DNA from: Aporhodopirellula aestuarii
GTDB lineage: Bacteria > Planctomycetota > Planctomycetia > Pirellulales > Pirellulaceae
Length of the DNA stretch: 64,000 nucleotides
Reading direction: 5' to 3'
Assembly: GCF_023701485.1 (NCBI RefSeq)
Contig: NZ_JAMQBK010000043.1
Coordinates: forward strand, 1-64,000
A program made the position numbers and the translations under genes. Shown here piece by piece: positions 1 to 64,000 of the stretch. Under the pieces are notes generated by a model that had not been told where the DNA came from, searched no databases, and worked only from the letters and a program-made list of their open reading frames with translations. How positions within the stretch are numbered: position 1 is the first letter of the stretch; every line of letters begins with the position of its first letter.

Positions 1-75
1 GGAAAAAGTCGAGCTTAGAATGGCCCTGCAGAAAGATTGATATGGAATCTCCTCGCGTGCCGGCCGCGTTTCTCG

Positions 76-261
76 TCAATCGTAGCTTTCTCCCTTGACG
101 CGAAACTCTTCCGGCGGTGCATCGTTTAACTCCGGATGTTCCTTCAGCAATTGCTCGATATCGGACGCGCTGTAGGTTCGGGCCGGTTTCTCGTCCGCAC
201 AGCCCGCGAAGCCTACCACCGACAATATCAAAACAAGAAAGGAACAGATGCGAATCTGCAT
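76..261 (-). CDS. Small putative lipoprotein, 61 aa
   Basis: I do not recognise a family. The first 20 residues form a lipoprotein signal: a short basic start, a hydrophobic core and the lipobox G-F-A-G-C at residues 17-21, so Cys21 would be lipidated after signal peptidase II cleavage. The mature part is only about 40 polar residues, including E-Q-L-L-K-E-H-P-E-L-N. It lies 158 bp downstream of the DUF1559 gene on the same strand. Small lipoproteins often follow DUF1559 genes in planctomycetes, so the two may be co-transcribed (inference). Start is ATG at 261. Confidence 0.6.
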   Translation of the reverse strand: MQIRICSFLVLILSVVGFAGCADEKPARTYSASDIEQLLKEHPELNDAPPEEFRVKGESYD

Positions 262-419
262 GACGAACTCGAGGCTAAAAAAGAGTAAGAAGATAGGCCA
301 GTTCTAGAGGGACGAATCGGATTCCGTCGCTCTGCGGCACAAGGAAACATAAAAACAATCGTTGGCACGCAGGCGTGCCCGGTGATCCAGGCACGCCGTC
401 GACAGGTTGGTGCGTCGCG

Positions 420-1661
420 TCAAAACGCTTCGCTGATTACTTCCGAGGAAGCGCGAGTTCCAAGAGATCCCCATAGCCCGAAGGGGCTCGCTGAACCGGC
501 AACCGACAATGGGTCCGTGTTGACGGACGCGTCTGAGACCATGGCTCGGGTTGACGGGCTTCCCGCCTCGATGGAGTCCGTGATGAATTTCACGGCACCA
601 TCGCCCATCAAGATATGAGCGCCCCCTTGGTGTCGGCTGCTCGGTGGGCACAATCCCTCGGACTGGTACCAGTCCTGGTCGAAACACAACTCACGGTTGG
701 GAGGCAGGACCGTGTAGACCCCGGTGTGGATATGCAGTCCCCAGGCCCAGCGATAACCACGTCGGTTGTCGACGTTTGGATTGCTGGCGAATGGTGCACT
801 GGGGCCCCAAAACAAAGGTCGCTCAGGATCGACAAACGACTCGCAAGCGATCGCGCCGCCGGGCGATTTGATCGGTCCCGTTGCCCCGGTTGTGCCATTC
901 ACATGCCTTGAGCGTTTGTCATCATCGCCAAGGTCGGTAATGAACTCGCCCATCGCGATCGTGTTAGACAAGCCATCGAGCACATCGCGAAATGAGGATT
1001 TGAGCTGGCACTTGAAAAAGCCTCGATTGCTGACATTCGCGGATTGGATGACTGCCGACGAATTCATCACCCCATAGATCGAGTACGCTGCCCCGTAATT
1101 AGTCCGGTGCACCGAGTCTCCCATGCACACCCCGTAATTGGTGCGTCCCATCGCGGGAAGCCCGATACCAGGGTCGCTGGGGCATCGGAAGGTTGGGACA
1201 TCTGATTCGTAAGGATCGTACGGACCAGCCGTCGCCGTAACGAGACGGCTGAACACGCGGCCGGGGTAAGGCCCCATGGGAGCGTAGATGTTGCCAGCAC
1301 CAATTTCCCCAGCGGGGACTTGGTAGGGATTCGAGATTTGCTCCCAGAGTGCTTGCTGTTCAATGAACGGCGTAAGCCCGACCAACGCGGATAGTTCAAG
1401 ACTATTGCTTCCGGGGGCATATTCTCGCCTGGTACTGGTGTAGGTCCCTCCGCCTTGGTTCGGCAACTGCTGATAGGTCGAGTGGTAATTGTGTATCGCC
1501 AAGCCGATCTGCTTGAAGTTGTTACTACAGCTCATCCGTCGGGCCGCCTCGCGAGCGGCCTGAACCGCGGGCAGCAAGAGCCCCACGAGCACGCCAATAA
1601 TCGCGATCACCACTAGCAGTTCCACCAACGTGAAACCACGATTCAGTCTTTTTCTAGCCAC
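420..1661 (-). CDS. DUF1559 domain protein with type II secretion/pilin-like N-terminus
   Basis: Residues 8-30 carry a prepilin-type cleavage and methylation motif, [16 protein letters not shown], followed by the [14 protein letters not shown] segment diagnostic of planctomycete DUF1559 proteins. Near the C-terminus (about 345-360) is the H-x9-D-G motif in [16 protein letters not shown]. Members are greatly expanded in Planctomycetota and are thought to be exported pseudopilin-like proteins of unknown function. The start is GTG at 1661, with GGAAAG about 8 nt upstream, which favours this start. Length of 413 aa is slightly above the usual 300-400. Expected location is the cell envelope, anchored by the N-terminal helix. 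Confidence 0.92.
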
Positions 1662-2989
1662 GATTCACTTTCCGCAAAAACAAGTATTAGGGTCGAAACG
1701 AGCGAATGCTCTACGTAATGCGAAATCTCAGCCTGCTGTGCTAAGGACCGTGCGACTTGGGGGCGAGGCACTAAGTCGAAAGAACTCGAAGGTTGCAGTT
1801 CGACATCTTCGCTCAATTTAGGTTGGTGCCTTACTTTCATATTGGATGAATCAATCGGTTCCTCGCATAGATGCGCACACCGGAGATGCTTGGTGCGCAA
1901 CCAGCGTGAACGCGCGTCTAGCGATTGGTCGGTGCAGCTTCCCAACGTCCGTTTGTAAGGCAGTTTCAGAACGTGTCCAACGTATCCGTCATGCAGCACG
2001 TAACAGGTTCGTGCTCACCCACCGTCGCCCATTTGCTCCGCAAATGGAATCTAGTACGCCGCCCAATCGCCCCAGACATGGCCGCCGTAGCAAACAACAC
2101 AACTTGGCATAAAAGAATACGTGGCACCTTTTGGTGACGCTGTCGATGACACACGTCCACTTCCGCGGCATCTGTGCGCTATGCCTCACTCACGGTTTTG
2201 GAGAGGCAGGTCTTCCGCCCACTCTCTCACCGTATACTGAGCACCATGGGCGATTGCAAATCAGTTACTCGTGGGGCGTTCCGAATGGCGACAGCTTCCG
2301 ATTAAAACGGCGAGAACACTTCCCGAGTCATCGGGCCAGCCAAAGATGTATTCGGCTTTGACATCCCTGAAACCGAGCGATCGGCTCCCCACGCGGCGTA
2401 AATTCCATCGTTCGACGAGTGCGTTATTGTTCGGATGAGACCACCACGAAGGATTCGAAGAGCACGAAGGATGGAGTTCGACGGTCCCTTGAGACGCGTG
2501 TCGAATTTGCGTCGAGGAGCATCATGCGTTGGACCTGGGCTTGGCGACTTGGGCGGAAGCGGGTTTGAGCCACGTTGGGCACAGAGGTCACCGAGGATCC
2601 AGTCTCGCCTCTTCTCGGTGCTCTCCCTGTGTCCTCTGTGGCGGATTCGTTCCCAGAGCCGGCGCTGAGCTGTCGATACGCCTGAATTTGCACTGCCTGC
2701 GGATTCTGCGGTAAGATCAATCGCCATGACGGTCAGCGGGCGTTTTTGCCACCGAAGACAAATAACCAACGGCAGACAATCGAAAGGTGCCGAGCGACTG
2801 AAGGGTGGGACACTCGCTCTCCGCTCACCCAGCAGGCCGAGGAAACATGGCCCGATACCTGGAAAAGTTTCTTGGCACTGGTTGTTGTCAGGACGCAAAC
2901 GGCGGCGAATCAATCAGTGCTGTTTCGCAATAACGAATCCATTCAACTGGCAATCCAACAAGACCATGACGGAAAGTGATCGTACCCTA
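1662..2989. other. Long intergenic stretch without a credible gene
   Basis: About 1.3 kb separates the DUF1559 start from the FAD oxidoreductase start. Reading frames here are short, basic or low complexity and show no recognisable domain. The left end must hold the DUF1559 promoter. The right half contains intergenic repeat sequence: a CACGAAGGA-type unit near 2438-2470 and the long repeat at about 2577-2760. I read the stretch as non-coding or decayed DNA. Confidence 0.6.
2577..2760 (+). repeat. Diverged intergenic repeat, copy 1
   Basis: Copy 1 shares ordered blocks with about 4671-4866. The 18-nt block CTCTTCTCGGTGCTCTCC is identical at 2609-2626 and 4706-4723. It is followed by GTGTYCTYTGTGGC in both. 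GAATTTGCACT at 2684-2694 matches 4795-4805, and GTAAGATC follows in both. It lies just upstream of the FAD oxidoreductase gene, in direct orientation relative to copy 2. The first block resembles the CACAGAGNACACNGAGAAG-type intergenic sequences found in many environmental genomes (recollection, not searched). Confidence 0.65.
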
Positions 2990-4612
2990 ATGAAACGCTT
3001 GCTCATTCTATTTCCTATTCTTCTCCAGCTAGTCGTAGCGTCCATCTGCTCCGCGGAGCAGACTTCGACGGATGTTTGTGTCTATGGCGGGACTGCGTCA
3101 GGAGTCGTGACTGCCGTGCAGGTTGCCCGCATGGGCAAGAGTGTGGTTTTGATCGAACCCGGACAAACGATCGGAGGCATGACGTCGGGCGGTTTGGGCA
3201 ACACGGATATTGGCAAACAAGCCAGCATCGGTGGCGTGACTCGTGAGTTCTATCAATCGATTCGCGATTGGTATCAGGACCCGGCACACTGGAAGTTTCA
3301 GGACAAGGATGAGTACCAGTGGAAGGGGGACCGGGTCACGGAAGATGCTTGGTTCGTGTTCGAACCCCATGTTGCGGAACTCAAACTCAACGAGATGCTT
3401 GAAGAAGCCAGGGTTCCCGTCGTTTATGGCGAAAGACTCGATCTGAACGATGGAGTCAAAAAGGAAGGGGCGAACATCGTCAGCATTCGAATGGAATCAG
3501 GGCGGGAGTTCGCCGCCAAGGTGTTTATCGACTGCAGCTATGAAGGCGACCTAATGGCTGAGGCGGGGGTTTCCTACACCATCGGACGCGAGCCGAACTC
3601 GCAGTACGGCGAAAGCATCAACGGCGTCCAAGCGACCGAACCCCCTCGTCGCGGCCCCAAGCCACTGGACCCTTATGTCATCCCCGGAGATCCGAGCAGT
3701 GGCATCATCAAGGGGCTTCAACCCGATGTTGTTGGCAAGAATGGAGACGGCGATAAGCGAGTCCAGGCTTACAATTACCGGCTTTGTCTAACCAGTGTGC
3801 CAGAGAATCGGGTGCCGTTTGAAAAGCCCGAAGGATATGACGAATCGGAGTACGAATTGCTGTTGCGTTGGTTTCAAGCTGGAAACACGCGAAACGTTCC
3901 ACTTGGCTCCAACCCCATCCCCAACAACAAGACCGATACTAACAAGGCGGGCTGGATTTCAACCGACTACATCGGCATGTGCGACGACTACCCGGATGCC
4001 GACTACGAGAAACGCAAGGAAATCACCGACGCTCACATTCGCTATCACAAGGGTTTCCTCTGGACGCTGGCGAATCATCCACGCGTCCCGGAGAACGTCC
4101 GACGCCGAGCCGCGAAACTCGGGTTCGCCAAAGATGAGTTTGTCGACAACGGGCACTTCCCGCATCAATTGTATGTTCGCGAAGGGCGCCGGATGTTGGG
4201 CCGGATGGTGATGACGGAACACGAGCTGCGGAAAAAACGCAAGGTCGAGGATCCAGTCGCTCTCGGGTCGTATGGGATGGACAGCCATCCGACTCAGCTT
4301 TGGGTCGATGCGGACGGAGCCCTGCACGCGGACACGCCAAAATGGACGGGCGTCGGTGGTCCTTATGGAATCAGCTATCTCGCGATCACTCCCAAAGCCG
4401 AGGAATGCTCCAACCTGCTCGTGACGACCTGTATCTCCGCTTCGCACAGCGCCTATGGATCGATCCGAATGGAGCCGGTCTACATGATGCTCGGACAGGC
4501 CTCGGCGACAGCGGCGGTGTTGGCCATCAATGGCGATTCATCCGTTCAAGATGTTCCCTATGAAAAATTGAGTCAGCAGCTTCTCAAAGACGGGCAGATC
4601 CTCGTGCCGTAG
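2990..4612 (+). CDS. Secreted FAD-dependent oxidoreductase (FAD_oxidored family)
   Basis: The 540-aa protein starts with a Sec signal (M-K-R-L-L-I-L-F-P-I-L-L, ending S-I-C-S-A) and then a Rossmann dinucleotide motif, V-C-V-Y-G-G-T-A-S-G-V at about 29-39. The segment I-E-P-G-Q-T-I-G-G-M-T-S-G-G-L continues the fold, as in FAD_oxidored (PF12831). The C-terminal block Y-G-I-S-Y-L-A-I-T-P-K and S-A-S-H-S-A-Y-G-S-I-R-M-E is also typical. Such proteins are common in planctomycetes and are often annotated as xanthan lyase or FAD-dependent oxidoreductase; the substrate is unknown. I chose ATG 2990 because it places the signal peptide at the N-terminus; ATG 2966 would add eight residues. It stands alone, between two repeat copies. 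Confidence 0.88.
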   Translation: MKRLLILFPILLQLVVASICSAEQTSTDVCVYGGTASGVVTAVQVARMGKSVVLIEPGQTIGGMTSGGLGNTDIGKQASIGGVTREFYQSIRDWYQDPAHWKFQDKDEYQWKGDRVTEDAWFVFEPHVAELKLNEMLEEARVPVVYGERLDLNDGVKKEGANIVSIRMESGREFAAKVFIDCSYEGDLMAEAGVSYTIGREPNSQYGESINGVQATEPPRRGPKPLDPYVIPGDPSSGIIKGLQPDVVGKNGDGDKRVQAYNYRLCLTSVPENRVPFEKPEGYDESEYELLLRWFQAGNTRNVPLGSNPIPNNKTDTNKAGWISTDYIGMCDDYPDADYEKRKEITDAHIRYHKGFLWTLANHPRVPENVRRRAAKLGFAKDEFVDNGHFPHQLYVREGRRMLGRMVMTEHELRKKRKVEDPVALGSYGMDSHPTQLWVDADGALHADTPKWTGVGGPYGISYLAITPKAEECSNLLVTTCISASHSAYGSIRMEPVYMMLGQASATAAVLAINGDSSVQDVPYEKLSQQLLKDGQILVP

Positions 4613-4670
4613 TAACGAACGGTAGAACAAGTGCTCGAATGTCGTGGATCGCTCTGCCGATCCACGATAA

Positions 4671-4866
4671 TAAACGCACGAAGGCCACCAAGATTCCTAT
4701 CGCGTCTCTTCTCGGTGCTCTCCGTGTTCTTTGTGGCAAATTTTCTCTGTGGCAAATTTTTGCCCGGAGCAGCTGTTACGCGGTCGCGGTGTTCGAATTT
4801 GCACTCTTTGCAGATTCCGCTGTAAGATCCATCGCGATGGCCGTCGACCAACGTTTTCGCCACAAA
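4671..4866 (+). repeat. Diverged intergenic repeat, copy 2
   Basis: This is the second copy of the repeat at 2577-2760, in the same orientation, downstream of the FAD oxidoreductase gene. Shared blocks are at 4706-4723 and 4795-4805, and the GTAAGATC block follows. The blocks are 89 nt apart here against 75 nt in copy 1. A local tandem duplication of the unit TGTGGCAAATTTT around 4731-4764 accounts for the difference. The strand was set by matching copy 1. Confidence 0.65.
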
Positions 4867-4992
4867 TGACGATGGAATTATGGCATCACCCCAAGTGATC
4901 GATCCGGTTCTTGGGGCGGTAGAAACCAATTGAAGGTCGAAGGTCGCTCGGTTCTGCTCGCCGTTGGCCAGCAAAGGAATACTTGCAGTCTC

Positions 4993-5606
4993 GTGTCCAC
5001 TCGCCTCGTCATCGTGTGGATTCTTTCGTTGGTGGGTTGCTCCGACCCGCAGGCTCAAAAGGACGTCTCCACAGCACAGCAACTCAGCAACGACAGATCC
5101 TGGCATTCCAGTTGGTGTGAAAACCACTTGGCCAGCGACCGTCAACACGCAGAAGAATGAAATTAGAGCGATCAACCAATTGGCTGACGCTGTCATGGTC
5201 ACCTACTATCCGCTCAATAACGATTTTACGGTTCGGCCACCAAGCGTCATTGGCAACGAACCCGATCAGTTGGTACAGATTGCTGGCGACAGATCGGTGT
5301 ACCTCCTGGAAGTCGGGTACCCGCGTGGAAGGGACAGCAAGAGTTTCTAAACAGCAACAAGCAGAATTCATCGACGCCATCTTCGCCGCGTGGGACAAAC
5401 ACGTTGACTCCAACCAGATGGTCAACTTCGTCTGGCTTTGTGACATGCCCACGGCGAAAGTCAATACAATGACAAAATACCATCTCGTGAAGACGCCAGC
5501 GTTCGCATCATTCCTGGCAACCCTTGGCCTAAAAACGTACGAAGGAAAGGACAAGCAAGCGTTCTTGCGCGTCAAAGAGTGTGCCAAATCGCGAGGCTGG
5601 GAATAG
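4993..5606 (+). pseudogene. Frame-broken lipoprotein, possible glycosidase-like remnant
   Basis: Three successive frames each carry sensible protein. From GTG 4993 a lipoprotein signal reads S-T-R-L-V-I-V-W-I-L-S-L-V-G-C-S-D. From about 5100 a second frame reads G-V-K-T-T-W-P-A-T-V, then A-D-A-V-M-V-T-Y-Y-P-L-N-N-D-F and V-Y-L-L-E-V-G-Y-P, ending at a stop at 5348-5350. From about 5345 a third frame reads K-Q-Q-Q-A-E-F-I-D-A-I-F-A-A-W-D and ends at 5606. At least two indels are needed to join them. The middle and last parts look like half of a TIM-barrel glycosidase, a weak guess from E-V-G-Y-P and the F-V-W-L-C strand. Sequencing error is an alternative to true decay. Confidence 0.6.
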
Positions 5607-5739
5607 ACACCAATGCCACAACAGCATATTGAAGAACAATTAGGTGAGCCGGAGCCAGGAATCCGGTGACATCTGAATACAATACGTAACGTTGCCGCCC
5701 GGTTTCGTGGTCGCTCAGCGACGGACGAGACGACCTCTG

Positions 5740-7080
5740 ATGGAGAAGAAAGTGAACAGTACGGCTAAGTTTTCAACGATCACGCAAAGTGCGTTGATCC
5801 TCCTTGCAATCATCTGCGTACCGCGTCTGGTCAGTGCTGCCGAGATCTACCTGACCCCGCATGGCGCTGGACGCAACGACGGCACGAGTTGGGAGAATGC
5901 GTTCGACCAAGATTCACTATCTAGTGTGGTAAACGAAACGATGGAGGCTGGCGACCGGTTGTTGTTGGGTGGGGGGACGTATAGAGACGTTCGGCTGACA
6001 ATCTCCAGCGGTGGCGTTCCGGGATCGCCGAAGACCATCGTCGGCGTGGACCGCGGGGAGGGGCTGCCCGTCTTCGTATCGTCTTGGTCGGAGGAGAAGC
6101 CGGATAAAGGGGCGACGGCGGTACGCATTGAGCCCGGTGTCGGGCATGTGGTTTTTGAGGGGCTGCGAATCGAAGACTACGAGATCTGTGTGCTGGTGCC
6201 TGCGGCCAAGAATGGAGCAAGCTGTGAGCAGTTGGTCTTCAATGACGTGGACATGAAAAGATTTCGGCATGGATTCTACCTTTCCGATTGCGACAACCTG
6301 CGGCTGCAGGACTGCGACCTCCGCCGGTACACCAAGCATGGTTTTCGCTTTGACCAAGGCTGCAACCGTGTCGTTGTGCGACGGTGCACGGCAGACTGCT
6401 CCGAGGGAGACAGCGATTGGGAGACGAAGACAGAACTGTTTCCATTCGGTTTTATCGTGAATAATGGTGGCGCTGCTAACACGGAGTTCCTGTTCGAGGA
6501 CTGCCTTGCACGCAACAACAGAATGCCGCTTCAGAAGAAGAGGTACAAAAACGGCGATGGCTTTGTGGTCGAAGGAAATGCGTCAGACGTCCGCTTCGTG
6601 TGTTGTCGGGCCATCCGCAACCAAGACGGCGGGTTTGACTTGAAGGTCAACGACGTCCGGCTCGTCGACTGCGTGGCGCTTGGCAACTCAAGAAACATCC
6701 GGATCTGGAAGGCCGCCACGCTCGAGAATTGCTTTTCCGGGTGGGCATCCTGTGGGCTGTGGTGCAACGGCGGTCCGATCATGGTTCACCGGACAACCTT
6801 TCACGAATTGCGCCAGGCGGCCGTGCAGACCGATGATCAGGCCAGGGAACCGGTGACGCTCAGTGAATGCCTCGTTTCATCCTGCGGGCAGGTCCATCGC
6901 AAGACTGCGCGGGGAAAAGTTGTCCTTAACGAGACGACGGTCGTCGAAGAAGACGCTGGGCAGTCACCGGACTATGTGCAGCCGAGTCCCGATTGGGACG
7001 GGCTGGGAGATTTACTGAACAGCCGCACTCATCCCAACATTGGATACCATCGGTCACGATCCAGTAACGCCACTCGCTGA
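5740..7080 (+). CDS. Secreted right-handed parallel beta-helix protein (pectate lyase-like)
   Basis: An N-terminal Sec signal ends R-L-V-S-A-A-E (about residue 35). It is followed by I-Y-L-T-P-x-G-x-G-R-N-D-G-T-S-W-E-N-A-F, the usual opening of parallel beta-helix proteins of the polysaccharide lyase 9 / DUF1565 type. Repeated rungs follow: V-x-F-E-G-L-R-I-E-D-Y, L-R-L-Q-D-C-D-L-R-R-Y, V-V-R-R-C-T-A-D-C, T-E-F-L-F-E-D-C-L-A and V-R-F-V-C-C-R-A. A role in binding or cleaving acidic polysaccharide outside the cytoplasm is plausible, but I cannot identify catalytic residues. Start is ATG 5740; GTG 5752 has a better ribosome site (GGAGAAG, about 5 nt upstream) and is a serious alternative. Confidence 0.82.
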   Translation: MEKKVNSTAKFSTITQSALILLAIICVPRLVSAAEIYLTPHGAGRNDGTSWENAFDQDSLSSVVNETMEAGDRLLLGGGTYRDVRLTISSGGVPGSPKTIVGVDRGEGLPVFVSSWSEEKPDKGATAVRIEPGVGHVVFEGLRIEDYEICVLVPAAKNGASCEQLVFNDVDMKRFRHGFYLSDCDNLRLQDCDLRRYTKHGFRFDQGCNRVVVRRCTADCSEGDSDWETKTELFPFGFIVNNGGAANTEFLFEDCLARNNRMPLQKKRYKNGDGFVVEGNASDVRFVCCRAIRNQDGGFDLKVNDVRLVDCVALGNSRNIRIWKAATLENCFSGWASCGLWCNGGPIMVHRTTFHELRQAAVQTDDQAREPVTLSECLVSSCGQVHRKTARGKVVLNETTVVEEDAGQSPDYVQPSPDWDGLGDLLNSRTHPNIGYHRSRSSNATR

Positions 7081-7715
7081 ACGTAACGCCGGAGCAACGT
7101 GAGCCACGGACACGCGGTGGTTCCCGTCACAAACCCGAGTTAGGCAACCAACTCACCGGAGTTTAGGAAGCTCAGTTGCTGACGGACATGTCGCTTTGAG
7201 GCGAGGAGGACGGGGGCTGCTCCGTTTCAACGCGGTCAAACTCAAGGGCGGGATCAAATGGTGCGTCTTGTGATCTTTTTGCCTTCGCGTTCTCCGTGGT
7301 TTGCCCTCTTCTCTGATCGGACGTTGACTGAGGTGCCCTGAGATCGTCCGAGCACGCGTATTCGATATCGGTTGATATCGAGACGCAGCTCACATAACAC
7401 TTCGCTGTGTTGGACCATCGGACTTCCAGTGATTGCCCCGCGAAACCTTCGGTCAGCGTCCGGCGGAACTGCTACGCGGTCAATTGAACCGCAGAGGGCA
7501 CGAAAGTCACCGAGATTTCTGTCGCACCTCATTTCTGTGATCTCCGTCTAAGAAAAGATACGTGGACTCAACTACGGATTTAAGTCATGAAAGCTTTTAC
7601 GGTTTGCAGCACAACAAATGCCCCGCTGCAAAACACGTTCATCGATTCCGTTTTCATGACGTTGCGTGATGTCCGATTGAGTGACTGAGTTGCCTGCCAC
7701 GTTCGAAGATCCGAT
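7081..7715. other. Intergenic stretch with repeat fragments
   Basis: No credible gene is visible in about 635 bp between the convergent ends of the beta-helix and esterase genes. Positions about 7495-7548 read GGGCACGAAAGTCACCGAG and continue to TCTCCGTCT, a shortened relative of the start of the 2577 repeat. Positions about 7275-7320 hold a second GTTCTCCGTGGTTTGCCCTC-like piece. GATATCGGTTGATATC at about 7361-7376 is a short imperfect repeat. I see no terminator with a T-tract. Confidence 0.5.
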
Positions 7716-8807
7716 CTACTCGTTCTTAATTAGTTCAACCATGGCTTTACCCATGCCAAGGGCGACGTTCATGTACGTCTTCGCGTTTCCGCCATAGTGA
7801 CTATTGGAGGCACCACCCATGCTCAGCGGATTGGTGTAAACCGTGGCGACATCGCCCTCGAGGACCGGATACTTTTGCGGGTTACTGATGGCGAACATGG
7901 CGTCGATGATCAGCTTTTCGTTTCCCTCTGCTTTTTCCTTATCCGTTTGACCGAGAGTTGCGCATACGAACTTAGCTTTAGGGGCATTGAAGTCTTTTCG
8001 CAGCGAAGCGATCAGGTTATTTAAGTTCTTCTCGTACATTGCGGCGTGACCGGTGTTGTATCGGTCCTTGTCTCCCTGCCACCAGAAGAAGCCCACGATT
8101 TCGTAGCCAGTTGCATCGGGGTAGAAGTCATTCAGGTTTTTTAACACATCTTTCGCACGAGCGACATCGCCGTCGTACTGCACGCCTGCCTTCCAGCCGA
8201 TCGGTTTGGGCTCGGTCCCCTTTTCCCACTTATCCGGACTCTGACCGTAGCCGGCGAAGACAAACGTCGTCTTCTCTAATTGCTTTGTCTCCCGGTTCTT
8301 CACTTCCATCTCGAATTCGTACGATGGGCTGCCTGGTGGAAGCAGATCCCAACCGAGGCTGCGATTGCCGATCGAACTTTTAAGAATCAGCACCGGTTCG
8401 TCCAAAGCGTTGCCGAGGTGATGTCCGATGCCGGTTTCGATACCGATCTTGCCGCCGGAAACGGTCAGCCAATCGTTTCGTTTGACGCTCGTCTTGCCGG
8501 GGCCACCACTGCCCATCACGTGCACGTTGCGAACGTCTTTGCGGACGGTCCAGTTGCCCGAGTCGTCGACCATGAACGGGTAGAGTTCTTCGACTTTGAC
8601 CGCATGCTCGAGTGAGCCTTCCGCGTCGCCTTTGACCTTGCCCATTTCAAGCGTGTTGGACTGGCCCATGATGATGAAAACCTTCACCTTCTGAGTCATG
8701 TCCGCAGGTTTGCCGTCGGGGTCGGGGAGCTCGTTGGCGGTGAGGGGTATTGTGAAAAGGATCGCTGTGGCAACGAATATCGACGCGATCGAAAGTTGCT
8801 TCTTCAT
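7716..8807 (-). CDS. Secreted sialate O-acetylesterase-like carbohydrate esterase (SASA family)
   Basis: The 363-aa protein has a Sec signal (M-K-K-Q-L-S-I-A-S-I-F-V-A-T-A, ending L-T-A-N-E). It is followed by K-V-F-I-I-M-G-Q-S-N-T, the nucleophile block of the SASA/SGNH-like family (PF03629), with Ser in G-Q-S-N. Later blocks are G-F-F-W-W-Q-G-D-K-D and, near the C-terminus, S-H-Y-G-G-N-A, which probably carries the catalytic His. It probably removes acetyl groups from exported or external polysaccharide. ATG 8807 was chosen because the signal peptide begins there; the frame is open 43 codons further upstream without domain support. It fits with the beta-helix and oxidoreductase genes as glycan-processing exoproteins (inference). 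Confidence 0.85.
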   Translation of the reverse strand: MKKQLSIASIFVATAILFTIPLTANELPDPDGKPADMTQKVKVFIIMGQSNTLEMGKVKGDAEGSLEHAVKVEELYPFMVDDSGNWTVRKDVRNVHVMGSGGPGKTSVKRNDWLTVSGGKIGIETGIGHHLGNALDEPVLILKSSIGNRSLGWDLLPPGSPSYEFEMEVKNRETKQLEKTTFVFAGYGQSPDKWEKGTEPKPIGWKAGVQYDGDVARAKDVLKNLNDFYPDATGYEIVGFFWWQGDKDRYNTGHAAMYEKNLNNLIASLRKDFNAPKAKFVCATLGQTDKEKAEGNEKLIIDAMFAISNPQKYPVLEGDVATVYTNPLSMGGASNSHYGGNAKTYMNVALGMGKAMVELIKNE

Positions 8808-9560
8808 AGTGAAATCACTTGTAGCCAAGGTTGGTGTCAGACGATGTTTTGCCAAGTGGAAAGAAGCCCGCAACACCGTTGGTGATGTTCTATGCGCTGC
8901 AGTTCGCTGACGCTTTGGTTTTTCATGCATGTTCAATCGGGCTTATCATAACATGCTGAACCATCGGTTTTGGGGAAACAACATCGTCTTTGTCAATGCA
9001 ATGCGGACCCCCCCTGCGAATTTGAGTCCTAGAGCGTTTTGTGGTGCGTCCGGGTAATCAGATGAACCAGGGAATCGACGTACATTTCCCCTTTGCGAGA
9101 TCGTTGACCAGCAGCCGTATCAGTTTCAATTCATCCGTTGATGCGGGCTGCATCGAAAGGGCTTGCACAGCAAGTTTTGCGGGTGATCCCTTGAACGCCA
9201 ACGAGAGCAGGTGTTGCACTCATGGCCGCTGCGTCGACTCGGCCGCACATGACGCTCGATCGACGTGCGATGGATATGATTCATTGTGAACGACAAGATC
9301 TTTGTCTGTTTCGTCTTACAGGATTGCCAATTTCAAAGTACAGGCGGTCTCGTTCGGAAACGCTTTGCCCATCGCGGGTCCGCCCGTTCGCAAAATCTGC
9401 AGGAGCTTTCATTCCCTATCGGTGGGATTGGGGGATCCGGGGTTGAATGCCTCTTCGTGGTCATTCGTCTAATAGGCGACGTCTGGCGTAGGGACTCATC
9501 AGCAATCGTCGTCAAGAGAGATCAATTGCTTCGGTTCGCTTGGTCCAACCTCTATTCCAG
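8808..9560. other. Intergenic stretch, nothing recognised
   Basis: About 750 bp lies between the esterase start and the EamA transporter stop. Open frames of 70-90 codons on the plus strand have no recognisable motif, signal peptide or ribosome site and look random. The esterase promoter must lie at the left end. Confidence 0.5.
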
Positions 9561-10472
9561 TTAGATCATCAACAGCACGATACCGGTGAGGATGCCGAGT
9601 ACGCAGGCGGCTTTGTGGAAGATGTTGACTTCGCCTGCCATGCGACTGCCAAAAATCAGTGCCACCACGACGCTGGAGCGACGGAGTGGTGAGACGATCG
9701 AAATCAGCGCGTCGGGGTCGGCGAGGGCAGAAAAGTAGGCCATGTCAGCGGAGAGCAGCAGCGGGCTGATCAGCAGGACGGAGGTTCGCAGTTCAAAGCG
9801 GATCTGTTTTTCCGGCGCACCGTGTTGTTGCACGCGATACCATCGCAGCGCCAGCGGCACCATCACGGGGACGAGATAAACGCTGAACCACGCCTGCACC
9901 GTCGCGGGACGCAAGCCGAATTCTTGGAGCAGAAGTTTGTCGTAGACCGAACTGCATGCACCCAAAACGGTTGCCACGATCATCCACCAAACGGCGCGGT
10001 CGGTGCGGAATCGGATTCCCTCTTTAGCGCCGACGAGGGATAAGGCCCAGAACGACCCGAGCACGACGGCGATGCCGATCCATTGCAGAGGTGCGGGCCG
10101 TTCGGTCAGGAAGACGATCGCAATGAAAAGTGTCCACAACGGGCTGGTTGCTCGGATTGGTGCGGCGATCGAAAGCGGCAGATTTTTAAGTGAGAAAAAC
10201 GCGAGGATCCACGACGCGCCAACCAGGACCGCTTTCGCCGCAAGCGCGAGATGTTCGATGCCATCGATCGCATCGACTTCTAGCAAACGTGGGAACTTAA
10301 TCGAGGGGAGGAAGGTTTGCACCAACAGCATCACCGTCCAGATGATCGCGCTAACGCTGACACTGACCAGGAGCACCATGGGAACGGCATTTCCACGAAC
10401 GGAAACTTTCTTGGCGACGTCGTATAGACCCAGCATCAACGCTGAAACGAGCGTCAGGATCATCCATGACAT
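9561..10472 (-). CDS. EamA/DMT-family membrane transporter
   Basis: The 303-aa protein has about ten hydrophobic segments arranged as two EamA repeats, the normal size of drug/metabolite transporters. The first repeat includes V-L-V-G-A-S-W-I-L-A-F-F-S-L-K-N-L-P-L and A-P-I-R-A-T-S-P-L-W-T-L-F-I; the second has A-Y-F-S-A-L-A and S-I-V-S-P-L-R-R-S-S-V-V. Substrate cannot be told from sequence; family members export amino acids, nucleotide precursors or other small metabolites across the inner membrane. It starts 6 bp after the kinase stop and is the third gene of the leftward acs-kinase-transporter operon. Confidence 0.88.
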   Translation of the reverse strand: MSWMILTLVSALMLGLYDVAKKVSVRGNAVPMVLLVSVSVSAIIWTVMLLVQTFLPSIKFPRLLEVDAIDGIEHLALAAKAVLVGASWILAFFSLKNLPLSIAAPIRATSPLWTLFIAIVFLTERPAPLQWIGIAVVLGSFWALSLVGAKEGIRFRTDRAVWWMIVATVLGACSSVYDKLLLQEFGLRPATVQAWFSVYLVPVMVPLALRWYRVQQHGAPEKQIRFELRTSVLLISPLLLSADMAYFSALADPDALISIVSPLRRSSVVVALIFGSRMAGEVNIFHKAACVLGILTGIVLLMI

Positions 10473-10478
10473 ATTGGG

Positions 10479-12638
10479 CTACGGTGCTGAATTGAGAGGG
10501 TGGTCGGCGAGCGTCGGGTTCTTCGTCTCAACCGGTGTGCGTTGGCGATTGGCTTCAAATACCGTTTCCCACCACAACGCGGAGTCAGCTTGGTTCCATC
10601 GGCTCGATTCAGGCAGGGCGTCGAGCCGGGCAACGAGTTCATTCACCGAGGAGGGGCGTGCTTCGGGATGCAGCGAGAGGCACTCCATGATTAGGTCTTG
10701 CAGGCCATTGGGCAAGACGCGTCCGAGTCGGGTTTCGGGACGAACCGGTGCGCGTTCGAGTTGTTTTAAGCACAGGTCAATCGCAGAGTCGCCGTCGTAG
10801 GTTGTTTGCCCGGTAAGCAAGGCGTATCCCACCGCGCCGATCGAATACAAATCGCCCGACATGCTCGCCGCGGAAGGATCGCGAATCGTTTCGGGCGCCA
10901 TGTAGAGTGGTGTGCCCGTGATCGCGTCACTGCGAGTCATCGTGATCGCCACGGTGTCTTCGACCCGGCCGAGGTCCTTGACCAAACCGAAGTCGAGCAC
11001 TTTGATGAAATCCCAAGAGTTCGTTTGTGCGCTAAGCAGGATGTTTGCGGGCTTAATATCACGGTGGATCAGGCCAGCGTCATGGGCTTCGGCAATCGAC
11101 CCGCAGATTTGCAACAACAGGTGAACCACACGGGCGGGATTTTGAGGTCCGTAGAAATCGATGAGTTGTTGCAGCGAAATCCCATCGATGTATTCCATCA
11201 CGTAGTAGAACACGCTGTCAGTGTCGTGTGTCCCCTTGGGCGAACGTTCCGCAAACAGTCGGTGGGCTTGCCCGTAATCGTAAATCGCGATCGTGTTGGG
11301 GTGGCGGAGCGTCGAGGTCAGTTGCACTTCGCGGCGGAATCGTTCGATCGATTGTGGTGAAAGGTCTTCGCCTTCGAGTACTTTGATCGCAACGTCGCGG
11401 CGGAGGTATTGATGGCGACCGCGGTAGACCGAGCCCATGCCACCGGCGCCCAGAAGTTCGGTTAGTTCGTATTGTCCTAGACGCCGTCGACCTTGGTCGC
11501 GGTCTTGTAAACGCTGTTGCAGTCGGGCGGACCACAGTGCCAATCCGGCGACGCATAGCCCGGCCAAGGTGAGCAATCCGAACAGACCGACGATCACACG
11601 TTGGAGAATTTTGACGGGGCCGAATGCTTCGTCCGCATCGATCTCCATTGCCATTCCGAGGTCGTATTCGGGCAGCCACTGCCACGCACCCACGACTTGA
11701 ACTCCTCGGTAGTCATTGTATCCATCGGTGTCGACGCCAGAGGAACCGCGTGTCGCTCGGTCTGCCATTCGGGTCAACGGTCGATCGGCGAGTTCCTCGG
11801 GCGAAATTTCGTCCGGTGAACTGAGGTAGGTGCCGGGGTCGCGAATGAGGACGGGGGGCCACGGCGTGGCGGAGCCCGGAGGGACGTCGGTCGAAACGAA
11901 ATGCGACAGTCGGTCTTCGAATCGGCTTCGGGTCAGCATGCGGGCACGTCTGTCGAACAGGTAGGTTGCGTCCGTCGGAGTGATCGACATGTGGGCGCTG
12001 AGGTATCCGCGAGGATTGATTACCCATCCGAAGGTGCCGATGAGTTGGCTTTGCTCGATCAGCGGTGACAGCACCATCAGCGTCGGTTGGACGGGAGCGT
12101 CGACCGGGGCGGGCGGCAGGACGAGTGTGGAGACGTCCCGGAGCAGATGGTTTCGATTGAGATCGGACCAGTGGCAATCTGTGCCGATGCGTGACGAATC
12201 ATTGGACGCGACAGTGTGTCCGTCGCGGTCTGTCAGGACCCACCCGATTGCTCGCGGGTGCGGTGGAATCAGTTTGTCGAGTTTCTCGACGTAGGCAGAT
12301 GATCCGTTGGAAAGGGCGTCTTTGTCGCTCGCTTCGAAGTCGGTAAGCGATTGGGTGAACGCTTGCCGAATCGCTGGTTTTGCGAGGAGTTGTTCCGCCT
12401 CCCGCTCGAGTTCGACGAAGTGCAGTCGAACGCGAGCCACGTTGCCAACCAATATTGACTGGATTGAACGCCCAGCCAGTCGTCGCATCGAACGATCTAA
12501 GACTTGGGTGACCCAAATCATCGTCGTGAACATCACGACGAGATAGGCTGCCGCCAGCCACGACACCAATCGACGATTGGTACCGGTTTTGATTCGGGCT
12601 CCCAGCGTCTCGCTATCGTTAGAGCGACGCGACTCCAT
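10479..12638 (-). CDS. Transmembrane Ser/Thr protein kinase with extracytoplasmic sensor
   Basis: The 719-aa protein has TM1 at about 24-44 and an exported region of about 300 residues with a Cache-like look (G-W-V-L-T-D-R-D-G-H-T-V-A-S-N-D). TM2 follows at about 350-373. The cytoplasmic kinase domain (about 388-660) has all hallmarks: G-A-G-G-M-G-S-V-Y, V-A-I-K, H-R-D-I-K-P-A-N near 521-528, D-F-G near 548-550 and M-A-P-E-T. It is therefore predicted active. The inverted order (sensor first, kinase last) differs from PknB-type kinases. The ATG directly abuts the acs stop and AGAAGGA lies about 5 nt upstream, implying translational coupling with acetyl-CoA synthetase. Confidence 0.92.
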   Translation of the reverse strand: MESRRSNDSETLGARIKTGTNRRLVSWLAAAYLVVMFTTMIWVTQVLDRSMRRLAGRSIQSILVGNVARVRLHFVELEREAEQLLAKPAIRQAFTQSLTDFEASDKDALSNGSSAYVEKLDKLIPPHPRAIGWVLTDRDGHTVASNDSSRIGTDCHWSDLNRNHLLRDVSTLVLPPAPVDAPVQPTLMVLSPLIEQSQLIGTFGWVINPRGYLSAHMSITPTDATYLFDRRARMLTRSRFEDRLSHFVSTDVPPGSATPWPPVLIRDPGTYLSSPDEISPEELADRPLTRMADRATRGSSGVDTDGYNDYRGVQVVGAWQWLPEYDLGMAMEIDADEAFGPVKILQRVIVGLFGLLTLAGLCVAGLALWSARLQQRLQDRDQGRRRLGQYELTELLGAGGMGSVYRGRHQYLRRDVAIKVLEGEDLSPQSIERFRREVQLTSTLRHPNTIAIYDYGQAHRLFAERSPKGTHDTDSVFYYVMEYIDGISLQQLIDFYGPQNPARVVHLLLQICGSIAEAHDAGLIHRDIKPANILLSAQTNSWDFIKVLDFGLVKDLGRVEDTVAITMTRSDAITGTPLYMAPETIRDPSAASMSGDLYSIGAVGYALLTGQTTYDGDSAIDLCLKQLERAPVRPETRLGRVLPNGLQDLIMECLSLHPEARPSSVNELVARLDALPESSRWNQADSALWWETVFEANRQRTPVETKNPTLADHPLNSAP

Positions 12639-14612
12639 CTAATCCTTCTCTTGTAGTTGCGCAATCGAGGCGAGGTCTTCAAGGGTGGAAGTGTCGCCTG
12701 CGAGTTCACGTCCGGCGGCGACATCGCGCAACAAGCGTCGCATGATTTTTCCGCTCCGCGTTTTGGGCAATGCCGATGTGAAACGGATGTCGTCGGGTTG
12801 TGCCAACGCACCGATCTGTTTTCGGACGTGGAGTTTGAGTTCCTTTAAAAACTCGTCGTTGATCTCGCGGTCAGTCGTTGTGACGAAGGCTGCAATGGCC
12901 TGACCTTTGAGGTCGTCAGGGCGGCCGACGACAGCAGCTTCACAAACGTTCGGGTGCGAAACCAATGCGGACTCCACCTCGATCGTGCTCAGCCGGTGCC
13001 CCGAGACATTGATCACGTCATCGATCCGTCCCATGATCCAGTAGTAACCGTCGTTGTCGCGCCGCGCGTTGTCGCCGGTCAGGTATTGTCCCGGAACGTC
13101 CATGAAATATTGTTCGACGAATCGTTTGGGATCACCCCAAATGCCACGCAGCATTCCCGGCCATGGTTGGGAGATACAAAGTTTGCCGCCGTTTTCGCTG
13201 TCGACTTCGTTGCCGATTTCATCGACGATTTTTGGGATGACTCCGGGCAACGGTTTGGTACAGGACCCCGGTTTGGTCGGAGTGATGCCGGGCAATGGGC
13301 TCATCATGATGCCGCCCGTTTCGGTCTGCCACCATGTGTCGACGATCGGGCAACGGCCACCGCCGATCTTTTCGTGGTACCACATCCAGGCTTCGGGGTT
13401 GATGCCTTCGCCGACGCTGCCGAGCAATCGCAGGCTCGAGAGGTCGTGCTTGTCGACGTGCTCGTCGCCCCACTTGATGAAGGCGCGGACGGCGGTCGGT
13501 GCGGTGTAGAGAATGGTGACTTTGTATTTTTCGACGAGTTCCCAGAACCGGTCTTCGGCCGGATGGTTCGGGGCGCCTTCATACATCAGGCAGGTTGCGC
13601 CCGCGGTTAAGGGGCCGTACACAATATACGAGTGTCCCGTGATCCAGCCGCAGTCGGCGGTGCACCAGTAGATATCGTCGTCGCGGTGATCGAAAACCCA
13701 TTCGAACGTTCGGCGGGCCCACAAATTGTAGCCCGCGGTGGTGTGGAGGATGCCTTTGGGTTTTCCGGTGCTGCCGGAGGTGTACAGGATGAACAGCGGC
13801 GTTTCGCTTTCGAGCGGTTTAGCGGGCAGTTTGCCGGGTTGCGAGTCGACGACGTCATGCCACCACACGTCACGTCCGGATTGCATCGGGGTGTCATCGC
13901 CACCGGTGCGGCGGAGGACCAAACATTTTTCGACGGTTGTGGATTTTTCGAGAGCCTCGTCGACAGTTTGTTTGAGAGGCAGGACTTTGCCGCGACGGTA
14001 CAGGCCGTCGGAGGTGATCATCAGTTTAGCGGAGGCGTCGTTGTTGCGATCGGCGATCGACTCGGCGCTGAACCCGGCGAAAATGACCGAATGGATCGCG
14101 CCGATTCGGGCACAGGCGAGCATCGCGATGGCGAGTTCGGGCGTCATCGGCATGTAGATGCTCACCACGTCGCCTTCGCCGATGCCGAGTTGCTCGTATG
14201 CCTCGGCACATTTAGCGATTTCGGTTTGCAGTTCGCGGTAGGTCAGCGTGCGTTGGTCGCCCGGTTCGCCTTCCCAAATGATCGCAACCTTGTCGCCGCG
14301 ACCGGCTTCGACGTGGGCGTCGACGCAGTTGTAGCTCGCATTCGTTTTTCCACCGATGAACCATTTTGCGTCGGGCGCCTCCCATTGGCAGACATCACCG
14401 AACGGTTCGAACCAGTGCAGGTGCTCGTTGGCTTGGTCACGCCAGAACGCGTCGGGGGTGTCCCTGGCCGCTGCATAGAGCGATTCGTACTGCTCGACAG
14501 TCGAAATGACGGCGTTTTTGGCGAATTCGGCGGATGGCGGGAACAAGCGGTCTTCGGTCAAAACGTGGTCGATCGAGCCACCTTGAGAAGCGTCGGCGGG
14601 CGTTGCGGACAT
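12639..14612 (-). CDS. acs: Acetyl-CoA synthetase
   Basis: AMP-forming acetate--CoA ligase converts acetate, ATP and CoA to acetyl-CoA, AMP and PPi. The 657-aa length is normal. Visible features are the N-terminal A-C-S segment W-R-D-Q-A-N-E-H-L-H-W, the adenylate motif Y-T-S-G-S-T-G-K-P-K-G (about 272-282), W-W-Q-T-E-T-G-G, Y-x-T-G-D-N-A-R-R-D and the C-terminal P-K-T-R-S-G-K-I-M-R-R. Lys622 in the last motif corresponds to the reversibly acetylated lysine (Lys609 in Salmonella), so acetylation control is possible. ATG 14612 gives M-S-A-T-P-A-D-A-S; an upstream ATG at 14657 would add 15 residues. It is first in the operon with the kinase and transporter. Confidence 0.96.
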   Translation of the reverse strand: MSATPADASQGGSIDHVLTEDRLFPPSAEFAKNAVISTVEQYESLYAAARDTPDAFWRDQANEHLHWFEPFGDVCQWEAPDAKWFIGGKTNASYNCVDAHVEAGRGDKVAIIWEGEPGDQRTLTYRELQTEIAKCAEAYEQLGIGEGDVVSIYMPMTPELAIAMLACARIGAIHSVIFAGFSAESIADRNNDASAKLMITSDGLYRRGKVLPLKQTVDEALEKSTTVEKCLVLRRTGGDDTPMQSGRDVWWHDVVDSQPGKLPAKPLESETPLFILYTSGSTGKPKGILHTTAGYNLWARRTFEWVFDHRDDDIYWCTADCGWITGHSYIVYGPLTAGATCLMYEGAPNHPAEDRFWELVEKYKVTILYTAPTAVRAFIKWGDEHVDKHDLSSLRLLGSVGEGINPEAWMWYHEKIGGGRCPIVDTWWQTETGGIMMSPLPGITPTKPGSCTKPLPGVIPKIVDEIGNEVDSENGGKLCISQPWPGMLRGIWGDPKRFVEQYFMDVPGQYLTGDNARRDNDGYYWIMGRIDDVINVSGHRLSTIEVESALVSHPNVCEAAVVGRPDDLKGQAIAAFVTTTDREINDEFLKELKLHVRKQIGALAQPDDIRFTSALPKTRSGKIMRRLLRDVAAGRELAGDTSTLEDLASIAQLQEKD

Positions 14613-14728
14613 CAGCAATCTTGGGGGAGAGGGAGAGGCGGGAAATGGAAAGTTCACAGTCTAGCATCTGGCGCGAAAAGCATGGGGTAGGTAAATCAAA
14701 ACGAATGTTTGAAACAGGTGTTTAACTT

Positions 14729-15598
14729 TTGGCTCCGGCTAGTCATGCTATGTCTGTCAGCGCGTCCCAACGACTCCTTTCCTCCTCTTCCGCGTTCAGC
14801 ATGCCTTCATCCCAGCACGATCCACCCGTTTCCGATGAGGCGTCTGTTACCGACGATCTCGCCATGGCCGGTGATCCGACGGCCCGATTGATCTCGGCGG
14901 CCGGTCCGGTTTTCGCCCAACGCGGTTTTGACCGGGCGCCGGTGCGAGAAATCGCCAAAGTTGCGGAGGTGAACGTCGCTGCGGTCAATTATTACTTTGG
15001 CGACAAGATGGGGCTTTATCGTGCCGTGCTGGCGGATATCCGAAATCGACGTCAGCGTGAATTTCCGGCTCCCATTGTCGGAAACGATCCTCCTCAGGAA
15101 ACTCTGCGGAAGCTCGTCCGCACATTGCTCTCCCGGATGCTCGCCGCCGACAACGGATGGGAAGCGATGTTAATGATGCGAGAAATCCAGCAACCCACCA
15201 CCGCATTGAGCGAGGTGATCCGCGAATATTTCCAACCGATCCACGACGCACTTTGTCAGACGATTGAGCAACTGATCGCTCCCTTGAACACGGCCGACGC
15301 GGAGCCGACGCGGTCTTGGCAAAGTGAGGCGTTGGTCTCGCAGACCGCCTTCGGGGTGGTCGGGCAGTGCTTGCATTACCTCGTCGGAAAACCGGTCATC
15401 GAACAACTCGTCGATTCCGAAACGCGGGCGAAGTACTACGACCCGGAATCGCTGTGTCGACAGATCACCGCCGCAACGCTCGCCGCTTGTGGGCGGGCCG
15501 ACATTGTCAGCGTCCGCCAGCAAATTGACCGCGACAGTAACTCGGACCACGGCAACGAGCACGATTCTGCTCAGCCGGCAACAGGTCACACGGCCTAA
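14729..15598 (+). CDS. TetR/AcrR-family transcriptional regulator
   Basis: A TetR DNA-binding domain lies at about 50-100: T-A-R-L-I-S-A-A-G-P-V-F-A-Q-R-G-F, R-E-I-A-K-V-A-E-V-N-V-A-A-V-N-Y-Y-F-G-D-K. The C-terminal half (about 120-260) resembles the CecR/DUF1956 type of ligand domain. It sits 46 bp upstream of a membrane-fusion protein and RND pump on the same strand, so it probably represses this operon until an efflux substrate binds (inference from layout). The N-terminal 45 residues before the helix-turn-helix are low complexity. The true start may be ATG 14750, 14801 or 14864 rather than 14729. Confidence 0.87.
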   Translation: MAPASHAMSVSASQRLLSSSSAFSMPSSQHDPPVSDEASVTDDLAMAGDPTARLISAAGPVFAQRGFDRAPVREIAKVAEVNVAAVNYYFGDKMGLYRAVLADIRNRRQREFPAPIVGNDPPQETLRKLVRTLLSRMLAADNGWEAMLMMREIQQPTTALSEVIREYFQPIHDALCQTIEQLIAPLNTADAEPTRSWQSEALVSQTAFGVVGQCLHYLVGKPVIEQLVDSETRAKYYDPESLCRQITAATLAACGRADIVSVRQQIDRDSNSDHGNEHDSAQPATGHTA

Positions 15599-15644
15599 AA
15601 ACGAACATCAACGAAGCGTTTAGAAACAAAAGAAATGAGTCGTC

Positions 15645-17762
15645 ATGAGTATTGAATCGACTGAAGAACAATCACCCTCACCGGCGGTCGGGAAACCGTA
15701 TGGCGGATCGGACAAGAGGTTGCCCGAGGACGCCAAACACTCGTCATCTTCGGCGAACGGCGACGCTGTGAAAGCGAGCCTTGCGGGTGAGGCGCCGGTT
15801 GAGGTGCACAATCCGGACTTGCCGGTTCATCCCACTCGGAATTTGCCGAAGTGGTTGATGTTCAATCTATTTGTGCCGATCGCGTTGCTGGCCGCCGCCT
15901 TTGGCCTCGTCTGGTATCTCGGCACGGTCGAATCGCCCGCGCGGCCGCCGATCGACGATACTCCCGTCGGCCGGTTGTTTGCGTTGCCTGCCGTCGATGT
16001 CGTTCCCGTCCGGTCGCTTAAGAGCACCGGCGAGAAACTGCATTTGAGCGCCGATGGAACGGTTGTTCCGTTTCGCGAAGTCAGTTTGGCAACGGAAGTG
16101 GCCGGGCAGATCGTTGAGAAATCCCCGCTGTGTGAAGCCGGGAAATACGTGACCAAAGGTCAGGTGCTGATGCGAATCGATCCGACCGACTATGAGCTCG
16201 AGGTCAAACGTCTGCAGCGCCAACGGCAACAGGAATACGAGGCCCTCGGCGAAGTCGATCAGGAAATGGTCAACACGAAACGTTCGATGGAGCTCGCCCG
16301 CGCCGACATCGAATTGCAACGACGCGAGCTGAAGCGTCAAGAGGCGCTTCCGAATCAGTTCGCCAGCCAAGGAGAATTGGATCAGGCCAGGCGGGCCTTG
16401 TTGGCAGCGGAACAGCAACTGGTCTTGTATCAAAACCAACTCGACCTTGCACAAAAACGTCGAACGCGATTGGAGTCGGCTGAACGTTTGGCGGCGATGC
16501 AACTTGAAGCGGCGGAAAACAATCTGCGCCGAACCGAAATCGTCGCGCCGATCACCGGCGTGGTTGTCAGCGAGCAAGCGGAAATAAACACGTTCGTCGC
16601 TCGTGGCAGTCCGGTCGTGACGATCGAAGACACGTCCAAAGTCGAAGTGGCTGCGAAGCTGCGGATCGATCAGCTTTACTGGGTCCTCAATCAACGCAGC
16701 ACTGGCAGCGGCTCATCGGATCCGCTCGACCCGGCGTCGTCTGGTTCACAAGACCGAGGCTATCGATTGCCACCCACGCCGGTCGTCGTGAGCTATGTCG
16801 TCTCCGGCCGTGAAGGATTGGTCTACCAGTGGACGGGTAATTTGATCGGCTATGACGGCATCGGGCTGGACCAACAAACGCGGACGGTGCCGGTGCGGAT
16901 CGTGGTCGATGATCCTCAAGACTTTCATGTGATGCGCGATGGCAAGATGGTTCAGAAACTCAACGCGTCGGACGTGGTCGCCGGCCCAACCGCTTTGGTG
17001 CGAGGTATGTTTGTCAAGTTGAGATTGGAAATTGACCCGGCCGTTGAGCTAGTTGTGCTGCCCAGTGAGGCACTCAAGCCCGGAAATCGAATTTGGCAAT
17101 TCGTTCCCGATGCGAGCGTATTAGACGTTTCGATTGCAGCACCGGAGGAAGAGTCGCCGGGCGAAGAGTCCAGTGGCGAGCAGCAAGGCGACACCGAGGT
17201 GACAAAAACTTCCGCGAGTGAGACGGTTGCAATCGGTCCGCAACCGAACACAGCTGAACCAACCGATGCACCGGAAGCTGAAGGATCCGAAGCCGATGTG
17301 GAAGCGAAGGAGCGACCGGACACCGATCCGTTGGCGCACTTCGACGCAAGTGCTTGGATTCCCGGGAACCTGGTGATTCGTCAAGGGATTCGCCCGGTTG
17401 ATAAATTTATTTCAACAGAAGAGTTCAATTCGGCAATGGTCGCCGGGGACTCCGACGAAGAAGACGACGGCTCGGGGCAATGGTGGATTTGTGAGGTGCC
17501 AGACAACACGCTCGTCCAAGGTTCGTTTGTCGTGGTGTCGCCAGTCGGCAATTTACGTAGCGATGTGTTTCCCGTTCGTGCGTCATCGGAAGTGGTCGGT
17601 GAAGTCAAATCGGCATCGGGTGAACTCGCAGAGTTGACTCTCCAAGGCCCGGCGGTCGTGTCGGACGATAAAAACGGAACGTCGTCCGGATCGGGAGCGA
17701 ACAGGGAGGCCGCTGCTGCGGCTGACAAATTGAACAATGCCGTGACGGGGGTGAGTCGATGA
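15645..17762 (+). CDS. RND efflux periplasmic adaptor (HlyD/MFP family) with acidic insert
   Basis: The 705-aa protein has a cytoplasmic tail of about 65 residues, one TM helix (M-F-N-L-F-V-P-I-A-L-L-A-A-A-F-G, about 66-88), and the split biotinyl-lipoyl-like domain with V-T-K-G-Q-V-L-M-R-I-D-P-T-D-Y. A long alpha-hairpin coiled coil (about 185-285) and the return strand T-E-I-V-A-P-I-T-G-V-V-V complete the adaptor core. It couples the downstream RND pump to an outer channel. It is roughly 300 residues longer than usual. Much of the excess is an acidic Ser/Glu/Pro-rich linker at about 490-570 that interrupts the C-terminal membrane-proximal region. Its last four bases overlap the pump gene. 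Confidence 0.9.
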   Translation: MSIESTEEQSPSPAVGKPYGGSDKRLPEDAKHSSSSANGDAVKASLAGEAPVEVHNPDLPVHPTRNLPKWLMFNLFVPIALLAAAFGLVWYLGTVESPARPPIDDTPVGRLFALPAVDVVPVRSLKSTGEKLHLSADGTVVPFREVSLATEVAGQIVEKSPLCEAGKYVTKGQVLMRIDPTDYELEVKRLQRQRQQEYEALGEVDQEMVNTKRSMELARADIELQRRELKRQEALPNQFASQGELDQARRALLAAEQQLVLYQNQLDLAQKRRTRLESAERLAAMQLEAAENNLRRTEIVAPITGVVVSEQAEINTFVARGSPVVTIEDTSKVEVAAKLRIDQLYWVLNQRSTGSGSSDPLDPASSGSQDRGYRLPPTPVVVSYVVSGREGLVYQWTGNLIGYDGIGLDQQTRTVPVRIVVDDPQDFHVMRDGKMVQKLNASDVVAGPTALVRGMFVKLRLEIDPAVELVVLPSEALKPGNRIWQFVPDASVLDVSIAAPEEESPGEESSGEQQGDTEVTKTSASETVAIGPQPNTAEPTDAPEAEGSEADVEAKERPDTDPLAHFDASAWIPGNLVIRQGIRPVDKFISTEEFNSAMVAGDSDEEDDGSGQWWICEVPDNTLVQGSFVVVSPVGNLRSDVFPVRASSEVVGEVKSASGELAELTLQGPAVVSDDKNGTSSGSGANREAAAAADKLNNAVTGVSR

Positions 17763-20700
17763 GACAAGCCATCGCGTGGGCGATCCACAACGCGCCCGGT
17801 ATGAACGTGGTGATGTTGGCACTGGTGTTGATCGGTGCCGGCGCGTTTATGACGATGCGGCGGGAGGTCTTTCCTGAATTCGAACTCGAGGTCGTGATGA
17901 TCTCGGTGCCGTATCCCGGTGCGACGCCGCAGGACGCCGAAGAGGCGATCTGTCAAAAAATTGAAGAAGCGATTCGTTCGATCGATGGGATTAAGAAGGT
18001 CACTTCGATCGCCCTCGAAGGCACGGGGTATGTTCTCGCTGAATTGCGTTCGGATGTCGAAGACGTGCAGAAGGTGATGTCGGAGATTGACCGCGAAGTC
18101 GACCGCATCCCGAGTTTTCCCGATCTCGCCGAGGATGCGAGCGTGGAACAAATCACGTTTCGCGATACGGCGATCCGCGTCGGCGTCATCGGTCCGAATG
18201 ACCGTTCGCGTCGTGGCGAACTCGCGCTGCGTGACGTGACCGAGCGGGTGCGAGCGGAGATGCTGCTGTTGCCGAGTGTTTCGGTCGCCGAACTGATGGG
18301 CACGCGTGATTATCAGATTGATGTGGAAATCCCCGAAGCGACATTGCGTTCGTATGGGCTGACCTTGGACCGCGTCGCCGGCATCATCCGTGCACACAAT
18401 ATTGAGTTGCCGGGTGGGCAACTGAAATCGCAGGGGCAGGAGATTCTGCTGCGGGCGAAGAATAAGGGCCGCGTCGGGCCTGAAATCGAAACCATTCCGT
18501 TGATCACCGAACCCGGAGGCGTGGTCCTGACGGTTGGTGATCTCGGTGTCGTTCGTGACGAGTTCGAAGACGTCACCGCGGTGGGTGAGATCAACGGTGA
18601 GCCGGCGCTTGTGATCAACGTGCAGCGTACCAAGAGCGAAGATTTGCTCGCGTTGGTTGACGACGTGCGGGGGTATGCGGAGAAAGCGGAGTTGCCGTCT
18701 GGATATCGTCTTGTTCTGTGGGGCGATACGAGCGTGGACGTGCGTGACCGGATGTCGTTGCTGCTCCGCAACGGTGCCCAGGGTTTGGCACTGGTGTTCT
18801 TGGTGTTGGCGCTTTTTCTGGAAGTGCGTTTGGCGTTCTGGGTGGCGTTGGGGATTCCGATTTCGATCATGGGTGCGGGTGCGGCGCTGTCCTACGGCGA
18901 CCAAACGCTCAACATGTTGTCGTTGTTTTCGTTCTTGATCGCACTCGGCATCGTGGTGGACGATGCGATCGTGATCGGCGAAAATATCTACGCTCACCGG
19001 CAGATGGGCAAAACGCTCATGGATTCGGCGGTGGACGGTGCGACAGAGGTGTTGCCTAGTGTGACAGCGTCGATCGCGACGACCGTGATCGCATTTTCGC
19101 CGATGTTTTTTGTTTCGGGCGTGATGGGCAAATTCATGGCGGTGATCCCCTTTGCGGTGATCGCGATGTTGATCGTGTCGCTGCTGGAGAGCACGTTTGT
19201 GCTTCCGTGTCACTTGGCTCACTCCCACGCCGGGTTCTTTCGTTTTGCCGCGATCCTGACTTATCCGCTGCGTCCGTTCATGTTGTTGCTCTTGTGGGTA
19301 AACTCGCACGCGAGCGATGCGATGGAGTGGTTCGCCGAACATATCTATGTTCCGACGTTGAACTTTTGTTTGCGTAACCCGGTGTTGCCGATCGCGATCG
19401 CCGTTGGGATGTTGGTTGGTACTTTTGGGATGGTTCGTGGTGGCATCGTGCAGAGCGTGTTGTTTCCAAAAACGGATAATAACTATCTGCAGGCGACTGT
19501 TGTGTTTCCCAATGGGACGCCCGCGGCGGCCACCGACATGGCGACGCGGCGGATGGAAACTGCGTTGGCAAAAGTCAGCCGTCAGATCGCCGAAGAGCGT
19601 GCCGCGGAAGAAGGCCGTCCAATTGAGGCGATCTACCCACCGGCACAAGGCAGCTACGTCGGTCCGGTGCGGTTGGCCTACCGTGAGGTCGGCGCGATTG
19701 CCAATACCCAGGGGCCGATGGGCGGACAGAACAACAGCGGCAGTAACGCGGGGCAGATTTTCGCGGAACTGCACGGCACCGAAATCCGCGGTGTGCACAG
19801 CGATGAGTTGATCAACCGTTGGCGACGCGAAGTCGGCGAAGTTCCCGGTGTTGAGAAGATGACCTTTGGCAGCGTTGGCACTGGGCCCGGCGGGAAACCC
19901 ATCGAATTCAAACTGCTCGCCTCAAGTGAGCACATCGATGAGTTGCTCGAAGCGACCGAGACGATGAAGACGCGAGTCGAAAAATTTGCCGGCGTGTATG
20001 ACATCTCCGATGACAATACGCCGGGGAAATGGGAGTTCCAATTCCGCGTGAAAGACAGTGCGCTTTCGACCGGAGTGACGCCAACGGATCTGGGGCAGAC
20101 GGTACGTAACACGTACTACGGAGCCGAAGTGATGCGTCTGCAACGGGGCCGCCATGAGGTCAAGTTGATGGTCCGGTATCCCAAAGACGAACGCGCGTCG
20201 TTGGTCAATTTTCGAGAGATTCGGGTCAGCGACAATAACGGCACGATGCGGCCGATCGGTGAACTCGCGGAGATTGATCTCAAACGCGGGTTCTCAGAAA
20301 TCAACCGTGTCGATCAACAACGCAGTATCACGATATCGGCGGACCTCGACGAAACGACTGCGAATGCGGATTTGATTATCGGTGAACTCAAACGGGATTA
20401 TCTGCCTGAGTTCGCACGGATGTATCCCAGCGTCTCGATCCGCTGGGAAGGGCAACAGGAACAGAGTCGTGAATCGGTGGGCAGTTTGTTGGTCGGATTT
20501 GCGGTCGCCATCCTTTGCATGTTTGTGCTCTTGGTGTTGCAGTTCCGTAGTTACGCCCAGCCGCTTTTAATTTTGGCGATCATCCCGTTCGGTATGATCG
20601 GAGCGGTGTGGGGGCACGCGGTGTTGGATCTGCCGTTGACCCTGTTCAGCATGTTTGGATTGGTCGCGTTGGCGGGCGTTGTGGTGAACGACTCGATCGT

Positions 20701-21004
20701 GTTGATCGACTTCATCAATTCACGCGTTCGCGCCGGCGAACCACCGCTCGAAGCGTTGTTGCAGTCGGGCCAACGTCGTTTCCGGCCGATCATGTTGACC
20801 AGTTTGACAACGATCGCTGGACTCGTGCCATTGTTGATGGAGAAGTCGTTTCAGGCGCAGCTGTTGATTCCGATGGCAACGAGTCTGGCGTTCGGCCTGA
20901 TGGTGTCTACCGTCTTGGTCCTGTTGTTGGTGCCGGTGCTCTACATGCTCTACCTGGTGGTGTTGCAAGCATTCAACATTTCATTTGTGGAGATTCAGGA
21001 GTAA
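17759..21004 (+). CDS. RND-family efflux pump permease
   Basis: The 1081-aa inner-membrane protein has the ACR-type organisation: TM1 near the N-terminus, a large periplasmic loop, a TM2-6 block (about 335-510), TM7, a second loop and a TM8-12 block at the end. The N-terminal R-E-V-F-P-E-F and [12 protein letters not shown] motifs are standard. The TM4 segment [14 protein letters not shown] carries the paired Asp residues of proton relay, so it should be proton driven. It is translationally coupled to the adaptor by an ATGA overlap. Its 3' end overlaps the convergent pdxJ end by 24 bp. Substrate unknown. Confidence 0.94.
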
Positions 21005-21727
21005 TGCGGAGTCGAGAAGTCGGCGCATTTCCGCGACGGCTTCCTTCATTCCCACCATCACGGCGCGGCTGACGATGCTATGGCCGATGTTGAGTTCACG
21101 CATGCCTTCGATGGCTGCAACCGGGCGAACGTTGGCGTAGGTCAATCCGTGGCCGGCGTGCAACCGCATACCGGCTTCAGTGATTTGCCGGCCAACGGTT
21201 CGTAGGCGTTCAAGTTCCGTGGCCGCTTGCTCACGCGAAGCCACCGCGTACGGGCCGGTATGCAGCTCCACCGCTTGGACACCTAGTTTGGCCGCGGCTT
21301 CGATCTGTCGTGGATCGGGATCAAGAAAGAGACTCGTTTGGATCCCGGCGTCGGCGATTCGTTTGACCGCATCACTGACGCGGCCTCGGTCGGATGCGAC
21401 GTCCAGCCCGCCCTCCGTCGTGACCTCTTCGCGGCTTTCGGGAACGAGCAACGCCCAGTCGGGTTTGAGTCGACAGCAGATGCCGAGGACTTCATCGGCA
21501 CACGCGAGTTCGAAATTGGTGCTGACGCGGACCGTTTCCATGAACAGTTCGACGTCACGGTCTTGGATGTGGCGTCGGTCTTCCCGCAAGTGAAACGTGA
21601 TTCCATCGGCGCCGCCTTGTTCGGCCAATGCGGCTGCGATTACCGGATCCGGTTCGGTTGTGCGACGCGCCTGACGCACGGTCGCAACGTGATCAACATT
21701 AACACCTAAGGAGATGAAAGAGGGCAT
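20981..21727 (-). CDS. pdxJ: Pyridoxine 5'-phosphate synthase
   Basis: PdxJ condenses 3-amino-2-oxopropyl phosphate with 1-deoxyxylulose 5-phosphate to form pyridoxine 5'-phosphate in the DXP-dependent vitamin B6 route. The 248-aa protein has the usual length. It opens with [15 protein letters not shown] and continues with [33 protein letters not shown] and [12 protein letters not shown]. These contain the phosphate-binding and catalytic Glu/His positions of the TIM barrel. ATG 21727 places the first beta strand correctly; the upstream ATG at 21775 adds an unconserved leader. pdxH, the last step of the pathway, lies about 6 kb away. Confidence 0.96.
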
Positions 21728-21777
21728 GGTTTTGGTGGGGCTAGGTATTGGCTGTGGGGACAGGTTGCAGGGCAACG

Positions 21778-21809
21778 GCAGGCGAACGACCTGAAACCTG
21801 TTTGCCTGC
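21778..21809. repeat. Inverted repeat (hairpin) between eboE-like gene and pdxJ
   Basis: GCAGGCGAAC at 21778-21787 pairs with GTTTGCCTGC at 21800-21809. The stem is 10 bp with one G-U pair and the loop 12 nt. A smaller hairpin, GTTGC-AGG-GCAAC, lies beside it at 21764-21776. There is no T-tract on the minus strand after the stem, so a classic terminator is not supported. It could lie in the pdxJ leader. Confidence 0.45.
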
Positions 21810-21826
21810 GTTCACCTCTAAAATAA

Positions 21827-23116
21827 CTATTTCAATAGCCCATCGACATAGTCGATCTCATACGCGATGTCTCGGGCCATCGCTTCGTTGCGTGACATCG
21901 AGTCGTCGATGGCGAGTGCGCCGGTCCTTTCGGAGTTGGGGAGGACCGACCAAGCATAGGTCTCGACTTCGAGGTGGCCGGTGAACTCCAGCACAGCGCG
22001 GTTCGATCGTGAGCCTTTGGGCAGGGGAGTGGCGAGTTGCTCGACCGCATCGAGGGCTTCGTTGATTTGATCACGCGTGGTGGTCAATTGTCCGAACTTC
22101 TCAAGAAAGACGGGGACGTGAAAATGGATCAACCAGCGTTGATCGGTAATCGGAGTCGAAGAAACGCTGTCGAGCAATTCTGGTAGGTCTTGTGATAATT
22201 CGAACTTCCCGTTTGCGGTAAGGCGTCCGGTTTGATGGAGGTAGCGGTCTTCAGCAAATCCGCGCAATTGATCCAGGACAGCCTGGTGGTCGGAAGGTTC
22301 GATGTTTTTCCAATCGGCGACGATCGCGCTACTGATTTGGACTTTGCCCAACACAATCCCTGCATCGGCGTAGCGTTGCAGCGTTTCGCGTTGGTCCTCC
22401 ATCATTACCGCCGAATGACAAACATCGTGGCAAACGCCGATGTAGCGACGGTGCGTCGGGTCGGGGAGTTCTTTTTTGAACCATTTGACGATCTCTTCGG
22501 ATCGTTGGAGCAGGCAGCCCGGTTCGGGTTCGATCGCGACGATGATCCGTTTGCCGGTCCGGTTCTCGAGCATCCGCAGGTCTTCGGCCAAGCGGCGGAG
22601 GTTGGTGCCGGCGTGAAGTAGTTCGTCTTCGCTGACATCTCGCCAGATCGTTTCCGTCTCGGTGGATTCGAGTTCGTCGATCTGGCGGGGCCAGCCCAGC
22701 GGCAGGGTGCTGATCGTGCCCGTCGTCACGTCTTCGGGGAGCAGTTCGCCAAGAATTTTGGCTAGATCGCGTGTGTAGACGACGCGTTCGTCCTGCCACC
22801 ACGTCGGCTGATAGACAGCGTGCTTGACGCGGTCGCCGTGAAAATCGTCGAATGGGAATCCGTTGATGGTGTACGCGAGCAGTTTGTTTTTCTTGATCGC
22901 GTTTTCCAACGGCGGCATGCCGTGACGACGCAGTGCGACCGAGGCTACCGAAGGGATCCACAGTCCGATTCCCAATGGTCCGGTGGACTTGGCGCGGCGA
23001 CGGGCGACTTCGGCGGAGACTGATTTGAGGTTATCGCAAATCGCGTCAACTTCAATTCCTGGATGGATGTTCGTGCAGTAACCCAGTGTCCAATGGGAGC
23101 GAGGTGCAGATGGCAT
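21827..23116 (-). CDS. EboE-like metabolite traffic protein (TIM-barrel)
   Basis: The opening T-L-G-Y-C-T-N-I-H-P-G-x-E, then G-I-G-L-W-I-P, L-A-Y-T-I-N-G-F-P-F-D-D-F-H-G-D-R-V-K and V-Y-Q-P-T-W-W are characteristic of EboE, a xylose-isomerase-like TIM barrel. Ebo (EboA-F) genes are known from cyanobacteria and other phyla, where the cluster is linked to moving a product precursor, such as the scytonemin monomer, to the periplasm. Family residues such as I-E-P-E-P-G-C and C-H-D-V-C-H-S-A-V look like barrel metal/substrate positions. None of the other ebo genes is visible nearby. Length is 429 aa. Function here is unknown. Confidence 0.8.
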   Translation of the reverse strand: MPSAPRSHWTLGYCTNIHPGIEVDAICDNLKSVSAEVARRRAKSTGPLGIGLWIPSVASVALRRHGMPPLENAIKKNKLLAYTINGFPFDDFHGDRVKHAVYQPTWWQDERVVYTRDLAKILGELLPEDVTTGTISTLPLGWPRQIDELESTETETIWRDVSEDELLHAGTNLRRLAEDLRMLENRTGKRIIVAIEPEPGCLLQRSEEIVKWFKKELPDPTHRRYIGVCHDVCHSAVMMEDQRETLQRYADAGIVLGKVQISSAIVADWKNIEPSDHQAVLDQLRGFAEDRYLHQTGRLTANGKFELSQDLPELLDSVSSTPITDQRWLIHFHVPVFLEKFGQLTTTRDQINEALDAVEQLATPLPKGSRSNRAVLEFTGHLEVETYAWSVLPNSERTGALAIDDSMSRNEAMARDIAYEIDYVDGLLK

Positions 23117-23241
23117 GGATGAATTGGTTGGCGAAGTGGTGATTCGTGCCTCCGACCTGTTCGGCAGCGAGTGGTAAAGGGTAAGCTGCCGAGGCTGACT
23201 TGTCGCCCCGCCATCATTTTTCCTTTCTGCGTGGATTCCCT

Positions 23242-24519
23242 ATGTCTCACCTAAACGCTGAAATCATCGCCATCGGTGACGAAATGATTAGCGGAGCCCG
23301 GATCGATACCAACACCGCTTGGTTGAGTCGCAGGTTGGCAGAGTTGGGCGTTGATGTGCACTACCACAGCACCGTGGGCGATACGTTGTCACATAACACG
23401 GATGCGTTTCGGATCGCCGTCCGGCGTGCGGACATCGTTGTCGCGACAGGTGGGCTCGGGCCGACCCGGGATGATCTGACTCGCGAAGCGATCGCCGAGG
23501 CCCTCGGACGTCCCCTGCAACTCGACGAAGCCTCTCTGAAACATATCGAATCCATGTTCTCCAAGCGTGGGCGTGACATGCCCGAACGCAATCGGTGTCA
23601 GGCGATGTTCCCGATCGGGGCGACGCCGATCGTGAACCCACAGGGAACGGCCCCTGGTGTCGAGGTTGCCGCGACGCGGGCGGACGGAACAGAGTCACAC
23701 ATCTTTGCACTGCCGGGGGTGCCCGATGAGATGAAAACGATGTTTGACAACTCGGTCGCTCCAGCGATCCTCTCGCTCAACCACGGGGGACGCCACATCC
23801 GCCACAGCGTGATGAAGTTTTTCGGTATCGGCGAAAGCGATATGGAAGAACGACTCGGGGACATGATCGATCGTGCGCGTCAGCCGCGTGTTGGTATCAC
23901 GGTCAGTTCGGCGACGATTTCGCTGCGGATCAGCGCGATGGCTGACAGCGTAGACGAGTGTGAAAAAATGATCGCGTCGACGCGTCAGGAGATTCTCGAA
24001 CGTGTCGGCGATCTTTACTTCGGCGACGGTGAAGGTTTCGAACAACATGACGCCGTCGAAGCGATGCTCCGAGAGCAAGAACGGCGTTTGGTTGTGATCG
24101 AGCTTGGTTACGCCGCGCCGCTGGGCGATTGGTTCGCTGCGCTTGGTGATTCACCGGTGTTGGCCGGCGGGTTATCGCTCGTCGGTAGCGATGATCTGTT
24201 GCGATTCGCGGGCCAAGGGGTGACAGCGCAAAGTGTCGAGACGTCGGGAGCGGACAATCGTCAAAGCGAGTGTTTCAAAGTTGTTAGGGAGCGATTCAAC
24301 GCCGACTGGATTCTGATGGTTGATGGCTATCCCGACCTCAACGCACCTATGAACGGTGTCATGCCCGCGGCACCAGTCACGTTTACCGTGTGTGATCCAC
24401 AAGGCAATGTGAGTTCAACGGACAGTCGATTGGGAGGGCATCCCAGTATCGTGCATCCGCGAATTGCGAAGTCGGCGTTAATGTTTCTAAGGGCACAGCT
24501 AAAAGAGTTCGCGGCCTAG
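23242..24519 (+). CDS. CinA-family protein with molybdopterin-binding domain
   Basis: The 425-aa protein begins with the COG1058 domain (about 1-170): A-E-I-I-A-I-G-D-E-M-I-S-G-A-R-I-D-T-N-T-A-W-L-S, then V-A-T-G-G-L-G-P-T-R-D-D-L-T and F-A-L-P-G-V-P-D-E-M. In known CinA proteins this part is an ADP-ribose pyrophosphatase and the C-terminal part deamidates NMN. A middle region (about 180-265) corresponds to the linker domain. The C-terminal part is divergent: the A-E-S-x-T-G-G active-site motif is not seen, and E-L-G-Y-A-A-P-L-G-D-W occupies the expected place. Deamidase activity is therefore doubtful. ATG 23242 was chosen by domain start. Confidence 0.85.
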   Translation: MSHLNAEIIAIGDEMISGARIDTNTAWLSRRLAELGVDVHYHSTVGDTLSHNTDAFRIAVRRADIVVATGGLGPTRDDLTREAIAEALGRPLQLDEASLKHIESMFSKRGRDMPERNRCQAMFPIGATPIVNPQGTAPGVEVAATRADGTESHIFALPGVPDEMKTMFDNSVAPAILSLNHGGRHIRHSVMKFFGIGESDMEERLGDMIDRARQPRVGITVSSATISLRISAMADSVDECEKMIASTRQEILERVGDLYFGDGEGFEQHDAVEAMLREQERRLVVIELGYAAPLGDWFAALGDSPVLAGGLSLVGSDDLLRFAGQGVTAQSVETSGADNRQSECFKVVRERFNADWILMVDGYPDLNAPMNGVMPAAPVTFTVCDPQGNVSSTDSRLGGHPSIVHPRIAKSALMFLRAQLKEFAA

Positions 24520-24577
24520 AGGGGCGACGTGTTGTGCGTGATCAATCGCGTCGTCGATCGCTGAACTGTGACCTGTT

Positions 24578-25384
24578 TCAGGAAAGCCAGTGGAGTGATT
24601 TGAGTTGGGCGTTCAACTCACGCGACCGGACGTTGTTCCACGAGGGCGGTGGCGGGCATTCGAACGTCATCATTTCACGCTTCGTCGGGTGTTCGATCGT
24701 TAGCCGAAAGCTGTGCAGAGCGATGCCGGATTGCCACGCCGTTTGGCTGCCGTATTTTCGGTCGCCGACGATCGGCCAGCCACGGGCGGCGAGTTGAACG
24801 CGGATTTGGTGTTTGCGACCGGTCAGTGGCGCCACGGCGATCACGTTTCGGTCATCACCCACCGTCAGCGTTTGATAGATCAGCGAAGCCGGTTTCGCAC
24901 CCGCTTGGTGCGTGCGAGTTGCTCGCATCCGGTGTGCTTGGTCATCTTTGTAGATTAGGTCATCGAGCCGGCCCTCGGGGGCCAACGGCGCCGCACGGTT
25001 CGGTTCGGGGCGTGCGACGGCAAGGTACGTTTTGCGAATCGACGTCGGTGCGACTACTTTCTTGCCACTCTGGTTTTCCAAGTGGGCGGCGTGTTGGGAG
25101 AATTGCGAGTTCAGTCTCGCGGCCGCTTTGCTGGTCCGGGCGAGCACAATGACGCCGGAGGTTACCGAATCGAGGCGGCTAACGATGCCGACGTAAACGC
25201 CATGCGGTTTGTTGTATTTTTGCTTGAGATAGGCCGCTGCGAGAGAGTGCAGTGTGACGCGATCGCCGTCGCCCATGGTAGCCAGCCCGGCGGGTTTATT
25301 CACGACGAGCAGATGGTTGTCTTCGTAAACGACGTCGAGATGCGATTCAACCGATTCGTCCAATCGATTAGGCAGAGGTGGCAT
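24578..25384 (-). CDS. RluA/RluD-family RNA pseudouridine synthase
   Basis: The 268-aa enzyme has the catalytic domain without an S4 domain. It starts V-V-Y-E-D-N-H-L-L-V-V-N-K-P-A-G-L and carries the catalytic Asp in I-V-S-R-L-D-S-V-T-S-G (about 68-78). This corresponds to the R-L-D-x-x-T-S-G motif of this family. The motif G-R-K-H-Q-I-R-V-Q-L-A and I-V-G-D-R-K-Y-G follow. It converts specific uridines in rRNA or tRNA to pseudouridine; the target site cannot be told. The start overlaps the end of the upstream 125-aa gene by 17 bp, indicating co-transcription. Confidence 0.92.
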   Translation of the reverse strand: MPPLPNRLDESVESHLDVVYEDNHLLVVNKPAGLATMGDGDRVTLHSLAAAYLKQKYNKPHGVYVGIVSRLDSVTSGVIVLARTSKAAARLNSQFSQHAAHLENQSGKKVVAPTSIRKTYLAVARPEPNRAAPLAPEGRLDDLIYKDDQAHRMRATRTHQAGAKPASLIYQTLTVGDDRNVIAVAPLTGRKHQIRVQLAARGWPIVGDRKYGSQTAWQSGIALHSFRLTIEHPTKREMMTFECPPPPSWNNVRSRELNAQLKSLHWLS

Positions 25385-25745
25385 CGTTACTGCTGCTAGG
25401 GGTCGTGTCAGCGTCGCTCGATTGCGAGCCAGCGTTATCGTCCGCCGGTGAGTTTGCGATCAACTCGAAGCGGTTGCTGTGGATCCATCGTTCCCAAAAT
25501 CGGGCTTTGTGAAGTAGGGGATCGTCGGCAGCGACTTGGTGACGTTTTCCGCGTCGGGTGCGGAGCAGCAGGGTGCCGTCATCGCCGACCGAATCGATGA
25601 CCCAGAATTTCTCAACGGTGTAGCGGTACAGGTTTCCCCGGGGTGCCGCGTGGATGTTTTCCGCCCGCGGCCCAGGGCTCGTACTGCTTTTTTGCTTGCG
25701 GTAGATCACCCAATCGCCAGGTTGATAATGGTGTTTCGACGTCAT
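25368..25745 (-). CDS. Conserved hypothetical protein, SH3-like small protein
   Basis: This 125-aa protein is not a family I can name. It begins with Y-Q-P-G-D-W-V-I-Y-R-K-Q-K, a typical first strand of a small beta-barrel such as KOW/SH3-like folds, and continues with beta-rich sequence (V-E-K-F-W-V-I-D-S-V, T-L-L-L-R-T-R-R-G-K-R-H). It then has D-D-P-L-L-H-K-A-R-F-W-E-R-W-I. The last 30 residues are Ser/Asp/Thr-rich and probably disordered. It overlaps the pseudouridine synthase gene downstream, so the two are likely one unit. An RNA-associated role is only a guess from the neighbour. Confidence 0.72.
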   Translation of the reverse strand: MTSKHHYQPGDWVIYRKQKSSTSPGPRAENIHAAPRGNLYRYTVEKFWVIDSVGDDGTLLLRTRRGKRHQVAADDPLLHKARFWERWIHSNRFELIANSPADDNAGSQSSDADTTPSSSNDATSA

Positions 25746-25905
25746 CTGTCTATCCAGGTTTCGTAAGTACGCGAGCTTGTGTTGTACCCTCAGCGGCGGG
25801 GGGACGCTACGGTTCTGATTTGTTGAGGCGTGTCATCCGATTTAGAGTAGACTATATTTCCGGTCTTTCCGAAGCCTTTCACCTTAGCTGAATCACCGTT
25901 TCCAC

Positions 25906-26166
25906 ATGATCTACTTCATCTGTTGGGTCGTCTTTCTCGTCGGGGTCATTCTTTCCGTCATCATCGCACACGTGATGGGCAATCGCGGCAAGAAACCATC
26001 CGATCCTCAATTGGCCGAGGGTGGTGGATTCAATGAAGCGATGCCGATGGACGAAGATGGCGATGTCATCGAAGAGCCGCAGGCGTTCGAGGAAGTCGTT
26101 GAGTTTGACGCCGCCGGTGGCGAGCCGGCCGACGACTTCGCAGCCTTTGAGCAAGAATTCAAATAA
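25906..26166 (+). CDS. Small single-pass membrane protein with acidic tail, 86 aa
   Basis: Residues 1-25 form one strong membrane helix, M-I-Y-F-I-C-W-V-V-F-L-V-G-V-I-L-S-V. A short basic N-R-G-K-K stop follows, then a tail of about 55 residues rich in Asp, Glu, Pro and Gly. I recognise no domain. The charge pattern suggests an inner-membrane anchor with the tail in the cytoplasm. It is alone between divergent and convergent neighbours, with its own upstream region of 160 bp. Confidence 0.68.
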   Translation: MIYFICWVVFLVGVILSVIIAHVMGNRGKKPSDPQLAEGGGFNEAMPMDEDGDVIEEPQAFEEVVEFDAAGGEPADDFAAFEQEFK

Positions 26167-26200
26167 GATAACGAACCAGATCGAGTGATATCAACATCGC

Positions 26201-26608
26201 TTACTGGTCGTCACGCCAAGTCGGGCGTTTCCGCCGCGCACGCGGGTGGTGGAAGACAATTTCGTACGGCGAGTCGCTCGCTTTGAGTTTTCGCCCAGCC
26301 GGTCGGTGAGTCGGGCGGACTACTTTCGCTCGCAGCTTTTTAGTCGCTTCATAATGATCGTCGTCGAGTTCGAATTCGACGTACATCTCGATCTGCGGGA
26401 CGATTCGCGGGTCGGATTCCCAGGCCATTTTGTGAAAAAACACGTCTTCACGAAAATCTTCGGCGCGGATGAATCCGAATTCGTTGTCCTCGCGGATGAA
26501 TTTGATCTCACCTAGCCGTTTCTTTTGGATCCGAAACGGCTTTTCAGGTTGGTCCTCGTCGTCTCGACGGCGTTTCGATGAGAAACCAGATAGCGGACGA
26601 TCGGACAC
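26201..26608 (-). CDS. Cold-shock-domain-like protein
   Basis: The middle of this 135-aa protein reads G-E-I-K-F-I-R-E-D-N-E-F-G-F-I (about 33-47) and then D-V-F-F-H-K (about 54-59). These align with the RNP1 (K-G-F-G-F-I) and RNP2 (V-F-V-H-x) motifs of cold-shock domains, with the first aromatic pair kept. The barrel is flanked by a charged N-terminus (R-R-R-D-D-E-D-Q-P-E-K) and a basic C-terminus (H-H-P-R-A-R-R-K-R-P-T-W). It probably binds single-stranded RNA or DNA in the cytoplasm. It is about twice the length of CspA and more diverged. Confidence 0.75.
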   Translation of the reverse strand: MSDRPLSGFSSKRRRDDEDQPEKPFRIQKKRLGEIKFIREDNEFGFIRAEDFREDVFFHKMAWESDPRIVPQIEMYVEFELDDDHYEATKKLRAKVVRPTHRPAGRKLKASDSPYEIVFHHPRARRKRPTWRDDQ

Positions 26609-26659
26609 GAGAGACTTCGCAGAAATGAGTCAGAGGCTGGATTGGGCAAGCCAAAGATC

Positions 26660-27433
26660 TTAGTTCAGTTGGTGAGAGTCGGCAACGTGTTCTACGCCTA
26701 ACCAACGTGACACGCTGCTCGCCGTCGCCGAACGGATCAGTTTCGGCCATAGCCATTCGTCGGCGGTCGAGAGAATGTCGGCTTTTGCAGGGATGCGATG
26801 CCAGACGCCGGCGGCGATCTCATCGGACAATTGTTGTTGCGTCCAACCGAGATGACCGACGATCAACCGGTACGGGTGTGGCTGTCCAGCTTGCATCAAC
26901 GCTTCCAAATGGTCTCGTTGGGCGGCGACAAAGATCCCTTCACCGGCTTCCGCTTCGCCCAATTCGGGAGCACCGTGGACGGCGACGATGGGGCCGGAGA
27001 GCGGACCGCCGAAGTGGAGCGACTTTCCGAGGAGCAGTTTGCCCGCATCGCTGTCGGCGGAGGGGCCCACCAACGCAACGAATGGTTGCTGGGGCGCATC
27101 GCCCTCGCGGATGACTGCCTCAGCTTCCGCAGTCGCGTCATCTTGGTAACAGAACTCGCTCTCGGCGGCTTCGTCTTGGTCCAGCAGATGGGCCAAACGA
27201 TGCGAAGCCGAGACCGGGGCCGATTCACTGGCGGGGGGAGACGAGGGCGCATTACTCGCCGGTTCCCCGGTCGCTTTGATGGCGATCGGAGCAAGGTGGA
27301 GTGGACGATTAAGCATCAAGCCGATCGCTGTCTGCTCATCTTCATAAACGAGCAGACACACACCTCGATTCAAAATCGTGCCATCTACGTCTGTGGATGC
27401 GACCAACAGATCGCCCACCTGTGAATTTCGCAT
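26660..27433 (-). CDS. YqgE/AlgH family protein (UPF0301)
   Basis: The 257-aa protein opens with V-G-D-L-L-V-A-S-T-D-V-D-G-T-I-L-N-R-G-V-C-L-L-V, the YqgE/AlgH signature, followed by A-I-G-L-M-L-N-R-P-L. Later come L-H-F-G-G-P-L-S-G-P-I-V-A-V-H and Y-R-L-I-V-G-H-L-G-W-T-Q-Q-Q-L. A Pro/Ser/Glu-rich insert of about 60 residues lies after N-R-P, making it longer than the usual 185 aa. AlgH affects alginate regulation in Pseudomonas, but the biochemical role of the family is not settled. ATG 27433 (M-R-N-S-Q) was chosen because conservation begins there. Confidence 0.88.
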   Translation of the reverse strand: MRNSQVGDLLVASTDVDGTILNRGVCLLVYEDEQTAIGLMLNRPLHLAPIAIKATGEPASNAPSSPPASESAPVSASHRLAHLLDQDEAAESEFCYQDDATAEAEAVIREGDAPQQPFVALVGPSADSDAGKLLLGKSLHFGGPLSGPIVAVHGAPELGEAEAGEGIFVAAQRDHLEALMQAGQPHPYRLIVGHLGWTQQQLSDEIAAGVWHRIPAKADILSTADEWLWPKLIRSATASSVSRWLGVEHVADSHQLN

Positions 27434-27686
27434 TACAACTTTTCCAAACGGGGACACGGCTGACAACAACAGTCGCTAGGTTTTCAAACCGCAAAAACAC
27501 ACGGCTACAAACCCGTTTTCTACGCGTGTTTTTGCCGGTTCGTCTGATGGCCGCCATGAGCGAAAGGCGTCCTGGACCATGCCACCTTGGCAGACACGGA
27601 AGAACTATTTCCTATATATGGCAAGCGGCGCGCCAAAGCCGCCCGAATTCGGCCCGAACGGGCACTTCCCCAACAAGCGTAGAGCA

Positions 27687-28433
27687 ATGAATGGATCCAA
27701 CGGAGACAAGGTCCCCGCCGGTCGAATCGACCAAATGAGAAGAAATTACACACTCGGCGGCCTATTAGAAAAGGACGTCGATCCGGACCCGATGGTTCAG
27801 TTTCATCACTGGTTTAACGAAGCGGCCGGGCACCAAGCCACCGCCGATCAGGCGGCCGCGGAAGCCGAAGATGCAACGCCATCCGGGATCCCACCCTGGT
27901 TCGAACCCAACGCGATGACGTTGGCGACGGCCACCCCGGAGGGAGTCGTCTCGAGCCGAATCGTGTTGCTCAAGGGCGTTGAGCAGGCCCAGTTCGTGTT
28001 CTTCACGAATTACGATTCGATCAAGAGCGAACAGATCGCCGTCAACCCGGTCGTGAGTCTCTGTTTCTTCTGGCCTCATCTGCAACGTCAGGTCTTGATC
28101 GCAGGCCGGGCCGAGCGGATTTCGCGGCAACGTTCGGAAACGTATTTTCATTCGCGACCACGTGAGAGCCAACTCGGGGCTCACGCGAGCACGCAATCAT
28201 CGGTGATCGAGTCGCGAGAGTTCTTGGAATCACGGATGGAGGATTTGGCGAAACAGTACCCCGAAGGCACCACGATTCCACTGCCTGACAATTGGGGCGG
28301 GTTCGCGGTCACGCCGACGCAAATTGAATTTTGGCAAGGCCGGGCGAGTCGTCTCCACGACCGGATTGTTTATCAACGCCCACTCGATCAGCCACCGGGA
28401 ACGCCTTGGAAAATATCGCGGTTGTCACCGTGA
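27687..28433 (+). CDS. pdxH: Pyridoxamine 5'-phosphate oxidase
   Basis: PdxH uses FMN and oxygen to oxidise pyridoxine or pyridoxamine 5'-phosphate to PLP. The 248-aa protein begins R-I-D-Q-M-R-R-N-Y-T-L-G-G-L-L-E, the usual N-terminal motif (M-R-x-x-Y), and carries A-N-A-M-T-L-A-T-A-T-P-x-G-V-V-S-S-R-I-V-L-L-K-G for FMN binding. V-F-F-T-N-Y-D-S-I-K, the H-S-R-P-R-E-S-Q-L-G-A-H-A-S-x-Q-S segment and the end W-x-I-x-R-L-S-P also fit. All point to a functional enzyme. ATG 27687 was preferred to the open frame from 27579. It complements pdxJ in the same window, though the two are not in one operon. Confidence 0.95.
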   Translation: MNGSNGDKVPAGRIDQMRRNYTLGGLLEKDVDPDPMVQFHHWFNEAAGHQATADQAAAEAEDATPSGIPPWFEPNAMTLATATPEGVVSSRIVLLKGVEQAQFVFFTNYDSIKSEQIAVNPVVSLCFFWPHLQRQVLIAGRAERISRQRSETYFHSRPRESQLGAHASTQSSVIESREFLESRMEDLAKQYPEGTTIPLPDNWGGFAVTPTQIEFWQGRASRLHDRIVYQRPLDQPPGTPWKISRLSP

Positions 28434-28452
28434 TGTTTTGCGCGTGATGCGG

Positions 28453-29637
28453 TTACCGTGCTTGTTTCCATATCGGATGGTTGACGATCACGTTGGTCAT
28501 TTCGTCAACGAGTTGTTCGATCGGCCGTGCGGTCATTTCCACGCTCGCGTCACGACCGGCTTTTTTGTCATCGGTTGGGACACCATTCGCTTTGGCGGAC
28601 TCTGCGGGTGTGTGGGTGGCGATGCCGCGCATCTCACCGAATGAGCGGAACCAAGTTTCTTGGCGGCGTGCCAATCGTCGAGTATGAAATAAAATCTGTT
28701 CGGCCACCACGCTCCAATCGGGCTCGGTGAGCTTTGGTTCATTGTCCGGGAGCGATTGCCACTGGGCGAACTCGGAGCTCTCGAGGACCTCGCGATAGCC
28801 GACCGCGGTGCGTGCTGTTTTCGAAAGCTCGGCGAAGTTCTGTTTGAGTCGCCTGATCTCGTCGACCAATCCGGCGGCGAACATGCGTTCGACTCGTGCT
28901 GCGATTCTCCGGTGCAGAACCGCGCGTGGGGTTTGTAAAGTGAAAACCAATCCTTCTTCGGGTGAACGTTCGACATCGAATTGGTGTTGCCGGTGGCTGA
29001 TCGGTGTGCCGACGTGTCGGGCGAATTCGAGGGCGCGGATCATTCGCCGCACGTCGCTAGCGTCGATGCGGGCTGCCGAGAGCGGGTCGACCTGTTGAAG
29101 CCTTTGACGCAACGCTTCGATGCCGTATCGCTTCACGTCTTCCATTACGGAACTGCGAAACGTTTCATCGGCGGGCGGTCCAGGATCGAACCCACGCAAG
29201 ATCGCCTTGAGGTACATCGGCGTGCCGCCGACGAACATCGGCCGGTTGCCCCGTGCCCAAATTTCTTCGACGCAGCGATGGGCGGCGGTGAGGTACTCCG
29301 CGACACTGTATTCGTGGTCCGGCTGCACGACATCGATGAGATGATGAACGACCCGTCGCTGTTCCTCAGCGGAAGGTTTGGCGGTGCCAATGTCCATCTG
29401 GCGATAGACGGCGATTGAATCGAGCGAGATGATTTCGATCGAAGGACCGGCCGTCTTTGCGAGAGCTTTCGGTGCCGTTTCATCCCGCGTAACCGATCGA
29501 TCTGTCAAAGCCTCAGCGACCCGCAAAGCGAGCTGTGTTTTTCCCGATGCGGTCGGACCGGTCAGTACCAACACTCGGTCGAGGAGGGCGGGAAAGCAAT
29601 CAAGAGAATCTCGTTCGGGCGAAAGTTCGGGCGTCAT
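28453..29637 (-). CDS. miaA: tRNA dimethylallyltransferase
   Basis: MiaA transfers a dimethylallyl group to A37 of tRNAs reading codons that begin with U. The 394-aa protein has the P-loop G-P-T-A-S-G-K-T-Q-L-A near the N-terminus, then I-I-S-L-D-S-I-A-V-Y-R-Q-M-D-I-G-T-A-K-P-S. H-H-L-I-D-V-V-x-P and P-M-F-V-G-G-T-P-M-Y-L-K-A-I-L-R-G follow, and T-R-R-L-A-R-R-Q-x-T-W-F-R near the end. The length exceeds the usual 300-320. A polar stretch of about 25 residues after the P-loop region and a C-terminal extension of about 55 residues account for this. ATG 29637 sits just before the P-loop domain. Confidence 0.95.
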   Translation of the reverse strand: MTPELSPERDSLDCFPALLDRVLVLTGPTASGKTQLALRVAEALTDRSVTRDETAPKALAKTAGPSIEIISLDSIAVYRQMDIGTAKPSAEEQRRVVHHLIDVVQPDHEYSVAEYLTAAHRCVEEIWARGNRPMFVGGTPMYLKAILRGFDPGPPADETFRSSVMEDVKRYGIEALRQRLQQVDPLSAARIDASDVRRMIRALEFARHVGTPISHRQHQFDVERSPEEGLVFTLQTPRAVLHRRIAARVERMFAAGLVDEIRRLKQNFAELSKTARTAVGYREVLESSEFAQWQSLPDNEPKLTEPDWSVVAEQILFHTRRLARRQETWFRSFGEMRGIATHTPAESAKANGVPTDDKKAGRDASVEMTARPIEQLVDEMTNVIVNHPIWKQAR

Positions 29638-29830
29638 GGAAGCAAAAAAAGAAAGTCCAAACGGGTGTCGCTGATGTGGTAGAATGAAGTGTCGTGCAGC
29701 GGCAGCCTTAGGGAAAGGGTGTTGACGCGGCATCCTGGTGCAAATCGACACGTGTCAGTCTTCGCACCGAGTGACCCACCCCAGGTGCTTTTGGCCCCCC
29801 CGTATCAATCTCCTTCTGGATCCGACTTCA

Positions 29831-30394
29831 ATGGGCATGACCTATTTTCGCCGATACCGAATGGAATTGAATCTGCGCGGTTTCCGCGCCGAATGGAACC
29901 ATGAATCTCTCGCCGGGTCGGGATACCAATTAGTCGGATATGACAACGGTTTGATTCGCGAGCACGCCCAAGCGAAATACCACAGCTTTTGCCGCGAGAT
30001 TGATGCCGACGTGTTTCCCTGTTTGGGACGCCGTGACGGATGTTTGCGTCTGATGCGCGAGATCACGTCGAGGGCCGCCTTTGTGCCGGGAGCGACCTGG
30101 TTGCTACGTTACCACGATCGGCCTGGGGGGCGGGGAATGCCGGTCGGAACGGTCCAAGGGATCGAGCAGGAGGGTTGGGGGGCGATCCAGAACCTCGGGG
30201 TCATTACGGAACACCGCGGCCGTGGCTTGGGACGCCTGTTGCTGGTCCGTGCCGCCGCTGGATTCCAAGCCGCAGGTCTCGACAAAATGCACTTGGAAGT
30301 CACGACCGCGAACACGGGAGCGATCCGATTGTATGAACAAGTCGGATTTCGCCGCGCCAAGGTGGTCTACAAAGCCTGTGAAATTGTTGGCTGA
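29831..30394 (+). CDS. GNAT-family N-acetyltransferase
   Basis: The 187-aa protein carries the acetyl-CoA-binding motif A of GNAT enzymes in the C-terminal half: I-Q-N-L-G-V-I-T-E-H-R-G-R-G-L-G-R-L-L-L (the R/Q-x-x-G-x-G/A element). L-E-V-T-T-A-N-T-G-A-I-R-L-Y-E-Q-V-G-F (motif B) follows. The N-terminal half (W-N-H-E-S-L-A, Y-H-S-F-C-R-E-I-D-A-D-V-F) probably binds the acceptor, which is unknown. Starts at 29831 and 29837 are equally possible; longer upstream reading is not conserved in character. It is divergent from miaA with a 193-bp gap. Confidence 0.85.
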   Translation: MGMTYFRRYRMELNLRGFRAEWNHESLAGSGYQLVGYDNGLIREHAQAKYHSFCREIDADVFPCLGRRDGCLRLMREITSRAAFVPGATWLLRYHDRPGGRGMPVGTVQGIEQEGWGAIQNLGVITEHRGRGLGRLLLVRAAAGFQAAGLDKMHLEVTTANTGAIRLYEQVGFRRAKVVYKACEIVG

Positions 30395-30470
30395 TCCGGT
30401 TCCCGGTGCGTGACGTGTTCACCCGACGAACGGTGACGTCGTGCGACATCGACGTTTGTTCGAGTCCGCG

Positions 30471-30947
30471 TCAGGCCTGCGGCGAATTGCTAAAGATCAA
30501 TCGCCGGACCATGAGCAACGACTCTCGCTGACCGCCACGCAAACGCTTGGCCCGATTGGCTCGATCGATCGCTTGATCAAATGTGGCGGGCGACAGAAAT
30601 AGTTCGGCGGTTCTGCCGAGTTTCGCCATCCGGGCAACGTGATCGAGGACCACTCGCTGTTGCAGCCCGATGCGATGGGCGCGGCAGAGTTCCAAAGTCA
30701 AGTCATCGGATATCGGAATAGCCGGAACGCGGAGTTGTGCGATTGTCCAATATGCGGCGAACGCGACGACCAGGAGCAGCAGCACGGCGGCGATCACCCA
30801 CCAAGGAAACGAACCGGTCGGTGCGAGTTCGCGAAACTCAGGTGCGAGTTCACTTTGCCGAGTTTCCGCTAGCAGCAAACCGCCGACGCTCAGGGCGTCG
30901 ATGAGGTTTTGGCAGATCGGATGGAGAGTCACATGGCACATGTTCAT
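30471..30947 (-). CDS. Single-TM protein of unknown function, 158 aa
   Basis: I do not recognise a named family. One membrane helix lies at about 48-70 (W-W-V-I-A-A-V-L-L-L-L-V-V-A-F-A-A-Y-W). After it is a helical domain with L-C-R-A-H-R-I-G-L-Q-Q-R-V-V-L-D-H-V-A-R-M and L-F-L-S-P-A-T-F-D-Q-A. That pattern resembles a small helical module I recall next to PilZ domains in some membrane proteins, but this is weak. Its ATG overlaps the stop of the preceding gene (ATGA), so it is translationally coupled to the 569-aa repeat protein. Confidence 0.68.
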   Translation of the reverse strand: MNMCHVTLHPICQNLIDALSVGGLLLAETRQSELAPEFRELAPTGSFPWWVIAAVLLLLVVAFAAYWTIAQLRVPAIPISDDLTLELCRAHRIGLQQRVVLDHVARMAKLGRTAELFLSPATFDQAIDRANRAKRLRGGQRESLLMVRRLIFSNSPQA

Positions 30948-32653
30948 ACTGCGATTCCTCGCCGAGATAATGATTCTTTGGCCGCATCCCGAAGCGAGCC
31001 GAGGGGTGATGTTGTGAGTTCTTTCAGCAGGTTTGCGGATGAGTCACAAGTGGCCGTGCCCAGTGCTTCCGCGGCGGCCAATCTCGCTCGCTGATGATCG
31101 GTGTGGACGATCATTTTGAATGGTTCGATCATCAACTCGACGAGACCGAGCGTTTGGGCAAATTCGATCGCTTCGAGTCGGCGACGCATGACGGCATGAC
31201 GCAGTCCGTCGCGAACAACATCGAGCGTGCTCGAATCGATCTGCATCAGCATCCTGCCGATCCTCAATCGCACATCGGTACTGAGGGTCGGAAACAGTGG
31301 CAACATGTTGTTGATGTTCAATTCACCCAATAACCGCTTGGCCGGTTTTGCAAAACGTGCGTTGGACGATTGGGCCCAGCGGATCAGTCGCAGGCACACT
31401 TCAGCGGCACGATCCTCAAACGATTCCGAAAGGGAAAATCCTTGCGCGGCATCGGTTGTGTCTGCGGTAGTTTCATCGGATGCGACGGCACCTGACGCGG
31501 TGTTGGGATTTTCATCAGCAGAGGGTTGCAGCATCGCGTCGATCCGTTCGCTGTGAACGGCTTGTAACCAATAGTCCAATTTTGGCACCTCGCAGCGGCT
31601 CAAGCAAATCGAGACTGAATCGCATGCGTGTTCGCTATTGGCGGTCGGAACACGATGCCGTTCGAGGATCTCGAGCAGCACCGCGATTGTTTCGGGGGCG
31701 TGCTGCATTGCCATGGTGTAGGCATGCGCGATCGCCGAATCTCGATCGGTTCCCAGCGTCCGCAGTAGCGACACGCCTCCACGCAGGCAGTCGGGTAAAC
31801 CGAATTCTTTGAGGTTGGCGAGCGTCACGGGAAGCGGTTCGGGCGAGATGACCTCAAGCAGGGTTTCGCAGTACATCGCGTCGCAACGTTGCAGCATCAG
31901 ACCGAGGACACACTCCGGAATCGTTCGTCGGCGGATGAATCCGGCGAGCAGTTCCATGACCGCTTGCAGACGACTGCTTCGAAGTCGACGCAATATCAAC
32001 GTGCGGCAGGGACTTTCGTTCTCGAGGCAACTGCGCAGGGCGGGATCGTTCCACGTGCTCAGCACCAAGAACGCATCGAGAAGTTGTTCGTTTCTGTGTT
32101 TTTGAAAGTTCTTGGCGCAGTCCAGCAAGTGGGCGGTTAACGCGAGTCGCGATCGTTCAACATTCGGATCAGTGCGTTGACCGGCATATTGGCGCCGGGC
32201 ATGCTTGCCCCACGTGTTGGAGAGCACCAGGACGGTATCAACGCAGTATTCACGAACGACATGCGAAGTGTTTTTCCAGGCCGCATCGATCAACTGCGGC
32301 ATGGCCTCGCGGATCGCGAGTGCCGACACGATTTGCGTCAACACTTTCGCTCGTTCGATGCCAGCTTCCGCGTCGGCAGTTTTGCCATGGATCAGTTCGG
32401 TTTCGAGTTCGGTGACGACTGTTGCGGCGAACCGCTCGCGGTGCGTGGTGGTTGCTTCCACGATCTCGTCACGATACTTCGTCCAATTTTCAATCAGCAA
32501 TTCGTGAGATCGGTGGCACGGTCGAATCGCGAGCGTCCGGAAGCAGCGTTGACGCGTTTCAGCGTCACCGCCAGCAATGCCACTTGCGAGGACATCGACG
32601 GACTCGGGGCGGGTTGATACGGCTAGAATACGGTAAGTGGTTTCGAGCGACAT
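30944..32653 (-). CDS. Large alpha-helical (HEAT-like) repeat protein
   Basis: The 569-aa protein has no signal peptide or TM helix. It consists of Leu/Ala/Arg-rich helical pairs resembling HEAT repeats, clearest at the C-terminus: A-R-L-A-A-A-E-A-L-G-T-A, S-P-L-G-S-L-R-D-A-A-K-E-S-L and R-R-R-L-E-A-I-E-F-A-Q. An acidic Ala/Thr-rich linker occurs at about 380-415. Such solenoids usually bind proteins. It is coupled by a 4-nt overlap to a downstream single-TM protein, suggesting a membrane-associated pair (inference). ATG 32653 gives M-S-L-E-T-T-Y. Confidence 0.75.
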   Translation of the reverse strand: MSLETTYRILAVSTRPESVDVLASGIAGGDAETRQRCFRTLAIRPCHRSHELLIENWTKYRDEIVEATTTHRERFAATVVTELETELIHGKTADAEAGIERAKVLTQIVSALAIREAMPQLIDAAWKNTSHVVREYCVDTVLVLSNTWGKHARRQYAGQRTDPNVERSRLALTAHLLDCAKNFQKHRNEQLLDAFLVLSTWNDPALRSCLENESPCRTLILRRLRSSRLQAVMELLAGFIRRRTIPECVLGLMLQRCDAMYCETLLEVISPEPLPVTLANLKEFGLPDCLRGGVSLLRTLGTDRDSAIAHAYTMAMQHAPETIAVLLEILERHRVPTANSEHACDSVSICLSRCEVPKLDYWLQAVHSERIDAMLQPSADENPNTASGAVASDETTADTTDAAQGFSLSESFEDRAAEVCLRLIRWAQSSNARFAKPAKRLLGELNINNMLPLFPTLSTDVRLRIGRMLMQIDSSTLDVVRDGLRHAVMRRRLEAIEFAQTLGLVELMIEPFKMIVHTDHQRARLAAAEALGTATCDSSANLLKELTTSPLGSLRDAAKESLSRRGIAV

Positions 32654-32820
32654 GGTCTTGGTGGGTACCACGAATTGGTTCTGATTGGTTGCGTCGATAG
32701 TGAACCGTAGGTTGGCTTCTGGCTACCATCTGCCACCTGTTTGGGGAATCCAGTCGCGTTGAGTTCAACCCGTCGGCATGGCCGTCTTTATCCACATAAC
32801 CCGCACCCGGACGCCTCGCG

Positions 32821-35055
32821 ATGCACGTTTTCCTGATCGCACTTCTCACCATGGGGATGTGGGGAGTTGCGACCATCGGCCACGTCGGCGCCGGCGAACT
32901 GCCGGTCGTTACCTTGTGCGCCGAAGCCAGCCAAACGCATGAAGTAAAAGGTTTTTCGTTCGATGGCTGTGTCGCGGTGCTGCGCAGTGGAGACGCCACG
33001 CAGCCTCTCACGGTGAATTTAAAGATCGAGGGTACGGCGGAAAACGGACTTGATTACGAATACATTCCACGGGAGATCCGGTTTGCTGGGGGAGAAAAGG
33101 TTCATCGGATTGCGGTGCATCCGATCAGCGATGACCAAAGCGAGGATGCCGAGACGGTCGTCCTGAGTTTGCTGCCTGACAACGAGGCATATCGCCTCGA
33201 AGCACCAAGTCGTCGATCGGTTACCGTTACCATCGCGGGCGAAATCGCACGTGAAATCCGGGGCGAAACACTGTTGTTTGAGCAATCTTCGCGAGCGGCC
33301 GAGTGGGTGGGGAAACCATCGTCGCAACAACGAATTGCCGTCTTTGAGGACGAGCTCCCGTTCGCGACGGCCGAAGCCGTCCGCGTGGATCACGAGGGTA
33401 ATCCATGGGAAGTCGCACTCCGGTGGCCGCTCGAGAACACGGTTGGGGTGGGTGACGAAATACTCGTCAATTTGTTTGCGCGAGCGACCAGTGATTCAGG
33501 TAGCAACGCGAGCGGGAAGTTCACCGTCCGTTTGCAACACGATCGCCCGCCCTACAATGGCAGCGAGAAGGTTTATTGGGTTGGATCAGAATGGAAACCC
33601 ATTTTGATGCGAACCACCGTGACCGAACTCTTGCCGGGCGGCGAATCATCGCTCAGCATCCGGCTGGGCTACGGAAAGCAGAATCTCGAGATTGGTGGGT
33701 TGCAGTTCTGGAACTTTGGCCGAACACCGCCGCCGCATCTGCCAGAACCGATTCACACCTACGATGGACGCCGCGTGGACGCGCGATGGCGTGATGGTCT
33801 GGCAGAACAGACCCAACGCGTGCGATGCCAGCGGGTGCAGTTTCGGCTAGACAAGGATCATGACCCGGCTAGCCGTTACCGATTGCGGTTGGTCAAAGCC
33901 GAGTATGAAATCGGCACGGCGGTGAATGCGAACTGGGTCGCTCCTACGACGGGAAAATATTCGTCGACAGAGGACGCGCACCGATACCAAGCATTCGTCA
34001 AAAAAAACTTTGATCGCGTGACGGATGAGAACTCACAGCAATGGGCTGCCTGGGAGCAAAACCCCAAACGGGCGATTGAAACGGCCGTCTGGGCGATCGA
34101 AAACGGACTGACGCTGAGAGGGCACAGCGTCTTTTGGGGCGATCCGATTAAATGGCCGTCGCCTCCCGATTTGTGGACGGACTATCAAAAGACGCTGGCG
34201 TCCCGACGTTACGGGAAGAATGTCGCGATGACGGAGATGCGACGACGAATCGCGGCTCATCTTCGCGAAAACGCACTCGTCGCTCTTTCGGGAAATATTC
34301 CTGGAACGCCAGACCCGATCATCGCGCAGTGGGATGTGCTCAATCATCCGATCTTGCATGATCGAATGTGGGAGATCACCGGATGGGAGTTTTTGCGTGC
34401 TGCCATTCGTGAAGCTCGAACGCTCGCGAATCCGAAGACGCAGTTTTTTGTTAACGAGGATCAAGTGTTGAGCCGTCCTGGGCATCCCAACGCAGATCCA
34501 CTGTCCCGTTTGCTGCAGTCGTTTCTAGAGGCGCAAGTACCGATCGATGGTGTGGGATTCCAATGTCATTTTAAGAGCGATCAGTTACCGGCGATTGCGA
34601 GCATCCGGTCGACGCTTCAGCGTTTCGCAAAGCTCGGATTGCAACTTCACGTCACCGAATTCGATGTCGACAACGATTCGATTGACTCGCAGACACAGGC
34701 GGACTTCACGCGTGATTTTCTCGACCTCCTTGCCGCCGACGATGCGGTGACCTCGACAACCGTTTGGGGCTTTTGGGAAGGCGAACACTGGCGAAGCGAA
34801 GAAGGAGCCGCGATGATCGACAAAGGCTGGAATCTACGTCCCAACGGTCAGGTTTTCTTGGACCACGTCGATCGCGGCTGGCACGATTTGCGTCTTCCAG
34901 CTCCTGACGCTGGGACACAAATGCGCCACTGCGAATCGACACTTCGGCGGGGAAATTACGATGTCCAGTGCCTCAATTCTGAGGGGCATGTGCAGCAAAC
35001 TTGGCGAATCACGGTTTCTCGCGATCGGACCGAATTCGACCTGATAACTCAATAA
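32821..35055 (+). CDS. Secreted GH10-like protein with Calx-beta domain, altered acid/base
   Basis: The 744-aa protein has a Sec signal (about 1-25) and a Calx-beta-type domain (about 28-140, with G-T-A-E-N-G-L-D-Y-E-Y-I-P). A carbohydrate-binding-like beta region (about 145-310) precedes a GH10-type TIM barrel (about 355-700), with L-R-G-H-S-V-F-W-G and F-F-V-N-E-D. GH10 xylanases use a Glu in W-D-V-V-N-E as acid/base. Here W504-D-V-L-N508 is followed by His509. The nucleophile motif T-E-F-D is intact, with Glu613. Activity may be lost or altered. Expected location is outside the cytoplasm, acting on xylan-like polysaccharide. Confidence 0.87.
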   Translation: MHVFLIALLTMGMWGVATIGHVGAGELPVVTLCAEASQTHEVKGFSFDGCVAVLRSGDATQPLTVNLKIEGTAENGLDYEYIPREIRFAGGEKVHRIAVHPISDDQSEDAETVVLSLLPDNEAYRLEAPSRRSVTVTIAGEIAREIRGETLLFEQSSRAAEWVGKPSSQQRIAVFEDELPFATAEAVRVDHEGNPWEVALRWPLENTVGVGDEILVNLFARATSDSGSNASGKFTVRLQHDRPPYNGSEKVYWVGSEWKPILMRTTVTELLPGGESSLSIRLGYGKQNLEIGGLQFWNFGRTPPPHLPEPIHTYDGRRVDARWRDGLAEQTQRVRCQRVQFRLDKDHDPASRYRLRLVKAEYEIGTAVNANWVAPTTGKYSSTEDAHRYQAFVKKNFDRVTDENSQQWAAWEQNPKRAIETAVWAIENGLTLRGHSVFWGDPIKWPSPPDLWTDYQKTLASRRYGKNVAMTEMRRRIAAHLRENALVALSGNIPGTPDPIIAQWDVLNHPILHDRMWEITGWEFLRAAIREARTLANPKTQFFVNEDQVLSRPGHPNADPLSRLLQSFLEAQVPIDGVGFQCHFKSDQLPAIASIRSTLQRFAKLGLQLHVTEFDVDNDSIDSQTQADFTRDFLDLLAADDAVTSTTVWGFWEGEHWRSEEGAAMIDKGWNLRPNGQVFLDHVDRGWHDLRLPAPDAGTQMRHCESTLRRGNYDVQCLNSEGHVQQTWRITVSRDRTEFDLITQ

Positions 35056-35341
35056 ATCCAATTCACGCGGGTGTCGTCGGGGTGATCGCAGGCAGCCGGT
35101 CCGGCGTGTTTTGAGTGATTTACCTACCCTTTCGGCGTTATTCGCTTATGGACACTTGGAGGCGAGGAAATTCGAGATCGGGTAAGGTTGATACAACCCG
35201 CACAATCATTCGTTTACCGGGGATGATCAGGCTCAATCGAGGCAGCCCCTTCGCGAGCTGCTGTTTCAATAACTAACATGGGGTTTGTAATCCCGGAACC
35301 CGATGGCTCCATTCCTTCCTTTTACAATCTGTCACGACTCC

Positions 35342-36784
35342 ATGATTGCTACCGAACCTCAGGCAAATACGACAGCCAATATCAAGCCGATTCGTAAGAT
35401 TTGTTGCATCGGTGCGGGATATGTCGGCGGACCGACGATGGCGATGATTGCCAAACAGTGTCCCGATATTGAGGTCAAGGTCGTTGATATTAATGCGGCC
35501 CGGATCGCTCAGTGGAACAGTGACGAATTGCCAATCTATGAACCGGGGTTGGACGACGTTGTGGCTGAAAGCCGCGGACGGAACCTGCATTTCACAACGG
35601 ACGTGGATCGCGCGATTGCGGAAGCGGAAATGATCTTCATTTCTGTCAACACGCCCACCAAACACTTCGGTGTCGGTGCCGGACGTGCAGCTAATTTGGA
35701 GTTCATCGAAAAATGCGCACGCAAAATTGCGGAAGTTTCAGAGGGACATAAGATCGTTGTCGAAAAATCGACGCTCCCCGTGCGCACTGCAGAAGCGATC
35801 AAGACGATCCTCGCGGGTGCTTCGACCGGTGCGACGTTCGACGTACTCAGCAATCCTGAGTTTCTGGCCGAGGGAACCGCAGTCGAAGACTTGATTTCGC
35901 CGGATCGAGTTCTGATCGGTGGAGAAAGCAAAGCAGCCGTGGACGCGCTCGTCGATGTCTATGCCCACTGGGTTCCGCGTGAACGATTGTTGACGACAAA
36001 TTTGTGGAGCAGTGAGTTGTCCAAACTCACCGCAAATGCTTTCCTGGCACAGCGTGTTTCGTCGATCAACTCCATCTCCGCGTTGTGTGAAGCGACCGAG
36101 GCGGACGTAGACGAAGTTGCGATGGCGATCGGGATGGATTCGCGAATCGGGCCGAAGTTCTTGAAGTCTTCGGTAGGCTTCGGCGGTTCCTGTTTCCAAA
36201 AAGATATCCTCAACCTCGTTTATCTCTGTGAATACTTCGGGCTGCCCGAGGTTGCGGAGTACTGGGAACAAGTCATCAAGATGAACGACTACCAAAAGAG
36301 TCGCTTCGTCAATCGCATCGTGCGAACGCTATTCAACACCGTATCGGACAAGAAGATCGCAATTTGGGGCTTCGCATTTAAGAAAGATACCAACGACACG
36401 CGTGAATCGGCGGCGATTTATGTTTGCCGCGATCTCTTGCGGGAGCGTGCGAAGCTATCGATCTATGATCCGCAGGTCGACGCGGAACAAATCCGTCGCG
36501 AACTCGCCGACGTGATGCGAAACGGCGATTCCGAACTGAGCGCCGCATCGGCAAAACTGATTGAAGAAAACGTTGAAATCGTCTCGGACGTCGACGCCGC
36601 CTCGAAGGATGCCCACGCGGTCGCGGTACTGACGGAGTGGGACGAATTTGTCGACGCCGATTTTGAACGGATCCACGACGGAATGAAAAAACCAGCGTTC
36701 ATTTTCGATGGACGCAATATCCTCAAAAACCTGCCGTTGGCCGATATCGGATTCATCTATCAGGGCATCGGTTTTTCGCGATAA
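35342..36784 (+). CDS. UDP-glucose 6-dehydrogenase (eukaryote-like)
   Basis: The enzyme oxidises UDP-glucose to UDP-glucuronate with two NAD+, supplying uronic acids for exopolysaccharide or lipopolysaccharide. The 480-aa protein starts with [15 protein letters not shown], the NAD site typical of animal-type UGDH. It continues with [20 protein letters not shown] and [11 protein letters not shown]. The catalytic Cys lies in [11 protein letters not shown], and [13 protein letters not shown] follows. The 480-aa length also fits the animal-type rather than the shorter bacterial Ugd. ATG 35342 was chosen over 35303. About 290 bp of upstream DNA is free for a promoter. Confidence 0.94.
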
Positions 36785-36869
36785 TGGGTGCTTGGTCATC
36801 TGAGTCTTCAGCCATCACGGTTGGCTGTCGAATCAGATTGGTTCCCCGAAACCGTTGAGCGAGAACGAG

Positions 36870-37223
36870 ATGCCGAAGCACGAAACCATCAACTACCTTG
36901 AATTTCCGTCACGCGATCTCGAGGCGACGAAGGCATTTTTTGAATCGTGTTTCGGGTGGACGTTCACCGACTATGGTCCAGACTACGCGGCGTTTTCAGA
37001 CGCTGCGGTCGACGGCGGGTTCTTTCGGTCCGATGCCGTGGCGACCACCGCGACCGGTTCCGCGTTAATTGTTTTCTACAGCGAAAAGCTAGAAGAAACA
37101 CTCGAGAAGGTGCAGCAATGTGGCGGCACAATTCTGAAACCAATCTTCTCTTTTCCTGGCGGTCGACGATTCCAATTCGCTGAACCATCCGGCAATGAGT
37201 TGGCGGTTTGGTCGGACCGCTAG
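36870..37223 (+). CDS. VOC-family (glyoxalase-fold) protein
   Basis: The 117-aa protein opens with I-N-Y-L-E-F-P-S-R-D-L-E-A-T-K-A-F-F-E-S-C-F-G-W-T-F, the standard first module of the vicinal oxygen chelate fold. It ends with F-P-G-G-R-R-F-Q-F-A-E-P-S-G-N-E-L-A-V-W, carrying the usual C-terminal metal-ligand Glu position. The first strand has N-Y-L-E rather than the canonical His. Substrate is unknown; such small proteins include dioxygenases, glyoxalases and antibiotic-binding proteins. ATG 36870 has GAGAACGAG just upstream; a TTG at 36855 could add five residues. Confidence 0.86.
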   Translation: MPKHETINYLEFPSRDLEATKAFFESCFGWTFTDYGPDYAAFSDAAVDGGFFRSDAVATTATGSALIVFYSEKLEETLEKVQQCGGTILKPIFSFPGGRRFQFAEPSGNELAVWSDR

Positions 37224-37259
37224 TCGAGTGAAGCGGACGCGTTTGGAGAGACGAGCAGT

Positions 37260-37718
37260 TTAGCTGACCATCATTTGAATTTCGGTGAGATACTTTTTGG
37301 GGTTTCCCCGAAAGATCATCCCGGGGCCTTTGTGATAAATCTCGCGGGTGGGCATTTTGATTTCAACGCCTTTGGCTTTGGCGTGTTCGAGAATCTTTTC
37401 GTATGAGCGGCCGAGTTCCTCGTAGGGACCTAGGTGCATGAGTGACAGACAGTCACCTCCGGCGAGTTCGCGGACGGAGATTTCATCCGTTGATTCACCG
37501 CGTTGGATCGGCATCACGACTTCGAAATTGGCGTCGTCGACGCGCTGCTCGCTGTCGTGATGCAGCAGCATCGGTTTGCCGCAAATGAATCTACCGAATT
37601 TGCTACTGATCTTGGCGAAGCCGGTACCGCAATCGCTGTATTTTCCCTTCATGCGAACGCTAGCGACCAGCATCGGATCGATTCGTTTCTCTTCGACTTG
37701 GTAGGTCGCCTGTTGCAT
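37260..37718 (-). CDS. GyrI-like small-molecule-binding domain protein
   Basis: The 152-aa protein matches the pattern of GyrI/AraC effector-binding (SOUL-like) domains. These are R-I-D-P-M-L-V-A-S-V-R-M-K-G-K-Y, C-G-T-G-F-A-K-I, F-E-V-V-M-P-I and G-D-C-L-S-L-M-H-L-G-P-Y-E-E-L-G-R-S-Y-E-K-I. The H-x-G-P-Y-E-x-L segment is the family signature. No DNA-binding domain is attached, so it is a stand-alone ligand-binding protein. It lies 18 bp upstream of the end of the DUF1501 gene on the same strand but is probably not part of that cassette. Confidence 0.82.
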   Translation of the reverse strand: MQQATYQVEEKRIDPMLVASVRMKGKYSDCGTGFAKISSKFGRFICGKPMLLHHDSEQRVDDANFEVVMPIQRGESTDEISVRELAGGDCLSLMHLGPYEELGRSYEKILEHAKAKGVEIKMPTREIYHKGPGMIFRGNPKKYLTEIQMMVS

Positions 37719-37736
37719 TTTCGCGGTCGCCTGAGT

Positions 37737-39185
37737 TCAGGCGAGTAGGTCCTTCACGACCTCACCGTGGACGTCGGTCAATCGGAAATCACGACCTTGG
37801 AACCGATAGGTAAGACGTTCGTGATTGAGCCCGAGTTGATGTAAGATCGTGGCTTGCAAATCGTGAACATGAACCGGTTTTTCGGCGACGTTGAATCCGA
37901 GTTCATCGGACGCTCCGTATTCGAATCCGGCCTTCATGCCGCCGCCGGCCATCCACATCGTGAAGGCGTCAGGGTAGTGGTCGCGTCCGAAAACGTTGCT
38001 ACGCGCGGTGCGGCCTTCACGGAAGGGGGTGCGTCCGAATTCTCCGCCCCAAACAACGAGCGTGTCTTCGAGGAGCCCGCGTTTTTTCAGGTCCCTGATG
38101 AGTGCGGCGATCGGTTGATCCATCGTGGCACATTTTTGCGTCAACCCATCGGTGATGCCTCGGCTGGCATTTGTTCCATGGAAGTCCCATCCCCAATCGA
38201 ACAACTGGACAAATCGCACGCCGGACTCAACCAAACGCCGCGCCAGCAAGCAATTGTTTGCGAGGCTGGACTCGCCAGGCTTGGCCCCATACTCGTCGAG
38301 GGTTTGTTGGCTCTCTTGCGAGATGTTCATCACATCGGGAACGGAAGCCTGCATTCGAAACGCCAGTTCGTACTGGGCGATCCGTGTCAGTGTTTCGGGG
38401 TGCCCCATCTTCGCGGCTTGCATTTCGTTCAGATCACGAAGTGCATCGAGGCTTTTGCGACGCAGGTCACGATTCATGCCCGAAGGGTCGGAGGAATACA
38501 GCACCGGATCGCCTTTGGATCGACACTGCACGCCTTGATAGACCGAGGGAAGAAAGCCGCTGCCGAACGAATTGCTGCCGCCGTTGGGTTGCACGCCGCT
38601 GGAGATCAAAACGACAAAGCCCGGTAGGTTTTCGTTTTCGCTGCCCAAGCCATACGTGACCCACGACCCCATCGAGGGCCGTCCTGATCGCGGCGAACCG
38701 GTAAAAACGAGCAGTTCCGCGGGGGCGTGGTTGAATTGGTCGGTGTGCATCGAGTGAACCACGCACATCTCGTCGGCCACGTCGTGTAGATGGGGGATCG
38801 CATCGGACATCCACATCCCGGCTTTGCCCACACGTGACCACTTGCGTGGAGAGCCCATGAGTTTTGGCACACCCGACGTGAACGCGAACTCTTTGCCTTC
38901 CAAGAACGCGTCAGGGCAATCCTGGCCATCGCGTCGGACGAGTTCCGGTTTGTAATCGAACATGTCGAGGTTCGGCGGTGAACCGGTCATGTGCAGATAG
39001 ATCACCCGCTTTGCTTTGGGAGCAAAATGGGGCGGTTGCACCGCAATCGGATTATCAGCCGGGCGGCCGGCGTCGGCAGAATCGGCGAGCAGACTCGCCA
39101 GTGCGATGCCACCCAATCCTGCGGTGGATTGCTGCAGGAAATGTCGCCGAGTATTTAGATGAAGGGATTCGATTCGTGGGTCCAT
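37737..39185 (-). CDS. DUF1501 (sulfatase-fold) Tat-exported protein, cassette A
   Basis: The 482-aa protein begins with a Tat signal, T-R-R-H-F-L-Q-Q-S, and a hydrophobic stretch to about residue 40. The DUF1501 domain follows: K-R-V-I-Y-L-H-M-T-G-S-P-P-N-L-D-M-F-D-Y-K-P, W-G-G-E-F-G-R-T-P-F and G-R-D-H-Y-P-D-A-F-T-M-W-M-A-G-G-G. The fold belongs to the alkaline-phosphatase/sulfatase superfamily, but the usual sulfatase Cys/Ser motif is absent. Such proteins are very numerous in planctomycetes and always follow a PSD1-type gene, as here (9 bp away). Their activity is undetermined; polysaccharide degradation has been proposed. Confidence 0.93.
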   Translation of the reverse strand: MDPRIESLHLNTRRHFLQQSTAGLGGIALASLLADSADAGRPADNPIAVQPPHFAPKAKRVIYLHMTGSPPNLDMFDYKPELVRRDGQDCPDAFLEGKEFAFTSGVPKLMGSPRKWSRVGKAGMWMSDAIPHLHDVADEMCVVHSMHTDQFNHAPAELLVFTGSPRSGRPSMGSWVTYGLGSENENLPGFVVLISSGVQPNGGSNSFGSGFLPSVYQGVQCRSKGDPVLYSSDPSGMNRDLRRKSLDALRDLNEMQAAKMGHPETLTRIAQYELAFRMQASVPDVMNISQESQQTLDEYGAKPGESSLANNCLLARRLVESGVRFVQLFDWGWDFHGTNASRGITDGLTQKCATMDQPIAALIRDLKKRGLLEDTLVVWGGEFGRTPFREGRTARSNVFGRDHYPDAFTMWMAGGGMKAGFEYGASDELGFNVAEKPVHVHDLQATILHQLGLNHERLTYRFQGRDFRLTDVHGEVVKDLLA

Positions 39186-39194
39186 GATTTCGCC

Positions 39195-42100
39195 TTATCG
39201 TTTCATCAACATTTCATCGAGATTCAAAATCACGTTGCTCAACACGGTCCATGCGGCATACTCAATCGCTGCGGATTCGCTGTCGGACACGCTTTGTGGC
39301 AATGGCCCCAACGGTTCGGTAGCCATCTTGATCGCCTCGTTAGGGCGATCCGAATAGAACGCGATTAGTTCATCAAGCAACTCTTCCAAGCGAGCCGTTT
39401 CCGATTCGCTCGGCTCACGCAACAGTGTCTGGTGAAACGCGAACTGGATTCGTTCGGAGTCCGCCTCGCTCGACGGCACGGTGCGTCTCGCCAATCCCTG
39501 GGCGGCTTCGATGTAGACGGGGTCGTTGAGCGTGACGAGTGCTTGCAGTGGGGTGTTCGTCCGGATTCGCCGCACGGTGCAGACCTCTCGGTTCGGCGCG
39601 TCGAACTGGGCCATTGAAGGGTACGGGCTCGATCGTCGCCACATCGTGTAGAGGCCACGCCGGTAGCGATCTTCGCCGTTGCTCGTTTGCCAATCGGTAG
39701 CCGAACCGAAGGCCGCCTTGAGTCCGAGGTCGGGCTGCACGGGCTTAACCGGAGGCCCGTACATTTTGGGGCTGAGCAAGCCGCTTGCGAATAACGCTTG
39801 GTCGCGAACGAGTTCCGCGGATGCGCGGAAACGTGGGCCGCGTGCACAGAGCCGGTTGGCCGGATCTCGCTGGAGCAGTTCATGCGTTGCCACCGAGCTT
39901 TGACGGTAGGTCGCCGATGTCACCATCAGTCGCAGCAACGCTTTCAAATCCCAGCCGCCATCGCGTAGTTGCACGGCCAAGTAGTCCAGTAATTCGGGGT
40001 GCGAAGGCAACTCGCCTTGCGAGCCGAACTCTTCGCTGGTCTCGACGAGGCCGATGCCGAAAATTTGCTCCCAGTGTCGGTTCGCAATCACGCGCGGTGT
40101 GAGCGGATTGTTTTCATCGATCAGCCAACGGGCGAGGTCCATGCGATCAGGTCGTGAGCCGTGCGTGTCGTCGGGTAATGGATGCAGCGAAGCCGGGACC
40201 CCTTCGCTGACTTCATTGCCAGGGCTCAAGTAGCTGCCGCGAAGGTGGACGTGGGTGGTGCGTCGTTTTGATTCGGGCAACTGCCGCATGATGGGGACGG
40301 TCGTGTCCGGTTTCATTGCGGCGAGTTTCGATTCCAGCTTTTGGATTTGCGCACGTTCGTTTTTGAGCAGCGGTGTGATGCTGCGGAAGTATTTGCTGAT
40401 CTTTGCGTCGTCCGTTGAGGTCTCGTTCTTGGTTGCGAGGATGCGATTGCGAACGTCTCGTGGAATCACGGCCCATTGCGAGAAATGTTCGTCCGACGTT
40501 GCGAGCAATTGGAACTTGGTCGTGCCGACCGGGATCGATGCCAACTCGATGGTAACGGTGCCGCTTGATCGATCATTCGGTGGGGCGATTGCGAATGATT
40601 GCTCGGAGACGGTGGTTCCGTCGCCGGATAGAGCTTCAACCGGAGTGAGTTGCAAGTTGACTTTGCCGTCGGTGGCGTATTCACCTTTCGGGGCAGGCGT
40701 TTGTTCCGGAGTATGCGTCCAAACCGTTTTTCGGTTCTCATCGAGCAACGAAATCTGGAGCCCGGCGAGACGCCCCGCAATCGCTTTGCCGCCATCGGTG
40801 CGATTCCATATGGCGACCGATTCGATCGGCTGAGTCGAGCCGAAATCGACTTCGAGCCAAGGGGCATTTTCGATCTCGGTGTGGGTGACGGAACCCGCTT
40901 TGAAATCACCGTCCGTATTTCCGTCGATGGCGTACTGGACGTTTCCACCCGAACGCGTCGAACTTTGTGTCGCGGTGCCGCGTGAGGCAACGTTGTCACC
41001 GCCGACGAATGCTTGAACCTCGGCGAGATGCAAAATCTTCTTTTTGCCGGGCAATTCAATCCGGAGATATCTCGCGTCGATCGTTGAGAGATGGTCGGGT
41101 TTCCAGAAGGCAGAGATCTGTGTGGGTTTAAAGAGGTTTTTGTATTGCTCAGGGACGCGTAGTTTAAATCCCGTCATGCGCTCCGTCACTGGAATCTGCA
41201 CCAGGCACCGCGAGTTTGCCGGCGTATCGTCCTCGGTGGTCACCCAACCTGCTTCGTCAACGCTGAGAGAATGTTCGGGCAATGTTGCCGAGACGGGGCG
41301 AAGGACTTTCCAGTCGGGCTGGGCCTTTACGGAGGCGAGCCATTCGTTCTGGGCGTTTCGCAGTTCGGGTGTGGGGCGGTCGAGGTTCGATTCAAGTTCG
41401 GCGATGCGTTCTTGCAGTTCTTGCTTGGTTCGAAGTCGTTCGTCGGCCCAAACATCCAACACGGGGCGTTCGTCTTTGCGATCCGCGTCTTCGGTGTTGT
41501 TGAAGAACGCGAAGAACTGAAAGTACTCGTCGTGTGTAATCGGGTCGTACTTGTGCGTATGGCACTGTGCGCACGCGATGGTCGTTCCCATCCATACCGC
41601 CATGGTTGTGTTCACGCGATCGACGACGGCAACGTTTCGGAATTCCTCATCGTTCGTGCCGCCTTCGTTGTTGGTCATCGTGTTGCGATGGAAGGCGGTC
41701 GCAATGAGTTGATCCGGCGTGGGGTTTTCGAGCAGGTCACCGGCGATTTGTTCGATCGTGAATTGATCGAACGGTTTGTTCTCGTTAAGCGACCGGATCA
41801 CATAGTCACGATATGCCCAAATCGTTCGCGGCGGGTCATCGGCGTAACCGGATGAGTCGGCGTACCGGGCGAGGTCTAACCAAACGCGTGCCCAGCGTTC
41901 ACCGAACGATGGCGAAGCGAGTAGTTGATCGACGAAGCGTTCGTAGGCGTCAGGACGGGGATCGTTGGCGAACGCGTTGGCGTCTTCCCAGGTCGGAGGT
42001 AAACCGGTCAAGTCCAACGAAACGCGGCGGGCTAAAGTGAGGCGATCGGCACACGGCGAAGGCGTCAAACCTTCGGCTTCGAGTCTCGCGAGTATGAATC

Positions 42101-42569
42101 GGTCGATGTCGTTGATCGGCCACTCATTATTTTTGACCTCGGGAAGCTCAGGTGGCTGGGGTCTGACATACGACCAATGCTTGGCGTAGCTGCCGCCTTG
42201 TTCGATCCACCGGCGAACGAGTTCGACTTCCTCGGGTGCGAAGGCACGTCCTTTGCCCTCTGGTGGCATCCGCAGGTCTTCATCATCGGTCGTGAGTCGT
42301 TCGAGCAGCTCGCTGTCTTCAGGTGCACCGGGCACGATCGCGGCGTATCCGCCGAGGTCTTCTCGCGAACCTTCTTCGGTATCGAGTCGCAGACCGGCGG
42401 CACGCTCTTCTTCATCGGGGCCGTGACAGATCAAACAGTTGCCCGAAAGCAGCGGGCGGATATCGCGATTGAAATCAACGGCTTCGTCAGCGATGCAAGG
42501 CATCGCATATGTGATCGATAGAGCGACCGCGGATAAGATCCGACAGCGACGCGTTGTTATTGAAAACAT
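39195..42569 (-). CDS. PSCyt1-DUF1549-F5/8C-DUF1553 exported protein, cassette A
   Basis: The 1124-aa protein has a Sec signal and then the planctomycete cytochrome-like domain (N-C-L-I-C-H-G-P-D-E, about 35-45, a C-x-x-C-H haem motif). DUF1549/PSCyt2 follows, with G-L-P-P-T, R-V-W-L-D-L-A-R-Y-A-D and a second C-A-Q-C-H. A discoidin (F5/8C)-like carbohydrate-binding segment (about 500-610) includes A-T-Q-S-S and A-P-W-L-E-V-D-F-G-S. DUF1553/PSD1 ends the protein (P-R-V-I-A-N-R-H-W-E-Q-I-F-G). Two haem sites suggest a periplasmic redox role. It is translated just before its DUF1501 partner. ATG 42569 gives the signal peptide. Confidence 0.93.
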   Translation of the reverse strand: MFSITTRRCRILSAVALSITYAMPCIADEAVDFNRDIRPLLSGNCLICHGPDEEERAAGLRLDTEEGSREDLGGYAAIVPGAPEDSELLERLTTDDEDLRMPPEGKGRAFAPEEVELVRRWIEQGGSYAKHWSYVRPQPPELPEVKNNEWPINDIDRFILARLEAEGLTPSPCADRLTLARRVSLDLTGLPPTWEDANAFANDPRPDAYERFVDQLLASPSFGERWARVWLDLARYADSSGYADDPPRTIWAYRDYVIRSLNENKPFDQFTIEQIAGDLLENPTPDQLIATAFHRNTMTNNEGGTNDEEFRNVAVVDRVNTTMAVWMGTTIACAQCHTHKYDPITHDEYFQFFAFFNNTEDADRKDERPVLDVWADERLRTKQELQERIAELESNLDRPTPELRNAQNEWLASVKAQPDWKVLRPVSATLPEHSLSVDEAGWVTTEDDTPANSRCLVQIPVTERMTGFKLRVPEQYKNLFKPTQISAFWKPDHLSTIDARYLRIELPGKKKILHLAEVQAFVGGDNVASRGTATQSSTRSGGNVQYAIDGNTDGDFKAGSVTHTEIENAPWLEVDFGSTQPIESVAIWNRTDGGKAIAGRLAGLQISLLDENRKTVWTHTPEQTPAPKGEYATDGKVNLQLTPVEALSGDGTTVSEQSFAIAPPNDRSSGTVTIELASIPVGTTKFQLLATSDEHFSQWAVIPRDVRNRILATKNETSTDDAKISKYFRSITPLLKNERAQIQKLESKLAAMKPDTTVPIMRQLPESKRRTTHVHLRGSYLSPGNEVSEGVPASLHPLPDDTHGSRPDRMDLARWLIDENNPLTPRVIANRHWEQIFGIGLVETSEEFGSQGELPSHPELLDYLAVQLRDGGWDLKALLRLMVTSATYRQSSVATHELLQRDPANRLCARGPRFRASAELVRDQALFASGLLSPKMYGPPVKPVQPDLGLKAAFGSATDWQTSNGEDRYRRGLYTMWRRSSPYPSMAQFDAPNREVCTVRRIRTNTPLQALVTLNDPVYIEAAQGLARRTVPSSEADSERIQFAFHQTLLREPSESETARLEELLDELIAFYSDRPNEAIKMATEPLGPLPQSVSDSESAAIEYAAWTVLSNVILNLDEMLMKR

Positions 42570-43020
42570 TGACAGAGCGGTGGGGGGGAGGCAGGGGCGG
42601 GTGAGGCAGGCGGTGGGCACTCTCGCGTAATACGAGTGGAACGGCAGGTCAGTAGCTCTCTTTCACTACTACCGTGGTGCGGCAAATTATACCCGCAAAG
42701 TTCCAATTTGACGCTGAATTCGCGGTTAACGCGTTGAAACCACAATACTTTGACGGGTTTTGAAAGTTGTCGCTGGAAAGAAATCGAAAAATCCTGGCGA
42801 CTGTGGAGAAGGCGTTTTCCGGTCGCTGCCGCGTCCGAGCCTCACTCAGGCGGGAAGGTGAAGTCAAAAACGCAACTTCAAAGCACGCGAGTCGCGTCGT
42901 TTCTATTTTCGGCGTAGTGATCCGAAAACGAACGCGTGGAGAAACACGCGTCAAAAGAAACCCCGCCAGACATGAGCATCTGGCGGGGATTTGGAAATCG
43001 TATCTGTCGATACTCGATTG
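42570..43020. other. Intergenic stretch between pgk and cassette A
   Basis: About 450 bp has no credible gene. It holds the pgk terminator at its right end and must contain the promoter for the leftward PSD1-DUF1501 cassette at its left end. The AT-rich part is around 42660-42780. Confidence 0.5.
42953..42989 (-). terminator. Rho-independent terminator of pgk
   Basis: CCCCGCCAGA (42962-42971) and TCTGGCGGGG (42980-42989) form a perfect 10-bp stem around an 8-nt loop. On the minus strand the stem is followed by TTTCTTTT (42960-42953), an interrupted U-tract. It lies 31 bp after the pgk stop and points the same way, so it should end the pgk transcript. Confidence 0.88.
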
Positions 43021-44214
43021 TTATGCTTCGTCGAGCAAGTCGACTGCGGCGAAGGATTGCCCTTCGAGCATCGCGAGTGAGGCGCCGCCACCGGTGCTGA
43101 CATGACTGACTTGATCAGCGAAGCCGAGTTGTTCGACTGCCGCGGCGCTGTCACCACCGCCAATGATGCTGGTCGCGTCGCTGTCTGCGACGGCTTGAGC
43201 AACCGCTTTGGTTCCGGCATCCATCGGTGGCTTTTCGAACACGCCCATCGGGCCATTCCAGACGACGGTCTTGGAACCTTTGATGATGTCGCTGTATGCC
43301 TTGGCGGTTTCAGGGCCGATGTCGAGACCTTCCATGCCGTCCGGAATCTCACCGGCTTTCACAACGACTTTGTTGCAGCCAGCGATGTTTCCAAAATCAT
43401 CGCCACAGTGCGTGTCAGTTGGCAGGTGGAGTTTGCCGTCGGCTTTGGCGAGCAGTTCTTTCGCCAACTCGACTTTGTCTTTCTCGACGAGGCTGTTGCC
43501 CACCTTGCCGCCTTCGGCCAGTGAGAACGTGTACGCCATCGCACCGCCGATCAGCACCGCGTCGCAGATGCCGAGCAAGTTATTGATCACGTTGATCTTA
43601 TCGCTGACCTTGGCACCGCCGAGGATCGCGACGAAGGGGCGTGCCGGGGAGCTGATCGCGTCGGAAAGATACGCGATCTCTTTCGCGACGAGGTGACCGA
43701 CGACTCGTGGTTTGCCTTCCATGGCTTCGGGGACTGCGACCATCGAGGCGTCTTTACGGTGGCAGGTTCCGAAGGCGTCGTTGCAGTACACGTCGGCCAT
43801 CGCGGCGAGTTTGCCGGCGAATTCGGCATCGCCTTTTTTCTCGCCAGGATTGAATCGAAGGTTCTCGAGCACGAGAACTTCACCGGCGCCGAGGGCGGCG
43901 GCTTTGGCTTTGGCGTCGTCACCAACGGTATCCGAGGCGAAGTGAACGGGGCTGCCGAGCATCTCACCCAAGCGGGTGGCGGTGGGGCGGAGTGAGTATT
44001 TTTCATCGCCTTCTCCGCCGGTGGGGCGTCCGAGGTGGCTCATCAGGATGAGTTTACCGCCACGCTCGATCACGCTCTTGATGCTGGGCAGGGCCATGCG
44101 GATGCGGCGGTCGTCGGTGATCGAGTTCTGCTCATCGAGCGGGACGTTGAAATCGACCCGCATGAGGACAGTTTTGCCTTGGACGTCGGTCTGGTCGATT
44201 GTTTTCTTGGCCAT
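43021..44214 (-). CDS. pgk: Phosphoglycerate kinase
   Basis: Pgk transfers phosphate between 1,3-bisphosphoglycerate and ADP in glycolysis and gluconeogenesis. The 397-aa length is standard. Motifs are [23 protein letters not shown]-x-[40 protein letters not shown] and I-G-G-G-D-S-A-A-A. In most Pgk proteins the fourth motif reads N-D-A-F-G-x-A-H-R; the Cys is a minor change. ATG 44214 was chosen because the domain starts a few residues later. It is a single-gene unit with a clear terminator downstream. Confidence 0.97.
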
Positions 44215-44535
44215 CGGAAGGAGTGCTCCGGTTTCTTGGGAAAAAGCGAGTAAGTTCGAAATTGGATTGAAATTCATTCGAGCGGGCGGCCCAGTATCGG
44301 ACAGATTCCCGTGGTCGCGAAGGGGCCGATGGTTTTTCGATATCCTCGGCACGGTTTCCTCACGTCTTACCATCCGCGTAACCGAAACCAGAGAGTGCAT
44401 CCCTGCGGTTTGGTTGGAATGAGCCGCAACCGGTGCCGGTCTGTCGCGACTTTGGTGGAACATGTCGCGATCGTTCCGTGAAATGAACGCAAAATCAATG
44501 CAAGTTAGGGGGCGGTGCTGGTGATATCCACACCC
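44215..44535. other. Divergent intergenic region, pgk / secreted protein
   Basis: About 320 bp separates the divergent starts of pgk and the secreted hypothetical protein. It must hold the promoters of both. I see no strong operator-like repeat and could not assign -35/-10 boxes with confidence. Confidence 0.4.
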
Positions 44536-45501
44536 ATGATGGACGATTCATGCACGCGCTTTACGAAACGAACGGTTTGGGCGCTGGTCGCCGGATGTTC
44601 GATTTGGCTGATCCTTGCCGGAGATTTGCATGCACAAAACACCCCAGCGCGTCGCTTTCCGAGCGTACCGGGCTGGGGCGGCAACTCCGATAGCGAGCCT
44701 CGCGTGGGCTCGGTCGCCCACCGCCGGGCAATCCTGGACTCCCTGCCTCTGGATCGTTTGACTCCAGCGGCTCGTACCCAGATTCTACAAATTGCCGAGA
44801 ACCCGACACTCTTTCGCCAGCTACCTAGCCAAGCGATCAGCTGCGATCAGGACATGTTCCTATTCCTCACCCGCAATCCCGACGTTCTGGTCGGTTTGTG
44901 GGATCTGATGGGGATTACGAACGTGCAAAGTCGACGCGTCGGCCCGTATCAAATCGAGGCCAGTGACGGTGTCGGGACGGTGTGCAAAGTGGATCTGGTC
45001 TATGGCGACACGAAGCAGCACATTTTCGTGATTGACGGTTCCTATGACGGCAAAATGACACCTACGCCAATTCGGGGGAAAGGCGTTTTCGTCCTGCGGT
45101 CCACCTACGCCCAAGGATCCGACGGGCAGACCACGGTTTCGGGCACGCTCGATTGTTTTGTTCAGCTCGAAAGCCTTGGCGTCGACCTGATCGCTCGCAC
45201 GCTCAGTCCGATCATTGGTCGATCAGCGGACAGTAATTTCATGCAGACCGCCCATTTCATCGCCCAGGTGAGTCAGTCAAGTAGCCACAATCCGTCGGCG
45301 ATGCTCGACATTGCCGATCGGCTACCACAAGTCGAGCCGCCGGTTCGCAAAGCGTTCGCCGAAACGATCGTGACCGTTGCCCGCCGCGGCCAGTCGGGAG
45401 CCCATTCCCATTCGGCGCGACAGGCGGCCGCGGGCCAAAGTGGCTCTGAAACGCGGGAAATGGCTCGTTCGCGATCGGCAAACGACGGATACAATCGCTA
45501 G
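44536..45501 (+). CDS. Secreted protein of unknown function, 321 aa
   Basis: An N-terminal signal ([15 protein letters not shown], then D-L-H-A-Q) precedes [11 protein letters not shown]. The core contains [20 protein letters not shown] and [13 protein letters not shown] do not recognise the family, though its composition suggests a conserved planctomycete exported protein. The C-terminal 50 residues are Ser/Arg/Gln-rich. The start is uncertain. ATG 44536 or 44539 precede the signal; GTG 44521 has AGGGGG about 8 nt upstream and may be the true start. Confidence 0.75.
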
Positions 45502-45611
45502 CGGATCGTGAGTGACCGCGTCGATTGACCGCAGACTTCAGTCGCGTCGCTGATCGAGAATGACCACGTGATTCGGCGGAAAATTGTCCATCGGTGGCCA
45601 ACTGCGCAGCG

Positions 45612-46568
45612 TCACTGTCCGTCTTTGGCCATCTCGGTGTGTTCGCATTTGATCCGCAGGATCTCCGCCAGATCCAATAACTGCCGGAGTGAGTCGCAGT
45701 GGGCGGTGAAGCGGAGACGTGGACGAATCGCGTCGGTCAAGGCACGTCCGCCGACAAACAACGCCACCTCATCGCTGAGTGAATCGGCCATACGGTTTTG
45801 GTCGGCGATGAATTTTTCTTCGTCTTCAATGGTCGAAACGCTGAGCCATACCAGTTTCGGTTTGCAATCGGCTGCCGCTTGTAGAAAACTCTCAAGTGGT
45901 AGGTGATTGCCCAGGTTGGTCGCTTTCCATCCAGCTTCTCGCAGCGTGAGTTCGACTAACGCCGTTGGCAACTGATAGGGATCCCCTGCGGGCGAGCCGC
46001 CGATCGCGATTGGCGCGTCAGGACAAACAGCGGGCAGCGACTGATAGAGGTCGAAAATTAGGCGAAGTGCAATCTCGCAGGCACGTCGTTCCTGATAAAC
46101 GTCGATACTCTGGCACTGCCATGCGCGGCCCAGCCCATACATCGCGTCGGCGATCAGACACTCGGCCGCCTGGCTTCGCGTCGCCCCTTCAGCAATGTAC
46201 TCGTGCAACAGGTTGCAGCAAGCGCTGTATTCACCACGGGCGAGCGCGTCGCGAAATGCCTGATTCCTAGGAGAATTTTTTCCCTCCAAGCGAACCGTTC
46301 GCGATGGCGGCATTTTCGGTAAACCCAGCGATTCCGGGCTGCAAAGGCTTCGTTGAGAGTGTGTGAGAAAACGCTGTAACGCCTCGAGTGAAATCTTTCG
46401 GTGGCCTCCCGCCGTTTTTTCGATGGAAATGGCACCGCAATCGCACCAGCGTTTCACAGACGACTCGCTAACGCTTAAAGCGCAAGCGACTTGTTTCGGC
46501 GAAAAGAGAGGTTGTTGTGCAGCCAATTTTTCAATTTTCGAGAAGTGAATGACGGCCCCGCACTCCAA
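45612..46568 (-). CDS. CarH-like regulator: MerR-type HTH plus cobalamin-domain fold, lacking both His ligands
   Basis: A MerR-type helix-turn-helix lies at 21-70: F-S-P-K-Q-V-A-C-A-L-S-V-S-E-S-S-V-K-R-W, then T-A-G-G-H-R-K-I. A four-helix segment (about 100-178) and a B12-binding-like Rossmann domain (about 186-318, with L-V-W-L-S-V-S-T-I-E-D-E and F-V-G-G-R-A-L) follow. CarH photoreceptors hold adenosylcobalamin with W-x9-E-H and E-x3-D-x-H-x2-G. Here Trp150-x9-Glu160 is kept, but the next residue is Arg161, and Asp196-x-Tyr198 replaces D-x-H. Cobalamin binding is therefore doubtful. The start is non-ATG: TTG 46568, or TTG 46526, which lies just before the HTH. It is divergent from a sigma factor. 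Confidence 0.86.
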   Translation of the reverse strand: MECGAVIHFSKIEKLAAQQPLFSPKQVACALSVSESSVKRWCDCGAISIEKTAGGHRKISLEALQRFLTHSQRSLCSPESLGLPKMPPSRTVRLEGKNSPRNQAFRDALARGEYSACCNLLHEYIAEGATRSQAAECLIADAMYGLGRAWQCQSIDVYQERRACEIALRLIFDLYQSLPAVCPDAPIAIGGSPAGDPYQLPTALVELTLREAGWKATNLGNHLPLESFLQAAADCKPKLVWLSVSTIEDEEKFIADQNRMADSLSDEVALFVGGRALTDAIRPRLRFTAHCDSLRQLLDLAEILRIKCEHTEMAKDGQ

Positions 46569-46610
46569 ACGGTCATTTTAGAGTGAAGTACCTACAAAAT
46601 GAACGTTTTT
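46567..46610. promoter_or_regulatory. Predicted promoter and operator half-sites of the CarH-like gene
   Basis: On the minus strand TTCATT (46603-46598) and TAAAAT (46580-46575) are separated by 17 bp and resemble a housekeeping promoter. The half-site TGAACGTTTT (46600-46609) covers the -35 box. A one-mismatch inverted half-site, AAACGGTCA (46567-46575), touches the -10 box. A transcript starting near 46568 would fit the downstream TTG at 46526. Autoregulation is inferred. Confidence 0.5.
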
Positions 46611-46730
46611 GGCGTTTGATTTCGTGCAGATGATCAAGTGTAACCCATCGTCAAATCGGATCGAGCCTCAGACACGAGCCAGACATAAGTCAAGAACTTT
46701 CGCTGTTTTCAGTATTTTCCTCCATTCCGC

Positions 46731-46759
46731 TTGCTTTGGTTCCCTTCCACGGATATATC
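46731..46759 (+). promoter_or_regulatory. Predicted promoter of the sigma-factor gene
   Basis: TTGCTT (46731-46736) and TATATC (46754-46759) are separated by 17 bp, a good match to a housekeeping -35/-10 pair. Transcription would begin near 46766, about 110 bp before the sigma-factor ATG, and immediately before the operator palindrome at 46769-46796. Confidence 0.55.
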
Positions 46760-46768
46760 TAGATCAGG

Positions 46769-46796
46769 TGAACGTTTTTGTTTTAGAAAACGTTCA
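46769..46796. promoter_or_regulatory. Operator palindrome upstream of the sigma factor
   Basis: TGAACGTTTT (46769-46778), an 8-bp spacer, then AAAACGTTCA (46787-46796) form a perfect 10-bp inverted repeat. The same half-site recurs exactly at 46600-46609 beside the regulator gene. Lying at about +3 to +31 of the predicted sigma promoter, it is placed where a bound dimer or tetramer would block transcription. The likely protein is the divergent MerR-type regulator (inference). Confidence 0.72.
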
Positions 46797-46875
46797 TTGG
46801 TCGAGGTGATCGCGAGCCATGGGTTCCATGTCCGCCAGAGTTTCCGTCCTAACGAGCAGCTTTAGGTAAAAAATC

Positions 46876-47952
46876 ATGAGTTCATCCACCAAGTCCAAGA
46901 CGCGGAAGGCGGCAGCGGCGCCACAGCGGTTCGAAGGGGTGACGGCCTCGTCCTTGGCGGCACGTTTACCTGCGTGGTTGCAGTCTCCCGAACTGGAGGT
47001 GGCGATCGCCGAGACTCGCGAGCATGTTCGTGATTTGACGGACGCCGATACCAGCGAGCTTCGAGCGTTGACGAAGCAACGCCTTCGTCAAGAAATCGAC
47101 TTCATTGGCAATGAACGATTTCGTTCGGCTCGCGAAGGCAAGCGGATCTTTTCGGCAGAACTTGGACTCGCCGAGCGTCAGACGGCATTGGGGATCGCAG
47201 CGATCCGCCGCAGCGGAGTCGATCTTCCGATTCACCTGGGGCGTCTTTGCGAGGCCCCGCTATTGACTCCCGAGCAAGAACGCCTGCTGTTCGAGCGAAT
47301 GAACTACTTGTTGCAACAAGCCGCGATTCATCGCAGCGTGTTGAATCCCGAGCGACCTTCGCGTCAACGCCTTGAGCTGATCGAGTTGTACGTCGCGCTG
47401 GCGGATTGGCACCGTGACCGGATCGTCGAAGCCAACCTGCGACTGGTGTTTTCGATCGTCAAGAAGTTCGTCAATGCGAACAACAGCTTTGACGAATTGT
47501 TGAGCGACGGGATCATCGCGTTAATTCGCGGCGTGGAGAAGTTTGATTTTGACCGTGGGTTCCGCTTTAGCACGTATGCGACGCAAGTCGTCCGACGTAA
47601 CGCCTATCGCACCGTCGTGACGAGGCAGCAGGAACGCCAGAAAGTAGTGGGTGGGTTGCAAGACATGGACATTGATATCGGTGAAGAAGAACGGACTTCG
47701 GCTATCAGCGAAACTCGTTGGCATGAACTGCGAAGTCGACTAAGTGTCATGCTCGGCGATTTGGATCGACGCGAAAAGTTCATCATCCGGGCGCGTTTCT
47801 CGCTGGGGTCACACCGTCGCGTGCACACCCTGCAGTCCCTTGCCGATCGCTTGGGTGTTTCGAAAGAACGTGTTCGACAACTCGAGCGTCGGGCCATGGA
47901 CAAACTCCGGGCAATGGCAGGCACGACCGATCTGGCAGAGCTCGAAAACTAA
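46876..47952 (+). CDS. Sigma-70 family RNA polymerase sigma factor
   Basis: The 358-aa protein has a basic N-terminus of about 40 residues. Region 2 lies at about 177-245: R-I-V-E-A-N-L-R-L-V-F-S-I-V-K-K-F, F-D-E-L-L-S-D-G-I-I-A-L-I-R-G-V-E-K-F-D and F-R-F-S-T-Y-A-T-Q-V-V-R-R-N. A short region 3 and region 4 (L-A-D-R-L-G-V-S-K-E-R-V-R-Q-L-E-R-R-A-M, about 325-345) follow. It is larger than ECF factors and resembles a group 2/3 sigma lacking region 1.1. An AGGT lies about 9 nt upstream of ATG 46876. The palindrome in its leader and the divergent CarH-like gene suggest repression until a signal arrives. Confidence 0.93.
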   Translation: MSSSTKSKTRKAAAAPQRFEGVTASSLAARLPAWLQSPELEVAIAETREHVRDLTDADTSELRALTKQRLRQEIDFIGNERFRSAREGKRIFSAELGLAERQTALGIAAIRRSGVDLPIHLGRLCEAPLLTPEQERLLFERMNYLLQQAAIHRSVLNPERPSRQRLELIELYVALADWHRDRIVEANLRLVFSIVKKFVNANNSFDELLSDGIIALIRGVEKFDFDRGFRFSTYATQVVRRNAYRTVVTRQQERQKVVGGLQDMDIDIGEEERTSAISETRWHELRSRLSVMLGDLDRREKFIIRARFSLGSHRRVHTLQSLADRLGVSKERVRQLERRAMDKLRAMAGTTDLAELEN

Positions 47953-48047
47953 CCGACAACTCCCGGTGGCGGGAAATCGATGAAAGTCGCACCGACGTTC
48001 GCCACGCGGACGTTGGGACGCGATTGAAAGTTGAAGGGGTGCCTGGC

Positions 48048-49457
48048 TCAGGCGAGGATGCCTTCGACGATGTGGCCGTGAATGTCGGTGAGTCGCATGT
48101 CGCGGCCGCTGTATCGGTAGGTGAGCTGGGTGTGATCGAACCCGAGCAGGTGCAAAATCGTGGCATGCAAATCGTGCACGTGCATACGATCTTCCACGGC
48201 GGTTAAACCAACCTCGTCGGTGGTGCCGTGGATATGTCCCGCTTTGACGCCACCGCCTGCCATCCAAATCGTGAAACCGTCGTCATGGTGGTCACGTCCC
48301 GGTTTGGGGCCGAGTGGTAATTGAACCGTGGGCGTTCTGCCCATCTCACCACCCCAAATAACGAGGGTGTCTTCGAGCATGCCGCGTTGTTTGAGATCCG
48401 CGAGCAATGCCGCAAGCGGTCCGTCGCATTCCGACGCCAAACGGCGATGGCCGGCTTCGAGATTGGCGTGGGAATCCCATGGTTGTCCGGCACCATGATA
48501 GACCTGGACGTAGCGAACGCCCCGCTCAGCCAAGCGTCTGGCGATCAGCAATTGTCGCCCTTGTTGGTTGTCGCCGTAGGCTTCCAAAACGTGTGCCGGT
48601 TCGCGGCTGATGTCGAACGCATCGGATGCTTCGTCTTGCATGCGAAACGCGAGTTCGAGTGATTGGATGCGAGACTCGAGCGAGTGGTCGCCGGGGCGAT
48701 CGGCCAAATGCAACGCGTTGAGTTGTTGTACCAATGAGATCTGTTGTTTTTGCTGTTTCGCTAGCAGGTACTCGTTTTGAATGTTGGCGACAAGGAGGTC
48801 GGGATCGTTGTACTGCGAATCGACATACGTGCCCTGATAGATCCCGGGCAGGAATGCGCTTCGCCAATTGGCCGTTGCCGCGGTGGGCAATCCCTTCGGG
48901 CACATCGCAACGAATCCGGGAAGGCTTTGGTTTTCGGTCCCCAATCCGTACAACGCCCACGATCCGACGGCGGGGCGTGGGCGCACGATGTCGCCGCAGT
49001 TCATCATCATTAGCGCCGGTTCATGATTCGGCACATCGGTGACCATCGATCGGATGACGCAGAGGTCGTCGGCGTGTTGGGCCAGTTGGGGAAACAGTTC
49101 GCTGATCGGGATGCCTGCCTGTCCGTGCTGTTTGAACTTGAACGGCGAGGCGTGGGCGACTCCTCCGAGACGGCGGTTCTTTTCGAGTTTTTCCCCTAGC
49201 GTTTTGCCCTGCATCTTTTTCAGCATCGGCTTGGGATCGAACGTGTCGACTTGCGACGGCCCGCCGTTGGCGAAGACATGGATCACGCGTTTGGCGCGAG
49301 CCGGGTAGTGAGGTTGGCGGGGCGCGAGCGAACCGGCGCTGTCATCGGATGCTTCCTCGGCCAGCAAGCTGGAGGCGGCCAGCATGCCGAATCCCATTCC
49401 CGACTGCCGGAGCAGCGAACGTCGGGACAACGTGAGCGGTTTGTGATCAGTGAACAT
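48048..49457 (-). CDS. DUF1501 (sulfatase-fold) Tat-exported protein, cassette B
   Basis: This 469-aa paralogue of the cassette A protein begins L-T-L-S-R-R-S-L-L-R-Q-S-G-M-G-F-G-M-L, a twin-arginine signal. Key blocks are R-V-I-H-V-F-A-N-G-G-P-S-Q-V-D-T-F-D-P-K-P, W-G-G-E-M-G-R-T-P and G-R-D-H-H-D-D-G-F-T-I-W-M-A-G-G-G. The C-terminal block G-F-D-H-T-Q-L-T-Y-R-Y-S-G-R-D also matches cassette A. It lies 6 bp after its PSD1 partner in the same operon. Exported, of unknown activity. Confidence 0.93.
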   Translation of the reverse strand: MFTDHKPLTLSRRSLLRQSGMGFGMLAASSLLAEEASDDSAGSLAPRQPHYPARAKRVIHVFANGGPSQVDTFDPKPMLKKMQGKTLGEKLEKNRRLGGVAHASPFKFKQHGQAGIPISELFPQLAQHADDLCVIRSMVTDVPNHEPALMMMNCGDIVRPRPAVGSWALYGLGTENQSLPGFVAMCPKGLPTAATANWRSAFLPGIYQGTYVDSQYNDPDLLVANIQNEYLLAKQQKQQISLVQQLNALHLADRPGDHSLESRIQSLELAFRMQDEASDAFDISREPAHVLEAYGDNQQGRQLLIARRLAERGVRYVQVYHGAGQPWDSHANLEAGHRRLASECDGPLAALLADLKQRGMLEDTLVIWGGEMGRTPTVQLPLGPKPGRDHHDDGFTIWMAGGGVKAGHIHGTTDEVGLTAVEDRMHVHDLHATILHLLGFDHTQLTYRYSGRDMRLTDIHGHIVEGILA

Positions 49458-49463
49458 CGCAGA

Positions 49464-52400
49464 TCAATCCAGATAGAAGAATTCGTTCGTCAGCATCAAT
49501 GCTTGGGCAAGCTGTTCCCAACCATCGAGTTGCGGTGCGGGTGGCGGTGAAAAGTCTTTGGCTGCGTCCCAACGTTGTCCCTTTGCCGGCCCGGCGATGC
49601 AGCGGATTTGAGGTGACCACAGGAAGTTGTCGTTGGACGCGCTCTTGCCAGCTTCCACGATAAAATCAATCACCGTTCCGACCTGCACGTCAACCTTCTC
49701 TACTTTCGTTTCCGATTCACTCGCAAACGCGGGCCACGACGGAACCGTTTCAAGTGCGTCGCTTGCAATTTTTGCGATGACTCCATCCCCCTTGTCTCGC
49801 GAGTGTGTCAGTTTGCCGGTGATGGTGACGGTGCCTTGGATTGGGGACACCCATCGACGTATCGTTGCTTTGTCGGTCGTCCGTGGAGTGTTTCCGCCTA
49901 GAGCAGTCAGACGGGCGTACCCGACCTGCGGATCGGGAAGGGTACTGCTGAATTGATAATGTTGGCCGCTCCAGTGATTGAGCGGATGGAAATCGACATG
50001 GGTTCGGTCCACATTGCCGAGGCCGTATTGCCAAACAGCAGGACGTTCACCGCCAACGGTCCCCGCGTTTGTTAGAAACTGACGCACGAGCCGTTGTTCA
50101 TCGTCCGTGGCATTTCGGGCGAGCACGTGTTGGTAGATCGCATCGATCGCCGCCGCGGTTTCGGATTCGTTTTCTGGATGGACCAAGCTTGCCAGTTCTC
50201 TCGCACACTGCACGACGAACGGATGGTTCATCACGAAGAGAGATTGTTGTGGGACCGTCGTCACGGATCGTTCCGCGATCGAGGTCGTTGGCGTTGCGAA
50301 GTCAAAAACGCGTAGCATTGGGTCGAGCTCGACACGATCGATGTACGCATAAATGGTGCGGCGCGTCGGATATGGAGTTTGGGAAAGTCGTACGCTGCGT
50401 CCGCCGATTTGTCGATCGAGCGTCCCGCTGACGGCGAGCATGGCGTCACGAGTGGCTTCGAAATCGATGCGTTTTCGATTTTGATGGCTCAACAAAACGT
50501 TCTCTGGATCTCGTTCGCTGGCTTCCGCTCCGGGCTGGCTGCTGCGTTGATAGGTCGCCGATGAGAGGATCGTTCGGTGTAACCATTTCAGCGACCATCC
50601 GTTGCGAATGAATTCAGCGGACATCCAGTCCAGCAATTCGGGATGCGAGGGAGGAGGTGATCGCAGGCCGAAATCGTCAGCGGATTCCGCGAGCCCACGG
50701 TCGAAGTATTTTGCCCAGACGCGATTGACGATCACGCGCGGAGTCAACGGGTTTTCGGGGGAAACGATCGCGGCGGCGAGATCGGCGCGGCCGCTTCCTG
50801 TTTGAAACGGTTTCGCATTTTTTCCTGCGATGATGGATACGAACCTGCGTGGAACTTGATCGCCACGTCGTGCGGGCTCGCCTCGCAGCATCACGTATGG
50901 TTTGATGGGAGCATCCTTGTCCGTGATGACCATGGCCTTGGGAGGGGCGCCAGGATGCGTGGCGTAAACCTCGCCGATCGCTTTCTCAAGATCACCTAGA
51001 TTTCTCCGCCCGCTGCCGAGCAACCGTGACGCATTGACGACTGCGTCTTCGTTGAGATCAAACAGACCATCTTCGCCCAATAGGGCTTGCCAGATTGCTT
51101 CCTGCGAGCCGGTGGGCAATTCGGTGGCCTCCGGATCGTTCTTGAGTGTTTGCTGCCACGCGTCGAGGACGGATTGGAAAACGCCGGCGTAGGCCACGAT
51201 AAGGTCGAGCCGCGTTTGCGGGGCGGCCTCGATCAACGCGTCCCGAATGAGCGGATTGAGTTTTGACTTCTTCGCATTCCAGCTCGCGATCGAGTCGCTG
51301 CGTTTGGCCTTATACTCAGCTTCGGATTGGTTAAGTACGGAAACCCAGGGGCCCCATACAGGATGATCGGCTAGGTTTTTGCGCCGCGTGTATTTGAGCA
51401 ACTCGGCGGCGAGTGGTGTCATCGCGGAATGCTCGACTTTGCGTTTGCTGACGACTGCACGGATCTGCATTTGGCTCCCGACGTGCATGTCGTAATAGCC
51501 CAGGAAATAGGGTTTGCAGTTCTTGGTGAGTTTTTCGATCGCATCGGCTCGCAGCTCGCGACGGTATTTCGTCATCGCGTTTTGGGCTTTGGCGAGTTGC
51601 CGCTGGAAATCTTCTTGCAGTTCCTCTGGGATCTCGCCACCAGTGATGTTCGGAAATTCGTCCGGGACTTCGCAACTTGCCATCACTCCGTAGAGCGAAT
51701 AATAGTCTTCGATAGGGATCGGATCGTACTTGTGGTCGTGACAGCGGGCGCAGGCGACCGTCAGCCCCATTAGCCCTCGTGTGACGACATCGATTTGGTC
51801 GGCGGCCCGTTCCAAACGGTCGTTTCGAAATCGGGGGCCGACGGTGATGAAGCCCAGTGCGGCCAGCTCCGGTGCATCATCTGGCATTCCCAGCGAGTCG
51901 GCGGCGATCTGTTCTGCGACGAAGCGATCGTATGGCTTGTCTTCGTTGAGCGAACGAATGACGTAATCCCGGTACGTGTACGCGAACGGATACCGAATAT
52001 CCGCTTGAGCTTGCCAATCTTGCGTATCCGCATAGCGGGCTAGGTCGAGCCAGTAGCGCCCCCATCGCTCACCATAGTGTTTTGACGCGAGCAAACGATC
52101 GATCACTTTGTCGAACGCAATCGAATCGGAATCCTTGTCATTGACGAAGGCGGCGATTTCATCGGGAGTGGGGGGCAATCCGATCACATCCATCGTCGCC
52201 CGTCGGATCAAAGTTCGCCGATCGGCGGGTGGGACAGCGGAGAGTTCTTGCTCGGTGAGTTTCGCATTGACGAACGCGTCAATCGGATTGTGGGTCGGCA
52301 GTTCGGGTTGCGATTGAGGAATAGCGGGTAATTGGATCGGTTGAAATGCCCAGTGGTTTTGGGCGATCTTGTTGATGGCGACTTGATCTCCGAGCGCCGC

Positions 52401-52787
52401 CGCAGCCGGTGCCGCTTCCTTTGGCCAAGGCAGCCCCATCATGATCCACTTGTTGAAGACTTCGACTTCCTCATCTTCGAGCGGTGCGTCGGGCGGCATC
52501 TCCAAACCCTCATACAGGACGGCCTGCATCAAGAGGCTTTCGGCGGGATCACGCACGATCGCTGCCGGTCCGCTGTCACCACCTCGCAGCACGCCCGAGC
52601 GTGAGTCGAGTCGCAATCCGGATTCTTGTTTGGCGTCACTGTGACATTCGTAACACTTCGCGATCAATAAGGGACGCACGCGTGCTTCGAAAAATCGTTC
52701 GCGACGAAGTTCGCGGTCGTCAAGTTGAGCGAACGCTGTGGTCGCACAGAGAGTGAAGCAGGCAAGAGCAAGCAGGGATCGTTGCAT
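49464..52787 (-). CDS. PSCyt1-DUF1549-DUF1553 exported protein, cassette B
   Basis: The 1107-aa protein starts with a Sec signal (L-L-A-L-A-C-F-T-L-C-A-T-T-A-F-A). The C-x-x-C-H domain is C-Y-E-C-H-S-D-A-K-Q-E-S-G-L-R-L-D (about 43-59). DUF1549 has L-P-P-T-P-D-E-I, Y-W-L-D-L-A-R-Y-A-D-T-Q and C-A-R-C-H-D-H-K-Y. DUF1553 has P-R-V-I-V-N-R-V-W-A-K-Y-F-D and V-P-Q-Q-S-L-F-V-M-N-H-P. Unlike cassette A it lacks the discoidin insert, but it has a C-terminal beta-rich domain (about 930-1090, W-V-S-P-I-Q-G-T-V-T-I-T-G-K-L), possibly carbohydrate binding. It precedes its DUF1501 partner. Confidence 0.93.
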   Translation of the reverse strand: MQRSLLALACFTLCATTAFAQLDDRELRRERFFEARVRPLLIAKCYECHSDAKQESGLRLDSRSGVLRGGDSGPAAIVRDPAESLLMQAVLYEGLEMPPDAPLEDEEVEVFNKWIMMGLPWPKEAAPAAAALGDQVAINKIAQNHWAFQPIQLPAIPQSQPELPTHNPIDAFVNAKLTEQELSAVPPADRRTLIRRATMDVIGLPPTPDEIAAFVNDKDSDSIAFDKVIDRLLASKHYGERWGRYWLDLARYADTQDWQAQADIRYPFAYTYRDYVIRSLNEDKPYDRFVAEQIAADSLGMPDDAPELAALGFITVGPRFRNDRLERAADQIDVVTRGLMGLTVACARCHDHKYDPIPIEDYYSLYGVMASCEVPDEFPNITGGEIPEELQEDFQRQLAKAQNAMTKYRRELRADAIEKLTKNCKPYFLGYYDMHVGSQMQIRAVVSKRKVEHSAMTPLAAELLKYTRRKNLADHPVWGPWVSVLNQSEAEYKAKRSDSIASWNAKKSKLNPLIRDALIEAAPQTRLDLIVAYAGVFQSVLDAWQQTLKNDPEATELPTGSQEAIWQALLGEDGLFDLNEDAVVNASRLLGSGRRNLGDLEKAIGEVYATHPGAPPKAMVITDKDAPIKPYVMLRGEPARRGDQVPRRFVSIIAGKNAKPFQTGSGRADLAAAIVSPENPLTPRVIVNRVWAKYFDRGLAESADDFGLRSPPPSHPELLDWMSAEFIRNGWSLKWLHRTILSSATYQRSSQPGAEASERDPENVLLSHQNRKRIDFEATRDAMLAVSGTLDRQIGGRSVRLSQTPYPTRRTIYAYIDRVELDPMLRVFDFATPTTSIAERSVTTVPQQSLFVMNHPFVVQCARELASLVHPENESETAAAIDAIYQHVLARNATDDEQRLVRQFLTNAGTVGGERPAVWQYGLGNVDRTHVDFHPLNHWSGQHYQFSSTLPDPQVGYARLTALGGNTPRTTDKATIRRWVSPIQGTVTITGKLTHSRDKGDGVIAKIASDALETVPSWPAFASESETKVEKVDVQVGTVIDFIVEAGKSASNDNFLWSPQIRCIAGPAKGQRWDAAKDFSPPPAPQLDGWEQLAQALMLTNEFFYLD

Positions 52788-52861
52788 CGGTCAACGCTTC
52801 GGCGAGTGTGGGGGAGGGACGGCCTGGGGACATTGATTTAATTACTGCGGGATTTCAAATG

Positions 52862-52921
52862 TAGCGGAACGGCACGAGCCGTCCGGTGACTCGGGACCGG
52901 ATGGCTTGCGCCGTTCCGCTA
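52862..52921. repeat. REP-like palindromic intergenic element
   Basis: The arms 52862-52887 and 52896-52921 are 26 bp each around an 8-nt loop. The outer 12 bp (TAGCGGAACGGC / GCCGTTCCGCTA) pair perfectly. The inner part pairs with one mismatch and two G-U pairs, so most differences keep the stem. I recall similar TAGCGGAACGG elements as frequent in Rhodopirellula intergenic DNA; no second copy was found in this window. It lies between divergent genes, so a terminator role is unlikely. Confidence 0.82.
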
Positions 52922-53178
52922 GAAACAGCATTAAAACAATTAACGCCCCGGGGGCGTGGAGGGAGGGATTGCCGTCCGCTATTTTAGCAGAACGCGGATG
53001 GAAAGTGTGCAATCAGAGGAACACGCGGGCTGATTGAGGTTTCCAGATGTAGGCTCTTGAAACGAAGGCGAACGCCGCAGCGTGGGGGCGATTTGACACG
53101 GCCGTTGGGATGCTCGACAAAGAGACTCGTCGAAAGCGAACTTTGAAATCCCTTTGTGTTCCTTTGCCTGCGATCGCC

Positions 53179-54552
53179 ATGTCTCGCTCCACGCCTGTTT
53201 TCTTCGCCGCTCTTATTTGCCTGTCGAATCTCGCGTTCTCGCAAGATGTTGAAAGCCGCGTCCGGGCGCTCGCCGAACCGTTGATCAAGGCGAAACGTGC
53301 GATGGGGATTTCCATCGGCGTCATTTCTGGAGAAGAACGATTCTCGGTCCATCTCGGTAAAACAGGAGATGGGGAGGAAATGCCGAATGATCAGACGGTC
53401 TATGAGATCGGATCGATCTCGAAAGTTTTTACCGGATTGATGTTGGCCGACGCGGTCGTCGGGGGGAATGTGCGGCTGGACCAACCGGCCGGTGAACTCT
53501 TACCCGACGACGTCGTGATGCCGACCTGGAACGAAACGCAAATCACGTTACTGCAGCTTTCGACGCATCGATCTGGGTTGCCACGTTTGCCCGATAACAT
53601 GACCGAGGTTACGTCCGACAATCCGTATGCGGGCTACACATCGAAACACATGTACGAGTTCTTGAATGCTCATACGCTTGGCCGGGCTCCCGGTGAGAAG
53701 GGCGAATATTCCAATTTCGCGGTCGCGCTACTGGGGCATCTGATCTGTTTGAATTCAGAACGATCTTACGAACAGGTGTTGCAAGAAAAGAATACTGGTC
53801 CTTTATCGATGGATTCAACGGCAGTCGAGTTAACTGACTCGATGCGGTTTCGGATGGCGACGCCCCATGATTCGGGATTGAACCCGACGAGTAACTGGGA
53901 ATTCGCTGACGTGCCCGGTGCCGGAGGTATCCGCAGCAGCATCGAAGACATGTTGAAATTCGCCGCGGCGAATCTGAATCCACCTGATGGCGAGTTGGGG
54001 CAGGCGATTGAACTCGCGTGGAAGCAGCATCAGCCGAGCACCGGCGGAAGTTTTGCGATGGGGCTGGGATGGCATCTCGCTCGTGACGGACAAACCCGCT
54101 GGCACAACGGCGGCACGGGTGGATATCGGACGATGCTCATGATCAATCGTCCATTGCAAATTGCGGTGGTCGTGCTGTGCAATACGGCCTGTGGTGAGGT
54201 CGATGCGTTGGCCGAACAAATGGTGCAAATGTTAGCAGGTGCCGAAGTAAGACCGGTGACGTTTGCAGACCAAACCGAAGTCGACGTGCCGGTCGAAAAA
54301 ATGAAACGACTCGAAGGCCGCTATCAACTCGTGCCCACTTTTATTTTTGATGTCAACGTCCGCGACGGCAAACTCATGGTCGGGGTGACCAACCAGCCCA
54401 CGTTTCAGGTATTCGCGAAGTCGGAAACCGAGTGGTTTTACAAAGTCGTGCCGGCGAGTTTGACGTTTCGGCTTACCGAGTCAGGCGAATGCACAGCCCT
54501 CGAACTGTTCCAAAACGGAATCCGTCAAACGGCGAAGCGTGTTGATGAGTGA
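53179..54552 (+). CDS. Exported serine hydrolase, beta-lactamase/class C fold
   Basis: The 457-aa protein has a Sec signal (F-F-A-A-L-I-C-L-S-N-L-A-F-S-Q, about 7-22). The three penicillin-recognising motifs are visible: Ser79-I-S-Lys82, Tyr177-Ser-Asn179 and His309-Asn-Gly-Gly. All catalytic positions of the class C beta-lactamase / PBP family (PF00144) are thus present. The last 90 residues form a beta-rich domain (R-L-E-G-R-Y-Q-L-V-P-T) of the DUF3471 type. These proteins include D-aminopeptidases, esterases and beta-lactamases; the substrate cannot be assigned. ATG 53179 begins the signal peptide. Confidence 0.91.
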   Translation: MSRSTPVFFAALICLSNLAFSQDVESRVRALAEPLIKAKRAMGISIGVISGEERFSVHLGKTGDGEEMPNDQTVYEIGSISKVFTGLMLADAVVGGNVRLDQPAGELLPDDVVMPTWNETQITLLQLSTHRSGLPRLPDNMTEVTSDNPYAGYTSKHMYEFLNAHTLGRAPGEKGEYSNFAVALLGHLICLNSERSYEQVLQEKNTGPLSMDSTAVELTDSMRFRMATPHDSGLNPTSNWEFADVPGAGGIRSSIEDMLKFAAANLNPPDGELGQAIELAWKQHQPSTGGSFAMGLGWHLARDGQTRWHNGGTGGYRTMLMINRPLQIAVVVLCNTACGEVDALAEQMVQMLAGAEVRPVTFADQTEVDVPVEKMKRLEGRYQLVPTFIFDVNVRDGKLMVGVTNQPTFQVFAKSETEWFYKVVPASLTFRLTESGECTALELFQNGIRQTAKRVDE

Positions 54553-54669
54553 GCCGGCAACATCCGGTTTGGCTATGCGTTGGATTGCATCAAACGGTTC
54601 GTTTGTGTGAACGTCATCATGGCCTCAGGCGGTTGAAGAAGCCGTTCGCCGTATCCGATCGTGTCGAAC

Positions 54670-55254
54670 TTAACGGGCCGCTTGGATCGCTTCGTCGAAG
54701 TTGAGTTGCAGTTCGAGTTGGGTGTCGCGATCGTCGTAGCCGAGTTCGCGGTGCAAGAGGCTCGGCTGGATGTCGGTGCTGTTTTGGTATTTATCTTCGT
54801 CGCACGGTTTGCATTTACCGATCAGTTCGTGATACGAGATTTGGCAAACTTGCATGCCGGGATAGATCCGAACCGGTTGGATGCAGTGCAGTTCGAGGGT
54901 CCAGGTTCCGCAGTAACCGGCTTGGCCGAGGCTACCGCCCGGGTTGAGGATCACACCCAATCGGCCGAGCGAGGAGCGAGAGTGGAGCACTGGAACGAGG
55001 CCGTTGGTCTCGGTGTGTTCGATCGTCCGGCCGAGATACAGCACACCGGGTTGCAGAGTCAGCCCCTCGGCGGGGATTTCTATCCTGCGGTACCGGTTGG
55101 GGCTCGCCGCATCAAGGACGACTTCCTCGTACACCAGCAATTCGTCGTGGAGCGAGAGGTTGTAGCTGTTGGCGTTCAAACGAGACGGATCGAAAGGCTC
55201 GATCAAGATGTCCTCGCCCATCCGAGACAACAATTCTTGACTGGATAAAATCAT
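54670..55254 (-). CDS. dcd: dCTP deaminase
   Basis: Dcd deaminates dCTP to dUTP, supplying dUMP for thymidylate synthesis. The 194-aa length fits. It begins M-I-L-S-S-Q-E-L and carries L-N-A-N-S-Y-N-L-S-L, H-S-R-S-S-L-G-R-L-G-V, G-Y-C-G-T-W-T-L-E-L (with the catalytic Glu) and G-M-Q-V-C-Q-I-S-Y. The C-terminal K-Y-Q-N-S-T-D-I-Q-P-S is the lid that closes over nucleotide. ATG 55254 was chosen because the upstream leader lacks conservation. It is divergent from the LON-domain gene. Confidence 0.93.
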   Translation of the reverse strand: MILSSQELLSRMGEDILIEPFDPSRLNANSYNLSLHDELLVYEEVVLDAASPNRYRRIEIPAEGLTLQPGVLYLGRTIEHTETNGLVPVLHSRSSLGRLGVILNPGGSLGQAGYCGTWTLELHCIQPVRIYPGMQVCQISYHELIGKCKPCDEDKYQNSTDIQPSLLHRELGYDDRDTQLELQLNFDEAIQAAR

Positions 55255-55453
55255 GCTCTGACGCTCGTCCGATGCGGAGGGTCGTGTGTGTCGATCTACG
55301 AATTGTAATTTAACGAGTTTCGGTCTGCAGTAGCGGGTGTCGGGCTGCATTATTCGCTATATTTCAGCGTCGATGTACGATTTGTAACGTTTCGCACACC
55401 AGCAAATATCAAAAATTCCCTGATCAATCGGGGGGATCCTGAAGGCTTTCGGC

Positions 55454-56203
55454 ATGAATCCGTTTTCTGACGTGACCCAGCTACCGGACGATTTTGATGG
55501 CCAAGTGCGATTGTTCCCGCTGCCGGGGTTGGTGTTGTTTCCCCATGCGATGCAGCCGTTGCATGTGTTTGAGCCGCGGTACGTTGAAATGCTGCGTGAG
55601 GCCCTCGCAACAGACCAACTGATCACGATGGCGACGTTGCTAGACCCGTATGCGGTCCCCGTCACGTCTCCGCCGGCTGTCGCCAAGACGGTTTGTATCG
55701 GCAAAATCGTTTCTCATGCCGAGCTGGCTGGCGATCGGCACAACATCCTGCTCGTCGGAGTGCGGCGTGCGAAGATCCGGCGGGAACTCGAAACGACTCG
55801 CCCGTTTCGGTCGGCCCAGGTCGATTTGATTGACGACTTTTACGTCCCTGCGGCAACTGCCCAACGCAACGAACTCAAACGCAGGCTGCTGACTTCGTTC
55901 GGCAAGATCATTCCGCCGAAGGCCGGTTCGCAGAAAAGTTTGCACGACTTGATGGCTGGGCAAATGGGGGTGGGGCCGATCACCGACATTATCGCGTACA
56001 CGCTGCCGTTCGAGCCCGAAGACAAACTGAAGTTGCTTGAGATGAGCGATGTCGACGCCCGAGCAGAGCATTTGATACGTTTGATCGATCGCGGCGACAT
56101 TGATCTGCAGTCGGTTAGCTCGGGGGAAAAGGCGATGGAATCGCACGAGAACCCGCAGCGACCGCTTGATAATCGGTTCCCTCCGCCGTTCAGTGTGAAC
56201 TGA
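55454..56203 (+). CDS. LON substrate-binding-domain protein
   Basis: The 249-aa protein consists of the N-terminal domain of Lon protease without ATPase or peptidase parts. It begins V-R-L-F-P-L-P-G-L-V-L-F-P-H-A-M-Q-P-L-H-V-F-E-P-R-Y, the family signature, and continues with G-K-I-V-S-H-A-E and I-L-L-V-G-V-R-R-A-K-I. A helical second half follows (I-A-Y-T-L-P-F-E-P-E-D-K-L-K-L-L-E). Such proteins are widespread and are presumed to bind unfolded or specific proteins. The tRNA-Arg gene follows about 170 bp downstream. Confidence 0.89.
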   Translation: MNPFSDVTQLPDDFDGQVRLFPLPGLVLFPHAMQPLHVFEPRYVEMLREALATDQLITMATLLDPYAVPVTSPPAVAKTVCIGKIVSHAELAGDRHNILLVGVRRAKIRRELETTRPFRSAQVDLIDDFYVPAATAQRNELKRRLLTSFGKIIPPKAGSQKSLHDLMAGQMGVGPITDIIAYTLPFEPEDKLKLLEMSDVDARAEHLIRLIDRGDIDLQSVSSGEKAMESHENPQRPLDNRFPPPFSVN

Positions 56204-56371
56204 GCGAACATCACGCTCCTGGGGACTGTCCGTAGCGGGATTGGTCTGCAGGAAGACGCCGGACCGGTCGCCGCAGCACCGGGAGTAGGAAATTGCATCG
56301 GTGATTGCCAAAAAGCCGTCTTGGCGGCTAAAGTGGTCAACCCAGGGATTCCCTCGCGGTGAGTCCCCGAC

Positions 56372-56445
56372 GCGCCCGTAGCTCAGCTGGATAGAGCATC
56401 GCACTTCTAATGCGACGGTCGCAGGTTCGAATCCTGCCGGGCGTA
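56372..56445 (+). tRNA. tRNA-Arg (anticodon TCT)
   Basis: The 74-nt sequence folds as a cloverleaf. GCGCCCG (56372-56378) pairs with CGGGCGT (56438-56444), with discriminator A at 56445. The D-arm contains AGCTCAGCTGGATAGAGC, the anticodon stem TCGCA/TGCGA encloses CTTCTAA with anticodon TCT, and the T-arm is GCAGG-TTCGAAT-CCTGC. No CCA is encoded. It reads AGA/AGG arginine codons. The first pair of the acceptor is G-U. Confidence 0.96.
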
Positions 56446-56535
56446 TCTGTTTCCTGTCGCACGCGATCTCGCTGCGGAGTGAAGATTCGTTGTGAGATTG
56501 CTCTCACGCAATGAATGGATATCGATGCGTGGTCT

Positions 56536-57384
56536 CTAGTCAGGTAGCCACAGCGAGGATTCTTTTGCTGTGGATGCGTCAGGTGACGAGCGGTGCGCCG
56601 AGGCGGTCCGACGGGCTTTGATGCGAACGTAGGGCGCGATCACTCGGGCCCGGTCGGCAAAAGTGTCTCGAGCGGCATCGGAGGAGGCGTGCATCGGTTC
56701 GACCAAATCCTCGACGACGAATCCGGATCGACACAGCCCGCCGATCAATTGTTCCCAACGGTGCAGGAACTCGACGGCACCAGGCTCACGCAACCGACGC
56801 GAAACGGGCGTGGTGGTTTCGGGCGGCGGGACGGGATCGGTTCGGTAGTAATCGTGCCGTAGTTCGTAGTGACCGTTGCCGCGGTGCATCGACGCCTGCA
56901 AGCTAACTGGAGTCTTGTGCTGACTGACATACAACCCACCCGGCCGCGTCACCCTCGCGACTTGGGCGTAGATTGCCGTGATGTCAGGCAGGTAGCAACT
57001 GCTGACCGGGTGGATGACCAAGTCAAACGATTGGGGCGATAACATTGAGAGGTCGTCCATCGATCCTTCGAATAATCGCACGGGGTATTTCCGCTGGGCG
57101 GCGGCTTGGCGATCCAGTTCCAGCATCGCGGGGCTAAGGTCGACGACAGTGACGTCCGCACCCGCCGCCGCGTACAGGCAGCTTTGTCGCCCGCCCCCGG
57201 CAGCCAAACAGAGCACTGTCCACCCGCGGATATCGCCGCCGAGCCAACCGATCCGGTCGACCGTCTTGAGCGGGTTGGCGAGTTCCTCGTCAGACACGAT
57301 CCGGCACAGCGGTGCGTCGGCTGCTGTCATCCGCTGGTAGCACTCGCGGTTCGATCTCAGGACGTTTTGGCGATTAATTGTCAA
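56536..57384 (-). CDS. Class I SAM-dependent methyltransferase
   Basis: The 282-aa protein contains V-L-C-L-A-A-G-G-G-R-Q-S-C-L-Y-A-A-A-G-A-D-V-T-V-V-D at about 57-82, which are motifs I and II of Rossmann methyltransferases. S-P-A-M-L-E-L-D-R, S-F-D-L-V-I-H-P and V-T-R-P-G-G-L-Y-V-S follow. The A-A-G-G-G-R-Q replaces the usual D-x-G-x-G, a variant seen in functional members. The middle region (Y-E-L-R-H-D-Y-Y-R-T-D) may bind substrate. The substrate is unknown. The C-terminal 40 residues are probably disordered. Confidence 0.88.
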   Translation of the reverse strand: MTINRQNVLRSNRECYQRMTAADAPLCRIVSDEELANPLKTVDRIGWLGGDIRGWTVLCLAAGGGRQSCLYAAAGADVTVVDLSPAMLELDRQAAAQRKYPVRLFEGSMDDLSMLSPQSFDLVIHPVSSCYLPDITAIYAQVARVTRPGGLYVSQHKTPVSLQASMHRGNGHYELRHDYYRTDPVPPPETTTPVSRRLREPGAVEFLHRWEQLIGGLCRSGFVVEDLVEPMHASSDAARDTFADRARVIAPYVRIKARRTASAHRSSPDASTAKESSLWLPD

Positions 57385-57723
57385 TGAAATTTCCTGGGGA
57401 TGCTGCGGGAGCGAAGGGGGATGTTGTGGCGACAGAGTACGGATGATGCGGTCGTTAAGGGGTAATGCACCGCCCGTGGGGCGATTGCGTGGCCGAGGGG
57501 CCCGTCGAAATCTTGGATTTTCTCTGCTACAAGGGGGATTCAGCGTCGAGATTCGGGAGGGTTTTCCCTTAATTTAGGAACTTTTCCTGAGTAGTGGGCA
57601 TCTCAGCATTGTCAACCGACACGGACGTTTTCTGAAACCACATGGAAGTGCCGCGCCGAATCCTATCGAGCCAAATTTGCTCCGGATTCCAATGCCGCGC
57701 CCCGAATCTTGAGACCCGACAGT
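57385..57723. other. Divergent intergenic region, methyltransferase / anti-sigma-like gene
   Basis: About 340 bp lies between the divergent starts. A GGAACTTTT sequence at 57577-57585 resembles an ECF -35 element ahead of the rightward gene, but I could not find a convincing -10. No reading frame of note is present. Confidence 0.4.
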
Positions 57724-59025
57724 ATGTCAGCTCCTATCCCCGATTTTGATCAACTTCTCAGCGACCATCTTGACGGACGGCTCGACGAGAACGATACGCA
57801 CCTGCTCGAAGCGAGGTTGCGCGAGGACGCTGCGTTACGATCTCAATACGAATCCATGCTCGCAGACCGTCAGGATCTCAAAACGCTCTTCGCGGTATCT
57901 GAGAAGTCTCAACCACGGTTACCAAAAGATTTTGCCGCTCGTGTTGTCGCCGAAAGTCGCCGGCGTGGTTTGAAGGTCGCGTCCGATTCAGCGATCGAAC
58001 CCGCAACCGTTTACCGTCGCGCGAATGCCGACGTGGCTGCCCGTGGTCGTACGCGAATCGTCTTAGGAGTCGTCGCTGCTGCGGCCGCCGTCTTGCTTGT
58101 CATTTCGCTGAACTTCAGCGGCAAAACTGACGTCAACAACGTCCAGTCGGTCGCTCAGAACTCCCCTGGCACAACGTCGACGACCGACGGGCCGATCGGT
58201 CTCAATGCCGATGAACCCAAGCCTTCGGCAATCGCCTCAGCGTCCGTCGAACCGGTTGAACGAAACGTCGAACAAGACACTGAACCTGCATCGACGGGCA
58301 TCGACGGGGCGATGATGGCAGCGACGCCAGATGTCGAAATACAAGATCCTTCCGTCGACTCAAACATGATGAGCGTTTCGCCGAAGCCGGCCCGAGATGC
58401 TTTGGCATCGTCGGAGTCTCGCGGGGCGGTAGACAACTCAGCGAGCGTATCGGTTGGAGCCGAAAACTCACCTTTGTTCGCCGACTCGCCGCTTGCCGGA
58501 GCCGTGATGGTTTATGACGTGCGATTAAGTTCGAAGGGACGCGTGACGGGGGCGTTCGCCCAAGCGATGCAGCGAAATGGTTTGGATGAATCAAGCCGCG
58601 AAAAGGTCAGTCGTGATGTGATCGCGGCGGCCCAGCGGGCTGACGTCTTCGAGCAAGACGAAAAGTTCCAGATCGTTTTCTTGCAAGCACCGGCGAAGAA
58701 AGTCGACCGCTTGTTCTTGGATTTGTTGCGAGACCGCGAGTCGGTTGAATCCGTCGGTTTGTCTCTAGTAACCGATACGCCGATTCTGAAAATGACGGAT
58801 CAGTTGGTGCGAGTGGATGCGACTCAGGTCAAGCATCGAGACGCTGTGAGTTTGCAATTGGGCAGCGGTGGCAATGATGCGGAGCTGAACAGGCTGCGTG
58901 ATTTGCTAGGCGAACAAGCCTTTATGCCGCTCAATGCACCAGCACCCAACGTTGACGCAGCCAGCGAGTCGTTGTCGACGACCGGTACCGACGTTATCAC
59001 ACGCGTGCTGATCTTGGTTCGCTAA
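57724..59025 (+). CDS. Anti-sigma-factor-like single-pass membrane protein
   Basis: The N-terminal 60 residues (F-D-Q-L-L-S-D-H-L-D-G-R-L-D, L-L-E-A-R-L-R-E-D-A-A-L-R) have the layout of anti-sigma N-terminal domains, though no zinc H-x3-C-x2-C motif is seen. One TM helix lies at about 115-137 (I-V-L-G-V-V-A-A-A-A-A-V-L-L-V-I-S-L-N). A long low-complexity exported linker (about 140-260) leads to a globular C-terminal domain (about 265-433, V-M-V-Y-D-V-R-L-S-S-K-G-R). No sigma factor is adjacent, which is unusual for this class. Length 433 aa. ATG 57724 was chosen by the domain start. Confidence 0.75.
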   Translation: MSAPIPDFDQLLSDHLDGRLDENDTHLLEARLREDAALRSQYESMLADRQDLKTLFAVSEKSQPRLPKDFAARVVAESRRRGLKVASDSAIEPATVYRRANADVAARGRTRIVLGVVAAAAAVLLVISLNFSGKTDVNNVQSVAQNSPGTTSTTDGPIGLNADEPKPSAIASASVEPVERNVEQDTEPASTGIDGAMMAATPDVEIQDPSVDSNMMSVSPKPARDALASSESRGAVDNSASVSVGAENSPLFADSPLAGAVMVYDVRLSSKGRVTGAFAQAMQRNGLDESSREKVSRDVIAAAQRADVFEQDEKFQIVFLQAPAKKVDRLFLDLLRDRESVESVGLSLVTDTPILKMTDQLVRVDATQVKHRDAVSLQLGSGGNDAELNRLRDLLGEQAFMPLNAPAPNVDAASESLSTTGTDVITRVLILVR

Positions 59026-59328
59026 GAACCGGGCGGAAAACATGCGACAGAGTACATGCTGCCAGCAATCTGCGGTGTGCAGAGTTCTGACGAACCGCAT
59101 CACCGGATCAGGCAGTGGTGTTCCGCACGACCCCACGTGAGGGCCTATCGGACAATGATGTCGGTTCTCGATCCGTAGCTGCGTTCGCCAGAACGCGGGC
59201 AAGCATATGACGCCGTGGCGAGAGCAAAATCAAAATGCTGTCGCCAGTCGCGTGAGAGTTCGGGCAGAGTGCACGGCTCAGAGCCTCGCAGACCCGGTCT
59301 ACTTACTGATGCGAGCTTGTTGTCGTGG
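59026..59328. other. Intergenic stretch between convergent genes
   Basis: About 300 bp separates the ends of the anti-sigma-like and Gfo/Idh/MocA genes. I see no coding signal and no stem followed by a T-tract. Confidence 0.4.
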
Positions 59329-60423
59329 CTACGCCCGGGGCAGTTCGATGTGGCGGCCGGTTCGGATGCTTTCGTAGATCGCTTCCACGCAGATCATGTC
59401 GCGTAGTCCTTCTTCACCCGGTACGGTGCTGTCGCGATCTTCGAGAATGCATTTTGCAAACGCGTCCATTTCGGCGGCAAATTGATCGATGCTTTCGAGT
59501 TCGATCGGACCTTTGCTGGTTTTGCCCGTAATCCCTTTGTAGCTGTACGCCGGTTCGAGGCCGAACCATCCTTTGTCCGCGTAGGCGTTGTATCGGTTGA
59601 TTCCGTTGAATGCGTACGACGTGCTGCAGTAGCAGATCACGCCGCTAGGCATCTTCATGGTCCATGTGATTGATTCGTCGACTTCGGCGAACTTCACCGG
59701 ATCCGTCTTGGTTTCTTGTGCGGAGATCGAAACGGGTTCTTCGCCACTGATGTATCGACAGGCCTGAAGTGCGTACACGCCGACGTCCATCATCGCGCCA
59801 CCGCCGGCGAGTTTACCATCGAGCCGCCATTGGTTTGGGTCGCCGATTTTGAAACCGAACCCAGCTTCGATCGCCTTGAGCGATCCGAACTTTTCGGAGC
59901 GAGCGAGTTCGATGCAGTGTTGATTATGGGGTTCGAATTGACATCGATATCCGATGGCGAGTTTGCGATCGTTTTCCTTGCATGCGGCGATCATCTCGCG
60001 ACATTCGTCGCTCGTGTTAGCCATTGGCTTTTCGCATAAGACGTGTTTGCCCGCCTTGGCGCCGCGAACGGTGAACTCCTTGTGCATGCCGTTAGGAAGC
60101 ACGATGTAAACGACATCGATCGATTCGTTCTCACTGAGTTTGTCAAAGTTGTCGTAGTTGTAGATGTTCTCTTGTTTGATGCCATATTTGTCGGCCCAGA
60201 CTTTTTCTTTGGACGGTGTTCCGGTGACGATCCCGACGAGTTTCGCGTGTTTGGTTTGTTGCAGTGCCGGGGCGAGTTGTTTGGTGCTTAGGGAACCGAG
60301 ACCGACGAGGGCGAAGTTAACGGTCGATTTGGCGTCGGCCGCCATTGAGGTGTGCACTCCAAAGGAAGTTGCCGCGGTGATGGATGCAGTCGTGCCGAGG
60401 AAAAGCCGTCGATTGATCGTCAT
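59329..60423 (-). CDS. Tat-exported Gfo/Idh/MocA-family oxidoreductase
   Basis: The 364-aa protein begins I-N-R-R-L-F-L-G-T-T-A-S-I-T, a twin-arginine signal, cleaved near S-M-A-A-D. The NAD(P)-binding domain contains F-A-L-V-G-L-G-S-L-S and V-D-V-V-Y-I-V-L-P-N-G-M-H, then G-K-H-V-L-C-E-K-P-M-A, the family active-site motif with the catalytic Lys. The C-terminal domain includes G-G-G-A-M-M-D-V-G-V-Y. Export with tightly bound cofactor resembles glucose-fructose oxidoreductase of Zymomonas. Substrate is probably a sugar but cannot be named. Confidence 0.93.
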   Translation of the reverse strand: MTINRRLFLGTTASITAATSFGVHTSMAADAKSTVNFALVGLGSLSTKQLAPALQQTKHAKLVGIVTGTPSKEKVWADKYGIKQENIYNYDNFDKLSENESIDVVYIVLPNGMHKEFTVRGAKAGKHVLCEKPMANTSDECREMIAACKENDRKLAIGYRCQFEPHNQHCIELARSEKFGSLKAIEAGFGFKIGDPNQWRLDGKLAGGGAMMDVGVYALQACRYISGEEPVSISAQETKTDPVKFAEVDESITWTMKMPSGVICYCSTSYAFNGINRYNAYADKGWFGLEPAYSYKGITGKTSKGPIELESIDQFAAEMDAFAKCILEDRDSTVPGEEGLRDMICVEAIYESIRTGRHIELPRA

Positions 60424-60738
60424 GGGGACACCTGATGGAAGATTGAGACGGGAGGATTTATTCGTGGGGAGTGAGAATGGAGCGTCATCGCCTGGCGTAC
60501 GTATGTGCTTTGAAGCTTTTCTTTGCCCGCGATACCCAGTGTTACGCCTGCGACTTGGCGAGGCAACACTCGGACGTGCGCTATGTGCCTGTCGAGTGCT
60601 TGCACCGGCGTTGGGAGTGGGCCAGAATCCTCGGCTGTGAATTCGTAACCAATCGATTGACGAGTGCGTTGCTCGAATGCGCGACGCTCAATGCGACAAT
60701 TCGTCCGTGTTCGGCGGGCCAACGGAGTAGTTTGGACG
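60424..60738. other. Divergent intergenic region, oxidoreductase / pqiA
   Basis: About 315 bp separates the divergent starts. A frame open from 60664 into pqiA is present, but its residues (R-C-S-N-A-R-R-S-M-R-Q) do not look coding. No repeat or operator-like palindrome was recognised. Confidence 0.4.
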
Positions 60739-61335
60739 ATGCAAAACCACCGTGCCTGCCACTGTTGTGGTTTGATTCATCGCGTTCCTAAGTTGACCGA
60801 TGGCGAACGGGCGGTTTGCACACGTTGCGGGTCGACTCTAGCGACCGGTATCGAATCGCAGGCGGGGGCGAGTCGTACGGCCGCGGCGGCCGTGGCCGCA
60901 TTTGTGTTGTTTTGGCCAGCTGTGTTACTGCCCATTCTCGAAATCGAACAATTAGGACAACACAGCGAGCAAAGTATCCTGACGGGCACGATCGGGCTGA
61001 TTCGTCACGGTAGTTTCTTTGTCGGCGGGATCGTGTTGTTGTTTTCGATCATCTTTCCGCTAACGAAGATTGTGTTGTTGATCGAGTTGAGTTTGCTCGA
61101 GATCTTGCACCGCAAACACAAAGCATTGACCCTGCGGGCGATGGAGCACTTGGGACGTTGGAGCATGATGGATGTGATGTTGCTCGCGTTCTTGGTCATG
61201 TTGGTCAAACTCGGCAATTTGGTCGAGTTCCAATTCGGTCCTGCTGTGATCGCGTTCACGTTGTGCGTCGTGATGAGCATGATCGCGTCGCTGTCTTTTG
61301 ATCCACACTCGATTTGGGATGAATCACATGAGTGA
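60739..61335 (+). CDS. Paraquat-inducible protein A (PqiA) family membrane protein
   Basis: The 198-aa protein begins with a zinc-ribbon-like pair, C-H-C-C-G at about 7-11 and C-T-R-C-G at about 29-33. About four TM helices follow (A-A-F-V-L-F-W-P-A-V-L-L-P, G-G-I-V-L-L-F-S-I-I-F-P-L-T-K-I and others). This is one PqiA module; E. coli PqiA has two. PqiA works with the MCE protein PqiB in moving lipids between inner and outer membranes. The MCE gene follows here with an 8-nt overlap. ATG 60739 places the ribbon at the N-terminus. Confidence 0.9.
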   Translation: MQNHRACHCCGLIHRVPKLTDGERAVCTRCGSTLATGIESQAGASRTAAAAVAAFVLFWPAVLLPILEIEQLGQHSEQSILTGTIGLIRHGSFFVGGIVLLFSIIFPLTKIVLLIELSLLEILHRKHKALTLRAMEHLGRWSMMDVMLLAFLVMLVKLGNLVEFQFGPAVIAFTLCVVMSMIASLSFDPHSIWDESHE

Positions 61336-62839
61336 AACGGAATTTCCTGTGTCCGATGTTGTTGCGCGTGGGCGTGGAATCCGATCCATGACATTGTCGC
61401 CGATGTGGATCGTGACGTTGGTCTGTTTTCTGCTCGCCGTGGTTTTAACGTGGGCGGCATTGGATGAGCCCGGTGTGTGGATCAAGATTCGATTCGATCG
61501 CGGACACGGGCTGAAGGTCGGCGACGTGATGATGTATCGAGGCATTGAAGTCGGCAGGGTTGGCAAGCTGTCGCTGCGGAGTGACCTTGATGGCATTGAC
61601 GTTCATGTGATCTTAGAACGTGATGCGGCGAAGATCGCAACGGAAGGATCGCGGTTTTGGATTGTTCGTCCGCAAGTCAACGTGCAGGGGATCAGTGGTC
61701 TGGAAACGGCGATCGGTTCGAAGTACCTGAGTGTGATTCCAGGGGATTCGGATCGGCGTCGGCAGGAGTTTGATGGATTGGAGACGCCCCCGCCGATCGG
61801 TGCCGATCAAGGCGGGATGGAAATCGTCCTGCGTGGCGACGACCGCTGGGGCGTCAATCCAGGTTCCCCGCTGTCGTGGCGAGGAATCGAAGTCGGGCAG
61901 GTGCTCGCCAGTTCGCTGTCGCCGGATGCACGCCACGTCGATACGCGAGTGAGGGTGGATGTGCGGTACATTTCTCTGCTGTCAAAGGATTCGAAGTTCT
62001 GGGTGACCAGCGGCATTCAGATGGATCTCGGGATGAGTGGTTTAAAACTCTCAGCAGAGTCTTTGTCGACGATTGCACGTGGCGGTATCGCATTCATCAC
62101 ACCGGCACCGATCATTGCCGAGGAGACGATCGGTCCTGGCGAAGTTTTTCGACTGCATCGCAAGTTGAAAGAGGAGTGGCTCGAACAGGCGGCTGCGATC
62201 AATCGGTTTACCGAAGAGCCGCCGCGTGCTGTTCGTGTTGAAACGCAATGGAAGGAGAGTTTCTTTGGAATCTCCCGCTCACGTTCGAGGTCAGCATGGG
62301 CGATGGCCGTGTCGACATCTGGCGACAAATGCGGTTTGTTGGTGCCAAACACGCTGCTCGACAATCGAGATGACGCGATCGATGGTTCGTTCACTCTCAT
62401 GCTGGTGGACGGCGATACGCGTGTGCCGCTCTCACCAACGGCAATTGAGACTGCGGACGGAGGAACGGTCGGGTTTGTGATTGACTCGAAGCTAGCGGCA
62501 GGGGAGACGATCGCGGGGGATCGGTTGCGGGACCCGGTTGGTCCCGAAGATGTCTATGCCGTGTCGTGGAGAACCGAAGGCGAACAGCCTCGGGGATCGT
62601 CCAGTGACACTGGCATCACGGAGATGATCGGTCGTGATCAGATGCGGCCAGACGAAAACGGATGGCGCGTTTTGGATACTCTACTCGGCGCAGACGTCTG
62701 GAACGGTGCTCCAGTGGTGTCGGCAGCGGACGAAAAGATCGTCGGCATGCTGTTGGTCGGAGAGAATGGCACGTCGATCGCGCGGATTCCCGCTGGCGAA
62801 TTTTGGGTTGAAAAACATCACGCCAAGGAGAACGACTAG
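61328..62839 (+). CDS. MlaD/PqiB-type MCE protein with extra C-terminal domain
   Basis: The 503-aa protein has one N-terminal TM helix (about 22-42, W-I-V-T-L-V-C-F-L-L-A-V-V-L-T-W). It has two MCE/MlaD domains (about 45-135 and 165-260), each with the G-x-x-V-G/N-P-G-x-x-x-x-Y/W-R-G-I-E-V-G pattern. MCE rings form conduits for phospholipids across the periplasm. E. coli PqiB has three MCE domains and a long coiled coil. Here, instead, about 200 residues follow that resemble a trypsin-like beta-barrel (C-G-L-L-V-P-N-T-L-L-D-N, G-A-P-V-V-S-A-A-D-E-K-I-V-G-M-L). The G-A-P-V lacks the catalytic Ser of G-x-S-G-G-P. It is co-translated with pqiA. Confidence 0.87.
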   Translation: MSETEFPVSDVVARGRGIRSMTLSPMWIVTLVCFLLAVVLTWAALDEPGVWIKIRFDRGHGLKVGDVMMYRGIEVGRVGKLSLRSDLDGIDVHVILERDAAKIATEGSRFWIVRPQVNVQGISGLETAIGSKYLSVIPGDSDRRRQEFDGLETPPPIGADQGGMEIVLRGDDRWGVNPGSPLSWRGIEVGQVLASSLSPDARHVDTRVRVDVRYISLLSKDSKFWVTSGIQMDLGMSGLKLSAESLSTIARGGIAFITPAPIIAEETIGPGEVFRLHRKLKEEWLEQAAAINRFTEEPPRAVRVETQWKESFFGISRSRSRSAWAMAVSTSGDKCGLLVPNTLLDNRDDAIDGSFTLMLVDGDTRVPLSPTAIETADGGTVGFVIDSKLAAGETIAGDRLRDPVGPEDVYAVSWRTEGEQPRGSSSDTGITEMIGRDQMRPDENGWRVLDTLLGADVWNGAPVVSAADEKIVGMLLVGENGTSIARIPAGEFWVEKHHAKEND

Positions 62840-62882
62840 CGTTCGTTGGAGAGCATCTAGCGAGAACACTTCAATGCCGTAG

Positions 62883-62902
62883 CCACCGTCGCCAGACGGT
62901 GG
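62883..62902. repeat. Short inverted repeat after the MCE gene
   Basis: CCACCGTC (62883-62890) and GACGGTGG (62895-62902) form a perfect 8-bp stem with the loop GCCA. It lies 44 bp after the MCE gene stop. No T-tract follows on either strand, so a Rho-independent terminator is not supported. GTAGCCACCGTCGCC-type elements may be another dispersed planctomycete repeat (recollection). Confidence 0.5.
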
Positions 62903-63130
62903 ACCACGTTCCGGCGAACGCAACTGCCTATGAGACCCCATGTCATTTTTCATAACGCACTCGAAACGGAGTGAGCTTCACCGGCCGCCGTGTGGGGATT
63001 CGGTCGACCGGTGTCACTCCTGGTGCAATCCCTTACCGGGATCGCCAAACGGCTCGGCCGGGCTGCATCGCGTTTGGGTCCGCGAAGCATGGACTGCGAT
63101 CCCAGCCGACCGTTTGAGTTGCGCGACGAA

Positions 63131-64000
63131 CTATGAGCGGTTCTGGTCCGCAACAACGACGACGCGGTCGCCAACCTTTACGGCAACCCCGGTTACCGCG
63201 ATCTCATCGCCTTTCTGGGGCGCTTCGTTGGCGGAAGCATCACCCATATCGACCGTCAATTTCTTGCCATCGTCGGTTTTAAGTTTAACAACGTGGTGTT
63301 CTTTTCCACGAACCTTGGCGGTCTTGGTCGACTCGACGACACCGTTGTATTGGTGCCCGGTACGAGTGATTTTCTTACTGCCTGCATTTGCGATGATGAC
63401 TTCCGTCGCGAGCAAGACTTCTTTGTCACCGCGTTTCACAATCGGGCCGTGGAATTCCGCTCGGTCGCCCTTGAAAAGTTGGGTGTCGATGCCGTTGGAA
63501 CCGAGGTCAACCCAAATCTTTTCACCGTCATCACTTTGCACGTGAAGCATCAACGCGACGTTGTCGAGGCGTTTGACCATTTTGTGATCTTCGACGGTTC
63601 CGCTGATCGTATGGCGTTTGCCACTGAGTCCCTCTTGCACAGATTGGGCTACGCTACTGGGATGGACTGCGGATTGCGTGGTGGACGACAACTGCTTGTA
63701 GTCGTAGGTGTCATACATACCGTCGTTGTCGGTGTCTTCGTAAGTTACGTAGGCATCGTTGAGGTAGTCGCCGTCACTATCGACGTAGCGTGACGATCGC
63801 TCGTAGTTGCCGTCCTGGTTGCGATCTTCGTAGGATTCGTAGCTTTCGTTGTAGTCATCGCCGTAGAAGGTTTCGGCGTCAACGATCAGGTCATCGTTGT
63901 CTTCGTCGGTGCTGGTTCTTGCATCGTGATAAGACCAGACTTCGTCGTCCCAGCGTCCGATGGCTTCATCGGTTGGATTGTAGTCATTTCCGTCGAACCA
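63131..64000 (-). CDS. Partial protein: acidic DxDxDG repeats plus two OB-like domains
   Basis: The frame is open from the window edge at 64000 to the stop at 63131, so the N-terminus is missing; 289 residues are visible. The first 95 are very acidic and Tyr-rich, with calcium-loop-like D-R-N-Q-D-G-N-Y, D-S-D-G-D-Y and D-T-D-N-D-G-M-Y. Then come two similar beta-rich units (about 125-205 and 215-285): I-S-G-T-V-E-D-H-K and H-Q-Y-N-G-V-V-E-S-T-K-T. Each looks like a small OB-fold. Loops of this type occur in EF-hand and thrombospondin type 3 repeats. A signal peptide is expected upstream. Function unknown. Confidence 0.8.
   Translation of the reverse strand, partial: WFDGNDYNPTDEAIGRWDDEVWSYHDARTSTDEDNDDLIVDAETFYGDDYNESYESYEDRNQDGNYERSSRYVDSDGDYLNDAYVTYEDTDNDGMYDTYDYKQLSSTTQSAVHPSSVAQSVQEGLSGKRHTISGTVEDHKMVKRLDNVALMLHVQSDDGEKIWVDLGSNGIDTQLFKGDRAEFHGPIVKRGDKEVLLATEVIIANAGSKKITRTGHQYNGVVESTKTAKVRGKEHHVVKLKTDDGKKLTVDMGDASANEAPQKGDEIAVTGVAVKVGDRVVVVADQNRS

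Follow-up and report, generated by a model that had tools for sequence, protein, structure and literature searches.

The window, the whole 64,000-nucleotide stretch of Aporhodopirellula aestuarii DNA analysed here, carries a regulator open reading frame and a sigma-70 family gene in divergent orientation, separated by an intergenic gap of 307 bp. Residue numbers throughout follow the 318-residue count of the open frame, not the 304-residue count of the likely gene. The features are as follows.

45612-46568, minus strand: regulator open reading frame of 318 amino acids, with HTH, four-helix bundle and Rossmann B12-binding-type domain
45612..46526, minus strand: likely regulator gene, 304 amino acids from TTG at 46526
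45975..45977, minus strand: codon of Tyr198, where CarH and CtMerR have a cobalt-ligating His
46086..46091, minus strand: codons of Glu160 (kept) and Arg161 (His in CarH and CtMerR)
46119..46121, minus strand: codon of Trp150, the adenosyl-contact Trp, kept
46567..46579, minus strand: imperfect operator-like half-site, 92% complementary to 46596-46608
46598..46609, plus strand: operator-like half-site AATGAACGTTTT, near the regulator start
46731..46736, plus strand: -35-like TTGCTT of the sigma gene
46754..46759, plus strand: -10-like TATATC, 17 bp after the -35-like element
46769..46796, no strand assigned: operator-like palindrome TGAACGTTTT-N8-AAAACGTTCA, just downstream of the -10-like element
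46876..47952, plus strand: sigma-70 family gene, 358 amino acids, regions 2 and 4

Many homologues of the regulator start about 14 residues later than the open frame, and its codon 15 is TTG; the true regulator is therefore probably the 304-residue product starting at 46526. A phosphoglycerate kinase and a DUF1501 protein (Pfam) are encoded at 43021-44463 and 48048-49457 of the window, with no visible tie to the switch discussed below.

Fold and altered cobalamin site of the regulator

Pfam places HTH_17, B12-binding_2 and B12-binding on the regulator, HTH_17 and B12-binding slightly below their curated cut-offs, and the predicted fold strongly matches light-responsive CtMerR and CarH. These results agree with the CarH layout (MerR-type HTH, helical bundle, Rossmann domain) assigned in an earlier sequence-only reading, which had also placed Trp150, Glu160, Arg161, Asp196 and Tyr198 correctly. 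The regulator carries W-x9-E-R and D-x-Y, compared with W-x9-E-H and D-x-H in CarH. In the alignment to CtMerR of Chloracidobacterium thermophilum (8jbs; also 8jbt), which has both E-H and D-x-H, Arg161 falls on the His of E-H and Tyr198 on that of D-x-H in a stretch free of gaps, confirming that both motif histidines are replaced; this sequence alignment puts no His at either ligand site, and the structural match of the model is strong. A third CarH histidine (TtCarH His132, after the Trp) is also missing, with Gln151 in its place. Extracts of PMC11796333, one of several papers cited here from extracts, describe this position as variable among accepted relatives and CtMerR as shown to bind adenosylcobalamin (AdoCbl) and respond to light.

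The sequence-only reading had spoken of histidines "lost", a misleading word here, as D-x-Y is near-universal among the homologues listed and E-R takes just two changes on the tree. Among the 120 close homologues listed of 943, which include the window's own protein (P0002), W-x9-E-R is invariant, D-x-Y occurs in 119 and D-x-F in one. The 120 distant homologues listed of 1528, a set retrieved with E-H members as queries, all have E-H, with Tyr at the cobalt-ligand site in 113, His in four and another residue in three. As aligned, Tyr at this site is common to close and distant groups, and many Tyr lineages retained E-H. On a tree of 112 rows, built by a quick method with the outgroup on a long branch, the E-R/E-H label changes twice, most simply by a single gain plus a reversal in two genomes, and the gain sits below a branch with 97% SH-aLRT support. 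On this tree, Arg at the second site is the mark of one clade. Both Arg161 and Tyr198 are thus conserved family states, Arg161 within one clade, and since these states are conserved across homologues, decay of a single gene is ruled out.

The regulator profile has matches at E<=1e-20 in 136 of 198 class genomes and in 34 of 199 phylum genomes, and a single-protein search at E<=1e-3 gives a match in 41 of 60 relatives; the own genome holds one copy. Relatives of the genus also carry another, more distant group of similar regulators (L174-L178), which keeps GG, shows no visible D-x-H and forms a separate branch in the tree; no member was found in the own genome at E<=1e-3.

The rest of the pocket is conserved, including Trp, Glu, G-x3-P, S-x-S and GG at exact spacings, as are the residues that contact the adenosyl group in CtMerR. 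Measured against the class I pattern D/E-x-H-x2-G/P-x41-S-x-T/V-x22-27-GG, the regulator reads D-x-Y-x2-P-x41-S-x-S-x27-GG, with exact spacing but with His changed to Tyr and T/V to Ser. It likewise departs from the W-x9-E-H of class I CarH/LitR by its W-x9-E-R, and scores 32.8 bits against the cut-off of 400 of the NCBIfam CarH model. The four-element cobalamin light signature (GxxW, EH, GxxH and GxxxP in extracts of PMC11796333) is incomplete, GxxW and GxxxP being kept, EH reading ER and GxxH reading GxxY. The same extracts report no binding of AdoCbl or MeCbl by HaAI-2E, whose cobalamin-type domain lacks the light signature; a changed signature can therefore go with a failure to bind.

The sequence-only reading had offered a B12-independent or a retuned sensor. 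Retuning is the better fit and B12 independence the poorer one, because the other tested pocket features are conserved. The regulator probably still binds AdoCbl, without a histidine ligand; its residues point to an adenosyl-corrinoid pocket that has been retained while its cobalt side changed, and away from both simple decay and heme binding of the SCHIC kind. In the literature examined, as far as its extracts reach, a cobalt-ligating histidine is described for TtCarH, CtMerR, photocobilins and AerR. Within open-licence PMC literature, a search for tyrosine as the lower axial ligand of cobalamin in photoreceptors led to work on other proteins.

The divergent sigma gene and operator-like repeats

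The sigma protein, at 358 amino acids, is closest to RpoD/SigA-type models and structures, and Pfam gives regions 2 and 4 only (E<=1), the region content of ECF factors. Its length and best models favour the non-ECF class named in the sequence-only reading and its region content is that of the ECF class, making the non-ECF assignment provisional. The divergent arrangement itself is recurrent, and the repeats described below are shared even where the two genes are unlinked. Across 100 fetched stretches and the window, holding 106 regulators in roughly 0.9 Mb, a divergent sigma gene lies within 800 bp of 41 regulators, close relatives being included so that the counts are not independent; it accompanies 32 of 67 E-R/Tyr regulators, 9 of 31 E-H/Tyr regulators and none of the eight others. 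The remaining 65 have no such neighbour, and at five additional E-H loci a sigma gene lies downstream on the same strand. Among 13 genus genomes, the own included, the regulator is present in 11 and the sigma orthologue in 12, with neither in one.

Around the window's putative sigma promoter, counts by eye over 13 aligned loci (the genus and two neighbours) give CTTGC at the -35-like element in 11, TATA at the -10-like element in 11, and TGAACGTTT in register in 11. The position of the palindrome directly after the sigma70-like -10 suggests repression of the sigma gene. Autoregulation is also predicted, because a second operator-like site lies near the regulator's own start.

The 106 upstream regions hold 37 GAACG pairs 9 bp apart, against 0.94 expected from the remainder of the same loci, the related genomes not being independent, and convergent pairs with the window's spacing number 6 against 0.09. 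The 9-bp pair is present in 31 of the 106 regions, compared with 9 of 2000 random 700-bp windows, leaving 75 regions without an exact pair. By the repeat count's own neighbour test, it occurs in 18 of 42 regions with a sigma neighbour and in 13 of 64 without. The window's own site consists of the palindrome and single half-sites and is not of the tandem form.

Genomes in which the two genes are separated also carry the repeats. In G019, G021 and G039, where sigma and regulator lie on different contigs, the 9-bp pair is found upstream of sigma in all three. In G021 (L194), two such pairs 58 bp apart flank TTGACT-17-TATAAC, a near-consensus sigma70 promoter, and two pairs 58-59 bp apart likewise lie upstream of sigma in G039 (L195), L086 and L158. 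Genome G008 is a case of natural regulator loss. It has a sigma orthologue (71% identical; L192, G008:C2:1231500-1239500) and no trace of the regulator in the 8 kb around sigma; upstream of this sigma gene there is neither GAACGTT nor a 9-bp pair, the single GAACGTT in these 8 kb being on its other side. The frame occupying the regulator's place in G008 resembles, by eye, an inositol-monophosphatase-type protein. At L099 and L106, the repeat precedes, by eye, the start codon of an amine-oxidase-like protein.

Genome-wide searches yielded no regulon in the own species. Even with up to 3 mismatches allowed, the palindrome recurs nowhere else in the own genome (it reads alike on both strands, and the control gave 1 site per strand), and a palindrome-based regulon was dropped. 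The direct repeat gave four sites, all with 3 mismatches, against five for the control, which is a chance level. A regulon built on ATGAACGTTTT was also rejected; it has seven genome sites against one for the control, two of them in the window and the other five apparently, by eye, inside genes.

The 9-bp period distinguishes the family from class I CarH/LitR of Thermus, Bacillus, Myxococcus and Streptomyces, whose operators are 11-bp direct repeats. It equals the period of Streptomyces BldC, each protomer of which binds a 9-bp direct repeat (extracts of PMC5859096), whereas the window's site is palindromic. BldC has a related HTH, its model giving 26.6 bits against a cut-off of 77, and unlike the regulator it has no sensor domain.

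Neighbouring genes and a possible link to light

Neighbours were counted by profile search of 101 loci; raw neighbour clusters, which include antisense frames, do not enter the counts. This gave DUF1365 at 25 loci, flavin amine oxidase at 25, CMAS at 22, TIGR01777 at 18, fasciclin at 16, a class II photolyase-like protein at 11 (matches below the curated cut-off), SDR-DUF2867 at 9, SOUL at 7, DCC at 6 and UvdE at 5. At least one of these ten families, the only ones counted, occurs at 64 loci and two or more at 38; these counts are uncontrolled and come partly from close relatives. As a rough yardstick, the own genome has two places with photolyase matches in its 9.07 Mb, so that about 0.2 would be expected in about 0.9 Mb, against the 11 loci seen. 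At 12 loci, a gene for a polyketide-cyclase-like plus TIGR01777 oxidoreductase protein follows sigma on the same strand (e.g. L144:1037-2455). At L190 (G000:C96:68500-77500), a photolyase-like stretch lies in a 925-residue open frame and by eye seems to adjoin an FAD oxidoreductase or to be fused with it.

At the window locus, none of the ten families lies beside the regulator-sigma pair. A search of the own genome found no DUF1365; it has a TIGR01777 gene on another contig and the two photolyase-like places away from the pair, with no clear operator upstream of these genes by eye. Extracts of the literature describe related associations elsewhere. In Rhodobacter, furan fatty acids are produced by UfaO, a DUF1365 protein, and increase on chrR deletion (PMC7380195), and in Vibrio cholerae a MerR-like gene shares a predicted operon with a photolyase gene, a chrR merR double knockout being blind to blue light (PMC5241685).

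A proposed switch, its rivals and its meaning

We give roughly an even chance to the reading in which the pair forms a transcription switch for light or photo-oxidative stress, the regulator using an adenosyl-corrinoid pocket and repressing sigma. Family membership, residue conservation, repeat enrichment, repeat co-loss, in-trans occurrence and gene neighbourhood were computed. In the uninduced state, the CarH/CtMerR-type regulator would sit on GAACGWTTT repeats at two places, the sigma promoter and the vicinity of its own start, covering the start region and blocking transcription. The stimulus, which we infer to be light, would release it from DNA, so that sigma would be produced and drive response genes as its putative targets; in other planctomycetes, the regulator would apparently act directly on response genes. 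The pocket would be kept for the candidate ligand AdoCbl, with cobalt bound without a histidine, Tyr being family-wide and Arg replacing the second His in the window's clade. Counting against the switch are the 65 of 106 regulators without a divergent sigma gene within 800 bp, the 75 of 106 upstream regions without an exact 9-bp pair, the palindromic form of the window's site and the failure of HaAI-2E to bind cobalamin. In the own species, moreover, no light-related gene adjoins the pair, DUF1365 is absent and operator matches do not exceed chance.

A known parallel is Streptomyces LitR-LitS, in which CarH-type LitR controls the sigma factor LitS, which drives targets (extracts of PMC12705666). 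The predicted order of regulator, sigma gene and targets is alike in the two systems. In contrast, LitS belongs to the ECF factors and LitR is an activator in light, whereas here the sigma protein is larger and near RpoD/SigA, and repression is predicted.

It is unlikely, at perhaps a quarter of the total probability, that the regulator is B12-independent, its domain only oligomerising and a partner protein or a redox change freeing it from DNA, in the way of CarS with CarA in Myxococcus or of a LOV protein with class II LitR in Pseudomonas. Such a protein would account for both replaced histidines, HaAI-2E offers a precedent for failure to bind, and extracts describe CarA (PMC9304148) and class II LitR (PMC9758184) as B12-independent relatives. 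Mere dimerisation would, however, leave the conserved Trp, Glu, G-x3-P, S-x-S, GG and spacings unexplained. CarA shows the reverse pattern, keeping D-x-H and EH without the Trp, while the regulator keeps the Trp and has both motifs changed; class II LitR has the four-helix bundle only, and the regulator also has the Rossmann half. A sensor of heme or another tetrapyrrole like the AppA domain SCHIC, in which Tyr and Arg would serve a new ligand, is improbable. SCHIC is a heme-binding domain that no longer has the Trp cap and whose loop after the third strand is enlarged (extracts of PMC9144470), whereas the regulator keeps Trp150, its model leaves a short gap from strand 239-243 to helix 250-263 (loop 243-250), and the tail-binding GG and S-x-S are kept.

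If cobalamin is bound, the signal might be corrinoid level or redox state and not light. In its favour, the pocket is kept and residues shaping the CarH photoresponse are changed; yet the neighbours are photolyase-like, UvdE and photo-oxidative genes and not cobalamin genes, among the ten families counted, and we consider such a sensor about as improbable as a heme sensor. Last, the GAACG repeats might be a promoter element read by sigma and not an operator of the regulator. They lie upstream of sigma genes, unlinked ones included, and GAAC resembles the -35 elements of some alternative sigma factors. This is very improbable, as the 9-bp pair also precedes 13 of the 64 regulators that have no sigma neighbour, the G008 sigma gene, with the regulator absent, has no such repeats, and a distinct sigma70-like promoter stands alongside them.

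A bolder form of the switch reading can be offered only tentatively, as somewhat short of an even chance. It proposes a Planctomycetota-wide AdoCbl photoreceptor family with cobalt on Tyr or on no protein ligand, in which the Rhodopirellula clade gates a sigma factor through GAACG repeats, and new cofactor chemistry within the fold drives a light-damage response. No report on planctomycete CarH with cobalamin, or with light or carotenoid, was found in the open-licence PMC literature, nor anything on this regulator in the extracts of PMC11588811 on deep-sea planctomycetes. A large family in which most of the pocket is retained and the cobalt-ligand residue altered amounts to a natural experiment on the role of the ligand. 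If no corrinoid is bound, the family would show how a B12 pocket came to be retained for another use. Planctomycetes would gain a defined regulator, a candidate operator and a sigma factor for responding to light or photo-oxidative damage, and perhaps a light switch that differs in colour or kinetics.
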